From Lonsdalea britannica (lineage in GTDB: Bacteria; Pseudomonadota; Gammaproteobacteria; Enterobacterales; Enterobacteriaceae): a stretch of DNA of 64,000 nucleotides. Below the pieces are notes generated by a model. That model did no database searches and was not told the origin of the DNA. It saw only the letters and a list, made by a program, of their open reading frames with translations. Position 1 is the first letter of the stretch, and every line of letters starts with the position of its first letter. The stretch lies in the NCBI RefSeq assembly GCF_002111595.1, contig NZ_LUTN01000006.1, forward strand, positions 124,001 to 188,000, written 5' to 3'. Of the stretch, positions 1 to 64,000 are shown piece by piece. A program made the translations under genes and the position numbers.

Positions 1-2
1 CA

Positions 3-800
3 GGCTGCGCCGCCGACCCGTTCGATCCTATTCTGCCGCTGCGCACGATGGGCGACCGTCCACCGCTGTTCTGCTTCCATCCCGGCGGCGGGATTGGCTG
101 GGCGTTTGCCGGTCTGCTGCCTTATCTGCCGGACGACCAGCCGGTCTACGCGTTGCAGTCGCCGATCCTCCAGGATCCGACGCGAGTCATTCATTCCATA
201 GATGAAATGGCGGTCGAATATCTGCGACGGATCCGGACGATCTGGCCGCACGGCCCGTATCAACTGGCCGGGTGGTCGGTGGGCGGCAACGTCGCGCTCC
301 GTGTGGCTAATCTGCTACAGGCGGCGGGTGAGGAGGTGAGTTTCCTGACGATGTTCGACAGTTATCCGCTGCAAAACGGGAGAGACTCGCTGAAACTGGA
401 TGACGAGACCATCATTACGCGGATGACCCGAGCTATCTGCGGCGCGGCGAGGGGCGGGATGAAAGGCTTGAAGAGCGCGATGGAAGAGGCGCTCGGCGAT
501 CGCAGCATTCGCGAAACTTTCCTGACGCGTCTGATCGGCGATGCCTCGCTGATGCTGGACCTGCTGGAGAAATGTCGCTATCAACCGTTCCATGGCGACC
601 TGCTCTTTATTCGCGCCTCGACCGATGTGTTGAGATCGCAGGAGCAACAGCCGGATCTCTGGTGCCCGTACGTCACGGGAAAACTGATCCAGTACGATGT
701 GGATGCGACCCATGAGTGCCTGATGCAACGTCAGTACCTGCAACAATTCGGGCGTCAGTTCGCCGACGAGCTGTTAAAACGTCAGAACTGCACTGCCTGA
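3..800 (+). CDS. Non-ribosomal peptide synthetase, C-terminal thioesterase domain (5' end outside window)
   Basis: The reading frame is open from the left edge and ends in TGA at 798-800, so this is the 3' end of a larger gene. The frame runs through a linker of the type DPFDPILPLR and then a type I thioesterase: oxyanion region FCFHPGGG, nucleophile motif GWSVGG (serine codon near 276), an acidic residue in the TMFDSYPL segment, and a late DATHE histidine. Such domains follow the last carrier protein of NRPS lines and release the product by hydrolysis or cyclisation. The ATG at 48 is internal to the frame and lies in the linker, so it is not the true start. The product is unknown because the adenylation domains are outside the window. 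Confidence 0.88.
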   Translation, partial: GCAADPFDPILPLRTMGDRPPLFCFHPGGGIGWAFAGLLPYLPDDQPVYALQSPILQDPTRVIHSIDEMAVEYLRRIRTIWPHGPYQLAGWSVGGNVALRVANLLQAAGEEVSFLTMFDSYPLQNGRDSLKLDDETIITRMTRAICGAARGGMKGLKSAMEEALGDRSIRETFLTRLIGDASLMLDLLEKCRYQPFHGDLLFIRASTDVLRSQEQQPDLWCPYVTGKLIQYDVDATHECLMQRQYLQQFGRQFADELLKRQNCTA

Positions 801-829
801 GACTTTAGGACCCGAGATCAATAAGGCTC

Positions 830-869
830 GCGCCGTTCAGGTCTATACGATCTGAACGGCGCTTTTTTT
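830..869 (+). terminator. Rho-independent terminator of the NRPS gene
   Basis: An 11-bp perfect stem (GCGCCGTTCAG / CTGAACGGCGC) with an 11-base loop is followed by seven T residues, 30 bases after the NRPS stop codon. Confidence 0.9.
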
Positions 870-950
870 AACGTTCGCCGGAGAAATGGACCACCGGCTT
901 TTTTTCTCTCAGTTACTTAAGTCGATCATGCTTGCCGACGAACACCACAC

Positions 951-978
951 AGCGTCAGGTTCCAACGAGCCTGACGCT
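951..978. terminator. Inverted repeat between the NRPS terminator and the cio operon
   Basis: A 9-bp perfect stem (AGCGTCAGG / CCTGACGCT) with a 10-base loop lies just beyond the 3' end of the minus-strand DUF2474 gene. There is no clear T run on the minus side, so it may be a weak terminator or an mRNA end-protecting hairpin for the cio operon. Confidence 0.45.
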
Positions 979-985
979 TTGCTTA

Positions 986-1138
986 TTAGTGGCTCTTCAT
1001 TCCTGCCGCGGTCATCATCATGCGAAACAGCAGTGAGACCACGCCTAACGCCAGAATGCTCCCCGACCAGATAAGTACCATCCACAGCAGTCGTTGCCAC
1101 AGCGGCGCACGAGGAGGAGCGGTGTTAGTTTCAGCCAT
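986..1138 (-). CDS. DUF2474 family small membrane protein, third gene of the cioAB operon
   Basis: A 50-residue ORF starts at ATG 1138-1136 after a GGAGG ribosome binding site and ends at TAA 986-988. The N-terminal 12 residues are polar and proline-rich. A single hydrophobic helix follows (about residues 17-38, beginning LLWMVLIWSG) and the tail is short, Met-rich and basic. Small single-helix proteins of the DUF2474 family are found directly downstream of cyanide-insensitive (CioAB) bd-type oxidases, where they are thought to play the part CydX plays for CydAB. Position (18 bases after cioB, same strand), size and topology all fit. The family name rests on recalled features, not on a search. 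Confidence 0.8.
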   Translation of the reverse strand: MAETNTAPPRAPLWQRLLWMVLIWSGSILALGVVSLLFRMMMTAAGMKSH

Positions 1139-1156
1139 ATTGCCTCCGTGATTCTG

Positions 1157-2164
1157 TCAGTGATAACCCGCATCCGGTTTAATTTTTCCCCGGAAGACGT
1201 AATAACTCCAGAAGGTATAGATCAAAATGATCGGGATGATGACCAGCGCGCCGACCAGCATAAAGCGCTGGCTCTGCGGCGGCGCGGCGGCATCCCACAG
1301 GGTAATGGACGGGGGAATGAGATGCGGCCAGATACTGATGCCGAGTCCGCTAAAGCCGAGAAAGATCAGCCCCAGCGTGAGTAAAAACGGCGCGTAGTGC
1401 GCGTGTCCTTTCACTGCGCGGACAATCCCCCATGAACAGGCCAGCACCAGCAAGGGAACCGGCAGGAAGTAGAGCAGATTCGGCATGACAAACCAGCGTT
1501 CGGCGATCGCGTGATGCTCCAGCGGCGTCCACAGGCTGATAATGGCGATGATGACCAGTAGCGCGGCTACCAGCGGCGTCGCCAGCGCGGACATTTTACG
1601 ATGCAGCTCATGCTCCGTTTTCATAATCAGCCACGTACAGCCAAGCAACGCATAGGCGACGACCAGACCGACGCCGCAGAACAGCGGAAACGGCGCCAGC
1701 CAACCTAACGCCGGACCGCTGTAGGCGCGTTCCGTGACGGCGAATCCGTCGAGGAATGCGCCGACGGCGACCCCTTGACTGAAGGTCGCGAGCAGGGAGC
1801 CTGCGATAAACGATTTATCCCAGAAAGGGCGGTGAGCGGGGGTGGCCTTAAAGCGAAACTCAAAGGCGACGCCGCGAAAGATGAGTCCGATCAGCATAGC
1901 CGTCAATGGGATGGCAAGCGCATCGATAATCACGGCGTAGGCGAGTGGAAAAGCGCCAAACAGCGCCGCGCCGCCCAGCACTAGCCACGTTTCGTTACCG
2001 TCCCACACCGGGGCGACCGTGTTGACCATCATGTCGCGCTCGCCGGCATCCTGATTAAAGGGAAACAGAATACCAATGCCGAGATCGAAGCCGTCCATCA
2101 CGATGTACATCAGGGTGGCGAACACAATAATGGCGAACCAGATAAATGGAAGATCGATAACCAC
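1157..2164 (-). CDS. cioB: Cytochrome bd-type (cyanide-insensitive) quinol oxidase subunit II
   Basis: The 335-residue protein is the CydB/CioB subunit, an integral inner-membrane partner of subunit I in an oxidase that passes electrons from quinol to oxygen. It opens with the family signature around MYIVMDGFDLGIGIL, then VWDGNETWLVLGG, and has about eight or nine hydrophobic helices; FWSYYVFRGK lies near the C-terminus. CydB of E. coli is about 379 residues and CioB proteins about 335, so length favours the Cio branch. The start ATG is separated by one base from the cioA stop codon, and the DUF2474 gene follows, making a three-gene operon. Confidence 0.93.
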   Translation of the reverse strand: MVIDLPFIWFAIIVFATLMYIVMDGFDLGIGILFPFNQDAGERDMMVNTVAPVWDGNETWLVLGGAALFGAFPLAYAVIIDALAIPLTAMLIGLIFRGVAFEFRFKATPAHRPFWDKSFIAGSLLATFSQGVAVGAFLDGFAVTERAYSGPALGWLAPFPLFCGVGLVVAYALLGCTWLIMKTEHELHRKMSALATPLVAALLVIIAIISLWTPLEHHAIAERWFVMPNLLYFLPVPLLVLACSWGIVRAVKGHAHYAPFLLTLGLIFLGFSGLGISIWPHLIPPSITLWDAAAPPQSQRFMLVGALVIIPIILIYTFWSYYVFRGKIKPDAGYH

Positions 2165-2165
2165 G

Positions 2166-3587
2166 CTATTTCTCCTCTTCGGACGTTAACGGTTCACGAC
2201 TGGCCGACAACGGCCTTGACGGCGTTTGCGGTTTGCCCGGTCCGCCTTCCGGCGTATGAGTGCCTTCACCCGGCTGCGGCCCTTTTTTGATCAGGTGCAT
2301 CATGTAGACGTAGCCGATGCCGAAGACTGAGCAATAGACCGCGATAAAGGCGAGCAGACTGATGCTCATATGCAGATCGCCGTGCGCGGATACCGCCGCC
2401 GAGGTGCGCTGGAGACCGTAGACTACCCACGGCTGACGCCCGATCTCCGTGGTAAACCAACCCGCAAGAATGGCGAGCAGTCCCGAAGGCCCCATCAGCA
2501 ACGTAAACCAGAGAAAAGGACGCGACTGATAAAGACGGCGTTTAACGCGTAGCCACAGGCTAATCACCCCCAGCAGGATCATCAGCAGGCCCAGCGCCAC
2601 CATGATCCGGAACGACCAGAAAATTACCGTGGAATTGGGGCGATCCGCTTTGGGAAAGCTTTTTAACGCCGGTACTTGTTTGTCCAGGCTGTGCGTCAAA
2701 ATCAGGCTGCCCAGATAGGGGATTTCCAGCGTATATTTCGTGCGCTCTTCGTTCATGTCCGGCAGGCCGAACAGGATCAGCGGGGTGGCTTCGCCCGCCT
2801 GATTTTCCCAGTGGCCCTCGATGGCGGCGATCTTGGCAGGCTGATATTCCAGGGTGTTGAGACCGTGCATATCGCCCAGCATCGCCTGAATCGGCGCGAC
2901 GATCAGCGCCATCCACAGCGCCATCGACAACATAGTGCGGATGGCCGGGGTATCGTTGCGGCGCAGCAGATGCCACGCGGCCGAAGCGCCGACGAAAAAG
3001 GCGGTGGAGAGGAAGGCCGCCGTGGTCATATGCAGCAGCCGGTAAGGGAAGGACGGATTGAAGATGACCGCAAACCAGTCGACCGGTACGACGACGGTAT
3101 TAATGATCTGGTATCCCTGCGGCGTATGCATCCAACTGTTCGACGCCAGTATCCAGAACGTGGACATCAGCGTCCCCAGCGCCACCATGCAGGTGGCGAA
3201 AAAGTGCAGCCCCGGTCCGACGCGGTTCCAACCGAACAGCATCACGCCAAGGAAACCGGCCTCCAGGAAAAAGGCCGTCAGCACCTCATAGGTCAGCAAC
3301 GGGCCGGTAATACTGCCCGCATATTCGGAAAAACCGCTCCAGTTGGTGCCGAACTGATAGGCCATCACCAGCCCGGAGACCACCCCCATCCCGAAGTTGA
3401 CGGCGAAGACTTTCGACCAAAAGTGGTAGAGATCGCGATAGTCCTCGTTGCGGGTTTTGAGCCATAGCGCTTCCAGCACGGCCAGGAAGCTGGCCAAACC
3501 GATAGTGATGGCGGGGAAAATAATGTGAAAAGATACCGTGAACGCGAACTGTATCCTTGCAAGATGAAATGCATCTAATCCAAACAT
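2166..3587 (-). CDS. cioA: Cytochrome bd-type (cyanide-insensitive) quinol oxidase subunit I
   Basis: The haem-bearing subunit I. I chose ATG at 3587 (MFGLDAFHLARIQF) because AAGAGGCGAG lies just upstream and homologues begin here; the longer frame to 3659 adds an unsupported tail. The first segment contains the conserved haem-ligand histidine (about H21, in SFHIIFPA). The GRQPW motif and a following VYGLQRT segment typify the short Q-loop CioA branch, and 473 residues is shorter than CydA (522). Cio oxidases resist cyanide and related respiratory poisons. Placement beside an NRPS gene could mean self-protection, but nothing here proves it. The C-terminus carries a Pro/Gly-rich polar tail. 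Confidence 0.93.
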   Translation of the reverse strand: MFGLDAFHLARIQFAFTVSFHIIFPAITIGLASFLAVLEALWLKTRNEDYRDLYHFWSKVFAVNFGMGVVSGLVMAYQFGTNWSGFSEYAGSITGPLLTYEVLTAFFLEAGFLGVMLFGWNRVGPGLHFFATCMVALGTLMSTFWILASNSWMHTPQGYQIINTVVVPVDWFAVIFNPSFPYRLLHMTTAAFLSTAFFVGASAAWHLLRRNDTPAIRTMLSMALWMALIVAPIQAMLGDMHGLNTLEYQPAKIAAIEGHWENQAGEATPLILFGLPDMNEERTKYTLEIPYLGSLILTHSLDKQVPALKSFPKADRPNSTVIFWSFRIMVALGLLMILLGVISLWLRVKRRLYQSRPFLWFTLLMGPSGLLAILAGWFTTEIGRQPWVVYGLQRTSAAVSAHGDLHMSISLLAFIAVYCSVFGIGYVYMMHLIKKGPQPGEGTHTPEGGPGKPQTPSRPLSASREPLTSEEEK

Positions 3588-3833
3588 GTCTCGCCTCTTA
3601 CTGAATGAACATCTCCACTTCCCCCCTCTGGCCTGCGGTTTGTCCGTGAATATCCGCACAAACTGAAAGGGATGAGGGAGGGATAGCCTAATCTTAGGTC
3701 GGATTTGCCTATCCCGAGAGGGAAGTGTCTAAATACCCGTTTCAACGGTGGTATTCCATGAGCGGTAAACAAAGGCGAGGACGTGTGCGGTCAGGAAAAT
3801 CGAAGCAAGTCCTGACCGGCGTGAGGCAAAAAG

Positions 3834-4541
3834 CTAGCGTAGAAAACGGCAGCACTCCAGATCTATATTGGGCACAATGGCGCCAGGCGAGAGAGACAGC
3901 AGCAACTGGACACAGTTCACCACATCGTCAGTCTGAATTTTGTCCTCCGCCATGACACCAGGAAAATCGCGTGTCATATCCGTGTCGACAAAGGCGGGGT
4001 TGATGTTGGAGACCTTGATGTTATACGGCAGCAGATCCAGCATCAGTGATTCGGAAAAGCCAAGCAGCGCATGTTTAGAGGCGCTGTAAGCGCCAATGCC
4101 GGGCAACGCTCTTCGCGCCGAGTTGCTGATGATATTAAAGATGTAGCCTGCCCGTTTTTTTTTCATGGCAGGCAGCACTGCCTGGATAAGCTGAACCGGC
4201 GCAAGAAAATTGATGGCGGTCAGTTCTGCCAACTGCGTAGGCGTGATCGCCTCGGTCCCGCCGTGAAATATTCCCGCGTTATTAATAAATACTTCAATAT
4301 TAGGTTCGTTCTCGAGCCTTCGGCAGAGTGAAGTCACTTCCTCGCTATCCGACAAGTCCGCTTCGTGCAGTGTGATGCGACATGTCGGAGACAGACTTTC
4401 CCATTCGCGCTGTAACCGTTGACCGGCTTCGCGGTTTCGTACTATCGCGATGAGGTCATACTTCCCTTGCCGGATAAAGCGGGTCGCCAGCGTTTTCCCA
4501 ATCCCGCGCGACGCGCCAGTGATGACAATGGATGAAGTCAT
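3834..4541 (-). CDS. Short-chain dehydrogenase/reductase of the biosynthetic locus
   Basis: A classical SDR of 235 residues, likely an NAD(P)(H)-dependent ketone or alcohol oxidoreductase. It shows the Rossmann motif TGASRGIG, the NNAG motif, and an active-site YSASK (Tyr and Lys three apart). Start ATG 4541 is chosen because GGAGGT precedes it and because it overlaps the stop of the upstream cupin gene as ATGA, which indicates translational coupling; the frame extending to 4643 would overlap that gene by about 100 bases. It is last in a three-gene unit (epimerase, cupin, SDR). In bacilysin-type pathways, SDRs (BacC, BacG) act on the dihydro-hydroxyphenylpyruvate product, and a similar role here is only inference. 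Confidence 0.85.
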   Translation of the reverse strand: MTSSIVITGASRGIGKTLATRFIRQGKYDLIAIVRNREAGQRLQREWESLSPTCRITLHEADLSDSEEVTSLCRRLENEPNIEVFINNAGIFHGGTEAITPTQLAELTAINFLAPVQLIQAVLPAMKKKRAGYIFNIISNSARRALPGIGAYSASKHALLGFSESLMLDLLPYNIKVSNINPAFVDTDMTRDFPGVMAEDKIQTDDVVNCVQLLLSLSPGAIVPNIDLECCRFLR

Positions 4542-5053
4542 GAACGACCTCCGTAGCTGTAACGCTGTATCCAGGATTGCAGTTGAGGAAATGCGGCCAG
4601 CAAATCGTCCTGCTGTGCGATGACGGAATCGAAGATCTCCCATCCAGGGAACACGACCTCGCTGACTAACCCGTATTCGGCATCGGCTGAGAGTTCTGTC
4701 GATTTCCAGACGCCGCCATCGGCTATCAGTTGCAACGTCTGTCCCTGTTCAATATCAGGACCCAGAATATGCTCTTCGGTCGTGCCGTTAGGGTGGATAA
4801 AACGATAAGTTAACGGTCCTCCTGAGTGATAAAAATGCATGATCGGCGATAAATTTTTGTGGAAGTAACCGATAGGACTCTCTTTGGTCAGAAGATAGTA
4901 GATGCAGGTCGACAGGTGTCTTAGGCCATCATTGTGTTCCCGGAGGGTCTTTATCCGCTCCTGACTGCGGTACGTCTCATTAAAGTAGCCGCCTTCGTCA
5001 TGTTTTTTCAGCGACAGCTTTTGAATCAGCATTTTCGTGGTCATAGTGGACAT
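4538..5053 (-). CDS. Cupin_5 (DUF985) family protein
   Basis: A 171-residue single-domain cupin. The N-terminus has the Cupin_5 pattern HDEGGYFNETYRS, followed by IYYLLTKESPIGYFHKN, HFYHSGGPL and GWEIFD segments. This family lacks the full metal-binding cupin motif set and has no well-fixed biochemical role. The start has AGGAG 7 bases ahead. The gene sits 14 bases after the epimerase gene and overlaps the SDR start by four bases. Cupins act as isomerases in bacilysin synthesis (BacB), but that is a different, double-domain cupin, so the analogy is loose. Confidence 0.75.
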   Translation of the reverse strand: MSTMTTKMLIQKLSLKKHDEGGYFNETYRSQERIKTLREHNDGLRHLSTCIYYLLTKESPIGYFHKNLSPIMHFYHSGGPLTYRFIHPNGTTEEHILGPDIEQGQTLQLIADGGVWKSTELSADAEYGLVSEVVFPGWEIFDSVIAQQDDLLAAFPQLQSWIQRYSYGGRS

Positions 5054-5067
5054 GGCTGTTCTCCTGG

Positions 5068-6090
5068 TTAGCGCGCATGTAGCTGTCGTGTATTGGTCGA
5101 AGCCGCATCTAGCGGATAAGGCATGTCTTTAAATACCTGCTCGTGGTAAGGATGCCACCCGATGGTCTCAGCCAGAGCGCTGCGGAACGGGCGATTGCGC
5201 GCCAGGCAGTCAAGGGCATACGAGAATGTGTATTTGGGTTTCCAGTTCAGCAGCCGGACAGCTTTTTGGTTGACGTACACCCGGTCGATACGATCAAACA
5301 AGCGCCAGCCCAGCGAGTCATAGATATCGCGATAATGAGGGAACAATAAGCCGACGACCGCGTCCGCATCTTGATTGAGGCGCAGACAGTGCTCTTTGTT
5401 GAACGGGGTGCTGCTGCTTAGGATAAACGTGTCGAAGTGAGCCTTGGGCTGGTAGGTGAGGGCTGCGGCCAAATGGGCATTCACCGCATCTTCGATATCC
5501 ACTCGCCGATATAACAATTCATTGACTTTGGCGTTGTCGTTGCAAAAGGTGTTGCGGACGTCGGGATTATCATCATCTTCATAGAAAAATCGAGAGACTC
5601 TGAGTACAACGCAGTTGAGCCGATAATTCCGAGAGAAAATGCGGCAGAGTTCTTCAGCGCCGAGCTTAGTCACTCCGTAGATGTTTTTGCTCAGGATCCG
5701 TTCGCTTTCATCGATCCAACTGGCGGGCGAATGGGCTTCCGGTGACAGAGTGTCGCCATACACGCTAGTCGTGCTAGAGAAAATAAATGATTTAACGTGA
5801 TGGTTTTTGGCGCTTTGTAATAAATTATAAGTCCCTAAAGTATTGGTTTCGATAAATTCGCTGTGGGGGTGAGTCGCAATATGTGGCTTATGGAGTGCCG
5901 CAGTATGAAAAACGATGTCTACGTCTTTCATGCACCGGTCAATTAACGATTTATCTGTGATGTCACCGATGATATCGGTATTTTCGGATTGGCGCTTATC
6001 AAATCCAATAACGTTAAATCCTCGTTCTTTGCATTTAATTGATAAGGCTGCACCAAGATTTCCGCTACTTCCTGTAATTAAAATATTCAT
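5068..6090 (-). CDS. NAD-dependent epimerase/dehydratase family protein
   Basis: An extended SDR of 340 residues. The N-terminus carries the nucleotide-binding GxxGxxG motif (TGSSGNLG), followed by DITD, HTAALHKPH and the catalytic YGVTK (Tyr and Lys three apart). ATG at 6090 with GAGG upstream is preferred over the 36-codon extension toward 6198, which has unrelated AT-rich composition. Family members act on nucleotide sugars or on other carbonyl substrates. As first gene of the epimerase-cupin-SDR unit, and next to the chorismate-derived cluster, its substrate may be a cyclohexadienyl or sugar compound; this is not decidable from sequence. The coding sequence is more AT-rich than the SDR downstream. 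Confidence 0.82.
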   Translation of the reverse strand: MNILITGSSGNLGAALSIKCKERGFNVIGFDKRQSENTDIIGDITDKSLIDRCMKDVDIVFHTAALHKPHIATHPHSEFIETNTLGTYNLLQSAKNHHVKSFIFSSTTSVYGDTLSPEAHSPASWIDESERILSKNIYGVTKLGAEELCRIFSRNYRLNCVVLRVSRFFYEDDDNPDVRNTFCNDNAKVNELLYRRVDIEDAVNAHLAAALTYQPKAHFDTFILSSSTPFNKEHCLRLNQDADAVVGLLFPHYRDIYDSLGWRLFDRIDRVYVNQKAVRLLNWKPKYTFSYALDCLARNRPFRSALAETIGWHPYHEQVFKDMPYPLDAASTNTRQLHAR

Positions 6091-6800
6091 GCTTAACCTC
6101 AATTTTATTCTCGATAGATATCTATGAGTGATGTCTTGAAATAAGCAGTATTTCAAGATGGTAAAAATGAAGGCGTAATAAAGAGTTGATGCAGACAAGG
6201 GCGCGTGGCCAGCCCTTCTAATGTCAATAAATTTATCTTATGGCTGATTCTTATTTTATGGGTATCAGATTTATCTGAATGAATGCAACGGGATCAATTG
6301 CTGGCAAGGCTTCAATAGTGCTTCAAAAGGGGCGTTACCAGCTCTTTGTCTCTGGGTGTGAGGTTAAATGCGGAGAGTGTAAGAATAGGATAAACGTGAG
6401 TGGAATTTAAAGGTCTTGTTATCAGCTAATAAATAAAGTTTATGTGAAATAGGTATATTAAATTGATAAAAAATAAAATAACGTTTTCAATTTAAGGAGC
6501 GGAGCGGTCGAGTGCTGGGTTCTATTTTTTATTAATATATATTTGCGGATTTCATTCGACCAGTGCGATGGCGTAGTGATTAGGCACCGATATCTCCTTA
6601 TGTCTTTGTTGCCTTCTACATAACCCATTATATTCACAACACAGTACTTTGGGCCTGAGAATGCCATAAGAAATCATCGGCGGGCGAGGGAATAACTTCG
6701 GAGACAGCATGCCCACGATTTATCCGTCTCAAGGACGGTAATCTTACATCTGAACGTGTCAGTGCTGTTTAACGGTATACCGCTCGCGTGAGTTCTGTGG
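6091..6800. other. AT-rich non-coding interval, promoter region for the epimerase unit
   Basis: About 710 bases without a convincing gene between the MFS gene stop and the epimerase start, both on the minus strand. It is clearly more AT-rich than its flanks (especially 6420-6540). A 69-codon frame at 6458-6667 has no ribosome binding site and no recognisable motif. The interval most likely holds the promoter of the three-gene epimerase unit and the 3' end of the MFS operon. Confidence 0.6.
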
Positions 6801-7988
6801 TCAGGGGGGCTTACGCATCACAACTCCCGTGGGGATAAGCGCCAGGATCCCGATGACGCCTGCAATCAGCGCCAGCATAGAAACCCCACTTTGCGAAATG
6901 ATCACCCCGCCCATTCCGCTTCCGACGCCAATGCCGATATAGATAACAGAGCTATTGAGCGCCAGCACCTGCTGGGACGCCGCGCCTGCGAGTCCCAGCA
7001 GCCGGTGTTGAATGGGAACCAGATACATATAGCTGACGATGCCCCATCCTGCGCCGATCGCGAGCGCCGCGACGGCGGACTCCCGCAGCAGGACCAGAGC
7101 GATAAGCCCGGCGGTTTGCAGGACGATGACGCTGCTGAGAACGCTGGCGGGGCCGCAACGATCGGTCAACAGCCCTGTGGCGATATTGCCGATCACCGAG
7201 CCGATGCCGTAGGCCATCAGCACCAGTGGCAACACCGGCATATCGCCAAGCCGCGTATTGGCCAGTATTACGCTGATGTAGGCGTAAACGATGAACTCCG
7301 ATGTGACGACCAGCAATGTGACGCAGAACAGCCCCCAAATGGCGGGCGGAAAACGGCGCGATTTCTGGGTGACGCATAAGGTGGTGGGGTCAGGCCGGGA
7401 AGCGCGGTGTTCCAACAGGATGAATAGCAGGGCTAGCGCGACAAGGCCGAAGAATACGACGCAGTAAAACGCCCAGCGCCAGTTCAGGGCGTGCGAAATC
7501 CAGGTGGTCAGCGGCACGCCCAGCGCCTGCGACATTGTCATGCCGCCGAAGATCAGCGCCAATGCGACGCCTTTGCGTCCCGAAGGCATGCGCTGGGCGG
7601 CCAATGTGGTCGCGGTCGGCGTAAACATGGCGGCGCCGTAGGCAGACACAACGCGCCCTGCAATCAGGACGTTGAAGGTTGGACTGAGGGCGCTCAAACC
7701 ATTGCCCGCGATAAAACACACCAGAGAGAGCAGCAGCACCCGCTGAGGCGGCCACGAGCGGAACCACCAGGCATTGAACGGTGCAAAGGCGGCGTAACAG
7801 AATGCGGAAATGGACACCAGCCTGCCGGCCGTTGCGGGAGAGACTGCCAGATCCTTCGCCATTTCGTGCAGCGCGCCGATGACGACGAACGTGTCCAGAC
7901 CGATGGCGAACGCGCTCAGGGTTAATGCCTGCGGCAGCAGCCGAACGCGCATAGCGTCGCCGGAATGCGCGTGAGAGTCAGGAGACAT
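6801..7988 (-). CDS. MFS transporter (DHA1-type drug/metabolite exporter)
   Basis: A 395-residue protein with about 12 hydrophobic helices and features of the AraJ/CmlA-like DHA1 branch: a first helix around FAIGLDTFVVIGAL, the loop SPATAGRLVS, and the first-half conserved AAQRMPSGRKGVAL segment. It overlaps the preceding BacA-like gene by 11 bases, so it is co-translated with the biosynthetic genes. Bacilysin clusters carry an MFS self-protection exporter (BacE), and export or self-resistance is the natural role here. Substrate is unknown. Confidence 0.85.
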   Translation of the reverse strand: MSPDSHAHSGDAMRVRLLPQALTLSAFAIGLDTFVVIGALHEMAKDLAVSPATAGRLVSISAFCYAAFAPFNAWWFRSWPPQRVLLLSLVCFIAGNGLSALSPTFNVLIAGRVVSAYGAAMFTPTATTLAAQRMPSGRKGVALALIFGGMTMSQALGVPLTTWISHALNWRWAFYCVVFFGLVALALLFILLEHRASRPDPTTLCVTQKSRRFPPAIWGLFCVTLLVVTSEFIVYAYISVILANTRLGDMPVLPLVLMAYGIGSVIGNIATGLLTDRCGPASVLSSVIVLQTAGLIALVLLRESAVAALAIGAGWGIVSYMYLVPIQHRLLGLAGAASQQVLALNSSVIYIGIGVGSGMGGVIISQSGVSMLALIAGVIGILALIPTGVVMRKPP

Positions 7989-8562
7989 GCGGCGACGCGT
8001 TCAGTTCGGGATACGGCATGGCGATTATCGATCCCCGATAGCGCGGCCGCGGACCGTAAAGCAACCACGTCGTGACCACCTCGCCTAAGGTTTCCAACAG
8101 TTCGATACAATCGGGATTCTCGGTAGCGACAAAGGTGTAGGCCAGTCCTGCGTCGTACTCGCCGGTCAGCAGTTTCGCCGCCACCACCGGTTTGGACGTT
8201 TCGAGAATAATTTCATTCCAGTCTTCGGGATTGATATAGCCGAGTGTCGGTTCCGGTAGGGCCAAATGGCGCGGGTGTTCGACGTCGCGGCGCTTGAGCA
8301 ACGCCAGGGGTTGAGTGGGGAAAATAAATGTATCCACGACCGGAAGTCGTTCGCGAAAGCGCTCAGTGACTATATGCACCTGATGATGAGCGCTGCACTG
8401 TAGCAGGTAGGCATCGCCATCATCGACGGCCTGCTGGCCTGCGGCGACGAGATCGTCGACCAGGATGATCTCCGCCTCGGTCACGTTCTGGTAACGCAGA
8501 TAGTTACGGAGGGCATTTTCATGGCAGGTGCCGGTGGGTCCCAGCGTGTAAATACGTATCAT
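7978..8562 (-). CDS. BacA-like protein of the prephenate dehydratase/decarboxylase fold
   Basis: The 194-residue protein starts with YTLGPTGTCHENAL, the N-terminal signature of the prephenate dehydratase fold. It lacks the TRF catalytic motif of true PheA-type dehydratases (the corresponding region reads YTFVATENPD) and has no ACT domain. Size and these losses match BacA, AerD and SalX, which remove CO2 from prephenate without aromatising the ring to give a dihydro-hydroxyphenylpyruvate. AGGGAA precedes the ATG. Its neighbours make aminodeoxychorismate and a mutase product, so the substrate could be 4-amino-4-deoxyprephenate rather than prephenate. That substrate is inference. Confidence 0.72.
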   Translation of the reverse strand: MIRIYTLGPTGTCHENALRNYLRYQNVTEAEIILVDDLVAAGQQAVDDGDAYLLQCSAHHQVHIVTERFRERLPVVDTFIFPTQPLALLKRRDVEHPRHLALPEPTLGYINPEDWNEIILETSKPVVAAKLLTGEYDAGLAYTFVATENPDCIELLETLGEVVTTWLLYGPRPRYRGSIIAMPYPELNASPHVS

Positions 8563-8740
8563 ATTTCAAGCTTCCCTGTGGTGGCGCAAGGCGTTCAGGC
8601 TTTGATTATGGTGTCTTCCAGCCTGCACGCTTCATCAATGATGCGTTCGTAGAGTGCGACCGCAAATTCGGGGTCGAGCCCATGACGGGCTGCCCGCTCT
8701 GCACAGCGCTGTTTCACGGCGTCTACCCGTCCCGGTTGCA

Positions 8741-11898
<3,158 letters not shown>

Positions 11899-12525
11899 TC
11901 AAGCCGTCCTTGTGTTGAATTGTTTTTGGGGCTGAGGAGAGGCTATGGCGTCGCAAAGAAAGTTGCTGAAGATTTCACGGCCATACTCCGAGCATATGGA
12001 TTCCGGGTGGAACTGGACGCCCCAGTGAGGAAGGATGCGGTGGCGTAGCGCCATGACGATCCCGTCTTCCGTCTCTGCGATGAGTTCCAGCGCGCTTGGC
12101 AAGGCGCTGTCGGCCACCAGAGAGTGGTATCGCGTGACGTCGAAAGTTTCGGGGATGCCTCGGAACAATGGGGTGCCGTAATGATGGACGCGCCGAATGC
12201 GGCCGTGCATAGGCTCTGGCGCTGCGATGACGCGGCCGCCGTGATGCAACGTGAGGCATTGGTGACCGAGACAGACGCCGAGCACCGGTACCTCGGCATA
12301 CGACAGTATGTCCATTGAGCTGCCGACATCTCGTCGCTGATACGGCGTGCCGGGGCCGGGGGAAAGGATGATACGATCATGGGGGATTTTATGAATTTCA
12401 CGCCAGGAGACGGTGTTTGGCAATACAATAGCCTCTTGCCCATTCACCTCGCCGATCATTTGCGCAATATTAAACGTGAAACTGTCGAAGTTATCGATAA
12501 TTAGAATGTTTTTCTGATGAAGCAT
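11899..12525 (-). CDS. pabA: Aminodeoxychorismate synthase component II (glutamine amidotransferase)
   Basis: A class I glutamine amidotransferase of 208 residues of the PabA/TrpG type: DNFDSFTFN at the start, LSPGPGTP, nucleophile Cys in GVCLGHQ, and the His-Glu pair in FHPES. ATG 12525 is preferred over 12540 since AGGA lies 8 bases upstream of it and homologues begin at this point. It supplies ammonia from glutamine to the adjacent PabB. The pabB ATG follows the stop codon with no gap, indicating coupled translation. It is the first gene of the operon running down to the MFS exporter. This copy is likely pathway-specific rather than the folate pabA. Confidence 0.9.
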   Translation of the reverse strand: MLHQKNILIIDNFDSFTFNIAQMIGEVNGQEAIVLPNTVSWREIHKIPHDRIILSPGPGTPYQRRDVGSSMDILSYAEVPVLGVCLGHQCLTLHHGGRVIAAPEPMHGRIRRVHHYGTPLFRGIPETFDVTRYHSLVADSALPSALELIAETEDGIVMALRHRILPHWGVQFHPESICSEYGREIFSNFLCDAIASPQPQKQFNTRTA

Positions 12526-13449
12526 CGAATATTCCTCCATGAAGATAGGAAAGGCTTGCTATCAGTTTGGACAGACTAGCTCCGCGCTGTTTGCCTAAGA
12601 CGGTCCGTATTAGGTTCGTCTTATTCTAAATGATGGGCTTTAAAAGTGATGTGATGCCAAATTTTTATTCTTGAATAAATCATTCGTGATTTTTACCCAT
12701 CTCCAGATGGCTTAATTACCTTACCACTTTTGTTTTGTCTTTTTGCATTATTTCTCAACTGTGCTGGAAATAATTTTTTTTGACATGGTATGGGAATCAA
12801 CAAGCTTCCATTAAAAAGTGTTTTTCCTGTTGATTTTCTTTTAAATTTCTTATTTATAGTTATTTTTTATTATGTAAGGAATGAGGATTTTTCTAGAATA
12901 TAAGTCAGTTTTATTGTTCGGTATAGATATCCTATGTGTAAAAATAATCCGGAAAACAGAATGTTATTAATTGCTGATAAAAAAGAATAATTATTATGTC
13001 TGTATCATTTCTTTCGTCATGGATAGAGATATTCGGTGAGCAGGTTATCGGGAAGGAATATTATAAAAAAGATTAGATAAAACAATGCCCGTCGAGAGCG
13101 TTGATTATTCATATTTGGTTTTTTATCGATTAATTTATCTTGCTCAGGGGAGAACACATCGTGATATTAGTCCCCTTTTTTTTCTTAAAAAAAGCTGTTT
13201 CTTCTTTATAAAACTGAAAGCGGCATAGTCTCGGAATATGGGTGAATAGGCGGGAGTTAAAATATGCAGCCCAAAGGGCTTACTCATTGAAAATGATTCG
13301 ATAGTCGATGCTGAGTAAGAAATGGAGGTCTGGCATAAACGAAAAGAGAGATCCCTGTTCGCTGGACGAGTCCAAGCCGGGATAACACGTCAATAAGTCG
13401 TTGAGTCATGAGCTGGAGAGCGTGGCTGAAGCCGTTTCAGCGGAGGTAT

Positions 13450-13470
13450 GTCAACCCTCGCAGGGTTGAC
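13450..13470. repeat. Perfect inverted repeat
   Basis: GTCAACCCT, three bases, then AGGGTTGAC. The 9-bp arms are perfect. There is no T run after it, so it is not a typical terminator; it might be a protein-binding site or an mRNA hairpin. Confidence 0.5.
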
Positions 13471-13502
13471 GCTACACAAAGGCTGCTGGCGCGATAGAGA
13501 TA

Positions 13503-13522
13503 GCGCCCGATATTTTCGGGCG
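13503..13522 (-). terminator. Hairpin downstream of the exported-protein gene
   Basis: The minus strand forms an 8-bp GC-rich stem (CGCCCGAA region with TTCGGGCG) about 26 bases after the stop at 13549. The T-rich tail is weak, so confidence is moderate. Confidence 0.5.
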
Positions 13523-13548
13523 TTAATGAACGTTGTCTTGCTGTGCCG

Positions 13549-14085
13549 TCAGCGATTTTCCAGTCCGGCTTCTTGGCGTTTGGCGCGAATTTCGGCTTCA
13601 TTGTGGTGAATATAGTCACCCAGTTGCTCTAATCCTGCGCGTACCTTCTGCAATTCGGCGGCGTGCCGGGCCTTTGGCGTCACGGGGTTGGGGTGGGATG
13701 CGTCCCACGCCAGCGCCTGCTGAATAGAGGCATACCAGTTTTTGGGCGAGCCTCCGGCCCATTCGTTGATGGTCTGGCCCAGCGTAGCGTTGAGAGAAGC
13801 CATTAGCGCAGGCTCGCCGTCTGCCGGAAGGTTGGGGTTCGCCAGCAAATAGTAGCGAAAGCGCAGTTGACCGATGTAGAACCAGGTGACGGCTTTATCT
13901 CGGTCACCGGCTTCATAGAGCCGCTGGGCATACTGATAAAGTTCACTGGGATGGGCCTTCGCGAGCTGAGCGTCGGTCTCTGACTCAGCGGCGACGAGTA
14001 TGGGATTGATCTCAGCGGCGAACGACGGGGGGCAGACACTGGCGGACAGCGCCGTCAAGAACAGTAAGGTGCGAATCCGATTCAT
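13549..14085 (-). CDS. Exported protein of unknown function
   Basis: A 178-residue protein with a clear signal peptide (MNRIRTLLFLTALSAS, cleavage probably after the SFA segment). ATG 14085 is supported by AGGAG upstream; the longer frame to 14196 runs into the preceding ORF. The mature part has the helical repeat-like stretch HPSELYQYAQRLYEAGDRDK followed by AVTWFYIGQLRFRYYL, reminiscent of a TPR/Sel1-type helix pair, then INEWAGG and a charged C-terminus. I do not recognise the family. Proteins of this look are frequent beside contact-dependent toxin loci, but no toxin is visible here. Confidence 0.7.
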   Translation of the reverse strand: MNRIRTLLFLTALSASVCPPSFAAEINPILVAAESETDAQLAKAHPSELYQYAQRLYEAGDRDKAVTWFYIGQLRFRYYLLANPNLPADGEPALMASLNATLGQTINEWAGGSPKNWYASIQQALAWDASHPNPVTPKARHAAELQKVRAGLEQLGDYIHHNEAEIRAKRQEAGLENR

Positions 14086-14096
14086 GGAAACTCCTG

Positions 14097-14441
14097 TCAG
14101 CGCCGAATCGGCGGGGTAATTGTTATGGGCACGCGTCGGGACCTGACGCGGTAGCAATGCTGACTGAACAGTAGCAGAATTCCGTAAAAGGCACACGAGC
14201 GAGCTTCATCAATATCGATGCCCCAACCAATTAGTACCTCGAGTTTGACGCCACGTGACGTCCCGCCGATGAACAGTATGGCGATATTGGCTGCGTCTTG
14301 TGATGTCAGCTTGCAGGGCCGTGAGCAGGCGATGATCGACCCCGACAATACCTGCTTAACGCGATTGACGGGTTTCCCATTTATTCTCCGCGATCCTTCG
14401 ACTCCGCTGGAACCACTGATGGCACCCAGAAGGGAAAACAT
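14097..14441 (-). CDS. Small hypothetical protein, coupled to the LysR gene
   Basis: A 114-residue frame whose ATG overlaps the LysR stop as TGATG, and which ends 12 bases before the exported-protein gene. The sequence starts with a Gly/Ser-rich stretch (LLGAISGSSGVEGSR), has two hydrophobic patches and several Cys residues, and ends in a basic region. No family is recognised. The tight spacing favours a real gene, but the composition also allows a decayed remnant of a longer gene. Confidence 0.4.
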   Translation of the reverse strand: MFSLLGAISGSSGVEGSRRINGKPVNRVKQVLSGSIIACSRPCKLTSQDAANIAILFIGGTSRGVKLEVLIGWGIDIDEARSCAFYGILLLFSQHCYRVRSRRVPITITPPIRR

Positions 14442-15325
14442 CAGGTGACGTTATGGCACTCCTTGATCAGCTGAATGAAGTAGTGCAGCTCTTCCTCCTT
14501 TCGCTTTAAATAATAAATATGCGACATCTCAGCGGGCTGGTTAAGAAAAAGAGGCCGAGTCGCCAGGGGAATGTTCCGGGAGATTTCAAAGTTCATAAAA
14601 GAAGAGCAAGAGAAGGAATAACCTTTCCCGGCAGCGAGATATTCGACGACATGCGAGAAGTCGGGGAAAACATGGACTCTGGCGCGGGTATTTTCCATTC
14701 TGCGGTGCTGGATGGTTTTTTCCAGAATAGGGTGAGACAACATCGACGAGTGGGCGACGAGATCTTCATTCACGATCAGGGTCATGACATTTTCATATTT
14801 ATCAATCACTTTTTGAGCACTAATGAGTGTACAGCTGTTGTTCATGAGCGGAATACAGGCAATACGTTCAAGATTATCCACGTATTTCGGGGAGGAGGAG
14901 ATGAAGAAGTCGATCTCTTCCGATAACAGCTTGTTTTTGAACTCGGCATAGGAATGTTGCATGCAGAAAAGGTCGATACCTTTCTTGATTGAGTTCGAAA
15001 AAATGATTTTATAGAAACTGTCGTTGTAGGTATCCGTACCGATTTTCAGCTCACGAAAAAATTTGGTGTTTTTGGTGATCAGCTTGGTGATATTTTCGAG
15101 GTTCTCCCTGACGGGCAGCAGCTGTTGATAAAAGAAATCGCCTTCTTTCGTCAAGTTTATCCCTGAATTGGAACGATTAAATAGCCGGTATCCGAGAGAG
15201 TTTTCGAGATCGCCGATACTCTTACTGAGTGCGGGAGGTGTTACATGAATGCGTTCCGCTGCAGCTTTAAATGAGCCTAATTCCGATATGACGATAAAAT
15301 GCTCAACTTTTTTTGAAAAAATCAT
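14441..15325 (-). CDS. LysR-type transcriptional regulator
   Basis: A 294-residue LTTR. The winged helix at residues 5-65 includes GSFKAAAERIHVTPPALSKSI with the usual NRSNSGINLTKEG wing. The remaining 220 residues form an effector-binding domain, rich in Lys, Ser and Phe and rather divergent. The gene is markedly more AT-rich than its neighbours, suggesting horizontal origin. It is transcribed ahead of two small genes and lies about 2 kb upstream of the pabA operon on the same strand, so it could regulate either. Target unknown. Confidence 0.88.
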   Translation of the reverse strand: MIFSKKVEHFIVISELGSFKAAAERIHVTPPALSKSIGDLENSLGYRLFNRSNSGINLTKEGDFFYQQLLPVRENLENITKLITKNTKFFRELKIGTDTYNDSFYKIIFSNSIKKGIDLFCMQHSYAEFKNKLLSEEIDFFISSSPKYVDNLERIACIPLMNNSCTLISAQKVIDKYENVMTLIVNEDLVAHSSMLSHPILEKTIQHRRMENTRARVHVFPDFSHVVEYLAAGKGYSFSCSSFMNFEISRNIPLATRPLFLNQPAEMSHIYYLKRKEEELHYFIQLIKECHNVT

Positions 15326-16847
15326 ATCCCACCTCTGTTGATTCCAGTGAATACAACTTATCTTCCTAATTGATATAAACGAAAATCTGTTCGTATAACC
15401 AGAACAGAACTTTTCTGTGTCCAGAGTGAATGAAATAGTGATTCAGTATCATCGGGTGACGAAATTTAGTGTACGTATTTTCCTTGCATTATCATAGGAT
15501 TAATAGACAGCGTGTTATTGAAGGATTTTATGATCGTGAGAATAATCATGGGGGGTATTTCATCATTCTCAACTTAGTGACAAAAAATAATGCAATATGT
15601 ACTCTTTCGCTCCGTGCTTAATCTCGATAGCAACATTTTGTGGCGGCATTCGGGAATATCCTGATGTTTTGTTTAGTTAAAAATAATTGTCTTTTATATT
15701 CTATACACCACTCTGAATTAATGGGCAAGCGCTGTGGCAGAGCAGGAATCTGCGGTCATACGCCCGAGCAGAATGCACATCGCTGACTTCGTGAGAGCCG
15801 CAGCGCCCGTGCTTATGGGGCGATATCGCCTGTCGTAATGCGTGCGCGGCGGCGTGAGTGTCGGCCAGCCAATATCACGGTGGTTTTATATCCGGAGACG
15901 TCAGGATGTCGCATTGGCGAAGAGATCGCTTGAGCAGGCGACATGTGTTTTGTCGCGAGAATCTTGCGCTAACACCATTTATTTCGAGAGTCTTATTTTT
16001 CGTTATGCGAGATAGTGCGATATTTTCTATTTTTTCAGGATGATATAGATGAAACTCCAGGATAGGTATCTTTATGTCAAGGCGGCAATTTATGGTGATT
16101 ATTGATGACATTATAAATGGCGTAATAATGATGTTGTTGTTTTCCCAAATAATGTTTATTAATCACAAATGGAGTAAAAATAGGATATGAAATTATCGAT
16201 AATAGACCGTATCTTCAGCGTTATGGAATTTATTACACTCAGGAACACGCCTTTCTATTTTCAGAAACTGGCGTGGTTTTTTTGAGCATCATGATAAAGG
16301 TTCGATGTCTACTATATTTAAATAGCAATGAATAGATATCACTCACAAGAGCATAGTGATCCCTTCAGCGTTCCATATTCGACGATGTCGACTTTCATTT
16401 CTGTCCACGTTCCAGCAGAGGAAGACGTCATTGGCTGTTTTCTATTATCCATCATAGCAACGGCATGAATGTGCCTTGGTTTTTTCAGACCTGCCGGTGG
16501 ACAGGGCTAACACTCAGCGAAAGTATCCCCTTCGTACTGTTCGTTTGTCGGGACGATAGTCAGGTGGCGCGATGCAAGATCATCATCCGCTACCTAAACT
16601 GTAGGTCGTTGTATGCAGTAAATAGGGAATGCATTCCGCAGCGAACCGTGTCGTCAGAGAGGCATTGCGCATGCTGAAGCCCCCTCCAGAGGGGCTTGAA
16701 CGCCTTCACTCATGTGGGCAACGTATCGTCATGGACCTTTCAGCATGTCCAGTGTCCAACATCGACGGCGTCGAGGCGAACGATGGTGAAATGCCGTCAG
16801 AATGCATTCCCTCTGGTGACTCAAACACGCAAATCACAGGAGATAGC
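15326..16847. other. Gene desert, AT-rich
   Basis: About 1,500 bases between the divergent LysR and SDR genes. Stretches around 15340-15720 and 15960-16350 are very AT-rich, interrupted by a GC-richer segment near 15720-15950. Frames of 60-80 codons occur (for example 15858-16043 and 16465-16677), but none has both a ribosome binding site and protein-like composition. The frame upstream of the SDR start (16629-16847) is also unsupported. Nothing recognisable such as an IS end, tRNA or array was seen. Confidence 0.55.
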
Positions 16848-17615
16848 ATGAGCGTTAATACTCATCACGATCGGCGTTTGGCGGACAAAGTTGCCATCAT
16901 TACGGGGGCGGCGAAAGGTATCGGACGCGCGACGGCTGAACTCTTTGCTTCGCAGGGCGCGCAGCTGATGCTCGCAGACGTGGATGCGGAGGGCGTCAAA
17001 GCGCTTGCCGCCCACCTGAGCGAGCAAGGCCATAAAGTCATCGCACAGGCCTGCGACGTACGGCATGAAGATGACATTCGCCGTACGATCGGCGCCACGG
17101 TCGCTGAGTTTGGACGAGTTGATATTTTGGTGGCTAATGCCGGCATTATTCCTGAAGCCACTCTGGAAGAGGCGACCGCTGAACTGTGGGACGAAACATT
17201 TGCCGTTGATGCGCGCGGCATGTTCCTGTCGGCTAAATATGCTGCCAGCGAGATGGTGAAAGCAGGCAAAGGGGCTATCGTTTTCCTTTCCTCTATTTCC
17301 GCTGCGGGCGGACAGCCGGGGCAGGCCGTTTATGGCCCCGCCAAATTTGTGGCGTCAGGCTTGACTAAGCATCTGGCGATAGATCTGGCGGGAAAAGGCA
17401 TTCGCGTTAACGCCGTCGCGCCGGGCACGATCGATACCCCGGCCGTAGCGGGTCTGACCCAAGAAGGCATTGAAAAAGTGGTGGCGATGCATCCACTGGG
17501 ACGCATGGGGAAACCCGAAGAGATCGCCTGGGGGATTTTGTTCCTGGCATCGGATGAGGCATCGTTTATCACCGGTGCCGTGCTGCCGATCGATGGCGGT
17601 TTCCTCGCACAATAA
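16848..17615 (+). CDS. FabG-like short-chain dehydrogenase
   Basis: A 255-residue classical SDR: TGAAKGIG cofactor loop, NAGIIPE, the catalytic Ser in FLSSISAAGG, YGPAK with the catalytic Tyr and Lys, and the usual C-terminal ending LPIDGGF. ATG 16848 is selected because AGGAGATAGC precedes it and the upstream 73 codons have no homology-like features. It is monocistronic with its own terminator. The substrate is unknown; the general FabG-like sequence fits many 3-oxo or secondary alcohol substrates. Confidence 0.88.
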   Translation: MSVNTHHDRRLADKVAIITGAAKGIGRATAELFASQGAQLMLADVDAEGVKALAAHLSEQGHKVIAQACDVRHEDDIRRTIGATVAEFGRVDILVANAGIIPEATLEEATAELWDETFAVDARGMFLSAKYAASEMVKAGKGAIVFLSSISAAGGQPGQAVYGPAKFVASGLTKHLAIDLAGKGIRVNAVAPGTIDTPAVAGLTQEGIEKVVAMHPLGRMGKPEEIAWGILFLASDEASFITGAVLPIDGGFLAQ

Positions 17616-17658
17616 GAGACCGTGACGCGCTTCTGACGGGTTACCGCCGAGAGACGCC

Positions 17659-17691
17659 AGCCTCGTTCCCTTTGGGAAGCGAGGCTTTTTT
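17659..17691 (+). terminator. Rho-independent terminator of the SDR gene
   Basis: A 12-bp stem (AGCCTCGTTCCC with GGGAAGCGAGGCT, one bulge) and a TTT loop are followed by a T run, 44 bases after the stop codon. Confidence 0.9.
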
Positions 17692-17850
17692 ATGCGCGGT
17701 TATCGAGAGTGGAGGATATAGAGCTTGTGTAAGGAGCCGCGGAAGGCAAGAGCTTTCTTCTGCCTTCTGCGGCAATGCTGGCGATGAGACAGCGCTGCTT
17801 TAGTCTGCGCCCACCCTCGAACGTTGCGTTGCAGGGCGGGACGGCGGGCG

Positions 17851-18963
17851 TTATTTTCCGCCGCTTTTCACTCGCGTCCAGGCGCGGGTACGAGCGCGGT
17901 CAAGCTTGGGTGACTTGTCCATGGTGATAAACAGCCGCGCGCGGACGGCATCCGACGGATAAATACCCGGATTGTTGCGCACCTCGTCGCTCAGCAGCGG
18001 CAAAGAAGCTTTATTGGCGCTGGCATAAAACACATGATCGCTGATTTTGGCAATGACGTCCGGGCGCATGAGGTAGTTAAGGAACTGATAGGCTTCGTCC
18101 ACATGTTTCGCGTCCGCTGGGATAGCGAAAGTATCAAACGTGACCTGTGCACCTTCCTTCGGAATGCTGTAGCGAATATTCACGCCGTTCTTCGCTTCTT
18201 CTGCGCGCTGCGCTGCCTGCAAAACATCGCCAGACCAGCCGATAGCGACGCAGATATCGCCGTTAGCCAGATCGTTGATGTACTGCGACGAGTGGAAATA
18301 GCGGATGAAGGGACGGAGTTTAAGCAGGAGATCGGCCGCGCTTTGGCTATAATCATTTACATTGTCGCTGTTGGGATTTTTGCCCTGATAATTCAGCACG
18401 GCGGCGAAAACATCCTCCGGCGCATCCAGGAACGACACTCCACAACTTCTTAATTTTTCCAGGTTTTCCGGTTTAAATACCAGATCCCAGCTGTCTACCG
18501 GGGCATCTGCACCTAACACGGCTTTCACTTTATCGACGTTATAACCGATCCCGGTGGTGTTCCACAGATAGGGGACGGCGTATTGATTGCCCGGATCGTG
18601 TTGCGCGACCAACTTCATCAGATCGGGATCGAGATTTTTCGCATTCGGTAATCGACTCCAGTCCAACGGGCGAAATACGCCTGCGGTGCGAAGACGCGCC
18701 ATAAAACTGTCCGAAGGCACGACCAGATCAAAGCCGGTGCTGCCCGCCATCAACTTACTTTCCAGCACTTCGTTGGCGTCGAACACGTCATAGATCACCT
18801 TGATACCGCTCTCTTTTTGGAAATTTTCCAGCGTATCCGGGGCGATATAATCAGACCAGTTGTAAATATGCAGGATCTTTTCTTGCGCGGACGCGATAGC
18901 GGAAACGGCTATCAGCAAGCTCGCAACCGTTTTAGAAAACCTTTTCATATAAAGGGTGAACAT
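17851..18963 (-). CDS. PotF-like periplasmic polyamine-binding protein
   Basis: A 370-residue ABC-transporter binding protein of the PotD/PotF family. A signal peptide (about residues 6-26, ending SAIASA) is followed by the family start LHIYNWSDYI. Further family features are VVPSDSFMARL, YAVPYLWNTTGIGYN and AIGWSGDVLQA. ATG 18963 has AGGAGG at good distance, and the internal Met6 has none. It should bind putrescine or a related amine in the periplasm. No permease or ATPase genes are next to it, so it must use a transporter encoded elsewhere. It lies downstream of aldehyde dehydrogenase and amine oxidase genes on the same strand, which supports an amine-catabolism role. Confidence 0.87.
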   Translation of the reverse strand: MFTLYMKRFSKTVASLLIAVSAIASAQEKILHIYNWSDYIAPDTLENFQKESGIKVIYDVFDANEVLESKLMAGSTGFDLVVPSDSFMARLRTAGVFRPLDWSRLPNAKNLDPDLMKLVAQHDPGNQYAVPYLWNTTGIGYNVDKVKAVLGADAPVDSWDLVFKPENLEKLRSCGVSFLDAPEDVFAAVLNYQGKNPNSDNVNDYSQSAADLLLKLRPFIRYFHSSQYINDLANGDICVAIGWSGDVLQAAQRAEEAKNGVNIRYSIPKEGAQVTFDTFAIPADAKHVDEAYQFLNYLMRPDVIAKISDHVFYASANKASLPLLSDEVRNNPGIYPSDAVRARLFITMDKSPKLDRARTRAWTRVKSGGK

Positions 18964-19192
18964 CCGTTGCTTCCTCCTATTGGGAGCGAATGAAACATTG
19001 ACGAGCAGGATCGGAATTTTTTAACGTTGCACGACGACGGTTTGTAGGGTTTGGGCAATCAGGCCCCTTAAATACCAAGGGCGCGAGTGTCGTTTATTTT
19101 ACCATAAGTAATTGTTTTAATTAATTATTTATAAGGTATTTCGTCAATAATGGAAAATAGGAAAAACAAATATCAGAGGGTGCGTTACGCCG

Positions 19193-20677
19193 TTACGCCT
19201 GATCCTTGAGATACCAACCCCACGGTTCTTCACTGACATATTCCGTAATCTGTTTCGTTTCCAGATAGTTGTCGAAACCCCAACGGCCGAGCTCACGTCC
19301 AATCCCGCTTTGTTGGTAACCGCCCCAGGGCGCCTGCGTGAATGTGGGCTGCGAACAGTTCACCCAAACAATGCCCGCGCGTAACGCCCGACTGACCCGT
19401 CGGCAGCGTTCTGCCTCTGTCGACATCACCGCCGCGGCGAGTCCGAAACGGCTGTCATTTGCTTGTTTCACCGCGTCTTCTTCATCGCGAAAGCGCCGAA
19501 CGGCCAGTACCGGGCCGAAAATTTCTTCCGTCCACAGCGCGCTTTCCAGCGGAGTGTCTACAAAAATGGCGGGTTCAATAAACCAGCCCTGCGTCAGATG
19601 AGCGGGCCGTTCACCGCCGCAGACCAGACGCGCGCCTTCCCGTTTACCAAGTTCTATCGCCTGTCGCACTTTCTGGTACTGTTCGCCGCTGACCAGCGGG
19701 CCGAGCTGTACGCCTTCCTGCAGACCGTCACCGATACGGATGTTTCGCGTAGCGTCGATTAATCGCTCGATCAAACGTTCGTAGAGGCCTTCCTGCACCA
19801 ACAGGCGCGAGGTCGCGGAACAGACCTGTCCCTGATTCCAGAAAATACCGAACAAAATCCACTCGACGGCGGCTTCGATATCGGCATCATCGAATACGAT
19901 AAACGCCGATTTCCCGCCCAATTCCAGACTGACGTTTTTGATGTCCTGCGCGGCCGCCTGCATAATCGCACTGCCCGTCGGCACGCTGCCGGTGAAGGCC
20001 AGTTTGTCTACGCCCGGATGATGGGATAGGGGCGCGCCCGCTTCGCCGCCCAGACCGGTGACGACGTTGAGGACGCCGGCCGGCAACCCAGCCGCGTCAG
20101 CGATGGCGGCGAGTTCCAGCGCACCCAATGGCGTCAGCTCAGAAGGTTTGAGCACGGCAGTACAGCCCGCGGCCAGCGCCGGAGCGACTTTCCAGGCCGC
20201 CATCAGCAGGGGGTAATTCCAGGGGATGATCAGACCGGCGACGCCCAGCGGCTCGCGCACCACACGGCAGGTGAAACGGGGGTCTGGCAGGGGAATGATC
20301 TGTTCCTCGTCATCCAGTTCCTCGGCCAGTGAGGCGTAGTACTCGAAGCACCCGACGGCATCCTCGATATCCCACACGGCTTCCGCCAATGGTTTGCCGT
20401 TGTCTTTGACTTCCAGCTCGGCCAGTTCATGTTGACGTTGACGCAAGAGGTCCGCCATAGCGCGGAGGTAACCCGCGCGTTCTTTTCCGCTCATCCGCGG
20501 CCAGGGACCGTCATCAAAGGCGCGTCTGGCGGCGGTTACCGCCTTTTCGATATCGTCAGGCCCGGCAGCGGCAACCGTGCAGATGTGCGCTTCGGTCGAG
20601 GGATTAACGACCGCAAGACGGCCGCTTTGTATTGCCGGTTGCCATTGGCCATCGATGTAAAGCTGGTCATGCATCAT
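19193..20677 (-). CDS. ALDH10-like aminoaldehyde / betaine-aldehyde dehydrogenase
   Basis: A 494-residue NAD(P)-dependent aldehyde dehydrogenase. Visible features are PWNYPLLMA, the FTGSVPTG coenzyme region, LELGGK with the catalytic Glu, NQGQVCSATSR with the nucleophile Cys, and EEIFGPVL. The C-terminus SEEPWGWY and the preceding GIGRELGRWGFDNYL closely resemble plant aminoaldehyde dehydrogenases (ALDH10). The likely reaction is oxidation of omega-aminoaldehydes such as 4-aminobutyraldehyde or 3-aminopropanal formed by polyamine oxidation. AGGGAG precedes the start. Neighbouring PuuB-like oxidase and PotF-like genes fit this role. Confidence 0.88.
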   Translation of the reverse strand: MMHDQLYIDGQWQPAIQSGRLAVVNPSTEAHICTVAAAGPDDIEKAVTAARRAFDDGPWPRMSGKERAGYLRAMADLLRQRQHELAELEVKDNGKPLAEAVWDIEDAVGCFEYYASLAEELDDEEQIIPLPDPRFTCRVVREPLGVAGLIIPWNYPLLMAAWKVAPALAAGCTAVLKPSELTPLGALELAAIADAAGLPAGVLNVVTGLGGEAGAPLSHHPGVDKLAFTGSVPTGSAIMQAAAQDIKNVSLELGGKSAFIVFDDADIEAAVEWILFGIFWNQGQVCSATSRLLVQEGLYERLIERLIDATRNIRIGDGLQEGVQLGPLVSGEQYQKVRQAIELGKREGARLVCGGERPAHLTQGWFIEPAIFVDTPLESALWTEEIFGPVLAVRRFRDEEDAVKQANDSRFGLAAAVMSTEAERCRRVSRALRAGIVWVNCSQPTFTQAPWGGYQQSGIGRELGRWGFDNYLETKQITEYVSEEPWGWYLKDQA

Positions 20678-20816
20678 GTTTGTCTCCCTGATGATGGTGA
20701 AGGTTCCGGTCAGCGGTAAAAGCCTCAGTCAGTCGCCATGGGGCGATGTTGCCCGTTGCGGCGAACGGCAGAAAATGACACGAACGCGTGGTGAGCGGCC
20801 GATGATAGGCGTGACG

Positions 20817-21689
20817 TCAATCCGCGTTTTCTGCGATTCTCTGCTGCAAATAGGATTTGGGTGACAGTCCGGTCTCCTCTCTAAAGCAGCGATAGAAGGT
20901 CGAGAGGGAGTGGAATCCGGCCGCTTTAGCGTCATCGTCGATGCGTTTGGAGGTATGTTTACCGTCATCCCATTGGGTTAACACATGACGAAGACGGAGC
21001 CGGTTAAGGTATTGGTAAAAACTGCATCCCATTACGTGATTGAGGAAAAACGAGATCTGATTGCGGGTGTAACCCGTGGCGGCGGCGACCTGAACCAGAC
21101 TCAGTTCCGCATTCAAATGGGGGCGGTGCTGCGCGAAATATTGCTGGATGTCGTCGGCCATAATACTTAGCTGTCGGGCGGACAAGCCCAGCCGTTGCGA
21201 GGCCGCGCGGTGGTTCTGGTCGCTCGGCGAGTTTTTCCCTTGCGGTTGTGAAAGCAGCGAGGCGTATTCGTTGACGCGAATAATCACGCCGTCGCAGACC
21301 GTGACCACCTCACAACAGCAGATGATGGCTTGGCTATCGCTGCCGCTGAGCGGGGTCTGATATTGCAGGGTTGCCGTATCGCCATCGACACGCAGGCGGT
21401 CAGTATAATGAAGCGTATCCTCCGTCGTCGTCGACAGACAGGCGCTTAGGTAGTCGCGGAGCGCCTCGGGGGCGATGCGACATCCTTGAAAAAAGTCGTT
21501 GTACTCTACGGTGGGTGAGTAGAGGGCGAGAAGCCCGTCGAGGTCGCGTTGCCACCAGGCTTCGTAATAACGCATCATCACCTGCTGCGTGTGATGATTC
21601 GCCGTTTCGGGGGAATAGGGGGTCGTGCTTAATCGTTCAGGGGTGCGTATGCCATCATCCATAATTAATCCCATTGTAGATTCTTTCAT
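20817..21689 (-). CDS. AraC-family regulator with N-terminal NTF2/SnoaL-like domain
   Basis: A 290-residue protein. Residues ~35-135 (MMRYYEAWWQRDLDGLLALY and onward) form a SnoaL/NTF2-like alpha+beta domain that normally binds small molecules. Residues ~175-285 hold an AraC-type double helix-turn-helix (LSLVQVAAATGYTRNQISF and AKAAGFHSLSTFYRCFREETG). It lies between the aldehyde dehydrogenase and oxidase genes, all on the same strand, and is the obvious candidate regulator of this catabolic set, with the NTF2-like domain sensing an amine. The start codon has only a weak ribosome binding site. Confidence 0.87.
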   Translation of the reverse strand: MKESTMGLIMDDGIRTPERLSTTPYSPETANHHTQQVMMRYYEAWWQRDLDGLLALYSPTVEYNDFFQGCRIAPEALRDYLSACLSTTTEDTLHYTDRLRVDGDTATLQYQTPLSGSDSQAIICCCEVVTVCDGVIIRVNEYASLLSQPQGKNSPSDQNHRAASQRLGLSARQLSIMADDIQQYFAQHRPHLNAELSLVQVAAATGYTRNQISFFLNHVMGCSFYQYLNRLRLRHVLTQWDDGKHTSKRIDDDAKAAGFHSLSTFYRCFREETGLSPKSYLQQRIAENAD

Positions 21690-21749
21690 TGAGAACCTAA
21701 CCGATTTTAGAAAAAAACGCCGCCGTTTTTTGACATCTTTCAGGTGCCG

Positions 21750-23147
21750 TCAGGAGTCGAAGCCAATACCCAGAGCATCGAAGGTTTTCAGCAGCATATT
21801 GCGATGCCCATCCCGGTCCTCGCGGGCCAAAGAGTGAATTGCCGCCTGTACGCCGGCGAAACGCAGCGGTTCTGGTGGAAAGTGGATCGGGGCTCGGGAG
21901 AGCATGCGCAATTCGGTGCGCGGTGTTTTTTCTCCCGCGAGCTGGTCCAGCATATTCAGTGCGGCGAAACGACAGGCGGAGACGCCGAGTCCGGTATAGC
22001 CCAAGGCATAGGCAATCTTGCCGTCGGCTTCACAGCCCGTAAACATCGTCGTGCGTGCGGACGTATCGATGATCCCGCCCCAGGCGTGGCTGAAGCCGAT
22101 GTCTTGAATGGCAGGGAAAACGTCGCGGAACTGTTCGGCCAGGCGGTTAAACGTTTCGGGACGTTGGGTCAGCGACTCGTCGCGGCGGCTGCCATAGTGG
22201 TAGATTGCGTCATATCCGCCCCACAGAATGCGGTTGTCCGCCGTTTTACGGAAATAGTGAAACTTATTGCCGCTGTCGGAGATGCCGTAACGTCCCGTCC
22301 AGCCGATATCGGCTAACTGTGCGTCGCTCAATGGATGCGTCACCAGCACGTAGTCGTAGACAGGGATGACCGTCGAAGCCAGATGGCGCAGCAACGGCAC
22401 GGCAATGTTCGTGGCGAGTACGACCTGTTTGGCCAGCACTTCTCCTGAAGCCGTCCGCAACCGGACGTCTCCGCCGTGTTGCGTCAACGCGTTCACCTCG
22501 CTGTTTTCATATAGTTCGATGCCTTGTGACAGACAAACCCGTCGTAATTCACTGACCATTTTGGCGGGGTTGACCATGGCGTAGTTCGTTTCGAACAGGC
22601 CCGCTGTGTAGCGGGGGGAGTTCAGCTTCTCGGCCAGACTGTCGCCTTCCAGCCATTCGCACTCCAGGCCGAAGCGCTGATAATCCTGCTGCATCGAGCG
22701 TAGCCCTTCGATTTGCCAGGGCTGGCTCGCCAGATTTAATTGACCGGACAGCTCGAACTCGATTTCCATCCCAAACTCATGGAGGTCCGCTTCCAACTCT
22801 TCCAGATTGGTTTTACCCAACTCGATAAGTTTGTTTGCTTCTTTGGGCCAGCGATTGAGCGCGATGGACACCCCGTGGGAGATGCTTGGCGAGCAGAAAC
22901 CGCCGTTGCGGCTGCTGGCTTCTGAGCCACAGCGTCTGGCTTCGATAATGACGATCTTTTTCTCGGGCCATTTGCGACGGGCCAACAACGCCGTCCACAG
23001 ACCGGTATAGCCGCCGCCGACGATAGCAAGATCGCAGGAAACACTGTCTTGCAGCGAGGGCGCGGGCATCCCGGCGGTAAGGGTGTCCAGCCAGAACGGA
23101 TAAGATTTTACGTCAGCAAATGCTTCTGGATTTGAATAGGTGGTCAT
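21750..23147 (-). CDS. PuuB/OrdL-like FAD-dependent amine oxidoreductase
   Basis: A 465-residue DAO-family flavoprotein. The N-terminal dinucleotide-binding motif is AIVGGGYTGLWTAL, followed by the FAD-binding EARRCGSEASSRNGG characteristic of gamma-glutamylputrescine oxidase (PuuB) relatives. The C-terminal FAD loop is ALGYTGLGVSACRF. ATG 23147 with AGGAG is preferred over the 24-codon upstream extension. It probably oxidises a primary or glutamylated amine to an aldehyde, feeding the aldehyde dehydrogenase encoded downstream. No PuuA (glutamylputrescine synthetase) or PuuD gene is present here, so the true substrate may be a free amine. Confidence 0.87.
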   Translation of the reverse strand: MTTYSNPEAFADVKSYPFWLDTLTAGMPAPSLQDSVSCDLAIVGGGYTGLWTALLARRKWPEKKIVIIEARRCGSEASSRNGGFCSPSISHGVSIALNRWPKEANKLIELGKTNLEELEADLHEFGMEIEFELSGQLNLASQPWQIEGLRSMQQDYQRFGLECEWLEGDSLAEKLNSPRYTAGLFETNYAMVNPAKMVSELRRVCLSQGIELYENSEVNALTQHGGDVRLRTASGEVLAKQVVLATNIAVPLLRHLASTVIPVYDYVLVTHPLSDAQLADIGWTGRYGISDSGNKFHYFRKTADNRILWGGYDAIYHYGSRRDESLTQRPETFNRLAEQFRDVFPAIQDIGFSHAWGGIIDTSARTTMFTGCEADGKIAYALGYTGLGVSACRFAALNMLDQLAGEKTPRTELRMLSRAPIHFPPEPLRFAGVQAAIHSLAREDRDGHRNMLLKTFDALGIGFDS

Positions 23148-23490
23148 GGGGGGCTCCTGAAACACAACGATTCTTTGTCTCTTTTGAGCTGAGTCTAAAC
23201 ACGCCCAAAAATGAAACAAAGACCACGGCTTTCCGTGCGGGTCCGCGAGAAAAAAACGGTGACACGACGGGAGGGGGAAACTGAGTCAGGAAAGTGAAAA
23301 ATAGCTATCAATAATAAAGAGTTAGTGTTGCGTTAATGCCAAATAATGGCGCTATGGGGTCAACAGGAGGGGAAGCCGAACATATTGAAGAACAGGCGGT
23401 TTTGGGCTTAGTGCGACCATTAGGCAGGCAATTTTAGCACTTAGAATAAGAAATAATAAAAGGCGGATTAGTGAAAAGAAAAAGCAGGAA
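23148..23490. other. Intergenic region between the oxidase gene and tRNA-Val
   Basis: About 340 bases with no gene-like frame. It probably contains the promoter of the amine-catabolic genes on the left side. No copy of the tRNA 3' end (an attachment-site sign) and no integrase remnant was noticed. Confidence 0.5.
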
Positions 23491-23567
23491 TGGTGCGTTC
23501 TAATGGACTCGAACCATCGACCCCCACCATGTCAAGGTGGTGCTCTAACCAACTGAGCTAAGAACGC
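23491..23567 (-). tRNA. tRNA-Val (anticodon GAC)
   Basis: The minus strand gives a 77-base cloverleaf with encoded CCA: acceptor GCGTTCT paired with AGAACGC, D-arm GCTCAGTTGGTTAGAGC, anticodon loop TTGACAT with anticodon GAC, and T-arm GGTTCGAGTCC. E. coli has a tandem of two GAC valine tRNAs near mdtK; only one copy is present here. The accessory region lies on the 3' side of this tRNA, the usual side for island integration. Confidence 0.96.
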
Positions 23568-23720
23568 ATTCCTGAAATGCTGCTGTCTGTGCGACAACGG
23601 GGACGGATATTAACGACCTGAACGGCGGCTGGCAAGGGGCAAATAAACCAAATTGCCGCCTTGCCGGTTCGATTGATGAGCTTATATCCAGTTCGCCGTT
23701 TTTTTCATCATTTCAGTGGC

Positions 23721-25093
23721 TTAATGCTCTGAACGCGCCAGCGTGACCGACGCAGGCTGGTTCTGTACCCAACGAATACGCAAACCCATCATAATGGCGG
23801 AAGCGGTCAGGCCAATGATAAATCCGCACCAGAATCCTGCCGGACCCATCGGCGTGACCAATAGATCCGTTAGCGCCAGCATGTAGCCGAAGGGCAGACC
23901 GAGCACCCAGTAGGCGGTGAAGGTGATAAAGAAAATAGAGCGGGTGTCTTTGTAGCCGCGCAAAACGCCGCTGCCAATAACCTGAATGGCATCCGACACC
24001 TGATAGATAGCGGCAAGCAGCATCAAATGCGAGGCCATCGCAACAACCTGAGGATTGTCATTGTAAAGCAAGGCGATCGGTTCACGCATTACAACGGTGA
24101 ATATTGCCGTGCAGAGCGCCAGCGCAACGCCGCAAAAAATGCTGGTGCGGGCGGCAATGCGAGCATTAGGCACAGAGCCTTCCCCAAGCCGGTGCCCGAC
24201 CCGAATCGTGGCGGCGACGCCAAGCGACATCGGCAGAACAAACATCAGCGAGCTGAAGTTAAGTGCTATCTGATGGCCGGCGACATCGATGACGCCCAGC
24301 GGCAACACGAGCAGGGCGACAACCGCGAACAGGCTGACTTCGAACAGGATCGCCAGGGCGATCGGCAGTCCAAGATTGAATAGCCGTTTGATGACGGGCC
24401 AGTCGGGGCGCAAGGGCGTGGCATAGCTGCTGATATCCTGTATCCAGCGGGCCCGGCGCATGTAGCCCGCCAGCAAAAACAGCATGGTCCAGTACACCGA
24501 GGCAGTGGCGACGCCGCAGCCGATCCCACCCAATTCGGGCATGCCAAGCTTACCGTGAATAAACACGTAGTTGATCGGGATGTTGACCAGCAGGCCGATG
24601 AAACCGACGATCATCCCCGGCTTGGTTTTGGATAGCCCTTCGCACTGGCTGCGCAGCACCTGGAAAAACAGGTAGCCCGGCACGCCCCAAAGCAGCGCAC
24701 GCAGATACCCCACCGCCTTGTCCGCCAGCTCCGGCGACTCGTTGTGCATCAGATGAATGACTTTGTCGCTTGATAGAGCACGAGCATGGTGACGACGGAA
24801 ACCGCGGCGGCCAGCAGAAAGGCCTGCTGCCGCTGATGCGCGATGCGTTCACGCCGGCCTGAGCCGTTGAGCTGGGCCACCACCGGCGTCAACGCCATCA
24901 ATAGACCGTGGCCGAACAGGATGACCGGCAGCCAGATCGAAGTGCCGACCGCCACCGCCGCCATGTCGGTAGCGCTGTACGAACCGGCCATAATGGTATC
25001 GACGACACCCATGGATGTTTGAGACACCTGCGCGATGATGACGGGAATTGCTAGCGTTAACAGCTGACGCGCTTCGGATAGGTACTTTTGCAC
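23721..25093 (-). pseudogene. mdtK: Multidrug/Na+ antiporter MdtK (NorM-type MATE family), one frame break
   Basis: Two adjacent frames together give the full MATE transporter. The N-part starts at GTG 25093 ([17 protein letters not shown]) with AAAGG upstream, and the break lies near 24770 after MLVLYQ. Adding one base (a third T on the plus strand at 24770-24771) turns the frame into [18 protein letters not shown], the expected sequence, and continues to the normal end. The repaired length is exactly 457 residues, as in E. coli. The protein would export cationic drugs using a Na+ gradient. The defect is a single base in a short run, more likely a sequencing error than real loss. Transcription is divergent from ribE. 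Confidence 0.9.
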
Positions 25094-25357
25094 GCGAACA
25101 CCTTTTGTAGATCGACAGTTCGTCATTCGAGATGACGCTATCATCCTATTTATTTGAAAAAAGTGGGGTATTGTAATGTTCTAACAACATTTTACCAATA
25201 ACTTGTCTATATATAGCGGCTAAACCTAGCAGGTAAAACTGTCTGTCAAACTACCCATATCACACCATATCGTGCAAACTGACGTTAGCGCTTTTGTCGC
25301 GGGCCTGAGGTCTGCGACATTCTCTAATCGAATTGGATTTGTAAAGAGGCAGAATTA

Positions 25358-26005
25358 ATGTTTACCGGTATCGTTCAAGGCACCGCGCCGGTGGTGTCTA
25401 TTGATGAAAAAAGCAACTTCCGCACTCATGTCCTGCAGCTGCCGCATGAGCTGCTGCCCGGGTTACAGATCGGTGCGTCTATCGCTAATAACGGCTGCTG
25501 CCTGACGGTGACTAAAATCGACGGCGATCGGGTCAGCTTCGACATCATGAAAGAGACGCTGCGTTTAACCAACCTGGCTGATTTGCAGGTGGGTTCTTGG
25601 GTTAACGTCGAACGCGCCGCGAAATTTGGGGATGATGTGGGGGGGCATGTGATGTCCGGCCATATTATGTGTACGGCGGAGATCGTGAAGATTCTCACCT
25701 CGGAAAATAATCATCAGATCTGGTTCCGTCCGGCGGACGAAACGCTGATGAAGTATATTCTGCACAAAGGGTTTGTCGGCATCGACGGGATCAGCCTGAC
25801 GGTCGGTGAAGTGACGAAAAGCCGCTTCTGCGTGCATCTGATCCCCGAAACGTTACAACGCACCACGCTAGGCAAGAAACGACTGGGCGATCACATCAAC
25901 ATTGAAATCGATCCGCAGACTCAGGCGATTGTCGACACCGTTGAACGCGTTCTGGCGAATCAGAACCTTTCTCTTTCCGTGGTTCCTACGCCTTCTCAGG
26001 CCTGA
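25358..26005 (+). CDS. ribE: Riboflavin synthase alpha chain
   Basis: A 215-residue protein starting [12 protein letters not shown], with two lumazine-binding domains in tandem (residues 1-95 and 98-190); the second repeat opens with [13 protein letters not shown]. It dismutates two 6,7-dimethyl-8-ribityllumazine molecules to riboflavin and a pyrimidine. AGAGG lies before the start. The leader (25145-25357) contains no FMN-riboswitch consensus that I can see, in line with this gene being separate from ribB. The position beside mdtK and cfa is the conserved enterobacterial order. Confidence 0.95.
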
Positions 26006-26015
26006 TCGGGATAGC

Positions 26016-26046
26016 AGGTTGGCGGAAAATATAGCTCCGCCAACCT
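26016..26046. terminator. Bidirectional terminator between ribE and cfa
   Basis: An 11-bp perfect stem (AGGTTGGCGGA / TCCGCCAACCT) with a 9-base loop lies between convergent genes. The T tail is weak on both sides. Confidence 0.65.
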
Positions 26047-26052
26047 GAGTCC

Positions 26053-27204
26053 TCAACGTGGTGCGCGAATTCCGCCTTCCACGCCATTTGTGCTGAACAA
26101 CACCTGCCATAACTGGATATTCCGCGCCCGGAAGGCGCCCGCACAGGCGTTCAGGTAATAGCTGAACATGCGCTGGAAACGTCCGGAATAGGCGTTGGCC
26201 AGCTCCGGCCAATGCTGATGGAAGCGTTCATGCCACGCCATCAGCGTGCGGTCATAGTCGGCGCCGAAGTTGTGCCAGTCTTCCATTACCATGTAAGGCT
26301 CGCTGGCGTGCGCGATATGCTGCACGGACGGCAGACAGCCGTTGGGAAAAATATAGCGGTCAATCCACGGGTCAACCGATAGGTCGGTTTTGTTCGCGCC
26401 GATGGTATGCAGCAGGAACAGGCCCTTGGGTTTGAGATTTTTGCGGACGACGCGGAAGTAGGTGTCGTAATTTTTGGGGCCGACGTGTTCGAACATGCCG
26501 ACGGAGACGATGCGGTCGAACTGACGATCTAAATCGCGGTAATCTTCCAGCAGGATAGTGACGTCCAGATCCCGACATCGCTCTTGCGCCAGTCGCTGCT
26601 GTTCACGAGAGATGGTGACGCCAGTCACCGATACGCCATAGTGCCTGGCGGCATATTCGGACAATCCCCCCCAGCCACAGCCGATATCCAATAGCGTCAT
26701 ACCGCGCTGCAATTGCAGTTTTTCGCATATCATGCGCAGCTTGTTTTCCTGCGCCTGCTCCAGCGTCTCGGCTTCCTTCCAATAGCCGCAGGAGTACTGC
26801 ATGTAAGGGTCAAGCATGAGTGAGAAAAGGTCATTGCCGAGATCGTAATGCTCTTTTCCGACGATCCAGGCTCGTTTTTTGGACTGTAGGTTGGTGAGAC
26901 GGGCGATAACAACGCGGGCGATATCACTGACATGTTTGGGGAGCTTATTATCAAGCCCGGCCCGGAGTACGCGGTGAAAGAAAATATCCAATCTTTCACA
27001 TTCCCACCAACCGTCCATGTAACTCTCTCCAAGACCGAGAGAGCCTTCTCGCAACACGCGTTTATAGAGGTCAGGGTTTTTCACCTGAATATCGAACGGG
27101 CGAGAGCCGTTAATGGCGATGTCCGCCGATGACAACATTTCTTTTACAATCTGGAACCAGGACGTGTTATGGGTGCCCAGTTCCTCCACATAAGATGAAC
27201 TCAT
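26053..27204 (-). CDS. cfa: Cyclopropane-fatty-acyl-phospholipid synthase
   Basis: A 383-residue SAM-dependent methyltransferase (E. coli Cfa has 382) that adds a methylene bridge to unsaturated acyl chains of membrane phospholipids at stationary phase. The SAM site reads LLDIGCGWGGLSEYAA, and VSVGMFEHVGPKNYDTYF carries conserved active-site residues. An N-terminal segment (residues 1-100) binds the membrane. The gene is followed by a convergent ribE. The 348-base upstream interval (27205-27552) should carry its promoters. Confidence 0.96.
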   Translation of the reverse strand: MSSSYVEELGTHNTSWFQIVKEMLSSADIAINGSRPFDIQVKNPDLYKRVLREGSLGLGESYMDGWWECERLDIFFHRVLRAGLDNKLPKHVSDIARVVIARLTNLQSKKRAWIVGKEHYDLGNDLFSLMLDPYMQYSCGYWKEAETLEQAQENKLRMICEKLQLQRGMTLLDIGCGWGGLSEYAARHYGVSVTGVTISREQQRLAQERCRDLDVTILLEDYRDLDRQFDRIVSVGMFEHVGPKNYDTYFRVVRKNLKPKGLFLLHTIGANKTDLSVDPWIDRYIFPNGCLPSVQHIAHASEPYMVMEDWHNFGADYDRTLMAWHERFHQHWPELANAYSGRFQRMFSYYLNACAGAFRARNIQLWQVLFSTNGVEGGIRAPR

Positions 27205-27552
27205 AACCTCTCCCTATCTTGCTGTTAGCGGTCAGCGCAAGAAACAGCTTAGATAATATTTACCTGTAGAAGGTGTCGGTGGACGTGATCCATCGTCTAT
27301 CCCCCGAAAAAGGGACTGGGGGAAATTAAGAGAAAAGCCGGTACGAAAGGCATCTATCCGTGCCACAAAAGCCAGAGTAGGCAATATGTTATATCGGCAC
27401 GATAGTAAACTGCTCAGTATGTCTTGTTCGTAGGTTATTGTCTTAGAAGACAATGACAAGTTTATGACTGCTTCAACCAGGGTACAAGCTTTAAATGGCT
27501 GAAGCAGGAGAAAAGGCGAGGGTAATTATTTCACGCGAAATAGATGTAATAA
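27205..27552. other. cfa upstream region
   Basis: A non-coding interval between purR and cfa, both on the minus strand. In E. coli this region carries a sigma-70 and a sigma-S promoter for cfa and a long leader targeted by small RNAs. I see no protein-like frame; the 75-codon frame at 27232-27459 has no supporting features. Confidence 0.55.
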
Positions 27553-28578
27553 CTAACGACGATAATCACGGAATGGGCCGTCAGCCACGGATCGACGCTC
27601 AATTAATCGCGGGTGAACTTCGATCACCTGAGACGTTTCCCGCTTGCTGGTAATTCGGTCAAGCAGCATGGCAAACGCGGATTGTCCTAACCGTTCTTTT
27701 GGCTGATGAATGGTGGTCAGCGCAGGGGTGAAGTAGCGGGAATGACGAACATTATCGTAGCCGATAATGGAGATATCCTGAGGCACGCGCAGCCCAAGTT
27801 CATCCGCGGCGCAGAGCGCGCCCATCGCCATGATATCGCCGCCGCAGAATACGGCCGTCGGTCTATTTTTCTGCGCCAAAATCTTCTGCATGGCTTGGTA
27901 GCCTGATTCCGGCTCGAAGTCGCCCTGTACAATCCACTCTTCACGGAGATCAATACCCGCTTCTTCGAGCGCTTTTCTGAACCCAAGATAACGGCCGCTG
28001 CCGGTATTGCGCTCCTGCAACCCCGGAATAGCCCCGATGTCCCGGTGGCCGCGTTCAATAAGGTATTGCGCGGCGAGGTATCCGCCTTCGAAAGCGTTAT
28101 CGATAACAGTATCGGTGAAGTCGCTGTGTGCCTGGCCCCAGTCCATCACCACCATCGGGATGTGACGATAGCCTTCCAGCATCGACAGAAGCTCTGGCGG
28201 GTATTCCGCACACATCACCAGCAGCCCATCCACGCGCTTTTGCGCCAGCATGGCGAGATAGGCTCGTTGTTTGTCCAGATCGTTATGGGAATTGCAGAGA
28301 ATCAGCGTGTAGCCTTTGGCATAGCAGCTGTTTTCGACTGATTCGATAATCTCCGCGAAATAGGGCGCTTCGCTGGATGTCGCCAGCAGGCCGATAGACT
28401 TGGTGTTATTGACTTTCAGGCTGCGTGCGACCGCGCTCGGAGAATAATGCAGTTCGTCAATGGCGGCGCGAACGGCGGCTTTAGTCTCTTCGGCGACGAA
28501 TCTGGTCTTATTAATGACGTGGGATACGGTTGTGGTTGAAACGCCAGCACGTTTTGCCACATCTTTAATCGTTGCCAT
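27553..28578 (-). CDS. purR: Purine repressor
   Basis: A 341-residue LacI-family regulator, the same length as E. coli PurR. The N-terminal HTH reads [20 protein letters not shown] with the hinge helix [11 protein letters not shown]; the periplasmic-binding-protein-like core binds hypoxanthine or guanine as corepressor. It represses purine and related nucleotide genes. Position between cfa and ynhF matches enterobacteria. A PurR-like half-palindrome lies about 50 bases upstream of the start, in line with autoregulation. Confidence 0.96.
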
Positions 28579-28624
28579 CTAAATGACTCCTAAACCTACT
28601 TCCTGCAGCAGTAAGTAACTTGTT

Positions 28625-28640
28625 AATCGTTTGCCTGCGC
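28625..28640. promoter_or_regulatory. Candidate PurR operator upstream of purR
   Basis: The minus strand contains GGCAAACGATTA, keeping the strong GCAAACG half-site of the PurR consensus; the other half is poor. E. coli purR is autoregulated, which makes the site plausible. Confidence 0.4.
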
Positions 28641-28954
28641 GAATTCTTCTCTTTCTGAAGATAGGTGTCATTCAGAAGGAGGGTGTCGACGGATATACCT
28701 GAAGATAGGAAATGATGCTCGACCAACGGAGTTCGTACAGCAGTAAACCGGCAATTCTGTCCGATCTGGCCTGAAAGTGGAAGTGTTTATTCTTATCCTG
28801 TAACGATTAACGCACCGTACTGCTGGAATGGAACAGAAAGGTCACTTTCCCATAACATTATATTCATCGTTTGAGTGCTGAACGTCGTCGGTTCCCCTAT
28901 AATGAACCGGCATTGCGACCTTGTGTGTTGTGCTGAAAAATTGAGGAGAGAGTG

Positions 28955-29047
28955 ATGGATACGAATTTGAAAATGTCGCTGTTGACGACGGTAGCGGCAT
29001 TGGCGGTGATTGTTGCCTTTAGCTTTACCGCGGTATTTGGCGCATAA
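28955..29047 (+). CDS. ynhF: YnhF-family small membrane protein
   Basis: A 30-residue ORF (start MDTNLKMSLLTT) with GGAGAG ahead of the ATG, followed by a strong terminator. It has a short polar N-terminus and one hydrophobic helix ending in the FTAVFGA tail. E. coli YnhF (29 residues, MSTDLKFSLVTT) has the same start and is encoded at the same place beside purR, so both sequence and synteny support it. The function of the family is unknown; it is an inner-membrane mini-protein. Confidence 0.85.
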   Translation: MDTNLKMSLLTTVAALAVIVAFSFTAVFGA

Positions 29048-29100
29048 ACTGTTCTGCCAACAATGGTGCTCACCGGACTTCTTTCGCGTGAGTACGTGGG

Positions 29101-29127
29101 AAAAAAGGGACTTCGGTCCCTTTTTCT
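29101..29127. terminator. Terminator after ynhF
   Basis: A stem AAAAAGGGAC with GTCCCTTTTT around a TTCG tetraloop. T runs occur on both strands, so it can serve ynhF and the convergent mepH. Confidence 0.9.
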
Positions 29128-29157
29128 ATTTGCTTCAGTTCGAAAGATTGCCGCAGA

Positions 29158-30081
29158 TTATCGGACTGTCTGAGGCATGACGACCCGACGTGCGCCTATG
29201 TAATGTTCCTGCCAATAATCTTCGCTGAGCTTGCTGATTTTAATATCTGATCCGGCGCGCGGAGACTGAATGAATTTCCCGTTTCCAACATAAACGCCGA
29301 CATGATCCGCCGTCCCGCGGTGGTTGATACGGAAGAACACTAAATCACCGCTTTCCAGCTCGTTTTTCTTGATTGGCGCGGCATCACGCAGATGAAACAT
29401 TTCATTGGCGGTACGAGGAATGGGGATTTTCACAATATCTTTGTAGGCGTAATAAACCAAGCCGCTGCAATCGAAGCCGGTGTATGGCGATGAACCGCCC
29501 CAGTGGTAGGGTTTGCCGATTTGGCTCATTAGCTTGTTCATCGCGGTGACTTTAGCGCGCTGCGAGCGTTGTTTATGCGCGGCGCTTAGCGTCAGACCGT
29601 CGGTTTCGACCACATCGTCTTTTCTGCTACGGGTGATACGACTGGCGGTTGTCTTTTCTTTTTTCATGCTTGCTGGGTGGGCCCGTTTCGACATTTTCTT
29701 AGTCGACGCCAGTGTGGTTAGGGGCCTGGATATTTTTTTGACGTTCTTTTGCGTGGATTGACGGGGAGAAACGTCTTTATTTGAAGTGGTGCGGGTCACT
29801 GCCGATGCATGTTTTACGCCGCGTTTGGCATTTTTGTTGTTATTGGCATCAACGGTGGTTTGAGTCTTCGGCGGTTTACTGCGGATTTTTTTCTTGTCTT
29901 GTGTGGATGTTCCGGATTTTTTAGCGTTTTTGGTTTCTTTATTTTTCTTCGTATCGGCGGCATCCGAGGGATCGACGGTGGATTTACGGGGCGTTATCGC
30001 CGGATCGTGGGGGGCCGATATCGCCTGGCTGAAAACCAAGCTGCTAAAAACCAATACGAAAAAAGTCGCAAGTAAACGCAT
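29158..30081 (-). CDS. mepH: NlpC/P60 murein DD-endopeptidase MepH
   Basis: A secreted cell-wall hydrolase of 307 residues. I take ATG 30081 (MRLLATFFVLVFSSLVFS), which begins a clean signal peptide; the frame to 30135 would start with TTG and place 18 charged residues before it. Residues ~25-180 are a low-complexity Lys/Thr/Ser-rich linker, longer than in E. coli MepH (271 residues in total). The C-terminal NlpC/P60 domain has the catalytic Cys in FDCSGLVYYAY and the His in DHVGVYVGNG. MepH cleaves D-Ala-mDAP crosslinks to allow sacculus growth. Confidence 0.9.
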   Translation of the reverse strand: MRLLATFFVLVFSSLVFSQAISAPHDPAITPRKSTVDPSDAADTKKNKETKNAKKSGTSTQDKKKIRSKPPKTQTTVDANNNKNAKRGVKHASAVTRTTSNKDVSPRQSTQKNVKKISRPLTTLASTKKMSKRAHPASMKKEKTTASRITRSRKDDVVETDGLTLSAAHKQRSQRAKVTAMNKLMSQIGKPYHWGGSSPYTGFDCSGLVYYAYKDIVKIPIPRTANEMFHLRDAAPIKKNELESGDLVFFRINHRGTADHVGVYVGNGKFIQSPRAGSDIKISKLSEDYWQEHYIGARRVVMPQTVR

Positions 30082-30419
30082 TATAGTCTGACCGATGGTT
30101 GTTCTTGAACGTCCGATTTCCACAGTATTCCTCAAATCAGCATGATTACAAAGCGCGAATAAGCAGTTAATGAGTACAGAATAGTGAAAAATCGTTAATA
30201 CGTATTTTTTTCTCGGTATTAATGCTTATTTTTGTTGATCATTTAACCGGTTACCGTTTCTAAAAACCATTCGTCGATAACCTTACAAAAGATGGCGTTT
30301 TTTGTGGTTATCGCTATCGTTAAAATGTGTCAGAGTAGTTGGGGTGAGCGTATGCCCTTTACTGATGCTATGGCTAGTGGCTTATCATTAGCCATCACGT
30401 GCTTTAAGGAAGCAATAGA
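30082..30419. other. Divergent promoter region of mepH and grxD
   Basis: Some 340 non-coding bases between divergent genes. The centre (30170-30320) is AT-rich and fits promoters for both. No other element was recognised. Confidence 0.5.
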
Positions 30420-30770
30420 ATGACGACAACGACAATTGAGAAAATCCAGCGTCAAATCGCTGAAAACCCGATTCTGCTGTATATGAAAGGTTCCCCAAAA
30501 CTGCCGAGCTGTGGTTTTTCTGCTCAGGCGGTTCAAGCGTTGTCGGCATGCGGCGAGCGTTTTGCTTATGTCGATATCCTGCAGAACCCGGATATCCGTG
30601 CGGAACTGCCTAAATATGCCAACTGGCCGACGTTCCCACAGCTATGGGTCGATGGTGAGCTGGTCGGTGGCTGTGACATAATAATCGAAATGTATCAGAG
30701 CGGTGAGTTGCCGAAGCTGATCAAAGAAACGGCTGAAAAGCATAATGCTCAGCAGCAGGACCAAGAGTAA
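30420..30770 (+). CDS. grxD: Monothiol glutaredoxin Grx4
   Basis: A 116-residue CGFS-type glutaredoxin: the active-site segment is PKLPSCGFSAQ and the glutathione-binding WPTFPQLWVDGELVGGCDI follows. Such proteins carry and transfer [2Fe-2S] clusters, often with BolA. AAGGA stands seven to eight bases ahead of the ATG. E. coli GrxD has 115 residues. Confidence 0.96.
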   Translation: MTTTTIEKIQRQIAENPILLYMKGSPKLPSCGFSAQAVQALSACGERFAYVDILQNPDIRAELPKYANWPTFPQLWVDGELVGGCDIIIEMYQSGELPKLIKETAEKHNAQQQDQE

Positions 30771-30819
30771 GTCAGAGGTTGGGACGATGGCGGGATTGAC
30801 CGCGCGTCCGGCACTGAAT

Positions 30820-30841
30820 AGGGCGGCTTAGGCCGCCCTTA
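30820..30841. terminator. Hairpin between grxD and rnt
   Basis: An 8-bp perfect GC-rich stem (AGGGCGGC / GCCGCCCT) with a TTAG loop lies between convergent genes. The T tail is short. Confidence 0.6.
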
Positions 30842-30858
30842 TTGTGTCTAAATGAAGT

Positions 30859-31533
30859 TTAACGCTGAGCCTCGGCGGTATTGTCTTCTTCGGACTCATT
30901 AAGCGGCAACGGCCATCCGCCCATTTTTTTCCAACGATTAACCAGTTCACAGAACAGCAGCGTGGTGCGTTGGGTGTCATACAACGCGGAATGCGCCTGC
31001 GAAGAGTCAAACGGAATTCCGGCGGTGATGCAGGCTTTAGCCAACACGGTTTGCCCAACAACCAGTCCGCTTAAGGCGGCAGTATCAAAGGTGGCGAAGG
31101 GGTGGAAAGGGTTACGCTTGAGGCTGCAACGTTCGGCAGCGGCCATGAGAAAACTGTGATCGAAAGTGGCGTTGTGCGCCACCACGATAGCGCGATTACA
31201 GCCTTGATCTTTCATCCCTTTCCGCACCATTTTAAAAATTTCGTGCAGTGCATCGTATTCTTTGACGGCGCCGCGGAGCGGATTACTGGGATCGATGCCG
31301 TTGAAGGCCAGCGCTTCGGGCTGCAGGTTGGCGCCTTCGAAAGGTTCTACATGGAAATGTAGTGTCTGGTCCTGCTGCAACCAGCCGTTGTCATCCATTT
31401 TCAGCGTGATGGCTGCAATCTCAAGCAGCGCATCCGTTTTAGCATTGAATCCAGCGGTTTCCACGTCGATGACGACAGGATAAAACCCGCGAAAACGGGC
31501 GCTCAGTGCGTTCAGATTAATTTTCTCAGCCAT
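30859..31533 (-). CDS. rnt: Ribonuclease T
   Basis: A 224-residue DEDD exonuclease that trims the 3' ends of tRNA, 5S and 23S rRNA. The acidic motifs are [10 protein letters not shown] (Exo I), [10 protein letters not shown] (Exo II) and [11 protein letters not shown] (Exo III). Length and order (rnt followed by gloA on the far side) match enterobacterial relatives. Confidence 0.96.
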
Positions 31534-31642
31534 CAGTCTCTTTTCTTTAGCAAAAATGCAGTGCGTATTATGGCAAACTTTTGAAGGGGATGCAGTAATG
31601 CGGAGGCGACGGACGCGGTGGCGCGCCCGTCAGTGGGATAGG

Positions 31643-32050
31643 TTAGTTGCCCAAGCCCTGGCCGGCATGTTTGTTTTCAATCAGCTCGATTTTATATCCG
31701 TCAGGATCTTCAACGAAGGCGATAATAGTCGTTCCGCCTTTAACCGGGCCTGCTTCACGCGTCACCTTGCCACCGTCCTGGCGAATGCGGTCACAGGTGG
31801 CTGCCACGTCATCTACGCCCAGTGCGATGTGCCCATAGGCTGAGCCCAAATCGTAGCTATCGACGCCCCAGTTATACGTCAACTCAATCACAGCGCCTTC
31901 GCTCTCTTCCGTGTAGCCTACAAAAGCCAATGAATAGCGGTATTCCGTATTTTCGCTCGTGCGTAACAGTCGCATGCCCAATACCTGGGTATAAAAGTTA
32001 ATGGAACGTTGTAAGTCGCCAACACGCAGCATGGTATGAAGTAAACGCAT
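31643..32050 (-). CDS. gloA: Glyoxalase I (lactoylglutathione lyase)
   Basis: A 135-residue nickel-dependent glyoxalase. Metal ligands are visible as His5 ([10 protein letters not shown]), the Glu in [10 protein letters not shown], the His in [10 protein letters not shown] and the Glu in GYKIELIE. It converts the methylglyoxal-glutathione hemithioacetal to S-lactoylglutathione. Length equals that of E. coli GloA. Confidence 0.96.
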
Positions 32051-32364
32051 AATTTCCTCTCATTCGGCTTTTGTCAGTCACCATCACCGTGGACCACGGA
32101 AAATAGTCTGCAAAGTATAGCGTTCATAAAACTTTCAGTCCAAATCATTATTTTTCAATGTGTTAACACTCTGTTTAATGAACGGAAACGTGCATTTGTG
32201 ATTTTAGGGTTTTCATCGACAGAAGACTATCGGACCTGTTATGGTCTGCTAAGAATTGGGTTGCGGTTAGTCAATTACCTGAACTATTTTACGGATATCG
32301 GCAACGAATGCTTGCCTGCTATTGCTAACAACGGTTCAATAAAGGGATCCGATGAGGAGGTCCC
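32051..32364. other. Divergent promoter region of gloA and ydhL
   Basis: About 310 non-coding bases. A frame starting at 32198 overlaps the ydhL gene out of frame and is rejected. The nemRA genes found here in E. coli are missing. Confidence 0.5.
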
Positions 32365-32604
32365 GTGGCTGAGCAGCTCGAACTTTTTCCTGTACCTAAT
32401 CCCTGTCGTGGTATCTGCCAAGCGAATGAACGTGGTTTTTGCCGCGGATGTTTCCGTAGTCGGACAGAACGTTTTACCTGGACTCAGATGAGCGATGCTG
32501 AAAAACAGAATGTTTTGAGGCTATGCCGACAAAGAATGAAGCGGTACGAGAGAGTAGAACAACCATTATCATCTACAGAGCCGGAACAACCGCCCTTGTT
32601 TTAA
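32365..32604 (+). CDS. ydhL: DUF1289 family protein YdhL
   Basis: A 79-residue protein starting at GTG 32365 with GAGGAGG six bases upstream. The four-Cys signature NPCRGICQANERGFCRGCFR suggests a metal or Fe-S site, followed by MSDAEKQNVLRLCRQR and an acidic Pro-rich tail ending PPLF. It closely follows E. coli YdhL. Biochemical role unknown. Confidence 0.92.
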   Translation: MAEQLELFPVPNPCRGICQANERGFCRGCFRSRTERFTWTQMSDAEKQNVLRLCRQRMKRYERVEQPLSSTEPEQPPLF

Positions 32605-32783
32605 TGTTTGTTGTGATGTTTAATGCCAAAAATTAAGTGTAAGATCATTTTTAATTAATTATTATTTGGTAAAATCTCTTGCGCTTTTAGAACAAAATTT
32701 AACTTCTTATTTTCTTTTCTATTAAATCAGAAATGGTTGCAATCCAGGGATATAACTTAGTCTGCTAATTATAAGGAGAGGTG

Positions 32784-33221
32784 ATGGAATTGCCATTAGG
32801 ATCTGATTTAGCTCGGTTGGTACGTGTTTGGCGCGCTTTGATTGATCAACGTTTAAAGCCTTTGGACTTGACTCAGACACATTGGGTCACTTTGCATAAT
32901 ATACATGAACTGCCCCCCGGACAGTCTCAAATCCAGCTAGCGAAAGCGATTGGTATTGAGCAGCCTTCATTAGTCCGTACGTTGGACCAGCTGGAAGATA
33001 AAGGGCTGATCACGAGACATATTTGTACACACGATCGACGCGCAAAGCGTATTCTTTTGACTGAAATGGCTGATCCAATCATTGTGGCGGTGAATGATGT
33101 TATACAACAAACGCGCAGTGAAATACTGGATGGCATTACGCCAGAAGAAGTAGATAAATTAACGGTAATTATATCTCGATTGGAAAAAAATATACTGTCA
33201 TTACATGAGAGCCAATCCTAA
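32784..33221 (+). CDS. slyA: SlyA/MarR-family transcriptional regulator
   Basis: A 145-residue winged-helix regulator very close to SlyA/Rov[21 protein letters not shown] dimerisation helix, [20 protein letters not shown] recognition helix and DRRAKRI wing. ATG 32784 (MELPLGSDL) follows AAGGAGAGGTG; the GTG at 32781 is also possible. SlyA counters H-NS silencing and controls virulence genes in plant and animal pathogens. The 180-base upstream region is very AT-rich, as expected for a self-regulated SlyA promoter. It is convergent with slyB. Confidence 0.96.
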
Positions 33222-33324
33222 TTAAATGCATTTCTAAAATGGATAAGTAATAGAGAGTTATTTGCGCCATCGTTTATTGACGAGAGTTGGCTGAACGGTT
33301 TATCAACAATTAATTGAAGTGCCA

Positions 33325-33350
33325 AATCACCACCCCTATGGGTGGTGATT
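33325..33350. terminator. Bidirectional terminator between slyA and slyB
   Basis: An 11-bp perfect stem (AATCACCACCC / GGGTGGTGATT) with a CTAT loop, followed by a T-rich tail on the plus strand. Confidence 0.88.
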
Positions 33351-33364
33351 GTGTTTGTTTAGCG

Positions 33365-33832
33365 TTAACGAGGGGAAACTGTCAGGGTTCGGCCATTGTT
33401 TGCCATGGCTACACGTTGGCCCGAGTAAAAGCGGGTATTTCCTTGTTTTTGGACCACCATGATGGTGCTGCCGTCATCGCGGCGAATTTCGAGCTCAACG
33501 CCTTGAGTACGATTCGCTGCGCCTTCAATGCTCGACCCAGCCACGCCGCCTGCGACCGCACCCGCGGCCGTCGCCAGACTACGTCCTGCGCCTCCGCCAA
33601 TGGTATTCCCCAGGAAACCACCGAGAACCGCGCCGCCTACCGCGCCGATGACGTTGTTGTCCTCACCAGCTTGAATCTGCACCGGACGGGTGGAAACGAC
33701 CGTACCGTAAGTCACGGTTTGAACCTGCTTGGCTTCGGATGCGCTGTAGACATCGCCTGATAACGTGCTGGTGTTTGCGCAGCCAGCCAGTGTGACGCTT
33801 GCGATGGCAATGACAATGAAACGCTTCATCAT
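33365..33832 (-). CDS. slyB: Outer-membrane lipoprotein SlyB
   Basis: A 155-residue lipoprotein: signal peptide with lipobox LAGC (Cys at ~18), then a glycine-zipper segment (AVGGAVLGGFLGNTIGGGAG and onward) that spans or associates with the membrane, and a C-terminal beta-rich SH3-like part (YSGQRVAM). AGGAG lies upstream of the ATG pair. In enterobacteria SlyB belongs to the PhoPQ regulon and stabilises the outer membrane under stress. Confidence 0.95.
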   Translation of the reverse strand: MMKRFIVIAIASVTLAGCANTSTLSGDVYSASEAKQVQTVTYGTVVSTRPVQIQAGEDNNVIGAVGGAVLGGFLGNTIGGGAGRSLATAAGAVAGGVAGSSIEGAANRTQGVELEIRRDDGSTIMVVQKQGNTRFYSGQRVAMANNGRTLTVSPR

Positions 33833-33929
33833 AAAAAACTCCTAATGACTATGTCGGGCTGGCACAGCCGGGTGCCGGCGAAAAAGAGGTGTGTTTAGAT
33901 TATGGTCTGTTCCCAGCGCCATTCCACTT

Positions 33930-33947
33930 TAAACACCAAGTTAAAAC
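33930..33947 (-). promoter_or_regulatory. Possible degenerate PhoP box upstream of slyB
   Basis: Read on the minus strand, this stretch has two GTTT-containing half-sites (GTTTTA and GTGTTTA) about one helix turn apart, about 100 bases before the slyB start. It resembles the PhoP direct repeat but is imperfect. The rest of the slyB-anmK interval (33833-34172) shows no gene. Confidence 0.3.
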
Positions 33948-34172
33948 ACTGCGCTTAAATTGATGATAAACACGCTACAAAGTTCCCGCTTGAACTGCCT
34001 GTCGTCATCATCGCGGTCAATTTTAGACGTGTTGCCCGGAATGACGGTATCGGAATACTGTATTTCATGTCATCAAAAAAGGTAACCTGCTTTTTTGATT
34101 GACTATTTCTCTAAGACTCTACGTTAGTGATAAGACTCACTTACTGTTAACTATAGGCGCAGGTAAGCAGAC

Positions 34173-35284
34173 ATGCAGTCAGGAAGATATATAGGAGTCA
34201 TGTCAGGCACTAGCCTGGATGGCGTCGATGTGGTGCTGGCCGAGATTGGCGAAGGGCATGTGGTTCAGCTCGCCAGCCATTGCCACCCCATGCCGGAAAT
34301 GATGAAACAGGCGATTCTCGGTATGTGCCAAGGCCAGGCGGTGACATTGTCAGCGGTGGGGCAGTTGGATACGCAATTGGGGAGCTATTCGCCGAGGCGG
34401 TTCAAACGCTGTTGGCGCAGACTTCGCTGCGGGCCGGAGACATTACGGCCATCGGCTGCCACGGACAAACGGTGTGGCATGAGCCTCAAAGCCCGGTTCC
34501 CAGTACGATGCAAATCGGCGATAACAACCAGATCGCGGCCCGGACCGGTATCACGACGGTGGGGGATTTTCGTCGACGAGACATGGCATTGGGTGGGCAG
34601 GGCGCGCCGTTGGTCCCGGCTTTTCATCACGCGCTGCTTAGCAACGAAAGCGAACGGCGAGTCATTCTCAATATCGGCGGTATCGCGAATCTTTCTCTGC
34701 TGTTGCCGGGCCAGCCGGTCACCGGTTTTGATACCGGACCCGGCAATATGCTGCTCGATGCATGGATTCGCCAGCATCAGTCACTCGCCTATGACAAAGA
34801 CGCCGTGTGGGCGCTGAGCGGCAGAGTACATCACGGGTTATTGCAGCGCATGCTGAGCGATCCCTATTTTTCGCTGCCTGCGCCGAAGAGCACGGGGCGA
34901 GAATATTTCAATCTACGTTGGCTTGAACAACAGCTGGAGTCTTTTCCTGAGATCGAACCGGCTGATGTCCAGGCCACGCTCGTGGAACTCTCTGCGGTCA
35001 GCATCATCCGGCAGATTACGCAGTCCGGTGGGGCCGAACGATTACTGGTTTGCGGCGGTGGGGCGCGTAACCCGCTCTTGATGCAACGGCTAGCGGCATT
35101 GTTGCCTGAGACAGCCGTTAGCCCGACTGATGCCTTTGGCATTAGCGGCGATGACATGGAAGCGTTGGCTTTTGCCTGGTTGGCCTACCGCACGCTCTCG
35201 GGCTTGCCCGGGAATCTGCCCTCGGTGACCGGCGCTAGTCAGGAAACGGTATTGGGCGCGATTTATCCTGCAATGTCCGACTAA
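34173..35284 (+). pseudogene. anmK: Anhydro-N-acetylmuramic acid kinase, one frame break
   Basis: The first 70 codons ([15 protein letters not shown] nucleotide-binding start, through GQLDTQLG) are in one frame and the remaining 300 in another. The join is at the four-G run 34379-34382: a fifth G gives [15 protein letters not shown], the expected sequence, and then the correct frame continues ([40 protein letters not shown]) to the stop. The repaired protein has 370 residues against 369 in E. coli. AnmK phosphorylates anhydroMurNAc during cell-wall recycling. A one-base loss in a G run suggests a sequencing error. Confidence 0.92.
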
Positions 35285-35362
35285 TCGGACTTTCCTGAGC
35301 TCATCCCATCCGACCGGTTGGTAGACTGCTTTCCGGTTCAACAATCACGATGGGAGATAGCG

Positions 35363-35671
35363 ATGAACAGAATGTGGCTGGCGGGGATGGCGCTGGTGCT
35401 TTTGAGCGGCTGTAGTCAATTCAGGCATGCTCAGGATAACGTGATGCACTATCAATGTGGGACGATGCCGCTGACGGTGACCCAGACGCAGCAGCAGGGT
35501 CACGAGCAGGTCGCGTTCTTGCTCGATGGCGAACGGCTTCGCTTATCAGAGATCGCTGATAGCGCGGGAGCACGGTACAGCGATGATAACTATACCTTTG
35601 AGCGTACCGGCAATCGGGCTGCAATCCAACGAAACGGCAAACTGATCGTCGATGACTGTGTGCTGAAGTAA
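35363..35671 (+). CDS. mliC: Membrane-bound lysozyme inhibitor of c-type lysozyme (MliC/YdhA)
   Basis: A 102-residue lipoprotein: signal peptide MNRMWLAGMALVLLSGCSQ with lipobox LSGC, followed by the MliC-type C-domain (HYQCGTMPLTV to RNGKLIVDDC) with two Cys residues that would form a disulfide. ATG 35363 has GGGAG upstream; the earlier frame start adds 15 unrelated residues. It protects peptidoglycan from host lysozyme. Order anmK-mliC-pdxH is as in E. coli. Confidence 0.9.
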   Translation: MNRMWLAGMALVLLSGCSQFRHAQDNVMHYQCGTMPLTVTQTQQQGHEQVAFLLDGERLRLSEIADSAGARYSDDNYTFERTGNRAAIQRNGKLIVDDCVLK

Positions 35672-35764
35672 CGGACAGATTGGGGGCTATCAACATTGAG
35701 ATTTTCACCCGGCGGGCGCAGAATGATTTCACGTAGATCCCCGTTTGTGTGATGGAAGGACGCA

Positions 35765-36466
35765 ATGACAACGGAAAATGAACCCTCACGTAATACGGTT
35801 GCGATAGCGCCCGAAGCCTCAGCTGTTCAAACTGATATCGCGGATTTACGCCGCGAATATACCCAGGGCGGGCTGCACCGTCGCGATCTGACGGAAGATC
35901 CGTTAGATATGTTCGAACGCTGGTTGAAGCAGGCCTGCGACGCTCGGTTGAGCGATCCCACCGCGATGTGCGTCGCCACGGTGGATGAAACGGGTCAACC
36001 TTATCAACGTATTGTCTTGCTGAAACATTTCGACCGTCAGGGCATGGTGTTTTATACCAACCTCGGTAGCCGCAAAGCCCAGCAGTTGGCCAACAATGCC
36101 CGCATCAGCCTGCTTTTCCCGTGGCAGATGCTGGATCGTCAGGTGGCGGTCATCGGCCACGCTGAAAAACTGCCGACGCTGGACGTGTTTAAATACTTCA
36201 ATAGCCGCCCCAAAGACAGTCAGATCGGCGCGTGGGTGTCGAGACAGTCCAGTCGTATCTCCGCGCGCGGTATTCTCGAAAGCAAATTCCTGGAGTTGAA
36301 GCAGAAGTTTCAACACGGCGAAGTGCCGCTCCCCAGCTTTTGGGGCGGTTACCGCGTGCATATCGACAGCATGGAGTTTTGGCAGGGCGGTACGCATCGA
36401 TTGCACGACCGTTTCCTTTATCAACGTCAGGAAAATGGATGGCAAATAGACCGTCTCGCGCCGTAA
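35765..36466 (+). CDS. pdxH: Pyridoxine/pyridoxamine 5'-phosphate oxidase
   Basis: An FMN enzyme that makes pyridoxal 5'-phosphate. The 233-residue product has the core starting [30 protein letters not shown], and the C-terminal signature [14 protein letters not shown]. It is about 15 residues longer than E. coli PdxH owing to an N-terminal extension. GGAAGG precedes the ATG. Confidence 0.95.
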
Positions 36467-36680
36467 CGGACGAAAACCTGCACAAGCCTCTGGCGCTCCC
36501 GCTAACCGCGCTTTATTCTATGGCGTTTTCTGCCGCTCACCGCGAACGGCGGCTTATTGTATAGCATCAGATTCGACGGTTATCCTTTGTTCCAACGTGG
36601 TTGGAATTATGGCACCAGTACGTTTCCCGGCGGCCAAACGCCGGGGATACGACACGATTTTCTATAAAATGGAGTTCCCA

Positions 36681-37958
36681 ATGGCGAGTAGTAACCTGGT
36701 AAAACAATTGCAAGAGCGGGGCCTCGTGGCTCAGGTGACGGATGAGGAAGCGTTAGCAGAGCGACTGGCGCAAGGGCCGATTGCACTGTATTGCGGTTTC
36801 GATCCGACCGCCGACAGCTTGCATTTGGGGCATCTGGTTCCGCTGCTTTGCCTGAAACGTTTCCAGATGGCGGGCCACAAACCGGTGGCGCTGGTGGGCG
36901 GAGCGACCGGCCTGATCGGCGACCCGAGCTTTAAAGCGACCGAACGCAAGCTGAACACCGAAGACACTGTGAACGAGTGGGTGGAAAAAATTCGACGTCA
37001 GGTCGCCCCGTTCCTGGACTTCGACTGTGGCGAAAACAGCGCCATTGCCGCCAACAACTACGACTGGTTCGGCTCCATGAACGTACTGACGTTCCTGCGT
37101 GATATCGGTAAACACTTCTCTGTGAACCAGATGATCAACAAAGAGGCGGTCAAACAGCGTCTTAACCGCGACGACGTGGGCATCTCCTTCACCGAATTCT
37201 CCTACAACCTGCTGCAGGGTTACGATTTTACCTCTCTGAACAGCGCGCATGGTGTTGAGCTGCAGATTGGCGGTTCCGATCAGTGGGGTAACATCACTTC
37301 TGGTATCGACCTGACGCGCCGTATGAATCAAAAACAGGTCTTCGGCCTGACGGTTCCGCTGATTACAAAAGCCGACGGCACGAAATTCGGGAAAACCGAA
37401 GGCGGCGCGGTATGGCTGGATGCCAGCAAAACCAGCCCGTACAAATTCTATCAATTCTGGATCAACACTGCGGATGCAGACGTCTATCGCTTCCTGAAAT
37501 TCTTTACCTTCTTGAGCATCGAAGAGATCAACGCGCTGGAAGAAGAAGACCGCAACAGCGGCAAGGCACCGCGCGCGCAGTACGTGCTGGCCGAGCTGGT
37601 CACTCAGATGGTGCATGGCGATGAAGGTTTGGCCGCGGCGCGTCGTATCACGGACAGCTTGTTCTCCGGCGCGTTGCAGGATATGACGGAGGAAGACTTC
37701 TCCCAGCTGGCGCAGGACGGGATGCCGACCATCGAACTGGAAAAAGGCGCCGACCTCCAGCAGGCGTTGGTCAGCGCTGAGCTGGTGCCATCACGCGGTC
37801 AGGCGCGGACGATGATTTCGTCCAACGCCGTTTCCGTGAATGGCGAAAAGCAGAGCAATGCGGAATACACCTTCAGTGATGAAGACCGTTTATACGGTCG
37901 TTACACGCTGTTGCGCCGCGGTAAGAAACATTACTGTCTGGTTTGCTGGAAAGCGTGA
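36681..37958 (+). CDS. tyrS: Tyrosyl-tRNA synthetase
   Basis: A class I synthetase of 425 residues. Start ATG 36681 ([14 protein letters not shown]) is fixed by homology and a GGAG upstream; the earlier frame start adds 28 extra residues. Visible features: the HIGH-type motif [17 protein letters not shown] tyrosine-binding loop, KFGKTEGGA (KMSKS equivalent), and a C-terminal S4 RNA-binding domain ([10 protein letters not shown]). Essential for charging tRNA-Tyr. Confidence 0.97.
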
Positions 37959-37967
37959 TCGTTTTTG

Positions 37968-37997
37968 AAGGGAGCGCGATGCTCCCTTTATTTTTTT
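37968..37997 (+). terminator. Rho-independent terminator of tyrS
   Basis: An 8-bp stem (AAGGGAGC / GCTCCCTT), 5-base loop and a T-rich tail with seven consecutive T. Confidence 0.9.
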
Positions 37998-38042
37998 ATA
38001 ACGGGAAAAATCGCAATACAGGGGCAAGGGTAGCAATCGTTC

Positions 38043-38906
38043 ATGAAAAATATACTGTCGATCCAGTCTCACGTCGTCTTTGGCCATGCCGGCAACAGCG
38101 CCGCCGAATTTCCGATGCGCCGTATGGGCGTCAACGTCTGGCCGTTGAACACGGTGCAGTTTTCCAATCATACCCAGTACGGACAGTGGACCGGCTGCGT
38201 CATGCCAGCTGAACATCTGACCGAAATTGTACAAGGTATCAGCAACATCGACCGACTGAAGGACTGCGACGCGGTATTGAGCGGTTACATCGGTTCTCCC
38301 GAGCAGGGCGCGCACATCCTGGATATCGTTCGTCAGGTCAAAGCGGCCAACCCGAATGCGATCTATTTCTGTGACCCGGTGATGGGGACGCCTGAGAAAG
38401 GCTGTATCGTCGCCCCCGGCGTGACGGACTTCCACTGTAACCAGTCGTTATTGGTCAGTGACGCCATTGCGCCCAACCTGCCTGAACTGGAACTGCTGAG
38501 CGGACGCACGGTGCACAACGTTGATGAGGCGGTCTCGGCGTGTCGAGAACTGTGTCAGCGCGGTCCGAAACTGGTGTTGGTGAAACATTTGAGCCGCGCG
38601 GCCTACCGTCAGGACAGCTTCGAAATGCTGCTGGTGACGGCGACAGAAGCCTGGCATATCAGCCGCCCGCTGGTGGATTTTGGCGAGAAACAGCCCGTGG
38701 GCGTCGGTGATTTGACTAGCGGTTTGCTGTTGGTGAACTTGCTCAAAGTCGTTGCGCTGGAGAAAGCGCTGGAGCACACCACGGCCGCCGTATACGACGT
38801 CATGCTGATGACCAGTGAAATGAAACAGTACGAACTACAGCTGGTGGCGGCACAGGATGGGATCGCACATCCTCGCCATCATTTCCAGGCCGTCCGACTC
38901 GGATAA
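38043..38906 (+). CDS. pdxY: Pyridoxal kinase PdxY
   Basis: A 287-residue ribokinase-fold enzyme (same length as E. coli PdxY) that phosphorylates pyridoxal in the B6 salvage route. Markers: [18 protein letters not shown] start, [14 protein letters not shown], and the anion-hole/catalytic segment [10 protein letters not shown]. It follows tyrS and forms a B6-related block with pdxH. Confidence 0.96.
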
Positions 38907-38923
38907 GGCGTTATCTGCAAAAC

Positions 38924-38954
38924 AAAAACGGGGAACGCAATGCTCCCCGTTTTT
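38924..38954. terminator. Bidirectional terminator between pdxY and gstA
   Basis: AAAAACGGGGA and TCCCCGTTTTT form an 11-bp stem with a 9-base loop; T runs flank it in both directions. Confidence 0.92.
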
Positions 38955-38972
38955 GACTCCAGAACGGCTGAC

Positions 38973-39587
38973 TCAGGTAATAAGCTCCAGTCCTTCCGCC
39001 GTCATCGCTTTTTCTACCGACGGCCGGTTCCCGACGCGCTCAATGTAATGGTTCAACGCTGGGAATGCGCTCAAGTCGAACTTCAACTTATGCGTCCAGC
39101 GGGCGATAGTGAACAAATAGGCATCGGCGACGCCAAACCGATTGCCGATGAGGTAGTCATGCTCGCTCAGCACCATGTTCAGGTAGTTGAACCGCTGCTT
39201 CAGGTAGCTTCTCATCAGGTCTTTATACGATTCCGGGGTGCCGGGGCGAAACAGCGGCGAAACCGCCTTGTGCACTTCCATTGCGATGTAGTTCAACCAC
39301 TCGATGGCATGGTAATGATGGATCGTATCGGGAGGCGCGATGAGGTTACATTGCGGGGCTTTGTCCGCCAGATAGAGCCCGATGGCGACCGCTTCGGTGA
39401 GTACGCTGCCGTCGTCCAGCTCCAGTGCCGGGACTAAACCTTTAGGCGCGATATGCAGGTAATCCCGGCCTTGTTCCGTTCTCTTGGTGTGCAGGTCCAC
39501 CCGTTCCAGCGTGAAGTGCGCGCGCGTTTCGCACAGGATGATGTGAGGAAACAGCGCGGAACTGCCAGGGGTGTAATAGAGTTTCAT
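38973..39587 (-). CDS. gstA: Glutathione S-transferase GstA
   Basis: A 204-residue beta-class GST. ATG 39587 (MKLYYTPGSSALFPH) is the conserved start; 22 upstream codons of the frame are unsupported. The N-terminal thioredoxin-like domain contains the KGLVPALELDDGSVLTE glutathione-binding segment; E. coli GstA has CYS10 near this point, here replaced by Leu/Phe (SSALFPH). The C-terminal helical domain has FGVADAYLFTIARW. Role: conjugation/detoxification and peroxide defence. Confidence 0.92.
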   Translation of the reverse strand: MKLYYTPGSSALFPHIILCETRAHFTLERVDLHTKRTEQGRDYLHIAPKGLVPALELDDGSVLTEAVAIGLYLADKAPQCNLIAPPDTIHHYHAIEWLNYIAMEVHKAVSPLFRPGTPESYKDLMRSYLKQRFNYLNMVLSEHDYLIGNRFGVADAYLFTIARWTHKLKFDLSAFPALNHYIERVGNRPSVEKAMTAEGLELIT

Positions 39588-40015
39588 ACGTCGTTCCTTC
39601 CGTAAAAACTGCCATTCGGTTCGGTGTGTTGTTCTTGTTGTAGGCTGTTGCATTATGGTGAGAAATCGTTGAGGCGTGATGTGCGTTGCCTCGCATATTA
39701 TTTACAGTAAAAATTAATTCGCGTCTGCCTTTCTCCGCACTTATCTGCGTGCTCTTCGACCGATTTTTCTCTCACATTTCTCACGCGATACCGCAGGTAG
39801 CGCCGTGTTTTTAGCTCATGCCTATCGTTATAATAACGGCCGTTGTTATGGAAACGTTATTTTTTGTTTGTGTTATCTTTAAATAAAACCACAAACAGAT
39901 GCCGGTTATTGTCTGCTGGCGGCCATCAGTTATGGCACTCCTGCCCGCTGGCGCGGACGTCCTGTTTGCCATCACGGCGCCTCGCAGGGTAGGTCCGCAT
40001 TAGCCCGGAGGAAGC
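39588..40015. other. Divergent promoter region of gstA and acnA
   Basis: About 430 non-coding bases. An AT-rich patch at 39840-39895 upstream of acnA, with AT-rich hexamers, probably holds the acnA promoter. In E. coli acnA is controlled by SoxRS, Fur/RyhB and ArcA, but I cannot assign a box with confidence. Confidence 0.5.
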
Positions 40016-42699
40016 ATGTCAACACAACATCGCACTGCCTGCATGGAAACGCTGACCGCGGGTCAGCACACCTATCATTTCTTTAGTCTGGCGTTGGCCG
40101 CCGATCGTTGGGGCAACATTGACGCCTTGCCCAAGTCCCTGAAAGTGTTATTCGAAAATGTTCTGCGATTCTACGACGGCGATAGCGTCGGTGATGACGA
40201 TCTGCGTGCGCTGGTCGCGTGGCAAGTCAGCACCCACGGCGATCGAGAAATCGCCTACCGACCTGCACGTGTGCTGATGCAGGACTTCACCGGCGTACCC
40301 GCCGTGGTTGATTTGGCGGCGATGCGGGATGCCGTGCGTCGGCTCGGTGGCGATGTCGACAAGGTTAATCCGCAAGCCCGGTCGATTTGGTGATCGACCA
40401 TTCGGTGACGGTAGACCACTTCGGCGAACAAAACGCGCTGGAGGAGAATACGCGACTCGAAATGATGCGTAATCATGAGCGCTATGCGTTTCTGCGATGG
40501 GGGCAGAAAGCCTTCCGCCACTTCAGCGTGGTGCCGCCTGGCACCGGCATCTGTCATCAGGTGAATCTGGAGTATTTGGCGAAAACCGTCTGGTTTGAAC
40601 AGGATGGGGAGCAGCGAATCGCCTATCCGGATACCTTGGTCGGTACTGATTCTCATACGACGATGGTGAATGGTTTGGGCGTATTGGGCTGGGGCGTCGG
40701 AGGCATTGAGGCTGAGGCGGCGATGCTGGGTCAGCCCATCTCCATGCTGATCCCGGACGTTGTCGGATTCAAGCTGACGGGACGAATGCGCGAAGGCATC
40801 ACCGCGACCGATTTGGTGCTGACGGTGACCCAGATGCTGCGCAAACACGGCGTGGTCGGCAAATTCGTGGAGTTTTACGGTGATGGTTTAGCCCATTTGC
40901 CGCTGGCCGATCGGGCGACGCTGGGCAACATGGCGCCAGAGTATGGGGCGACCTGCGGCTTTTTCCCCGTCGATGAAGTGACCCTGGATTACCTGCGCCT
41001 GACCAACCGCAGCGAAGAGCAGATTGCGCTGGTGGAAAGCTACTCCAAGCGTCAGGGGCTCTGGCGCAATCCGGGGGATGAACCTCGTTTTTCCAGCCAG
41101 CTTGAGCTGGATATGGGCATGGTGGAAACCAGTCTGGCCGGTCCTAAACGACCTCAGGACCGGGTTGCATTGGCGGATGTGCCTGCGGCTTTTCAGGCCA
41201 GTCGGGAGCTGGATCTGAATACCAACCCGCCGTCGCAGAGCGTCGCGCCGACGTTCAAATTGGCTGGTGAAACGCATGCGCTGCGGGAAGGCGCTGTCGT
41301 CATCGCGGCCATCACTTCTTGCACTAATACCTCTAACCCGAATGTGTTGATGACGGCGGGCTTGCTGGCACGCAATGCCGTGGCGCGCGGACTGCGGACT
41401 CGTCCGTGGGTGAAAACCTCACTCGCGCCCGGTTCTCGGGTGGTGACGGAATATCTGGCTCGCGCCGGGCTCACCGAGGCGTTGGACCGTCTGGGCTTTA
41501 ATCTGGTGGGGTACGGCTGCACTACCTGTATCGGTAACTCCGGGCCACTGCCTGCGCCGGTTGAAGCGGCGATTCGGCAAGGTGACTTGACCGTCGGCGC
41601 CGTGCTGTCCGGCAACCGCAACTTTGAGGGGCGCATTCACCCCTTGGTAAAAACGAACTGGCTGGCGTCTCCGCCGCTAGTGGTGGCCTACGCGCTGGCG
41701 GGCAATATGACGGTAGATCTGAGCCGCGATCCGCTGGGCGAGGATGACCAGGGCCAGCCGGTTTATCTGCGCGATATCTGGCCTTCTGCAAAAGAAGTCG
41801 CTGACGCGGTGCAAATGGTCAGTAGCGATATGTTTCGTCGCGAGTACGCCGAAGTCTTTTCGGGAACGGCGGAGTGGCAGGGGATCGCGGTCGGCAACGA
41901 ACCGACTTATCGCTGGCCGGCGGACTCGACCTACATCCGTCAAACGCCGTTTTTCAATACGATGCAGATCGTGCCGGAGCCGGTCAAAGACATTCACAAC
42001 GCCAGAATCCTTGCCATTTTGGGCGACTCCGTCACGACCGACCACATTTCTCCTGCGGGAAATATCAAAGCTGACAGCCCGGCGGGCCGCTATTTGCAGG
42101 CGAATGGCGTGGAGCCAGACGCGTTCAACTCCTATGGCTCTCGTCGTGGAAATCATGAAGTGATGATGCGCGGGACGTTCGCCAACATTCGTATTCGCAA
42201 TGAAATGGTCCCAGGCAAGGAAGGGGGTTATACGCGACATATTCCCTCGCAGGACGTCCTGGCGATTTACGATGCCGCGATGCGCTATCAGCAGGATCAG
42301 GTGCCGTTGGCCGTGATCGCGGGCAAGGAGTACGGCTCGGGGTCGAGCAGAGACTGGGCCGCGAAAGGACCGTGCCTGCTGGGCGTTCGCGTCGTCATTG
42401 CCGAAACGTTCGAGCGTATTCACCGTTCCAACCTGATTGGCATGGGGATTCTCCCTTTGGAATTTCCGGTAGGCGTCACTCGCAAAACGCTGGGACTGAA
42501 CGGGGGAGAGCGTATCGATATTGCTGGACTGACCGATTTGCAACCCGGCAGTACGGTGGCGGTGACGATCGTATCCGACGAGGGAGAAACGCAAACGGTA
42601 AATACCCACTGCCGGATTGATACCGGAAACGAGCTGACCTACTACCGTCACGGCGGAATTTTGCATTATGTCATCCGCAATATGCTAAACGACAAGTGA
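40016..42699 (+). pseudogene. acnA: Aconitate hydratase A, one frame break
   Basis: The first 120 codons are in one frame (to [11 protein letters not shown] and stop at 40393), the other 774 in another ([14 protein letters not shown] onward). Adding one base at 40373-40375 joins them through [15 protein letters not shown], the expected sequence, giving 894 residues (E. coli AcnA 891). The 4Fe-4S ligands are present in [11 protein letters not shown] and [10 protein letters not shown]; the swivel domain has [16 protein letters not shown]. AcnA interconverts citrate and isocitrate and acts under oxidative stress. A frame break in such a conserved gene points to a sequencing deletion. Confidence 0.93.
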
Positions 42700-42809
42700 C
42701 ATTGTCACTTTGTGTCGACCATACGTACGTCCTCTTGTTCGAGGTGAGAAAATCGCGTATCACTGAGGCCGCAGGTTTTTACCATCACATCGTGTAAGAG
42801 GGAAACACA

Positions 42810-44429
42810 ATGGCAAAGGAACATATCAGGCTGGCGGTGATGCTGAGCGCATTGAGCATGGTGACATCAGCGGTAGAAGCGGCGATCGTGCCGGCTGGCA
42901 CCGTCTTAGCGGATAAACAGGAGCTGGTGCGCGGTAATGGATCGGAACCCGCGACGTTGGACCCGAATCGCGCGGAAAGCGACGTTGAGGCCAATATCAT
43001 TCATGACTTCTTCGATAATCTGATCTGGGCGAACGATGACGGCAGCTTCAGCGGGGGGTTAGCCGAGCGTTGGGAAAACAAGGACTATCAGGTGTGGACG
43101 TTTCATTTGCGGCCCGGCCTGATGTGGTCGGACGGCAGTCCGATCACGGCCGACGATGTGGTGTTCAGCTGGCAACGCCTCAGCGATCCGAAAACGCTAT
43201 CGCCGTACCAATCGTTTATTCAAAGCATGCATCTGCTGAATGCCAAGGCGATTACGCGAGGCGAAAAAGGCCCTGAGACGCTGGGCATCAAGGCGCTGGA
43301 TCCGCAAACGGTGCAGATCACGCTCGACCAGCCGCTGTCTTACTTTTTGTCGATGGCTTCGCATTATGTGTTATCTCCGTTGCCGAAAGCGGTGGTCGAA
43401 AAGTATGGCGACAGCTGGACGCAGCCGGGGCACTTTGTCAGCAGCGGGCCGTATACGCTCAGCGAATGGGTGGTCAATGAACGGCTGGTGGGAAAGCGCA
43501 ATACTCGCTACTGGGACAATCCGCACACGGTGATAGACAAGGTCACCTATCTGCCGATCCCATCGCCGACCGCGGAAACCAATCGCTATAAGTCTGGCGA
43601 GATCGACATCACGAATACGCTGCCGCCCCAGCTGTTTAAGTTTCTACAGCAGTCGCTGCCGGGGCAGGTCAGAGTGTCTCCGTTCCTCTCGACCTATTTC
43701 TATAAATTAAATACCCAGAAACCGCCGTTTAATGACGCGCGTGTGCGGCGAGCGCTCGATCTGGCGCTGGATAAAAATGTGATCGCGGAGAAGGTGATGG
43801 GGATGGGGGAAAAACCCGCCTATAACTATATCCCCAGCGGAATGGCGGGCTATACCAGCCATCAGCCCGTCTGGGCTAACTGGACTCAGCAGCAGCGTAT
43901 TGCGGAGGCCAAAAAACTGCTGCAGGAGGCCGGTTTCGGCAAAGACCATCCTTTGCGTTTTGAACTGCTCTACAACACGTCAGAAGCGCATCAGAAACTG
44001 GCGATCGCCGCCAGTGCGATGTGGAAACAGTCTTTGGGCGTAGAGGCGACGCTGGCCAATCAGGAGTGGAAAACGATGCTGGATACGATGCGTGACGGCC
44101 GTTTTCAGGTGGTCAGATCGTCATGGGTCGCTGACTACAATGAGCCGTCAACTTACTTCAATACCATGCGCACCAATGACAGCAACAATCAGGGTAAATT
44201 CAGCGATCCCGCCTTCGACGCACTACAAGATAAGGCGATAACAGCAGGTAGCCTGGAGCAGCGCAACGCTTATTACCATCAGGCGGAAGCGATTTTGCAG
44301 CAGCAAATGCCGCTGATTCCGATGTACTACTACGTGCGTAGTCAACTGGTCAAACCTTACGTCGGAGGTTTCAAAACCGATCTGATGGGGAATTTCTACA
44401 CACGGGATTTTTATATTACTAAACACTGA
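42810..44429 (+). CDS. OppA/MppA-like periplasmic oligopeptide-binding protein
   Basis: A 539-residue SBP_bac_5 protein. A signal peptide (cleavage near VEAA at ~25) is followed by the family start VPAGTVLADKQELVRGNGSEPATLDPNRAE; further features are TFHLRPGLMWSDGSPITADD, LYNTSEAHQKLAIA and SWVADYNEPSTYF. It binds oligopeptides or murein peptide for uptake through an Opp-type permease. No permease genes adjoin it. The ribosome binding site AGAGGGAA is ten bases ahead. Its place between acnA and ribA is not that of E. coli oppA, so it is an additional copy. Confidence 0.9.
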   Translation: MAKEHIRLAVMLSALSMVTSAVEAAIVPAGTVLADKQELVRGNGSEPATLDPNRAESDVEANIIHDFFDNLIWANDDGSFSGGLAERWENKDYQVWTFHLRPGLMWSDGSPITADDVVFSWQRLSDPKTLSPYQSFIQSMHLLNAKAITRGEKGPETLGIKALDPQTVQITLDQPLSYFLSMASHYVLSPLPKAVVEKYGDSWTQPGHFVSSGPYTLSEWVVNERLVGKRNTRYWDNPHTVIDKVTYLPIPSPTAETNRYKSGEIDITNTLPPQLFKFLQQSLPGQVRVSPFLSTYFYKLNTQKPPFNDARVRRALDLALDKNVIAEKVMGMGEKPAYNYIPSGMAGYTSHQPVWANWTQQQRIAEAKKLLQEAGFGKDHPLRFELLYNTSEAHQKLAIAASAMWKQSLGVEATLANQEWKTMLDTMRDGRFQVVRSSWVADYNEPSTYFNTMRTNDSNNQGKFSDPAFDALQDKAITAGSLEQRNAYYHQAEAILQQQMPLIPMYYYVRSQLVKPYVGGFKTDLMGNFYTRDFYITKH

Positions 44430-44433
44430 GAAG

Positions 44434-44462
44434 AGGGCGTCAGGGACTTGCCCTGACGCCCT
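44434..44462. terminator. Hairpin between the OppA-like gene and ribA
   Basis: A 12-bp perfect stem (AGGGCGTCAGGG / CCCTGACGCCCT) with a 5-base loop lies between convergent genes; no strong T tail. Confidence 0.65.
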
Positions 44463-44469
44463 TAGGGCG

Positions 44470-45063
44470 CTATTTGCCTTCCAGCAGGTGGCCCATCTTG
44501 GCGGCTTTGGTCGCCATGTAACGTTCGTTTTTCGGATTTTGCCCCACAACCAGCGGCACGCGTTCGACGATGTTGATGCCCGCTTCGGTCAAAGTTTTTA
44601 CCTTCTGCGGGTTGTTGGTGAGCAACCGAACCTGCGCGACCCCCAACAGCTTGAACATATCCGCACAGGGTGTGAAGTCGCGTTCATCCGCGGCGAAACC
44701 TAACTGATGATTCGCTTCAACGGTATCTGCGCCTTTGTCCTGCAAGGCGTAGGCGCGGATTTTGTTCAGCAGACCGATGTTGCGGCCTTCCTGACGATGA
44801 TAGAGCAGTACCCCGCGGCCAGCTTCGGCAATCTGATTCAGCGCGGCTTCGAGTTGAAAACCACAGTCGCAGCGCAGGCTAAACAGCGCGTCGCCCGTCA
44901 GGCATTCAGAATGAACGCGGGCCAGCACAGGCTCGGAGCCGGAGATATCGCCATACACCAACGCAAGGTGGTCATGCCCGGTCGCGGTTTCTTCAAAGCC
45001 TACCATCAGGAAATCGCCCCACGGCGTGGGTAATTTGGCTTCGGCGACCCGTTTTAGCTGCAT
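44470..45063 (-). CDS. ribA: GTP cyclohydrolase II
   Basis: A 197-residue enzyme for the first step of riboflavin synthesis from GTP. ATG 45063 ([16 protein letters not shown]) has GGAG upstream. Zinc ligands lie in [18 protein letters not shown]; the catalytic region is [16 protein letters not shown]. coli RibA has 196 residues. The gene is divergent from pgpB, as in E. coli. Confidence 0.97.
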
Positions 45064-45325
45064 GTTAATCTCCAACATAAAAAAGACAGAGTGCATCCTA
45101 CTACTTTTGCTCAAAACCTCTATAGCAGGCTAACAAAAGACCGGATGAATGGCGGTTTTTTAGGCTGGTGGGACTTATCAGAGGCAAAACAAAGCCTACA
45201 CTTACTCACTTAGCCGTTGACGTAACCGAAAGGTATTTTACGTCATACTAAACGCCTATGCCTTCTTTTCTGGTAATATCGGAAAAATTTCATTGGTTTT
45301 ATATCCCTCTGAATTATAGGGAGAA

Positions 45326-46107
45326 TTGATGTACGGAATCACTAAAAGAGTCACCATTGGCGCGCTGTTGCTGCTAATAATGCCCCTTGTGGTCTGGCTG
45401 AGCGGTTGGCAATGGCATCCACACCTCACCGGAGGGTGGCTACGTGTGCTGTTCTGGATCACGGAAACGGTGACCTCGCCGTGGGGCGTGGTGACGAGCG
45501 TTGTACTGTCGCTTTGGTTTTTGTGGTGTCTGCGTTTCAGCCTGAAACCAGCGCTGGGCGTGTTCGCGATTCTTATTGTGACCATCTGCATCGGGCAAGG
45601 GGTGAAGTCGGCGATCAAAGGTTGGGTTCAGGAACCCAGACCCTTTGTGGAGTGGCTTGAACAAAGTCATCAGGTCGATGAGCGTCATTTCTACTCTTTG
45701 CCGCGATCCGAACGGTCTTCTTTGATAAAAAACCAGCTTCAAGACGATCAACAGCTACCGAAATGGTTACGTCACCACTGGCAGGCGGAGACCGGGTTTG
45801 CTTTCCCGTCAGGACATACGATGTTTGCAGCCTCCTGGGCGTTGTTGGCGGTCGGCCTGCTGTGGGCGCGTCGTCACTATATCACCGTCGCGATCGTCAT
45901 GATCTGGCTACGGCCGTCATGGGAAGTCGTTTGGCGTTGGGGATGCACTGGCCTCAGGACCTAATGATGGCGACGGCGATCAGCTGGTTGCTGGTTTTGG
46001 TCGCGACCTGGCTGGCCTCACGCTGGTGTGGTCCTCTGACCGCAGCCGAGGTTGATGCTGAGCAATCTCAGCAATCTGTGACGTTGTCACATAAGGGCGA
46101 CATTTAA
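45326..46107 (+). pseudogene. pgpB: Phosphatidylglycerophosphatase B (PAP2 family), one frame break
   Basis: The frame from ATG 45326 has the membrane helices, phosphatase motif 1 (KGWVQEPRP) and motif 2 (FPSGHT), but runs out of frame after AIVMIW and stops at 45964. One extra G at about 45907 restores WATAVMGSRLALGMHWPQDL, which includes motif 3 with the catalytic His, and continues to TAA 46107, for 260 residues (E. coli 254). The product dephosphorylates phosphatidylglycerol phosphate and undecaprenyl diphosphate at the inner membrane. As read, the third catalytic motif would be lost. Confidence 0.92.
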
Positions 46108-46286
46108 GTTTACTATGGCATAATCGGAACCCCTCAGGTCAATCGAAGAGGGGCTTTCCCGTGGCACTCCCACCGCTGTTTTTCTCGTGAGTTTCCCACG
46201 TCGGGGCGGAAGTGCTAACTTAAATGGGGTCCGATGCCATTTTTGGCATAATTCATTTATTTCAAGCGATATCACAGGAAAAAGAC

Positions 46287-46592
46287 GTGAAATATTTGCT
46301 GATTTTTTTACTCGTGTTGGCGATCTTCATTGTGGCTATCACGCTGGGAGCACATAACGATCAGGTCGTTACCTTTAGTTACCTTATCGCGCAGGGGCAA
46401 TACCGTCTGTCAACGCTGTTAGCGACGTTGTTTGCCGCTGGGTTTGTGCTGGGATGGGTCATTTGCGGACTGTTTTATCTGCGTTTACGCATTGCGCTAG
46501 GCCGTGAACAACGTAAAATCAAACGTCTTGAGCAGCAACTGCCCGACTCGGATGAGAGCAAAACGGTCTCTCCCGAGCCAGTGACCCACTAA
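46287..46592 (+). CDS. lapA: LPS assembly protein LapA (YciS)
   Basis: A 101-residue inner-membrane protein with two transmembrane helices (residues 2-22 and about 42-64) and a basic coiled-coil tail LGREQRKIKRLEQQLP. GTG 46287 follows AGGAAAAAGAC; the upstream frame is not homologous. LapA acts with LapB in control of LPS synthesis through LpxC turnover. The lapA-lapB pair is separated by 13 bases and is conserved. Confidence 0.94.
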   Translation: MKYLLIFLLVLAIFIVAITLGAHNDQVVTFSYLIAQGQYRLSTLLATLFAAGFVLGWVICGLFYLRLRIALGREQRKIKRLEQQLPDSDESKTVSPEPVTH

Positions 46593-46605
46593 GGAATGAT
46601 TTTTT

Positions 46606-47775
46606 ATGCTTGAACTGCTGTTTCTGTTGTTGCCCGTTGCTGCCGCATACGGTTGGTACATGGGCCGCAGGAGTGTACAGCAGGACAAACAGGATGAGGC
46701 GAACCGCCTGTCGCGCGAGTACGTGACGGGCGTGAACTTCCTGCTATCCAACCAGCAGGATAAGGCCGTTGAACTATTCCTTGATATGCTCAAGGACGAC
46801 AGCAACACCTTCGAAGCACATCTGACGCTCGGTAATCTGTTTCGCTCCCGCGGCGAGGTGGACCGGGCTATCCGTATCCACCAGGCGTTGACCGAAAGCG
46901 CCTCTCTCAGTTTCGAACAACGCCTGCTCGCCGTGCAACAGCTGGGCCGTGACTATATGACGGCTGGGCTGTATGACCGTGCTGAAGAGATTTTTAATCA
47001 GCTGGTGGACGAGGAAGATTTTCGTCTGACGGCGCTCCAGCAGTTATTACAGATCCATCAGTCGACCAGTGACTGGCAAAATGCGATTGAGACGGCCGAA
47101 AAGCTGGTCAAGCTCGGAAAAGAACATTTGCGCAGCGAGATTGCACATTTTTACTGTGAGCTGGCGTTGCAGGCGATGGGCAGCGACGATCTCGAAAAAG
47201 CATTGTCTTTGCTGAAGAAAGCGGCGGCGTCAGACAAGCTTTGCGCGCGAACGTCCATCATGATGGGACGTATTTACATGGCGCAGCAGCAGTATGCCAA
47301 AGCGGTGACGGCCTTACGACAGGTGCTGGATCAAGATAAAGACATCGTGACGGAAACGCTGCCGATGCTTCAGGAGTGTTATCAGCATCTGGATCAGCCA
47401 CTGGAATGGGCGATGTTTCTGAAACGCTGCGTTGAGGAAAATACCGGTGCGACTGCCGACCTGATGCTGGCGGATATTCTGGAAAATGAAGAAGGGCCTG
47501 AAGTGGCTCAGGTCTATATCAACCGGCAGTTGCAGCGGCATCCAACCATGCGGGTTTTCCACCGGCTGATGGATTTCCACTTGAGCGAAGCGGAAGAAGG
47601 GCGAGCTAAGGACAGCCTGATGGTGCTGCGCGACATGGTGGGTGAGCAAATTCAGACTAAACCGCGCTATCGCTGTCACAAGTGCGGATTCGCCTCCCAA
47701 TCGCTGTACTGGCATTGTCCGTCCTGCCGATCCTGGGCCACCATCAAACCCATTCGCGGGCTGGACGGTCAATAA
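46606..47775 (+). CDS. lapB: LPS assembly protein LapB (YciM)
   Basis: A 389-residue protein (same as E. coli): an N-terminal membrane anchor (residues 1-19, LLFLLLPVAAAYGWYMG), about nine TPR repeats (residues ~35-345) and a C-terminal rubredoxin-like zinc domain with CHKCG and CPSC. It serves as adaptor of FtsH for LpxC degradation, keeping LPS and phospholipid synthesis in balance. Confidence 0.97.
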   Translation: MLELLFLLLPVAAAYGWYMGRRSVQQDKQDEANRLSREYVTGVNFLLSNQQDKAVELFLDMLKDDSNTFEAHLTLGNLFRSRGEVDRAIRIHQALTESASLSFEQRLLAVQQLGRDYMTAGLYDRAEEIFNQLVDEEDFRLTALQQLLQIHQSTSDWQNAIETAEKLVKLGKEHLRSEIAHFYCELALQAMGSDDLEKALSLLKKAAASDKLCARTSIMMGRIYMAQQQYAKAVTALRQVLDQDKDIVTETLPMLQECYQHLDQPLEWAMFLKRCVEENTGATADLMLADILENEEGPEVAQVYINRQLQRHPTMRVFHRLMDFHLSEAEEGRAKDSLMVLRDMVGEQIQTKPRYRCHKCGFASQSLYWHCPSCRSWATIKPIRGLDGQ

Positions 47776-48040
47776 CCTTCTTGTCGCAATATCTTGTTGG
47801 GTTAAACCCTTATATAGTTACAACATCCTGATTTCATCCCCTCACGGCGCCGAATATCAGCCTGAATGCATTGTGGTTCAGCAGCCGCTGGGATTTGAGT
47901 GTTCGGACATGTAGAATGCGGCGGGAAATTAACGCTCAGTCTCTTGTCGAGGGGAGAGGCTTTCGCCGTGCGTTGATGTGCTGTGCGGCGTTTTCTCCTC
48001 GCGATGCTGAATACATATCGACACCTCGGGGGTAACGCCA

Positions 48041-48772
48041 GTGACAGGCCAAAACGTAACGCAGAAACAGAATTCCCACTCCTCGCCGATTCTGGTTGCC
48101 CTTGATTACGCTTCTCAGCGCGATGCCTATGAGTTTGTTGATCGCATCGATCCTCAAAGCTGCCGGTTAAAAGTCGGCAAAGAGATGTTTACGCTATTCG
48201 GGCCATCTCTGGTCAAAGCGCTGCAACAGCGCGGCTTCGATATTTTTCTCGATTTAAAATTCCACGACATTCCCAATACGACGGCGCGTGCGGTAGCCGC
48301 GGCGGCGGAACTGGGGGTATGGATGGTCAATGTGCATGCCAGCGGCGGCGCGCGCATGATGCAAGCGGCTAAAGAAGCATTACTGCCGTACGGCGCTGAC
48401 GCACCTTTGCTGGTTGCCGTCACGGTATTGACCAGTATGGACGAGGACGATCTGCGCGGATTGGGGATCACGCTGTCTCCGGCCGAGCAGGCCGAACGGC
48501 TGGCGGTGCTGACACAGCAATGCGGGCTGGATGGCGTCGTCTGTTCGGCGCACGAAGCCGAACGCCTCAAACAGCGCTGCGGCGCCGCATTTCAGCTGGT
48601 CACGCCGGGGATTCGCCCGGTCGGTAGTGCGGCAGGCGACCAGCGCAGAATTATGACCCCAGAACAGGCGAAGCAGGCCGGAGTAGACTATATGGTGATT
48701 GGTCGTCCGATCACCCAGTCGGCCAACCCGGCGCAAACGCTGAAAGATATTCTGGCGACGTTAGGAGAGTGA
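48041..48772 (+). CDS. pyrF: Orotidine 5'-phosphate decarboxylase
   Basis: A 243-residue TIM-barrel enzyme for the last step of UMP synthesis, starting at GTG 48041. The catalytic Lys/Asp array lies in [10 protein letters not shown]; phosphate-binding motifs VTPGIRP and VIGRPITQS are at the C-terminus. It is followed after two bases by yciH, as in E. coli. Confidence 0.96.
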
Positions 48773-48774
48773 AT

Positions 48775-49104
48775 ATGAGTTTTCGTGACGATAACCCACT
48801 GGTTTATTCGACGGAGAGCGGACGCATTGCGGAAAAAACGGTGCCCGCCGAACGTCCAAAAGGCGATGGCGTCATACGTATACAGCGTCAGACCAGTGGT
48901 CGTAAAGGTAAGGGCGTGTGCGTAATTACGGGTATTGACCTTGATGATGACGCATTGCAAAAACTGGCGGCAGAATTGAAGAAAAAGTGCGGTTGCGGAG
49001 GCTCGCTGAAAGACGGCGTGATCGAAATACAGGGCGATAAGCGTGACGTGCTGAAACAGCTGCTGGAAGCAAAAGGAATGAAAGTGAAGCTGGCGGGGGG
49101 ATAA
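48775..49104 (+). CDS. yciH: YciH, SUI1/eIF1-like translation factor
   Basis: A 109-residue protein whose C-terminal two-thirds (VCVITGIDLDDDALQKLAAE, then CGCGGSLKDGVIEIQGDKRD) form the SUI1/eIF1 fold. E. coli YciH has 108 residues and influences initiation fidelity. ATG 48775 follows the pyrF stop (GAGAGTGAAT) by two bases, suggesting a two-gene operon. Confidence 0.95.
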   Translation: MSFRDDNPLVYSTESGRIAEKTVPAERPKGDGVIRIQRQTSGRKGKGVCVITGIDLDDDALQKLAAELKKKCGCGGSLKDGVIEIQGDKRDVLKQLLEAKGMKVKLAGG

Positions 49105-49121
49105 GCGCGGGCTAAATAGTG

Positions 49122-49153
49122 CTGGGCAGGTCCGGTGACGGAAACCTGCCCAG
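49122..49153. terminator. Hairpin between yciH and osmB
   Basis: A 10-bp stem (CTGGGCAGGT / ACCTGCCCAG) between convergent genes; the downstream T content is modest. Confidence 0.65.
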
Positions 49154-49158
49154 AAGAA

Positions 49159-49374
49159 TTATCTTTTGACTTCGTGGCCGATGACGCCGCCAAGCGCCGC
49201 GCCACCCAGCGTACCGAGCGTACTGCCGCCGGTCAGAACGGCACCGCCCACAGCACCCACGCCTGCGCCGATGGCCGTATTGCGATCGCGTTTAGACATA
49301 TTGGAACAACCGGTCAGGCTTCCTGCCATGACTATCGCAAGTACCGTAACTGCCAATGCCTTATTTACTCTCAT
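49159..49374 (-). CDS. osmB: Osmotically inducible lipoprotein OsmB
   Basis: A 71-residue lipoprotein: signal peptide with lipobox LTGC, SKRDRNTAIG and a glycine-zipper (VGAVGGAVLTGGSTLGTLGG) ending VIGHEVKR. ATG 49374 is chosen by homology and a GGAGAA upstream; 28 earlier codons are spurious. In E. coli it is induced by osmotic stress, RpoS and Rcs. Confidence 0.94.
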   Translation of the reverse strand: MRVNKALAVTVLAIVMAGSLTGCSNMSKRDRNTAIGAGVGAVGGAVLTGGSTLGTLGGAALGGVIGHEVKR

Positions 49375-49929
49375 GGTCTTCTCCTGTTGATGCCATCTTA
49401 TGGTGGAATAAGCGGCGTATGACCGCTTTTTCATAAGAAAATAGGGTGCTGGCATCATGCTGTAAAATTAACTACGACTTACTCACTTTTTGTTACCTGA
49501 GACGCAGTATAAATATCGGCAGAATTTACGATAGGTAAAAACTCTTAATTCTAGTTATCCCATAGATCACTTTGTGCTATCCGCATCACCACTGCTTTTC
49601 GCCGCCATCTTTTCTTTCTTAATTGTATGTTTTGTAAGGCGACAACCTCTCAAATGAACAACGATAACCAGTGGCAACAAGTCACAATGTAACTGATAAA
49701 CAAGGGCCGCCGTAGCAAGTTATGACGTAGCCAGGTCATCGCTTCCCCCTTGTCAAAGGGACTTACAAGTGAACTTAAGCATCATTAAGCGGTAGAAGGC
49801 GGAAAGATTGCCGCATCAGGCTCATGCCTGAATAAACATAAGATTTGTTAATTAATTTTGGGGGTTGTACAACATAAAGCAGGAGGGTGAGAGAAAAGGG
49901 TCAACCCGCCATAATAGCGGGTTAAATGC
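49375..49929. other. Non-coding interval upstream of osmB
   Basis: About 550 bases containing the osmB promoter on its left side and, near 49904-49924, an inverted repeat (AACCCGC / GCGGGTT) that can terminate the small minus-strand gene beginning at 50064. No further gene was recognised. Confidence 0.5.
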
Positions 49930-50064
49930 TTAGAAAGAACAATGGCCCCCTTTATGATGAGCGCCGGTTCCGCCATGAGGATGCTGCCCTTTGGGGCAGG
50001 CAATAGCTGAGACGGAGAATGTGCCAATGAGGGTAATTAACAACAGTGCTGCGATCTTTTTCAT
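49930..50064 (-). CDS. Small exported His/Gly-rich protein
   Basis: A 44-residue ORF with AAGGA eight bases ahead of ATG 50064 and stop TAA at 49930-49932. Residues 1-20 form a good signal peptide (MKKIAALLLITLIG, SVSA before the cut). The mature part of about 24 residues is ACPKGQHPHGGTGAHHKGG plus HCSF: two Cys, five His, seven Gly. This suggests disulfide or metal binding in the periplasm. Similar Cys-Pro-Lys-Gly small proteins occur in enterobacteria, but I cannot name a function. A hairpin follows the stop. Confidence 0.72.
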   Translation of the reverse strand: MKKIAALLLITLIGTFSVSAIACPKGQHPHGGTGAHHKGGHCSF

Positions 50065-50384
50065 TATTTTTTCCTTTATTAGATTGCTGTGAAAGTGTGC
50101 GATTTTAGTATGCGCCGCTCAAGCCAGTCAGGTAAGCCTGATATTTGATCAGTAAGTAATGCTTTACCTTTCTCTGGGACACCGGGATTTTGCCCTACGA
50201 GCAGGCAGTGATGTGCGGGAGAGTTAAACGATAAGGCAGGGGCACGGATACGGGGCACGCAGAATGCTGCGATTAATCAGATCACGAACGTGTTCATCGC
50301 TTTTGTCTTGGTCAGAAGTATGACGATGACGAGGGAATCAGCAGTAGAAGAACGGGAAAAGGGAGTTGGTGGGGAGTAAACGAC
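50065..50384. other. Non-coding interval between the small exported gene and rnb
   Basis: About 320 bases with no protein-like frame. It should contain the promoter of the small exported gene on its left side. Confidence 0.45.
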
Positions 50385-50414
50385 TGACGCCATCAGGAAG
50401 TCCCGATGGCGTCA
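50385..50414 (-). terminator. Hairpin downstream of rnb
   Basis: A 10-bp perfect stem (TGACGCCATC / GATGGCGTCA) with a 10-base loop, directly after the rnb stop codon; the minus-strand tail is moderately T-rich. Confidence 0.75.
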
Positions 50415-50421
50415 TGACGAC

Positions 50422-52353
50422 TTAGGCCGCCGGTTTAGCGATGATGCTGCGCGTTTCGAGACGCACTTCCTTCAGCATCACATCCAGCTTATCGCTCTGG
50501 CGGTAGACGACCTCACCTTTGATGGTGACGGTGCCCGTGTCCTGACTGCAGAGCAACTCGTCGCGGACGGCATGGATGAACGAGGCCGGGATAAATGCCG
50601 TCGCGCCGTTGTCCAGCAGACGCACTCGCAGGCCACCACGCGTAACGTCCATGATCTCTGCCAAGAAGCGTGCGTCGGTGCCAGCATGCGGCTTCAGATA
50701 ACGAGCGTACAGCCAATCGCTGACGTCGCGTTCGGCCATACGATTGAGGCGACGACGTTCCGCCAGCTGAACGGTGACCTCATCCCGCGGTTTCTCAGCG
50801 GACTGGCCGGTGATAATCGCTTTCAACAGGCGATGGTTCACCATATCTCCGTATTTACGGATAGGTGACGTCCAGGTGGCGTAGGCTTCCAATCCCAGAC
50901 CGAAATGAGGGCCCGGCTCAGTGCTGATTTCCGCAAACGACTGGAAGCGGCGCATGCGGCTATCCAGGAACTGCGTCGGCAGGGCGTCCAACTGGCGACG
51001 CAACACGCAGAAGCCTTCCAGCGTCAGTATCTGCTGCGGGTCGGCCTGAATCTCATTGCTTTCCAGAATGGCGACGGCCTGTTCTACCGTGACCGGATCG
51101 AACCCGTTGTGGATGTTGTAAATCCCGAAGCCCAGCTTTTCGCGCAGTACGATAGCCGCACAGACGTTGGCCGCGATCATGGCTTCTTCAACAATACGAT
51201 TCGCGATGCGGCGCGGTTCGACCACGATATCCAGCACTTCGCCTTTTTCTCCCAGCAGGAAGCGATAGTCCGGGCGGTCTTTGAACACCAGCGCGTTCGT
51301 GGTGCGCCATGCGCTGCGCAGCTGCGACATCTTGTGCAGCAGGCGGATCTGAGTCGCGATAGCCTCGTTTTCTGGCTGCCACTCTCCCTTTTGCTCCAGC
51401 CAGTCGGACACTTCGTCGTAGACCAGTTTGGCGCGGGATTCGATCCAGGCGGCAAAGAACTGAATGTCGCTCATCGCCCCATCAGCGGCCAACGTGACGC
51501 GGCAGGCCATGACCGGACGGCGTTCCTGCGGGCGCAGGGAGCAAATATCGTCCGACAAGTGGCGCGGCAGCATAGGAATGTTGAAACCGGGCAGATAGTT
51601 AGTGAACGCGCGTTTGCACGCGACCGTATCCAGCTCGCTGTCGGCCGGCACATAGGCCGTTGGATCGGCGATCGCCACGGTCATTTCCAGCGTGCCGTCG
51701 CCGTTGTCGCGGACATACAGCGCGTCATCCATATCTTCGGTACTCGCGCTGTCGATGGTGACAAAATCCAGCGCGGTTAAGTCTTCACGCGTGAGTTCGC
51801 CATCATTCATCTCGGCGGCGTCGTGCTCCGGCGCGTTACGCTCCAAATTATGACGTGACAATGTCACCCACCACGGCGCCAGCGGATCGTCGCCAGTGGT
51901 AATGTATTCTGTGATTTCCGCATGGAAATTACGGTCGCCTTTGAGCGGGTGGCGGCGCATTTCTGCGACCGCCCAGTCGCCGTCCTGAATCTCGTGGTCC
52001 AGTTGACGCGCCACTCGGCAGCTGATCGCATCCTTGAGCAAAGGATGGTCCGGGGTGATCGACAGGCGGTCGTCTTTCTTCTGGACGCGGCCGACAAAAC
52101 GGGTCAGAAACGGTTCGATCAGCGATTCCGGCTCGGCGATTTCACGATCTTTTTCGGTATGCAGCGTTGCAACGATGCGGTCGCCGTGCATCACTTTTTT
52201 CATGTGCGGCGGCGGGATGAAGTAGCTCTTCTGTGCTTCGGCTTCAAGAAAACCAAATCCCTTATCGGTGCCTTTTACGACGCCTTCTACACGTGGCGTC
52301 TTAGAGTGGAGTTGCTGTTTAAGCTGTGCAAGCAGCGGATTATCTTGAAACAT
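50422..52353 (-). CDS. rnb: Exoribonuclease II
   Basis: RNase II of 643 residues (E. coli 644), a 3'-5' processive exonuclease of mRNA decay. ATG 52353 ([17 protein letters not shown]) is fixed by homology; the 13-codon extension to 52392 lacks support. Domain order: cold-shock domains 1-2 (residues ~5-180), catalytic RNB domain with [14 protein letters not shown] acidic cluster and the [10 protein letters not shown] and [13 protein letters not shown] segments, and a C-terminal S1 domain. Confidence 0.97.
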
Positions 52354-52484
52354 AGCGTCCAGAAATGCGGTTAAAGGTGGTTTTAGCGGCACACAGTTTT
52401 ACGCGAATCGTGCCCCGGCGGCAAGCGTTGATCGGGGGCTCCGGCAAGATTTGCCGACCGTGACGAGAGGGGAAAAAGACGGCT

Positions 52485-52524
52485 CCGGCGGCCGCATAAG
52501 CACGTATGCTTCTCATGCCGCCGG
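52485..52524. terminator. GC-rich inverted repeat between the YdeP-like gene and rnb
   Basis: CCGGCGGC and GCCGCCGG flank a partly paired centre, forming a long hairpin 12 bases after the YdeP-like stop codon. It lacks a long T run. Confidence 0.55.
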
Positions 52525-52536
52525 TGACGCCTTTCG

Positions 52537-54849
52537 TCAGGCTATCCTCTGCAGCGGTTGGGCATCGCTACGGGTCACGCGCACGGGAATCGATTTGGAG
52601 GTTGGGGTAAACGTCTGGTCGCCGTAGCTGGAGAGCGGAACCAGCGGATTGGTTTCCGGGTAGTAGGCGGCCAGATTCCCTCGTGGGATCGCATATTCGA
52701 CCAGTCGGAAACCGCTGACTTTCCGGGTAATGCCGTCATGCCACAACGTTTCGATATCGACCCGATCGCCATCCTGAAGCCCCAGCGCGGCGATATCGTC
52801 CGGGTGCATGAACAGCACCTCTCGCTGGCCGTAAACGCCCCGATAGCGGTCGTCCAGTCCGTAAATCGTGGTGTTGTACTGATCATGGGAGCGCAGAGTC
52901 TGCAAAGTAAACGGCGCCCGCACGCCGTCCTGCTCGGGTACCACGCTGGTCGGCAGCGGCGCGCAGCTGAACGTGGCTTTCTTGCTTGGGGTGTTGAAGC
53001 GTAATTCGGCGGCGGCGTTGCCCAGATAGAAACCGCCAGGCTCTGCGCAGCGCTGGTTAAAGTCGGCAAAGCCCGGCAGGGTCGCGGCAATGTGGTCGCG
53101 GATCAAATCGTAGTTCCCGGCTAATGCCAGCCAATCCACCTTGTCGTTGCCCATGACCGTGTGGGCGATACCGGCGACGATGGCTGTCTCGGAACGCTGT
53201 TGAGGCGAGAGCGGTTGCCCGACGCCTTCTGAGGCGTGCACCATGCTGAAAGAGTCTTCAACGGTAATGTACTGAGGACCGGTCGTCTGAACATCCTGAT
53301 CAGTCCGTCCGAGCGTGGGCAGAATCAGGGATTCTTGCCGACCGGTGGTCAAATGGCTGCGGTTCAGTTTGGTGCTGATATAGACGGTCAGATCGCAGCG
53401 GCCGATGGCGTCTGCGGTACGCAGACTGTCCGGCGCGGCGGCGGCCAGATTCCCGCCCAGCGCAATCAGCACTTTGATCTCATCCCGCAGCATGGCTTCG
53501 ATAGCCTGAACGGTGTTATGCCCGTGTTCGCGCGGCGGGGTAAAGTCGAAATGCGCCGCAAGGCTGTCCAGCATCGCCCCCGACGGATTTTCATCAATCC
53601 CCATCGTACGGTTGCCCTGTACGTTGCTGTGTCCGCGGACCGGGCACAGGCCTGCGCCCGGTTTGCCCAACTGGCCAAACAGCAATTGCAGGTTGACGAT
53701 CTCCCTGACGGTCGCCACGGAGTGTTTGTGCTGGGTGATACCCATCGCCCAGGTACAAATGACACGCGGGGAGTTCAGGTACAGCTCGGCGACATGACGC
53801 AGCTGCGCTTCGCTCAGGCCGGACTGTTCGACGATATGGGCCCAGCTCGTCGCATCGACCTGCTCAAGATAGGCCTCGACCCCGTCAGTGTGGCTGTCGA
53901 CAAAAGTCTGATCGAAGATACCGGGCTCTCCGGCGGCCAGACGCAGACGCTGCGTTTCCAGCAAGGTTTTAACGATGCCGCGGACGGCGGCCATATCGCC
54001 GCCTAAGTTCGGCTGCAGGTAGGTATCGCTAATCCTGCCCGACAGCGGTGTCAGCATCTCTACCGGGCTTTGCGGATCGGTAAAGCGTTCCAGTCCGCGT
54101 TCGCGCAGGGTATTGAACGTGATCACGTGTGCGCCGCGCGCGGCGGCGGAGCGCAGGCTGTGCAGCATGCGCGGATGGTTGGTGCCGGGATTTTGGCCGA
54201 ACACCAGAATGGCGTCGGCATGATTGAAGTCGTCCAGCCGTACGGTGCCTTTACCGATCCCGATGCTTTGTTTCAAGCCGGTGCCGCTCGCTTCGTGGCA
54301 CATATTGGAACAATCCGGGAAATTATTGGTGCCCATCATTCGGCCGAACAGCTGATAGATATAGGAGACCTCATTGCTGGCGCGTCCGGACGTGTACAGC
54401 TCCATTTGGTTAGGGTTATCCAGTCCGTGAATATGATGCGCGATCAGCGCAAACGCCTGTTCCCAGGTGATGGGAACGTAGTGATCGGTGTGACGATCGT
54501 AGCGCATCGGGTGCGTCAGACGTCCCTGATATTCCAGAAAATAGTCGCTCTGGCGACGCAGCGTACTGACGCTATGGGCGGCGAAAAACTCAGGCCCAGC
54601 CGCTTTGCGCGTGGCTTCCCAACTTACGGCCTTAGCACCGTTTTCGCAGAAGCTGAAGGTGCTGTGGTTATCGTCGCCCCAGGCGCAGCCGGGACAGTCG
54701 AATCCCCGGGGTTTATTGACCCGCATCAAGTTTCGAATATTTTTGAAGGCTTCTTTGCTGTCCAGAACGTAACGCGTAGTGGCTTCCAGCGAGCCCCAAC
54801 CTCCCGCGGCGCGGCGGTATGGCTTGATTTCTGGTTTAAATTTCATCAT
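52537..54849 (-). CDS. YdeP-like molybdopterin oxidoreductase
   Basis: A 770-residue formate-dehydrogenase-H-like protein close to E. coli YdeP (759), which is linked to acid resistance. The N-terminus has only two Cys in FDCPGCAWGDDNH and a third at SFCENGAKAV; unlike FdhF the usual four-Cys iron-sulfur arrangement is not complete. Other features: YTSGRASNEVSYIYQLF, DCSNMCHEAS (no selenocysteine; the Cys-His pair sits at the expected active-site place), GHNPGTNHPRM-type VFGQNPGTNHPRM, and C-terminal RSHDQYNTTIYG. It probably binds bis-MGD; substrate unknown. No FdhD gene is adjacent. Confidence 0.88.
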   Translation of the reverse strand: MMKFKPEIKPYRRAAGGWGSLEATTRYVLDSKEAFKNIRNLMRVNKPRGFDCPGCAWGDDNHSTFSFCENGAKAVSWEATRKAAGPEFFAAHSVSTLRRQSDYFLEYQGRLTHPMRYDRHTDHYVPITWEQAFALIAHHIHGLDNPNQMELYTSGRASNEVSYIYQLFGRMMGTNNFPDCSNMCHEASGTGLKQSIGIGKGTVRLDDFNHADAILVFGQNPGTNHPRMLHSLRSAAARGAHVITFNTLRERGLERFTDPQSPVEMLTPLSGRISDTYLQPNLGGDMAAVRGIVKTLLETQRLRLAAGEPGIFDQTFVDSHTDGVEAYLEQVDATSWAHIVEQSGLSEAQLRHVAELYLNSPRVICTWAMGITQHKHSVATVREIVNLQLLFGQLGKPGAGLCPVRGHSNVQGNRTMGIDENPSGAMLDSLAAHFDFTPPREHGHNTVQAIEAMLRDEIKVLIALGGNLAAAAPDSLRTADAIGRCDLTVYISTKLNRSHLTTGRQESLILPTLGRTDQDVQTTGPQYITVEDSFSMVHASEGVGQPLSPQQRSETAIVAGIAHTVMGNDKVDWLALAGNYDLIRDHIAATLPGFADFNQRCAEPGGFYLGNAAAELRFNTPSKKATFSCAPLPTSVVPEQDGVRAPFTLQTLRSHDQYNTTIYGLDDRYRGVYGQREVLFMHPDDIAALGLQDGDRVDIETLWHDGITRKVSGFRLVEYAIPRGNLAAYYPETNPLVPLSSYGDQTFTPTSKSIPVRVTRSDAQPLQRIA

Positions 54850-55027
54850 AGGATGTGCTGGCCATATTGTTTTTAATATGTGAATGGATTTTTAAGGAAT
54901 TGGGGTTAGACGTTAAGTCTAGGATCGCCGGGCAGGAACGTCTAATCAAATACGGCAATCGCGAGATAGAGGAGGGTTATCGCAAATAAAGTGTGACCAA
55001 GGACGGAATCTTGATCTTTTTGTCTAG

Positions 55028-55039
55028 TTGTATATACAA
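55028..55039. promoter_or_regulatory. Candidate GntR/UTRA operator upstream of the PTS operon
   Basis: A perfect 12-bp palindrome TTGTATATACAA, identical to the core recognised by TreR-type GntR/UTRA repressors, lies 57 bases before the EIICB start. A near match is found upstream of the GntR gene at 58869-58880. Confidence 0.7.
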
Positions 55040-55095
55040 ATTTTGTTATTTTCCGGCTATTCCTTAATCAGAACGAAAAACAGGAAGGGCAAATA

Positions 55096-56688
55096 ATGAA
55101 AGATCTTGGCAATAAGGTTCACGCCTTTGGTAAAGCACTCATGATGCCGATTTCGGTCATCGCCGCCGCCGGGATTTTCCTGGGACTGGCGGCGGCGATG
55201 CAAAACCCCGCCGTCACCGGCGATGCGTTCACCCACATGCAGATCCCGCAGCTCATCATCGGTTTTATTCGCCAGATCGCCGGTGCGCTGTTCGCCAACC
55301 TCCCGTTATTTTTCGCCGTCGCCAGCGCGATAGGTCTGGCTAATGCAGAAAAACCGACGGCAGCGTTTGCCGCCGTCATCGGTTTTATTTCTATGCACGT
55401 CGGGGTGCAGGCGACGCTCACCGCTCAGCAACTCACGCCGGTCAGCACCACGGTGGAGGCGTTGACGGCGGGCGGTATGGACCGTACCGCGGCGCTGATG
55501 TATGCCGCCGAGTTCACTAAAACGCTGGGGATTTTTACCTATAACATGAGCGTGCTGGGTGGGGTGATCGCCGGTGTGGTGACGGTCATGCTGCACAACC
55601 GCTTCTACACGATCGAACTGCCGACGGCGATCAGCTTTTTTGGCGGCCGCCGTTTTGTGCCCATTATTACAGTGGTATGCCTGCCGCTGGTGGGCGTCGG
55701 TCTGGCGCTGATTTGGCCGACCATCGGCACTGGCATCGCTTGGGTCGGGGCGTTAATTGGCCACAGCGGTCAGTACGGCGCGTTTCTCTACGGTTTCTCC
55801 GAGCGCATTCTTATCCCCACCGGGTTGCACCACATCCTGAACGAAACCGTGCGCTTTACTCCCATTGGTGGCGTCGCGACCGTGGACAGTCAGACGGTGG
55901 TCGGCGCGTTGAACATATTTAACACCTCGCTAACGCATCCCGGCGCGGTCAGCGACGAGGTGATCCGTAACGCCACCCAGTTTCTGGCCCAAGGCAAAAT
56001 TCCCGTCATGATGTTTGGGCTTCCCGGCGCGGCGCTGGCGATGTATCAGTGCGCCCGGCCTGAACATAAAGAACGCGTGAAAGCGCTGATGCTGGCCGGG
56101 GGACTGGCGTCTTTCACGACGGGGATCACTGAGCCGCTCGAGTTCTGTTTTATTTTTGTTTCGCCCGTTCTGTATCTGCTGCACGCCGTCCTTAGCGGCC
56201 TGTCTTTCATGTTGATGTCTCTGGCCCACCTGATGATCGGCAATATTCAGGGCGGCGCTATCGATCTGGTGGTGTTTGGCATGCTGGGCGGGCTGAAAAC
56301 CCAGTGGTGGTACGCGGTATTGCTGGGGGCGTTCTACTTCCTGATTTACTACTCCGCGTTCAAGTTCGTGATCAAACGAATGAACGTTGAGACGCCGGGG
56401 CGTGAGTCCGACGCGGCGGCATCGCCAGCGGCGGTGAGTGCGGATGAACGTACGCAAACCATTATCGACGGCCTGGGCGGACAGAGCAATATCGCCGAAG
56501 TGGACTGCTGTTTTACCCGGCTGCGGGTGCAGGTAAAAGACATCAACCTGGTCGTGGACAACACCCTGATGACGACGGGAGCCAACGGCGTCAAACGGGT
56601 AAATGAACATAACGTTCAGGTGATTTACGGGCCGAAAGTGGAAAAAATCGCTCAGGACGTCAAAGCGGCGTTGGGCGTCACGGCGTAA
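55096..56688 (+). CDS. PTS EIICB component, alpha-glucoside/glucose family
   Basis: A 530-residue permease. EIIC (residues 1-~430) has ten or so helices, with SERILIPTGLHHILNE and GITEPLEF signatures of the glucose superfamily. EIIB (residues ~450-530) has the phosphocysteine in AEVDCCFTRLRV. No EIIA domain is present, so phosphate must come from Crr (EIIA-Glc) or another EIIA. The GH4 gene follows by 31 bases, so the sugar is probably an alpha-glucoside such as maltose or a sucrose isomer, imported as its 6-phosphate. AGGAAGGG stands before the start. Confidence 0.9.
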   Translation: MKDLGNKVHAFGKALMMPISVIAAAGIFLGLAAAMQNPAVTGDAFTHMQIPQLIIGFIRQIAGALFANLPLFFAVASAIGLANAEKPTAAFAAVIGFISMHVGVQATLTAQQLTPVSTTVEALTAGGMDRTAALMYAAEFTKTLGIFTYNMSVLGGVIAGVVTVMLHNRFYTIELPTAISFFGGRRFVPIITVVCLPLVGVGLALIWPTIGTGIAWVGALIGHSGQYGAFLYGFSERILIPTGLHHILNETVRFTPIGGVATVDSQTVVGALNIFNTSLTHPGAVSDEVIRNATQFLAQGKIPVMMFGLPGAALAMYQCARPEHKERVKALMLAGGLASFTTGITEPLEFCFIFVSPVLYLLHAVLSGLSFMLMSLAHLMIGNIQGGAIDLVVFGMLGGLKTQWWYAVLLGAFYFLIYYSAFKFVIKRMNVETPGRESDAAASPAAVSADERTQTIIDGLGGQSNIAEVDCCFTRLRVQVKDINLVVDNTLMTTGANGVKRVNEHNVQVIYGPKVEKIAQDVKAALGVTA

Positions 56689-56719
56689 TCAAACCTCAAC
56701 CGGAAAATGGGAAACAGCG

Positions 56720-58044
56720 ATGACGAAGACATACAGTATTGTGATTGTGGGGGGCGGTCGACCTGGACGCCGGGGTTACTGAAGGCGTTGTGCAAACGAC
56801 AAAGCACGTTTCCGCTAAGACGGGTGGTGATGTATGACGTGAACGCCGAACGGCAGGCGGTTATCGGCGACTTTGCCCGCCTGCTGTTTAGCGAAGAGTA
56901 CCCGGCGCTGGATTTCGCCTACACGACGGATGTCGAAGCGGCGTTTCGGGATGTCGATTTCGTCTTCTGCCAGATGCGCACCGGCGGTTACGACATGCGA
57001 GAAAAGGACGAAAAAATCCCGCTTTCATTGGGCGTCATCGGTCAGGAGACCTGCGGTCCGGGAGGCTTCGCCTACGGGATGCGTTCTATTGGCGACATGA
57101 TTGAACTGGTGGAGCAGGTGCGGGCGCGTTCGCCGCAGGCCTGGATTTTGAACTATACCAATCCGGCGGCCATCGTCGCCGATGCGCTTCGCGTCAAGTT
57201 TCCGGACGACAAGCGCATCCTTAATATCTGCGATCAGCCGGTCAATCTGCTGCGTTCCTATGCCCGTATCCTGGGGCGGGACGTCAATGAGTTCGAACCG
57301 GTCTACTTCGGTTTGAATCACTTTGGCTGGTTCACGCATTTGTACGATCGCCAGGGAACGGATCTGCTGCCGCAGTTAAAATCAATTATCCTCAATCAGG
57401 GATTCAAGCCCGCCGACGCGGAGCAACGCGATGCCTCGTGGCTGGATACGTATGCGGTGGTGGCCGACATGCTGCGGGACTTCCCTGACTATCTGCCGAA
57501 CACCTATCTGCAATATTACCTGTATCCAGAGTACAAGCTGAGCAAGCTGGACCCGAACTTTACCCGCGCCAATGAAGTGATGGCGGGACGAGAAAAACGC
57601 GTGTTTGAGACATGCCGAAACGCGGTCGCCGCCGGAACGACCAAAGATGCCAGCGTGGTACACAACGATGCGCATGGCGACATGATTGTCGAAGTCGCCG
57701 AATCCATCGCCTATAACCAGCATCGTATCTTTGTGGTGATCGTGGAGAACAACGGTCTGGTGAACAATCTGGATGACAGCGCGATGGTGGAAGTGGCGGC
57801 GACGCTCGGCATCAATGGACCTCGGCCCTACGGCGTGGGCAACATCCCCACCTTCTATAAAGGGATGATCGAGCAGCAGTTCGCCTACGAACGCCTGACG
57901 ATAGAGGCATGGTTTGAAGGGTCTTACACCAAAGCGCTGCAAGCGCTGACGCTGAACCGGTTGGTGGTGGATGCGAAAAAGGCGCGCAAAGTGTTGGATG
58001 CGCTGATAGAGGCCAACCAAGGTTATTGGCCGGCGTTAACCTGA
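56720..58044 (+). CDS. GH4 6-phospho-alpha-glucosidase, N-terminal frame break
   Basis: An NAD- and Mn-dependent family-4 glycosidase of about 441 residues. The true start is ATG 56720 (MTKTYSIVIVGGG); after 13 codons one missing base near 56757 breaks the frame before STWTPGLLKALC, which continues to the stop. An open frame from ATG 56707 gives nonsense for the first 16 residues. The NAD loop is thus split. Catalytic elements seen: ICDQPVNLL, GLNHFGWF, metal-binding Cys/His in ETCGPGGF and HNDAHGDMIVE. It would split the imported sugar 6-phosphate to glucose 6-phosphate and the other sugar. The missing base fits the error pattern of this window. Confidence 0.87.
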
Positions 58045-58056
58045 TTGCGCAAGCGA

Positions 58057-58815
58057 CTAACAGGGCGACGGCGTGAATAAAGGACGCAGCGGCGCGTCGA
58101 GGGTGAAGGCATAACGCCGCTGATTGTAATAAACGTTGGAAAGCTCGAAGGGGTGCTCGTCAGCGAAAAAAGCGACGACGCTGGCACGCAGCACGGGTTC
58201 ATCCCGTGCCAGCCCGAGAGCTTCCAGCACCTCGACGGAGGGAAGCTCGGCGAATATCTGCTTATGGCTGCCGACGGCGTCATAGCCTTTGGATTTGAGG
58301 TAGGCATACTTGGACTGATTCAGATCGCGCTCGCTCAGGTCGGGAAACAGAGATTGAATCATCCAGGACTGTTCATACACAAACGGCGTGCCGTCAATTA
58401 ACAGCAGGCGCACCATGTAGTGGACCGGCGTCCCTTGCGCGATCCGAAGGGCTTGGGCGACCTCGGCGGTGGCCGGTTGCTGAGAGAAATGGCGCAGTTG
58501 GTTGACGATCTTGCGCTGCGTACTGTTGGCGACCTCACTGGAGGTCAGATGCTGGTCCAGCGGCAGTTGTACTTTTACGCGGGTGTCCGGCTGAGCAACG
58601 AAGGTGCCGCGTCCCCGAAAGCGTTCAACCAGCCCCTGTCGGACCAGATAGTCGACGGCTTTACGCGCCGTCATCCGTGAAACCTGATATTGCTGACACA
58701 TTTCCGCTTCGGTGGGGAGCGGGTCGCCGGGCTTCAGTCTGTTGTCATGGATCTGACGGGTCAGGATCTGCTCAATTTGCAGATAAAAAGGAACAAAGGA
58801 ATGTTTATCAATCAT
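58057..58815 (-). CDS. GntR/HutC-family repressor with UTRA domain
   Basis: A 252-residue regulator: N-terminal winged helix (residues 1-70; LPTEAEMCQQYQVSRMTARKAV) and a C-terminal UTRA ligand domain (residues ~90-240). GGAGGG lies before the ATG. It is convergent with the GH4 gene, 12 bases away. UTRA regulators of PTS sugar operons (TreR, GmuR, NagR) bind sugar phosphates. Matching palindromes upstream of the PTS operon and of its own gene point to repression of both, with relief by the sugar 6-phosphate (inference). Confidence 0.92.
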   Translation of the reverse strand: MIDKHSFVPFYLQIEQILTRQIHDNRLKPGDPLPTEAEMCQQYQVSRMTARKAVDYLVRQGLVERFRGRGTFVAQPDTRVKVQLPLDQHLTSSEVANSTQRKIVNQLRHFSQQPATAEVAQALRIAQGTPVHYMVRLLLIDGTPFVYEQSWMIQSLFPDLSERDLNQSKYAYLKSKGYDAVGSHKQIFAELPSVEVLEALGLARDEPVLRASVVAFFADEHPFELSNVYYNQRRYAFTLDAPLRPLFTPSPC

Positions 58816-59226
58816 TTTTATTCTTCCCTCCCGTTCGTTTCAGAAGCGTAGATAGTATAGGGGGATAGTTATCTATACAAGTCTCCGCGTTTTTCCTTCA
58901 AGACCGCGATATACCGCAGAGAACCCTAAGTTGAATTCGTGCATCATGCTTCTAAAATGAAGCATGTTAAGAGGTCAACTCCGCTCATACTGTGGTCTGC
59001 GTTACCGTCTTCGGCGGCCTCATTCATTAGAAATACTCATGCGACGCCGATATTCTGGGGGGAGAGTGATGTCTTCGCTCGTAATGAATACCTTGCCGCG
59101 CGCGATTTCTGCCAGGGCCGATTGGCGTACAGAACGCATGGTTTTTTTCGGCTAATCAGCCAATAAAATCGGGCGCCAGGCGCGGCTCAGACAGCAGCAG
59201 TTTTCTCCCGCGCTCAACTTTTAGGA
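58816..59226. other. Divergent region between the GntR repressor gene and the LysR gene
   Basis: About 410 non-coding bases with the GntR promoter and operator at its left end. Frames at 58939-59166 lack ribosome binding sites and homology-like composition. Confidence 0.5.
58869..58880. promoter_or_regulatory. Candidate GntR/UTRA operator upstream of its own gene
   Basis: On the minus strand the sequence is TTGTATAGATAA, sharing 10 of 12 positions with the palindrome at 55028-55039, 54 bases before the repressor start. It would allow autoregulation. Confidence 0.6.
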
Positions 59227-60171
59227 ATGACGAAAATCGATATCAAACAACTTATCTATCTGTGCAACCTGGAAAAGGCTCGCCACTTCGGCCGCGCGGC
59301 TGAAGCAAGCTTCGTTAGCCAGCCTACGCTCTCCATGCGACTTAAAAATCTGGAGCGCGAACTGGGTCTGTCGCTCATCAATCGCGGCAATAATTTCGAT
59401 GGCTTCACCGCGGAGGGCGAACGGGTGCTCGCCTGGGCGCGTGAAATGGTGTCGGTTTATCAAGGACTAAAGCTGGAAGTCGACGCCCTGAAACGCGGCA
59501 CCAGCGGGCTGGTGCGCATCGGCGCCGTCCCTCAGTGTGGTATCGCGGTGCCGCAGATGCTGGCCGCGGTGCGATCCCTTTATCCTGAACTGGCTTTTCA
59601 GGTGTCGCTGTTCAGCGCGGATCGTTTGTTGGAGGCATTGCAGGCGCATGACGTGGACGTCGGGATCGGCTTTTTCAAACCCGCGATGCTTGAGGAACCG
59701 CGTTTTCAGGTCACCAGGCTGGGTGCGCCGCATATGGCTTTGTTGTTTAATCCGCAGCACTTTCCTGCGCTAAAAGGCGACGCGCCGCTCTCGCTGGCTG
59801 ACATCGCTGAGCTGCCGCTGTGCCTGACGGACACCGGGCGCTATCTACGCGGCTATCTGGATTCGCTCTGGCAGGACGCGGCGGTGACGCCTAATGTCGT
59901 GGTGGAAAGCGGCTCGGTTTTGCAGCTGATTCAAAGCGTATTCGTCGGTCTGGGATGCGGTATTGTGCCGCAAGGCAGTCTGTTGCCGGAAATGACGCCG
60001 CAGCTGGCGTGGCGCAGTCTGACGTTGCCGCTGATGCCGCGTACGACGGCCGTCGTGATTGCCGAGCAGGGGCGATCAACGGCATTGGCCCAGCATTTTT
60101 TCAACGTGGCGGCAGCTTGGTTAGCGCGACAAAACGCAGGATATAACGGGGGAACGAGCAACGTCGTCTAA
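59227..60171 (+). CDS. LysR-type transcriptional regulator
   Basis: A 314-residue LTTR: HTH at residues 6-65 (FGRAAEASFVSQPTLSMRLKNLE), periplasmic-binding-protein-like effector domain at ~90-300 with LVRIGAVPQCGIAVPQ start. ATG 59227 follows an in-frame TAG by one codon, so the start is certain, but the AGGA sequence touches the ATG and translation may be weak. No neighbouring target operon is apparent; fabI is convergent and the GntR gene is divergent. Confidence 0.88.
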   Translation: MTKIDIKQLIYLCNLEKARHFGRAAEASFVSQPTLSMRLKNLERELGLSLINRGNNFDGFTAEGERVLAWAREMVSVYQGLKLEVDALKRGTSGLVRIGAVPQCGIAVPQMLAAVRSLYPELAFQVSLFSADRLLEALQAHDVDVGIGFFKPAMLEEPRFQVTRLGAPHMALLFNPQHFPALKGDAPLSLADIAELPLCLTDTGRYLRGYLDSLWQDAAVTPNVVVESGSVLQLIQSVFVGLGCGIVPQGSLLPEMTPQLAWRSLTLPLMPRTTAVVIAEQGRSTALAQHFFNVAAAWLARQNAGYNGGTSNVV

Positions 60172-60198
60172 GGCATGGCAGGGGAAGAGCGAGAAAAC

Positions 60199-60220
60199 AA
60201 GCGAGCCGGAAGGCTCGCTT
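60199..60220 (-). terminator. Terminator of fabI
   Basis: A 9-bp stem (AAGCGAGCC / GGCTCGCTT) with a 4-base loop; the minus strand continues with a GTTTTCTC tail. Confidence 0.8.
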
Positions 60221-60230
60221 GTCGGAGGGA

Positions 60231-61019
60231 TTAATCCAGTTCCAGTTCGTTCATCGCAGCGATGTTGAAACCGCCGTCGACGTGCAGAACTTCACCAGAG
60301 ATCCCGGCCGCCAGGTCGGAGCACAGGAAGGCGGCGGAGTTGCCGACATCTTCGATGGTCACAACGCGGCGGATTGGCGTCACGGCTTCGCAGTGAGACA
60401 GCATCTTTTTGAAGTTCTTGATGCCGGAAGCCGCCAGAGTACGGATCGGACCTGCGGAGATCGCGTTCACGCGCACGCCCTGAGCGCCCATGGCGTTCGC
60501 CATGTAACGTACGTTGGCTTCCAGAGACGCTTTCGCCAGACCCATCACGTTGTAGTTCGGGATGGCGCGCTCTGCGCCCAGGTAGGACAGCGTGACCAGT
60601 GCGGAGTTCGGGTTCAGCATCTTGCGGCAGGCTTTCGCCATCGCGACGAAGCTGTAGGAGCTGATGTCGTGAGAGATTGAGAAACCTTCACGCGTCACGG
60701 CATCGACATAGTCGCCGTCCAGCTGGTCGCCCGGTGCGAAGGCGATGGAGTGCACGAAACCATCGAAGTTTGGCCATACTTTCGCCAATTCGGTGAACAG
60801 CGTTTCGATGCTGGCATCTTCCGCAACGTCACACGGCAGAACGATGTTAGAACCGAGTTCGCTGGCAAAACCTTCTACGCGAGACTTCAGTTTGTCGTTC
60901 TGATAAGTGAACGCCAGTTCGGCGCCTTCGCGTTGCATCGCCTGGGCGATACCGAATGCGATGGAGCGGTTACTGGCAACGCCCGTTACCAGAATGCGCT
61001 TACCATTAAGAAAACCCAT
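60231..61019 (-). CDS. fabI: Enoyl-[acyl-carrier-protein] reductase (NADH)
   Basis: A 262-residue SDR-type enzyme of fatty acid elongation (E. coli FabI 262). Visible: [18 protein letters not shown] cofactor loop, HSIAFAP, and the active-site [19 protein letters not shown] with Tyr and Lys. AAGGA precedes the ATG. It is the target of triclosan. Upstream lies sapF on the same strand at 154 bases. Confidence 0.97.
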
Positions 61020-61172
61020 AGCAGTATCCTTGTGATCATTATTGCTGCGATCGCCGTTAAAGAATTATTAGTTAATGGCGACCGGTGTGAATAAACCGGG
61101 CGATTCTAGCATGAGTGATGCCAGATGTAATACTTTGGTCATCACCGCAGCGTCATGCCCGGACGGGGTAAA

Positions 61173-61988
61173 TTAAAGAACGCCGCCGTCGCTTCTCCAC
61201 GCGTCGGCGCTCAGTGCCTCGCCGAAGTGGCTGGCGATCAGGCGCTTGGTCAAATCGTGCAATGGCGCTGCCAAAACGTCTGCGGTGCTGCCGCGCTCGA
61301 CGACTTCGCCGTTATGCATCACCAGAATCTGATCGCTGATGTGTTTCATCATCCCCAGATGCTGGGTGACATAGATGTAGGAGATACCGTGTTTTTCCTG
61401 CAACTCCAGCATCAGATTGATGATTTGCGAACGCATGGACATATCCAGCGACGCTAACGCTTCGTCGGCCACAATCACTTTCGGTTGCAGGATCAGCGCC
61501 CGCGCCAGCCCGACGCGCTGTTTCTGACCCGGCGCCAGCGCGTGCGGGTAATACGATGCGTGATCGGCGCGCAGGCCCACCTGACGCAGCGCCAGATAGA
61601 CGGCCTTTTCCCGCTCTTCGGGGCTGAGCTGGGTATTCAGCCGCAGCGGCAATTCCAGCAGTTGACCGATACGCTGGCGTGGATTTAGCGCGTTGCCGGC
61701 ATCCTGAAAAATCATACGGATACGCTGGCTGCGATAGCCGTAATCGCCATATTCCAGCGGATGATCGTCAATCACCAACTGACCAGTGGTGGGCGGAAGT
61801 ACGCCCGCCAGCATTTTCGCCAGGGTCGACTTCCCGGAACCGTTCTCGCCGATAATCGCCAGCGTCTGGCGTTCGCGCAGGGTAAAGCTTACCGACTTGA
61901 CCGCTTCGACGTGCTGCCGCCGGAACAGACCGGTGCGGTAGCGAAACGTCTTGGTGAGATTGCGGGCTTCGAGCAGGGTCTCGACCAT
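61173..61988 (-). CDS. sapF: Peptide/putrescine ABC transporter ATP-binding protein SapF
   Basis: A 271-residue ABC ATPase: Walker A GENGSGKST, signature LAPGQKQRVG (instead of LSGGQ), Walker B VIVADEAL. ATG 61988 ([15 protein letters not shown]) overlaps the sapD stop as TGATG; the frame to 62108 is an unsupported extension into sapD. SapF pairs with SapD to power the SapBC permease, linked with resistance to antimicrobial peptides. Confidence 0.95.
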   Translation of the reverse strand: MVETLLEARNLTKTFRYRTGLFRRQHVEAVKSVSFTLRERQTLAIIGENGSGKSTLAKMLAGVLPPTTGQLVIDDHPLEYGDYGYRSQRIRMIFQDAGNALNPRQRIGQLLELPLRLNTQLSPEEREKAVYLALRQVGLRADHASYYPHALAPGQKQRVGLARALILQPKVIVADEALASLDMSMRSQIINLMLELQEKHGISYIYVTQHLGMMKHISDQILVMHNGEVVERGSTADVLAAPLHDLTKRLIASHFGEALSADAWRSDGGVL

Positions 61989-62980
61989 CAGGATTCCTCC
62001 ATATTGAGCGGGAAGTGGCAGGCATACCAATGGTTTTTCGCCACGATTAGCGGCGGCGTGATCATGCATTCGCGCTGCGAATAAGGGCAGCGCGGACCGA
62101 GACGACACCCGACGGGTAGATGCTCCAGCGACGGGATCGCGCCGGGCAAGGTATTCAAGCGGCTCTTATGCGGGAGCGCGCGGCCGAAGTCCGGCATCGC
62201 GCGGATCAACGCCTGCGTATACGGATGGTGCGGGGTGCTGATCAGTTCGCTGCTCAGCGCGCTTTCGACGGTCTGACCGCAGTACAGCACGTTGATGCGA
62301 TTCGCCCATTTACTCATGGTCTGCAGGTCATGGCTGATCAGCAGAATCGTGGTGTTGTTGTTTTGATTCAGCCGCGACAGCAGGCGGAAAATCTGCGCCT
62401 GCGTGGTGGCTTCCATCGCGTTGGTCGGCTCATCGGCAATCAGCAGCCGCGGTTGGTTGGCCAGTGCGATGGCGATCATGACTTTCTGACACTCCCCTTC
62501 GGTCAGTTCATAGGGGTAACTGCCCATGATGTCTTTATGATCCTTGATCCCCACCCGGTGCAGTAGCGCGATGGCCCGGCGCTTACGCCAGTTGAAGCGC
62601 TGCCACCAGCGTCCTTTGTAGGTCCAGCCCGGAATCGACTGCACCAGTTGACGTCCGATTTTGGCGGAAGGGTCAAGACACGACTGCGGCTCCTGAAAGA
62701 TCATCGACAGATTGTGACCTACCAGTTTGCGTCGCTGCCGGGGCGTGAGCTTCAGCATGTCGATGTTGTCGAAGCGGAAACGGTCGGCGGTCACGCGCCA
62801 GTTGTCTTTGGTGATGCCGCAAATCGCTTTGGCGATCAGGCTTTTCCCCGACCCGGATTCTCCCACCAGGCCGCGGATTTCGCCTTCGCTCAGGCTAATG
62901 CTGACGCGATCGACAGCTTTGACCGGCCCTTCGGCGGTCATGAATTCGATGGTCAGATTACGAATGTCCAGTAATGGCAT
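61988..62980 (-). CDS. sapD: Peptide/putrescine ABC transporter ATP-binding protein SapD
   Basis: A 330-residue ABC ATPase (same length as E. coli): Walker [23 protein letters not shown] as the degenerate signature, Walker [12 protein letters not shown], and the C-terminal oligopeptide-transporter extension with CxxxxxxC (RCPYSQREC). It follows sapC by 15 bases and overlaps sapF. Confidence 0.96.
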
Positions 62981-62995
62981 ACCTTTTTCCCACCA

Positions 62996-63886
62996 CTATT
63001 CGGTTTGTGCCAGCAGAGAACGGCGCAGGCCATCCCCCAGCAGGTTGACGATCAGCACGCTCAGGGTAATCGCCCCCCCTGGCAACATGACGGTCCAGGG
63101 CGCGGCGTAGACCAGCTCCAGCGAATTTCCCAACAGCGTTCCCCATTCGGTCGTCGGCAACTGCGCGCCCAGATTGAGAAAGCCCAGTGCGGCAATGTCC
63201 AGAATGGCGACCGACAGGGCGCGGGTGAATTCGCTGACCAGCAGCGGCAAAATATTAGGCAGCACGGCATACCAGATGATGTAGCGCGTGGACGCGCCAT
63301 CCAGCCGTGAGGCAATGACGTACTCTTTTTCCAGCTCGTCATGCACGGCCGTGTAGATGGTGCGCACCATCCTCGGCAACAGCGCCAGCCATACGGCGAG
63401 CATGGCGTGTTCGAGCTTTGGACCGATAAAGGCGATGACCACAATCGCCAGCAGCAGAGAGGGGATGGACAGCAACGTGTCCAAAATATGGTTCAGGATG
63501 GCGGAACGGAGTCCATGAGTCACCCCCGCCAGCAGACCTACCAGCACGCCGAACAGCGCTGCGCACAGCGTCACCAGCAGCGCAGAGCCGATGGTCGGAG
63601 CCGCGCCGCTCAGCAGTCTGCTCAACAGATCGCGACCTAAATCGTCCGTCCCCAGGAAGAAGGAGACTTCGCCATAGTGCGACCACGACGGCGGCAACAA
63701 CTGATAGCCGAGGAACTGCTGGTCTACGGCGTACGGGGCAAGGGTGTTGCCGAACAGGCACAGCGCGATCAGCATCAAAAAGCCGTAAAACCCGATCATC
63801 GCCAGATGATCCTGCTTGAACATGGTCCAGGTATCACGCCAGCGGCTGGGCTGATGTTTTTCGCGATAGATGTTATCTGAGAGCAT
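62996..63886 (-). CDS. sapC: Peptide/putrescine ABC transporter permease SapC
   Basis: A 296-residue permease (same length as E. coli) with about six helices and the OppC-type features [18 protein letters not shown], the cytoplasmic EAA loop region [23 protein letters not shown], and [12 protein letters not shown]. It is first in the visible part of the sap operon; sapB should precede it and overlap its start. Confidence 0.95.
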
Positions 63887-64000
63887 ACTTAGCCGCTTTG
63901 ATTTTGTTTAATCTGATTGGGTTTTCTTCAAAAAAACCTTTCATAACAATGCATTGCCTTTTTTTGATGCTTTGAAGTGCTTTACTTATGTGTGGGTTGA
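63873..64000 (-). CDS. 3' end of a gene ahead of sapC (sapB expected, but sequence atypical)
   Basis: A frame open from the right edge ends at TAA 63873-63875 and overlaps the sapC start by 14 bases, exactly as sapB overlaps sapC in enterobacteria. The last five residues KYALR fit the SapB end (YALR). But the preceding ~37 residues (Lys/Ile/Asn-rich, e.g. [20 protein letters not shown]) do not resemble the hydrophobic SapB C-terminus. Composition falls sharply to AT-rich at about 63893. This may be a rearranged or interrupted sapB. Confidence 0.35.

What the first reader, a model, noticed from the sequence alone, without database searches (positions are those of the whole stretch)
6801..12525. 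Possible new pathway: aminodeoxychorismate synthase, mutase and BacA-like decarboxylase in one operon
PabA (GVCLGHQ) and PabB (PIKGT lysine) should make 4-amino-4-deoxychorismate. The stand-alone AroQ mutase corresponds to PapB and would give 4-amino-4-deoxyprephenate. The next gene is not a PapC-type dehydrogenase but a BacA-like protein without the TRF motif of dehydratases. BacA-type enzymes decarboxylate prephenate without aromatising it. Together this predicts a 4-amino-dihydrophenylpyruvate, that is, an amino version of the bacilysin precursor, which I do not know from described pathways. An MFS exporter closes the operon.
Basis: partly seen in the sequence, partly recalled or inferred. 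Interest (0 to 1): 0.85.

Follow-up and report, generated by a model that had tools for sequence, protein, structure and literature searches.

The report
Portable amiclenomycin-ring cassette in Lonsdalea
A bacterium of the genus Lonsdalea carries, next to a predicted exporter gene, the same five enzyme families in the same order that open what is very likely the stravidin antibiotic operon of Streptomyces; they are predicted to build the reactive amino-cyclohexadiene ring of amiclenomycin, and in this assembly the gene for the likely first enzyme reads as interrupted.

The parts
11899..12540 (-). PabA-type glutamine amidotransferase, first gene of the cassette
   Evidence: PF00117 E 1e-47; TIGR00566 over cut-off; GVCLGHQ
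11221..11898 (-). PabB, N-terminal piece (frame ends here)
   Evidence: PF04715 E 1e-17; 76% identical to L. quercina L002
10664..11140 (-). PabB, middle piece in another frame; carries PIKGT
   Evidence: PF00425 E 3e-46; 94% identical to L002
9898..10704 (-). PabB C-terminal piece continuing into a GNAT acetyltransferase domain (about 9928-10419)
   Evidence: PF00425, PF13508, PF00583; GNAT stretch; one fused frame in L002, L003, L006, L008
8741..9901 (-). histone-deacetylase/acetylpolyamine-amidohydrolase family protein; overlaps the PabB-GNAT stop; its frame also runs on into the mutase gene
   Evidence: PF00850 E 2e-46; motifs PPGHHA, DIDHHVGNG, GFDIIEGDPHG; start read
8595..8861 (-). AroQ-type (amino)chorismate mutase
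   Evidence: PF01817 E 1.5e-22; TIGR01803 81.1 bits, cut-off 73.35
7978..8562 (-). 194-residue prephenate-dehydratase-fold protein, predicted non-aromatising decarboxylase
6801..7988 (-). MFS protein, predicted exporter
   Evidence: PF07690 E 2.7e-38; best NCBIfam row is Cmx/CmrA chloramphenicol efflux, 168 bits, cut-off 400; a homologue of at least 48% identity, or a remnant of it, adjoins the 194-residue gene in 13 of 13 proteobacterial loci

Best explanation
This operon carries, in the same order, the five enzyme families that open what is very likely the stravidin operon of Streptomyces, and it is predicted to make the amino-cyclohexadiene ring of amiclenomycin and would likely export the product. 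Inferred steps: PabA/PabB would turn chorismate into 4-amino-4-deoxychorismate; the GNAT domain fused to PabB would acetylate the ring amine; the mutase would give (N-acetyl-)4-amino-4-deoxyprephenate; the 194-residue dehydratase-fold protein would remove the ring carboxyl without aromatisation, leaving a 3-(4-amino-2,5-cyclohexadienyl)pyruvate, which a housekeeping aminotransferase could turn into the alanine (a nor-amiclenomycin, since no chain-extension genes lie nearby). The deacetylase would later uncap the amine, which in amiclenomycin attacks PLP aminotransferases such as BioA. Capping would protect the producer's own PLP enzymes. The neighbouring NRPS genes may build the amino acid into a peptide. 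Shown here: gene content, order, predicted fold, motifs, distribution. In this assembly PabB is interrupted, so this strain may not make the product.
For: Same families and order in G730 (L088 10591-14924) and G733 (L092). In L088, identities to the window's proteins are PabA 47%, PabB middle piece 56%, GNAT part 33%, deacetylase 36%, mutase 49%, 194-residue protein 44%. Both contigs have two avidin-family genes, 36 and 48 kb apart; PMC13336041 reports about 36 kb for S. avidinii, with the operon staA-staN between. In G730 the cassette is followed by HMGL/HCS, methyltransferase, FemAB-like, aconitase-type, isopropylmalate-dehydrogenase-type and class IV aminotransferase genes. G730 has one PF00800 match, on another contig, so the 194-residue homologue is the only dehydratase-fold candidate I see in that operon. 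Fold. In 28 homologues 35 columns are invariant, T164-T165-W166 included; in the 30 rows T164 and W166 are invariant and T165 nearly so. PIKGT stands in 18 of 18 loci that hold that part of PabB. In the cyanobacterial locus the GNAT is fused to a class IV aminotransferase, which fits capping before transamination. A stravidin with N-acetyl-amiclenomycin has been isolated (PMC13336041); stravidins inhibit BioA (PMC13111796).
Against: No step has been assayed here, and the paper that proposed the stravidin route could not be read. Local profile comparison with dehydratases aligns only the first 25-54 columns and the global one fails (probability 0.3); the TRF/TTW match rests on one multiple alignment, and its 29 dehydratases (of 39) had been picked by a pattern that asks for TRF. 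The chain-extension genes are absent around the cassette, so the product should not be amiclenomycin itself. Three of 17 cassettes, all Solirubrobacterales, have no deacetylase. PabB is broken here.
Confidence: 0.72

Rival explanations
1. A pap-like route: the dehydratase-fold protein aromatises 4-amino-4-deoxyprephenate, giving phenylpyruvate (with loss of the amine) or an aminophenylpyruvate derivative, as precursor of an arylamine product.
For: PabA, PabB and an AroQ mutase are shared with pap operons (pap content recalled); the fold is that of prephenate dehydratase; the exporter's best NCBIfam row is chloramphenicol efflux, below its cut-off.
Against: No prephenate-dehydrogenase (PapC) match among the cassette ORFs; TTW where dehydratases have TRF; the same cassette stands in the likely stravidin operon, whose product keeps a non-aromatic ring (ring recalled).
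Confidence: 0.12
2. A dying acquired cluster: the genes came to Lonsdalea by transfer and no longer make anything in this strain. (This can hold together with the best explanation of the intact cassette.)
For: PabB in three pieces and two frames; 8 of 13 proteobacterial loci have at least one cassette gene split between frames or truncated, 3 of 5 Lonsdalea genomes among them, each by a different lesion; the 194-residue gene is in 1 of 123 genera among 147 genomes; cassette GC 0.595 against 0.538 for the rest of the window.
Against: Both L. quercina loci read without a break; frame changes in draft assemblies can be sequencing errors.
Confidence: 0.5
3. The acetyltransferase/deacetylase pair is self-resistance to the finished compound rather than capping of pathway intermediates.
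For: Acetyl capping of toxic amines as self-resistance is known for other antibiotics (recalled); N-acetyl-amiclenomycin occurs in a stravidin.
Against: The GNAT is fused to PabB in L. quercina, Bradyrhizobium L006 and Stappia and to an aminotransferase in the cyanobacterium, which points to action during synthesis.
Confidence: 0.3

Closest known systems
Stravidin (amiclenomycin) operon staA-staN of the streptavidin BGC nexus in Streptomyces
   Different: Lonsdalea has PabA and PabB apart, PabB fused to GNAT, an MFS gene next to the 194-residue gene, and no HCS, isopropylmalate-dehydrogenase-type, class IV aminotransferase or FemAB-like gene in the window; avidin genes were not looked for in Lonsdalea
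Prephenate dehydratase (PF00800)
   Different: No PF00800 match, too short for an added ACT domain, TTW instead of TRF
BacA/AerD/SalX prephenate decarboxylases
   Same: Stand-alone catalytic domain of about 200 residues without TRF (the BacA side is recalled)
   Different: Predicted substrate carries an amine in place of the hydroxyl; no direct sequence comparison was possible
pap operons (p-aminophenylalanine; content recalled)
   Same: PabA, PabB and AroQ mutase
   Different: No PapC dehydrogenase among the cassette ORFs; GNAT, deacetylase and 194-residue protein added

Membership tests
Stravidin/amiclenomycin ring module | Aminodeoxychorismate synthase with the PIKGT lysine | tested here: met
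   PIKGT in the window and in 18 of 18 loci holding that part of PabB; the window's PabB frame is interrupted
Stravidin/amiclenomycin ring module | GNAT, HDAC-type protein, AroQ mutase and 194-residue family in the same order | tested here: met
Stravidin/amiclenomycin pathway (complete) | Chain extension (HCS, aconitase, IPMDH) and class IV aminotransferase next to the ring genes | tested here: not met
   tblastn (E <= 1e-5) of ten proteins of the Streptomyces region: in the window only a 28% aconitase match at 40609-41634; the rest of the Lonsdalea genome was not searched
Stravidin/amiclenomycin pathway (complete) | Streptavidin genes flanking | not tested
   no avidin search was run on Lonsdalea
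Stravidin/amiclenomycin pathway (complete) | Production of amiclenomycin or a homologue | not testable with these tools
   needs metabolite analysis
Prephenate dehydratase PF00800 | Pfam profile match | tested here: not met
   no match for the window, L025, L028 or L088 homologues
Prephenate dehydratase PF00800 | TRF motif | tested here: not met
   TTW in 28 of 28 homologues, opposite TRF in the joint alignment (the 29 dehydratases were picked by a TRF pattern)
Prephenate dehydratase PF00800 | Catalytic-domain fold | tested here: met
   predicted model
BacA/AerD/SalX prephenate decarboxylases | Sequence grouping with BacA/AerD/SalX | not tested
   no such sequence could be fetched; second PF00800 matches in G218, G222 and G285 were weak or fragments, and those in G304 and Stappia G148 were not examined
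pap operon | PapC-type dehydrogenase | tested here: not met
   no such Pfam match among the cassette ORFs
Dickeya vfm locus | Shared genes | tested here: inconclusive

The most novel reading that the evidence does not exclude
A mobile ring-making module, so far tied to Streptomyces stravidins, has been plugged into different assembly lines across phyla (NRPS in Bradyrhizobium and Lonsdalea, PKS-NRPS in Stappia, an arginyl-tRNA-synthetase-like gene in Solirubrobacterales) and yields a hidden family of amino-cyclohexadienyl antimetabolites of PLP enzymes. Its key enzyme is a new dehydratase-fold family that decarboxylates without aromatising, and its chemistry is made safe by acetylating the ring amine at the first committed enzyme and removing the cap at the end.
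Probability: 0.5. Interest if true: 0.78.

Novelty: new variant of a known kind. Interest (0 to 1): 0.62.

Why it matters
It names a five-gene signature for genome mining of amiclenomycin-type warheads outside Streptomyces: in rhizobia, a marine-type alphaproteobacterium, a cyanobacterium and Lonsdalea. It points to one uncharacterised protein family, without a Pfam match in the members scanned, as the presumptive non-aromatising decarboxylase. And it gives a testable reason (protection of PLP enzymes) for an acetyltransferase and a deacetylase in one operon.

Tried and rejected
BacA/AerD comparison: no BacA, AerD or SalX sequence could be reached. PF00800 rang in 233 of 244 genomes of the cyanobacterium's phylum; in five picked genomes the second matches were weak or fragments in three (G218, G222, G285), G304 had a second good match that I did not examine, and G730 had one match only. 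hhalign against 29 dehydratases aligned only the first 25 or 54 columns, and its global mode gave probability 0.3; 10 of 39 dehydratase loci had been dropped because my pattern asked for TRF. A sequence search of the PDB gave one unrelated weak row (E 0.32). The profile of the 194-residue family rang in 1 of 296 Actinomycetota genomes, the centre itself; avidin rang in 0 of 296. I fetched stretches of 5 of these 10: the cassette is in the two with paired avidin genes (G730, G733); no cassette match in the 20-39 kb taken from G842, G873 and G999; the other five were not looked at. The vfm idea was dropped for lack of support. No paper on this cassette outside Streptomyces appeared in the listings; the library holds open-licence papers only. 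Papers: passages of PMC9306890, PMC13336041 (sections 4 and 6), PMC13111796, one passage of PMC10698177; Montaser and Kelleher 2020 not held, used from recall.

Full report
WHAT IS THERE. The cassette genes lie on the minus strand in the order PabA (11899-12540), PabB (pieces 11221-11898, 10664-11140, 9898-10704), GNAT (same ORF as the last PabB piece), histone-deacetylase-family protein (ORF 8741-10102, probable start near 9901), AroQ mutase (8595-8861), 194-residue protein (7978-8562) and MFS protein (6801-7988). The genome is a Lonsdalea: the 194-residue gene rang in 5 of 147 genomes, all of one genus, and three of those places (G001, G003, G004) coincide with contig positions of records titled Lonsdalea quercina (two) and L. 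iberica.

THE SAME CASSETTE ELSEWHERE. One search examined 35 stretches (the window's first 24 kb and 34 loci; L004/L099 are one record, L028/L031 one contig). PabA, PabB, GNAT, mutase and the 194-residue protein are together in 17; two more records (L012, L004/L099) are cut by the contig end. In 15 of the 17 the 194-residue gene follows the mutase on the same strand; in L015 and L027 it lies nearby on the other strand. The deacetylase is in 14 of 17, in L007 in part (absent in L010, L014, L028). Hosts are Lonsdalea, Bradyrhizobium, Stappia, a Rhodobacteraceae MAG, Solirubrobacterales, Nostocales HT-58-2 and the two Streptomyces-like genomes. Ten loci from Actinomycetota records (L011, L013, L016-L018, L020-L024) hold a long copy of the 194-residue gene without the cassette, three of them (L016, L018, L023) with weak far PabA or GNAT hits; L029 holds a partial copy near a contig end. 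L019, L026, L030 and L031 hold partial sets. PabB and GNAT are one frame in both L. quercina loci (about 667 codons), Bradyrhizobium L006 (692 aa) and Stappia L008 (703 aa); in the cyanobacterium the GNAT is fused to a class IV aminotransferase instead. A homologue of the MFS gene (at least 48% identity), or a remnant, adjoins the 194-residue gene in 13 of 13 proteobacterial loci; elsewhere MFS hits are under 30% identity.

THE LINK TO STRAVIDINS. From memory, amiclenomycin carries a 4-amino-2,5-cyclohexadienyl ring, and its operon was proposed to start like the p-aminophenylalanine route and then decarboxylate without aromatising (Montaser and Kelleher 2020; not held). PMC13336041 (passages and sections 4 and 6 seen) places the operon staA-staN between two streptavidin genes about 36 kb apart in S. 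avidinii. I searched 392 genomes of the genus of G420, picked for its size, for avidin: 10 hits, two of them with a pair, 36 kb apart (G730) and 48 kb apart (G733). Of five of these ten genomes I fetched stretches. Between the pairs of G730 and G733 lies the cassette; the stretches of the three others have no match. In L088: PabAB 10591-12615, GNAT, deacetylase 13085-14020, mutase, 194-residue homologue 14337-14924. It is preceded by a class III aminotransferase (BioA-like by eye) and followed by HMGL/HCS, methyltransferase, FemAB-like, aconitase, isopropylmalate-dehydrogenase-type and class IV aminotransferase genes, a 452-residue protein without a Pfam match, and an MFS gene. G730 has one PF00800 match, on another contig, which leaves the 194-residue protein as the only dehydratase-fold candidate I can see for the decarboxylation. 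In the tree (midpoint root) the Streptomyces copies group with nine lone Actinomycetota copies (97/93), and the ten proteobacterial copies form their own branch (100/100).

HOW IT PROBABLY WORKS (inferred). Chorismate -> 4-amino-4-deoxychorismate -> mutase -> 4-amino-4-deoxyprephenate -> decarboxylation with the ring kept non-aromatic -> 3-(4-amino-2,5-cyclohexadienyl)pyruvate -> amino acid. The GNAT fused to the first committed enzyme, or to a PLP aminotransferase, suggests that the ring amine is capped early and that the zinc-type deacetylase (motifs; their meaning is recalled) removes the cap. Stravidins inhibit BioA (PMC13111796); the recalled mode of action, suicide aromatisation on PLP, explains why capping would be needed. 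PMC13336041 reports a stravidin with N-acetyl-amiclenomycin. Without chain-extension genes the Lonsdalea product should be one carbon shorter than amiclenomycin. Ten proteins of the Streptomyces region were searched against the window and the loci: the window gave one 28% aconitase match 28 kb from the cassette; L025 gave the class IV aminotransferase; L014 and four lone loci gave methyltransferase matches of 29-35%. The rest of the Lonsdalea genome was not searched for them.

ASSEMBLY-LINE NEIGHBOURS. In all five Lonsdalea genomes a C-A-T NRPS protein and a thioesterase (window 48-800) lie on the other side of a cytochrome bd pair. Stappia L008 has KS-KR-ACP, A-T, thioesterase and class V aminotransferase genes beside the cassette, and L009 has the first of these where its stretch ends. 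Bradyrhizobium L005 and L007 have NRPS genes about 4 kb beyond the MFS gene, L025 one about 7 kb beyond the 194-residue gene, L026 a weak match (23-26%); L006, L019, L030, L027 and L028 gave none at E <= 1e-10. Whether these are one pathway is untested.

DECAY AND TRANSFER. Of 13 distinct proteobacterial loci, 5 read in one frame per gene (L002, L003, L006, L008, L009) and 8 have a cassette gene split between frames or truncated: window PabB, L098 PabB at another place, L004 mutase, L005 PabB and deacetylase, L007 deacetylase, L019, L026, L030. Draft-assembly errors are not excluded, but G002 (L098) is one contig. The cassette's GC is 0.595 against 0.538 for the rest of the window, the gene is in 1 of 123 genera of relatives, and its closest relatives outside the genus are alphaproteobacterial: together these favour acquisition by transfer.

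VERDICT. It is a new variant of a known kind, interesting for its spread, the unnamed enzyme family and the cap-uncap logic.

Noticed in passing
window 48-800 and L097 14934-17999: A C-A-T NRPS protein followed by a separate thioesterase, conserved in the five Lonsdalea genomes close to the cassette but on the far side of a cytochrome bd oxidase pair; product unknown.
   Followed up: partly
window 1157-3659: A cytochrome bd-type oxidase pair sits between the NRPS/thioesterase and the cassette in the five Lonsdalea genomes; perhaps a respiratory self-protection pair, untested.
   Followed up: partly
window 3834-6198: SDR, DUF985 cupin and NAD-dependent epimerase genes follow the exporter; matched at this place in L003 and L004 (its SDR in two frames), not in L002 or L098.
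   Followed up: partly
L028 5346-7010, L027 7282-8961: An ORF of about 555 aa lies directly upstream of PabA in two Solirubrobacterales cassettes (overlapping it in L028); the L028 copy has a partial match to the arginyl-tRNA synthetase catalytic domain (PF00750 E 8.5e-07). The L027 copy looks alike by eye and was not scanned.
   Followed up: partly
L018 10655-11623, L017 8856-9902, L013 8822-9841: Lone copies of the 194-residue gene have a winged-helix-like regulator next to them; L018's matches HxlR (PF01638), the other two look alike by eye. Four lone loci (L016, L017, L023, L024) also have a methyltransferase near, 32-35% identical to the one of the Streptomyces operon.
   Followed up: no
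L027 1-1750: A partial copy of the 194-residue gene is followed by a cupin and an SDR gene, an order that recalls bacA-bacB-bacC of bacilysin (recalled).
   Followed up: no
window 8741-8861: In the window the deacetylase frame runs about 120 bases into the mutase gene, whereas in Bradyrhizobium L006 the deacetylase ORF ends near the mutase's probable start.
   Followed up: no
L025 14302-15417: A DAHP-synthase-like gene lies near the cyanobacterial cassette, as one does near the end of the stravidin-like region (L089 5784-7001), which would fit extra supply of chorismate (both assigned by eye).
   Followed up: no
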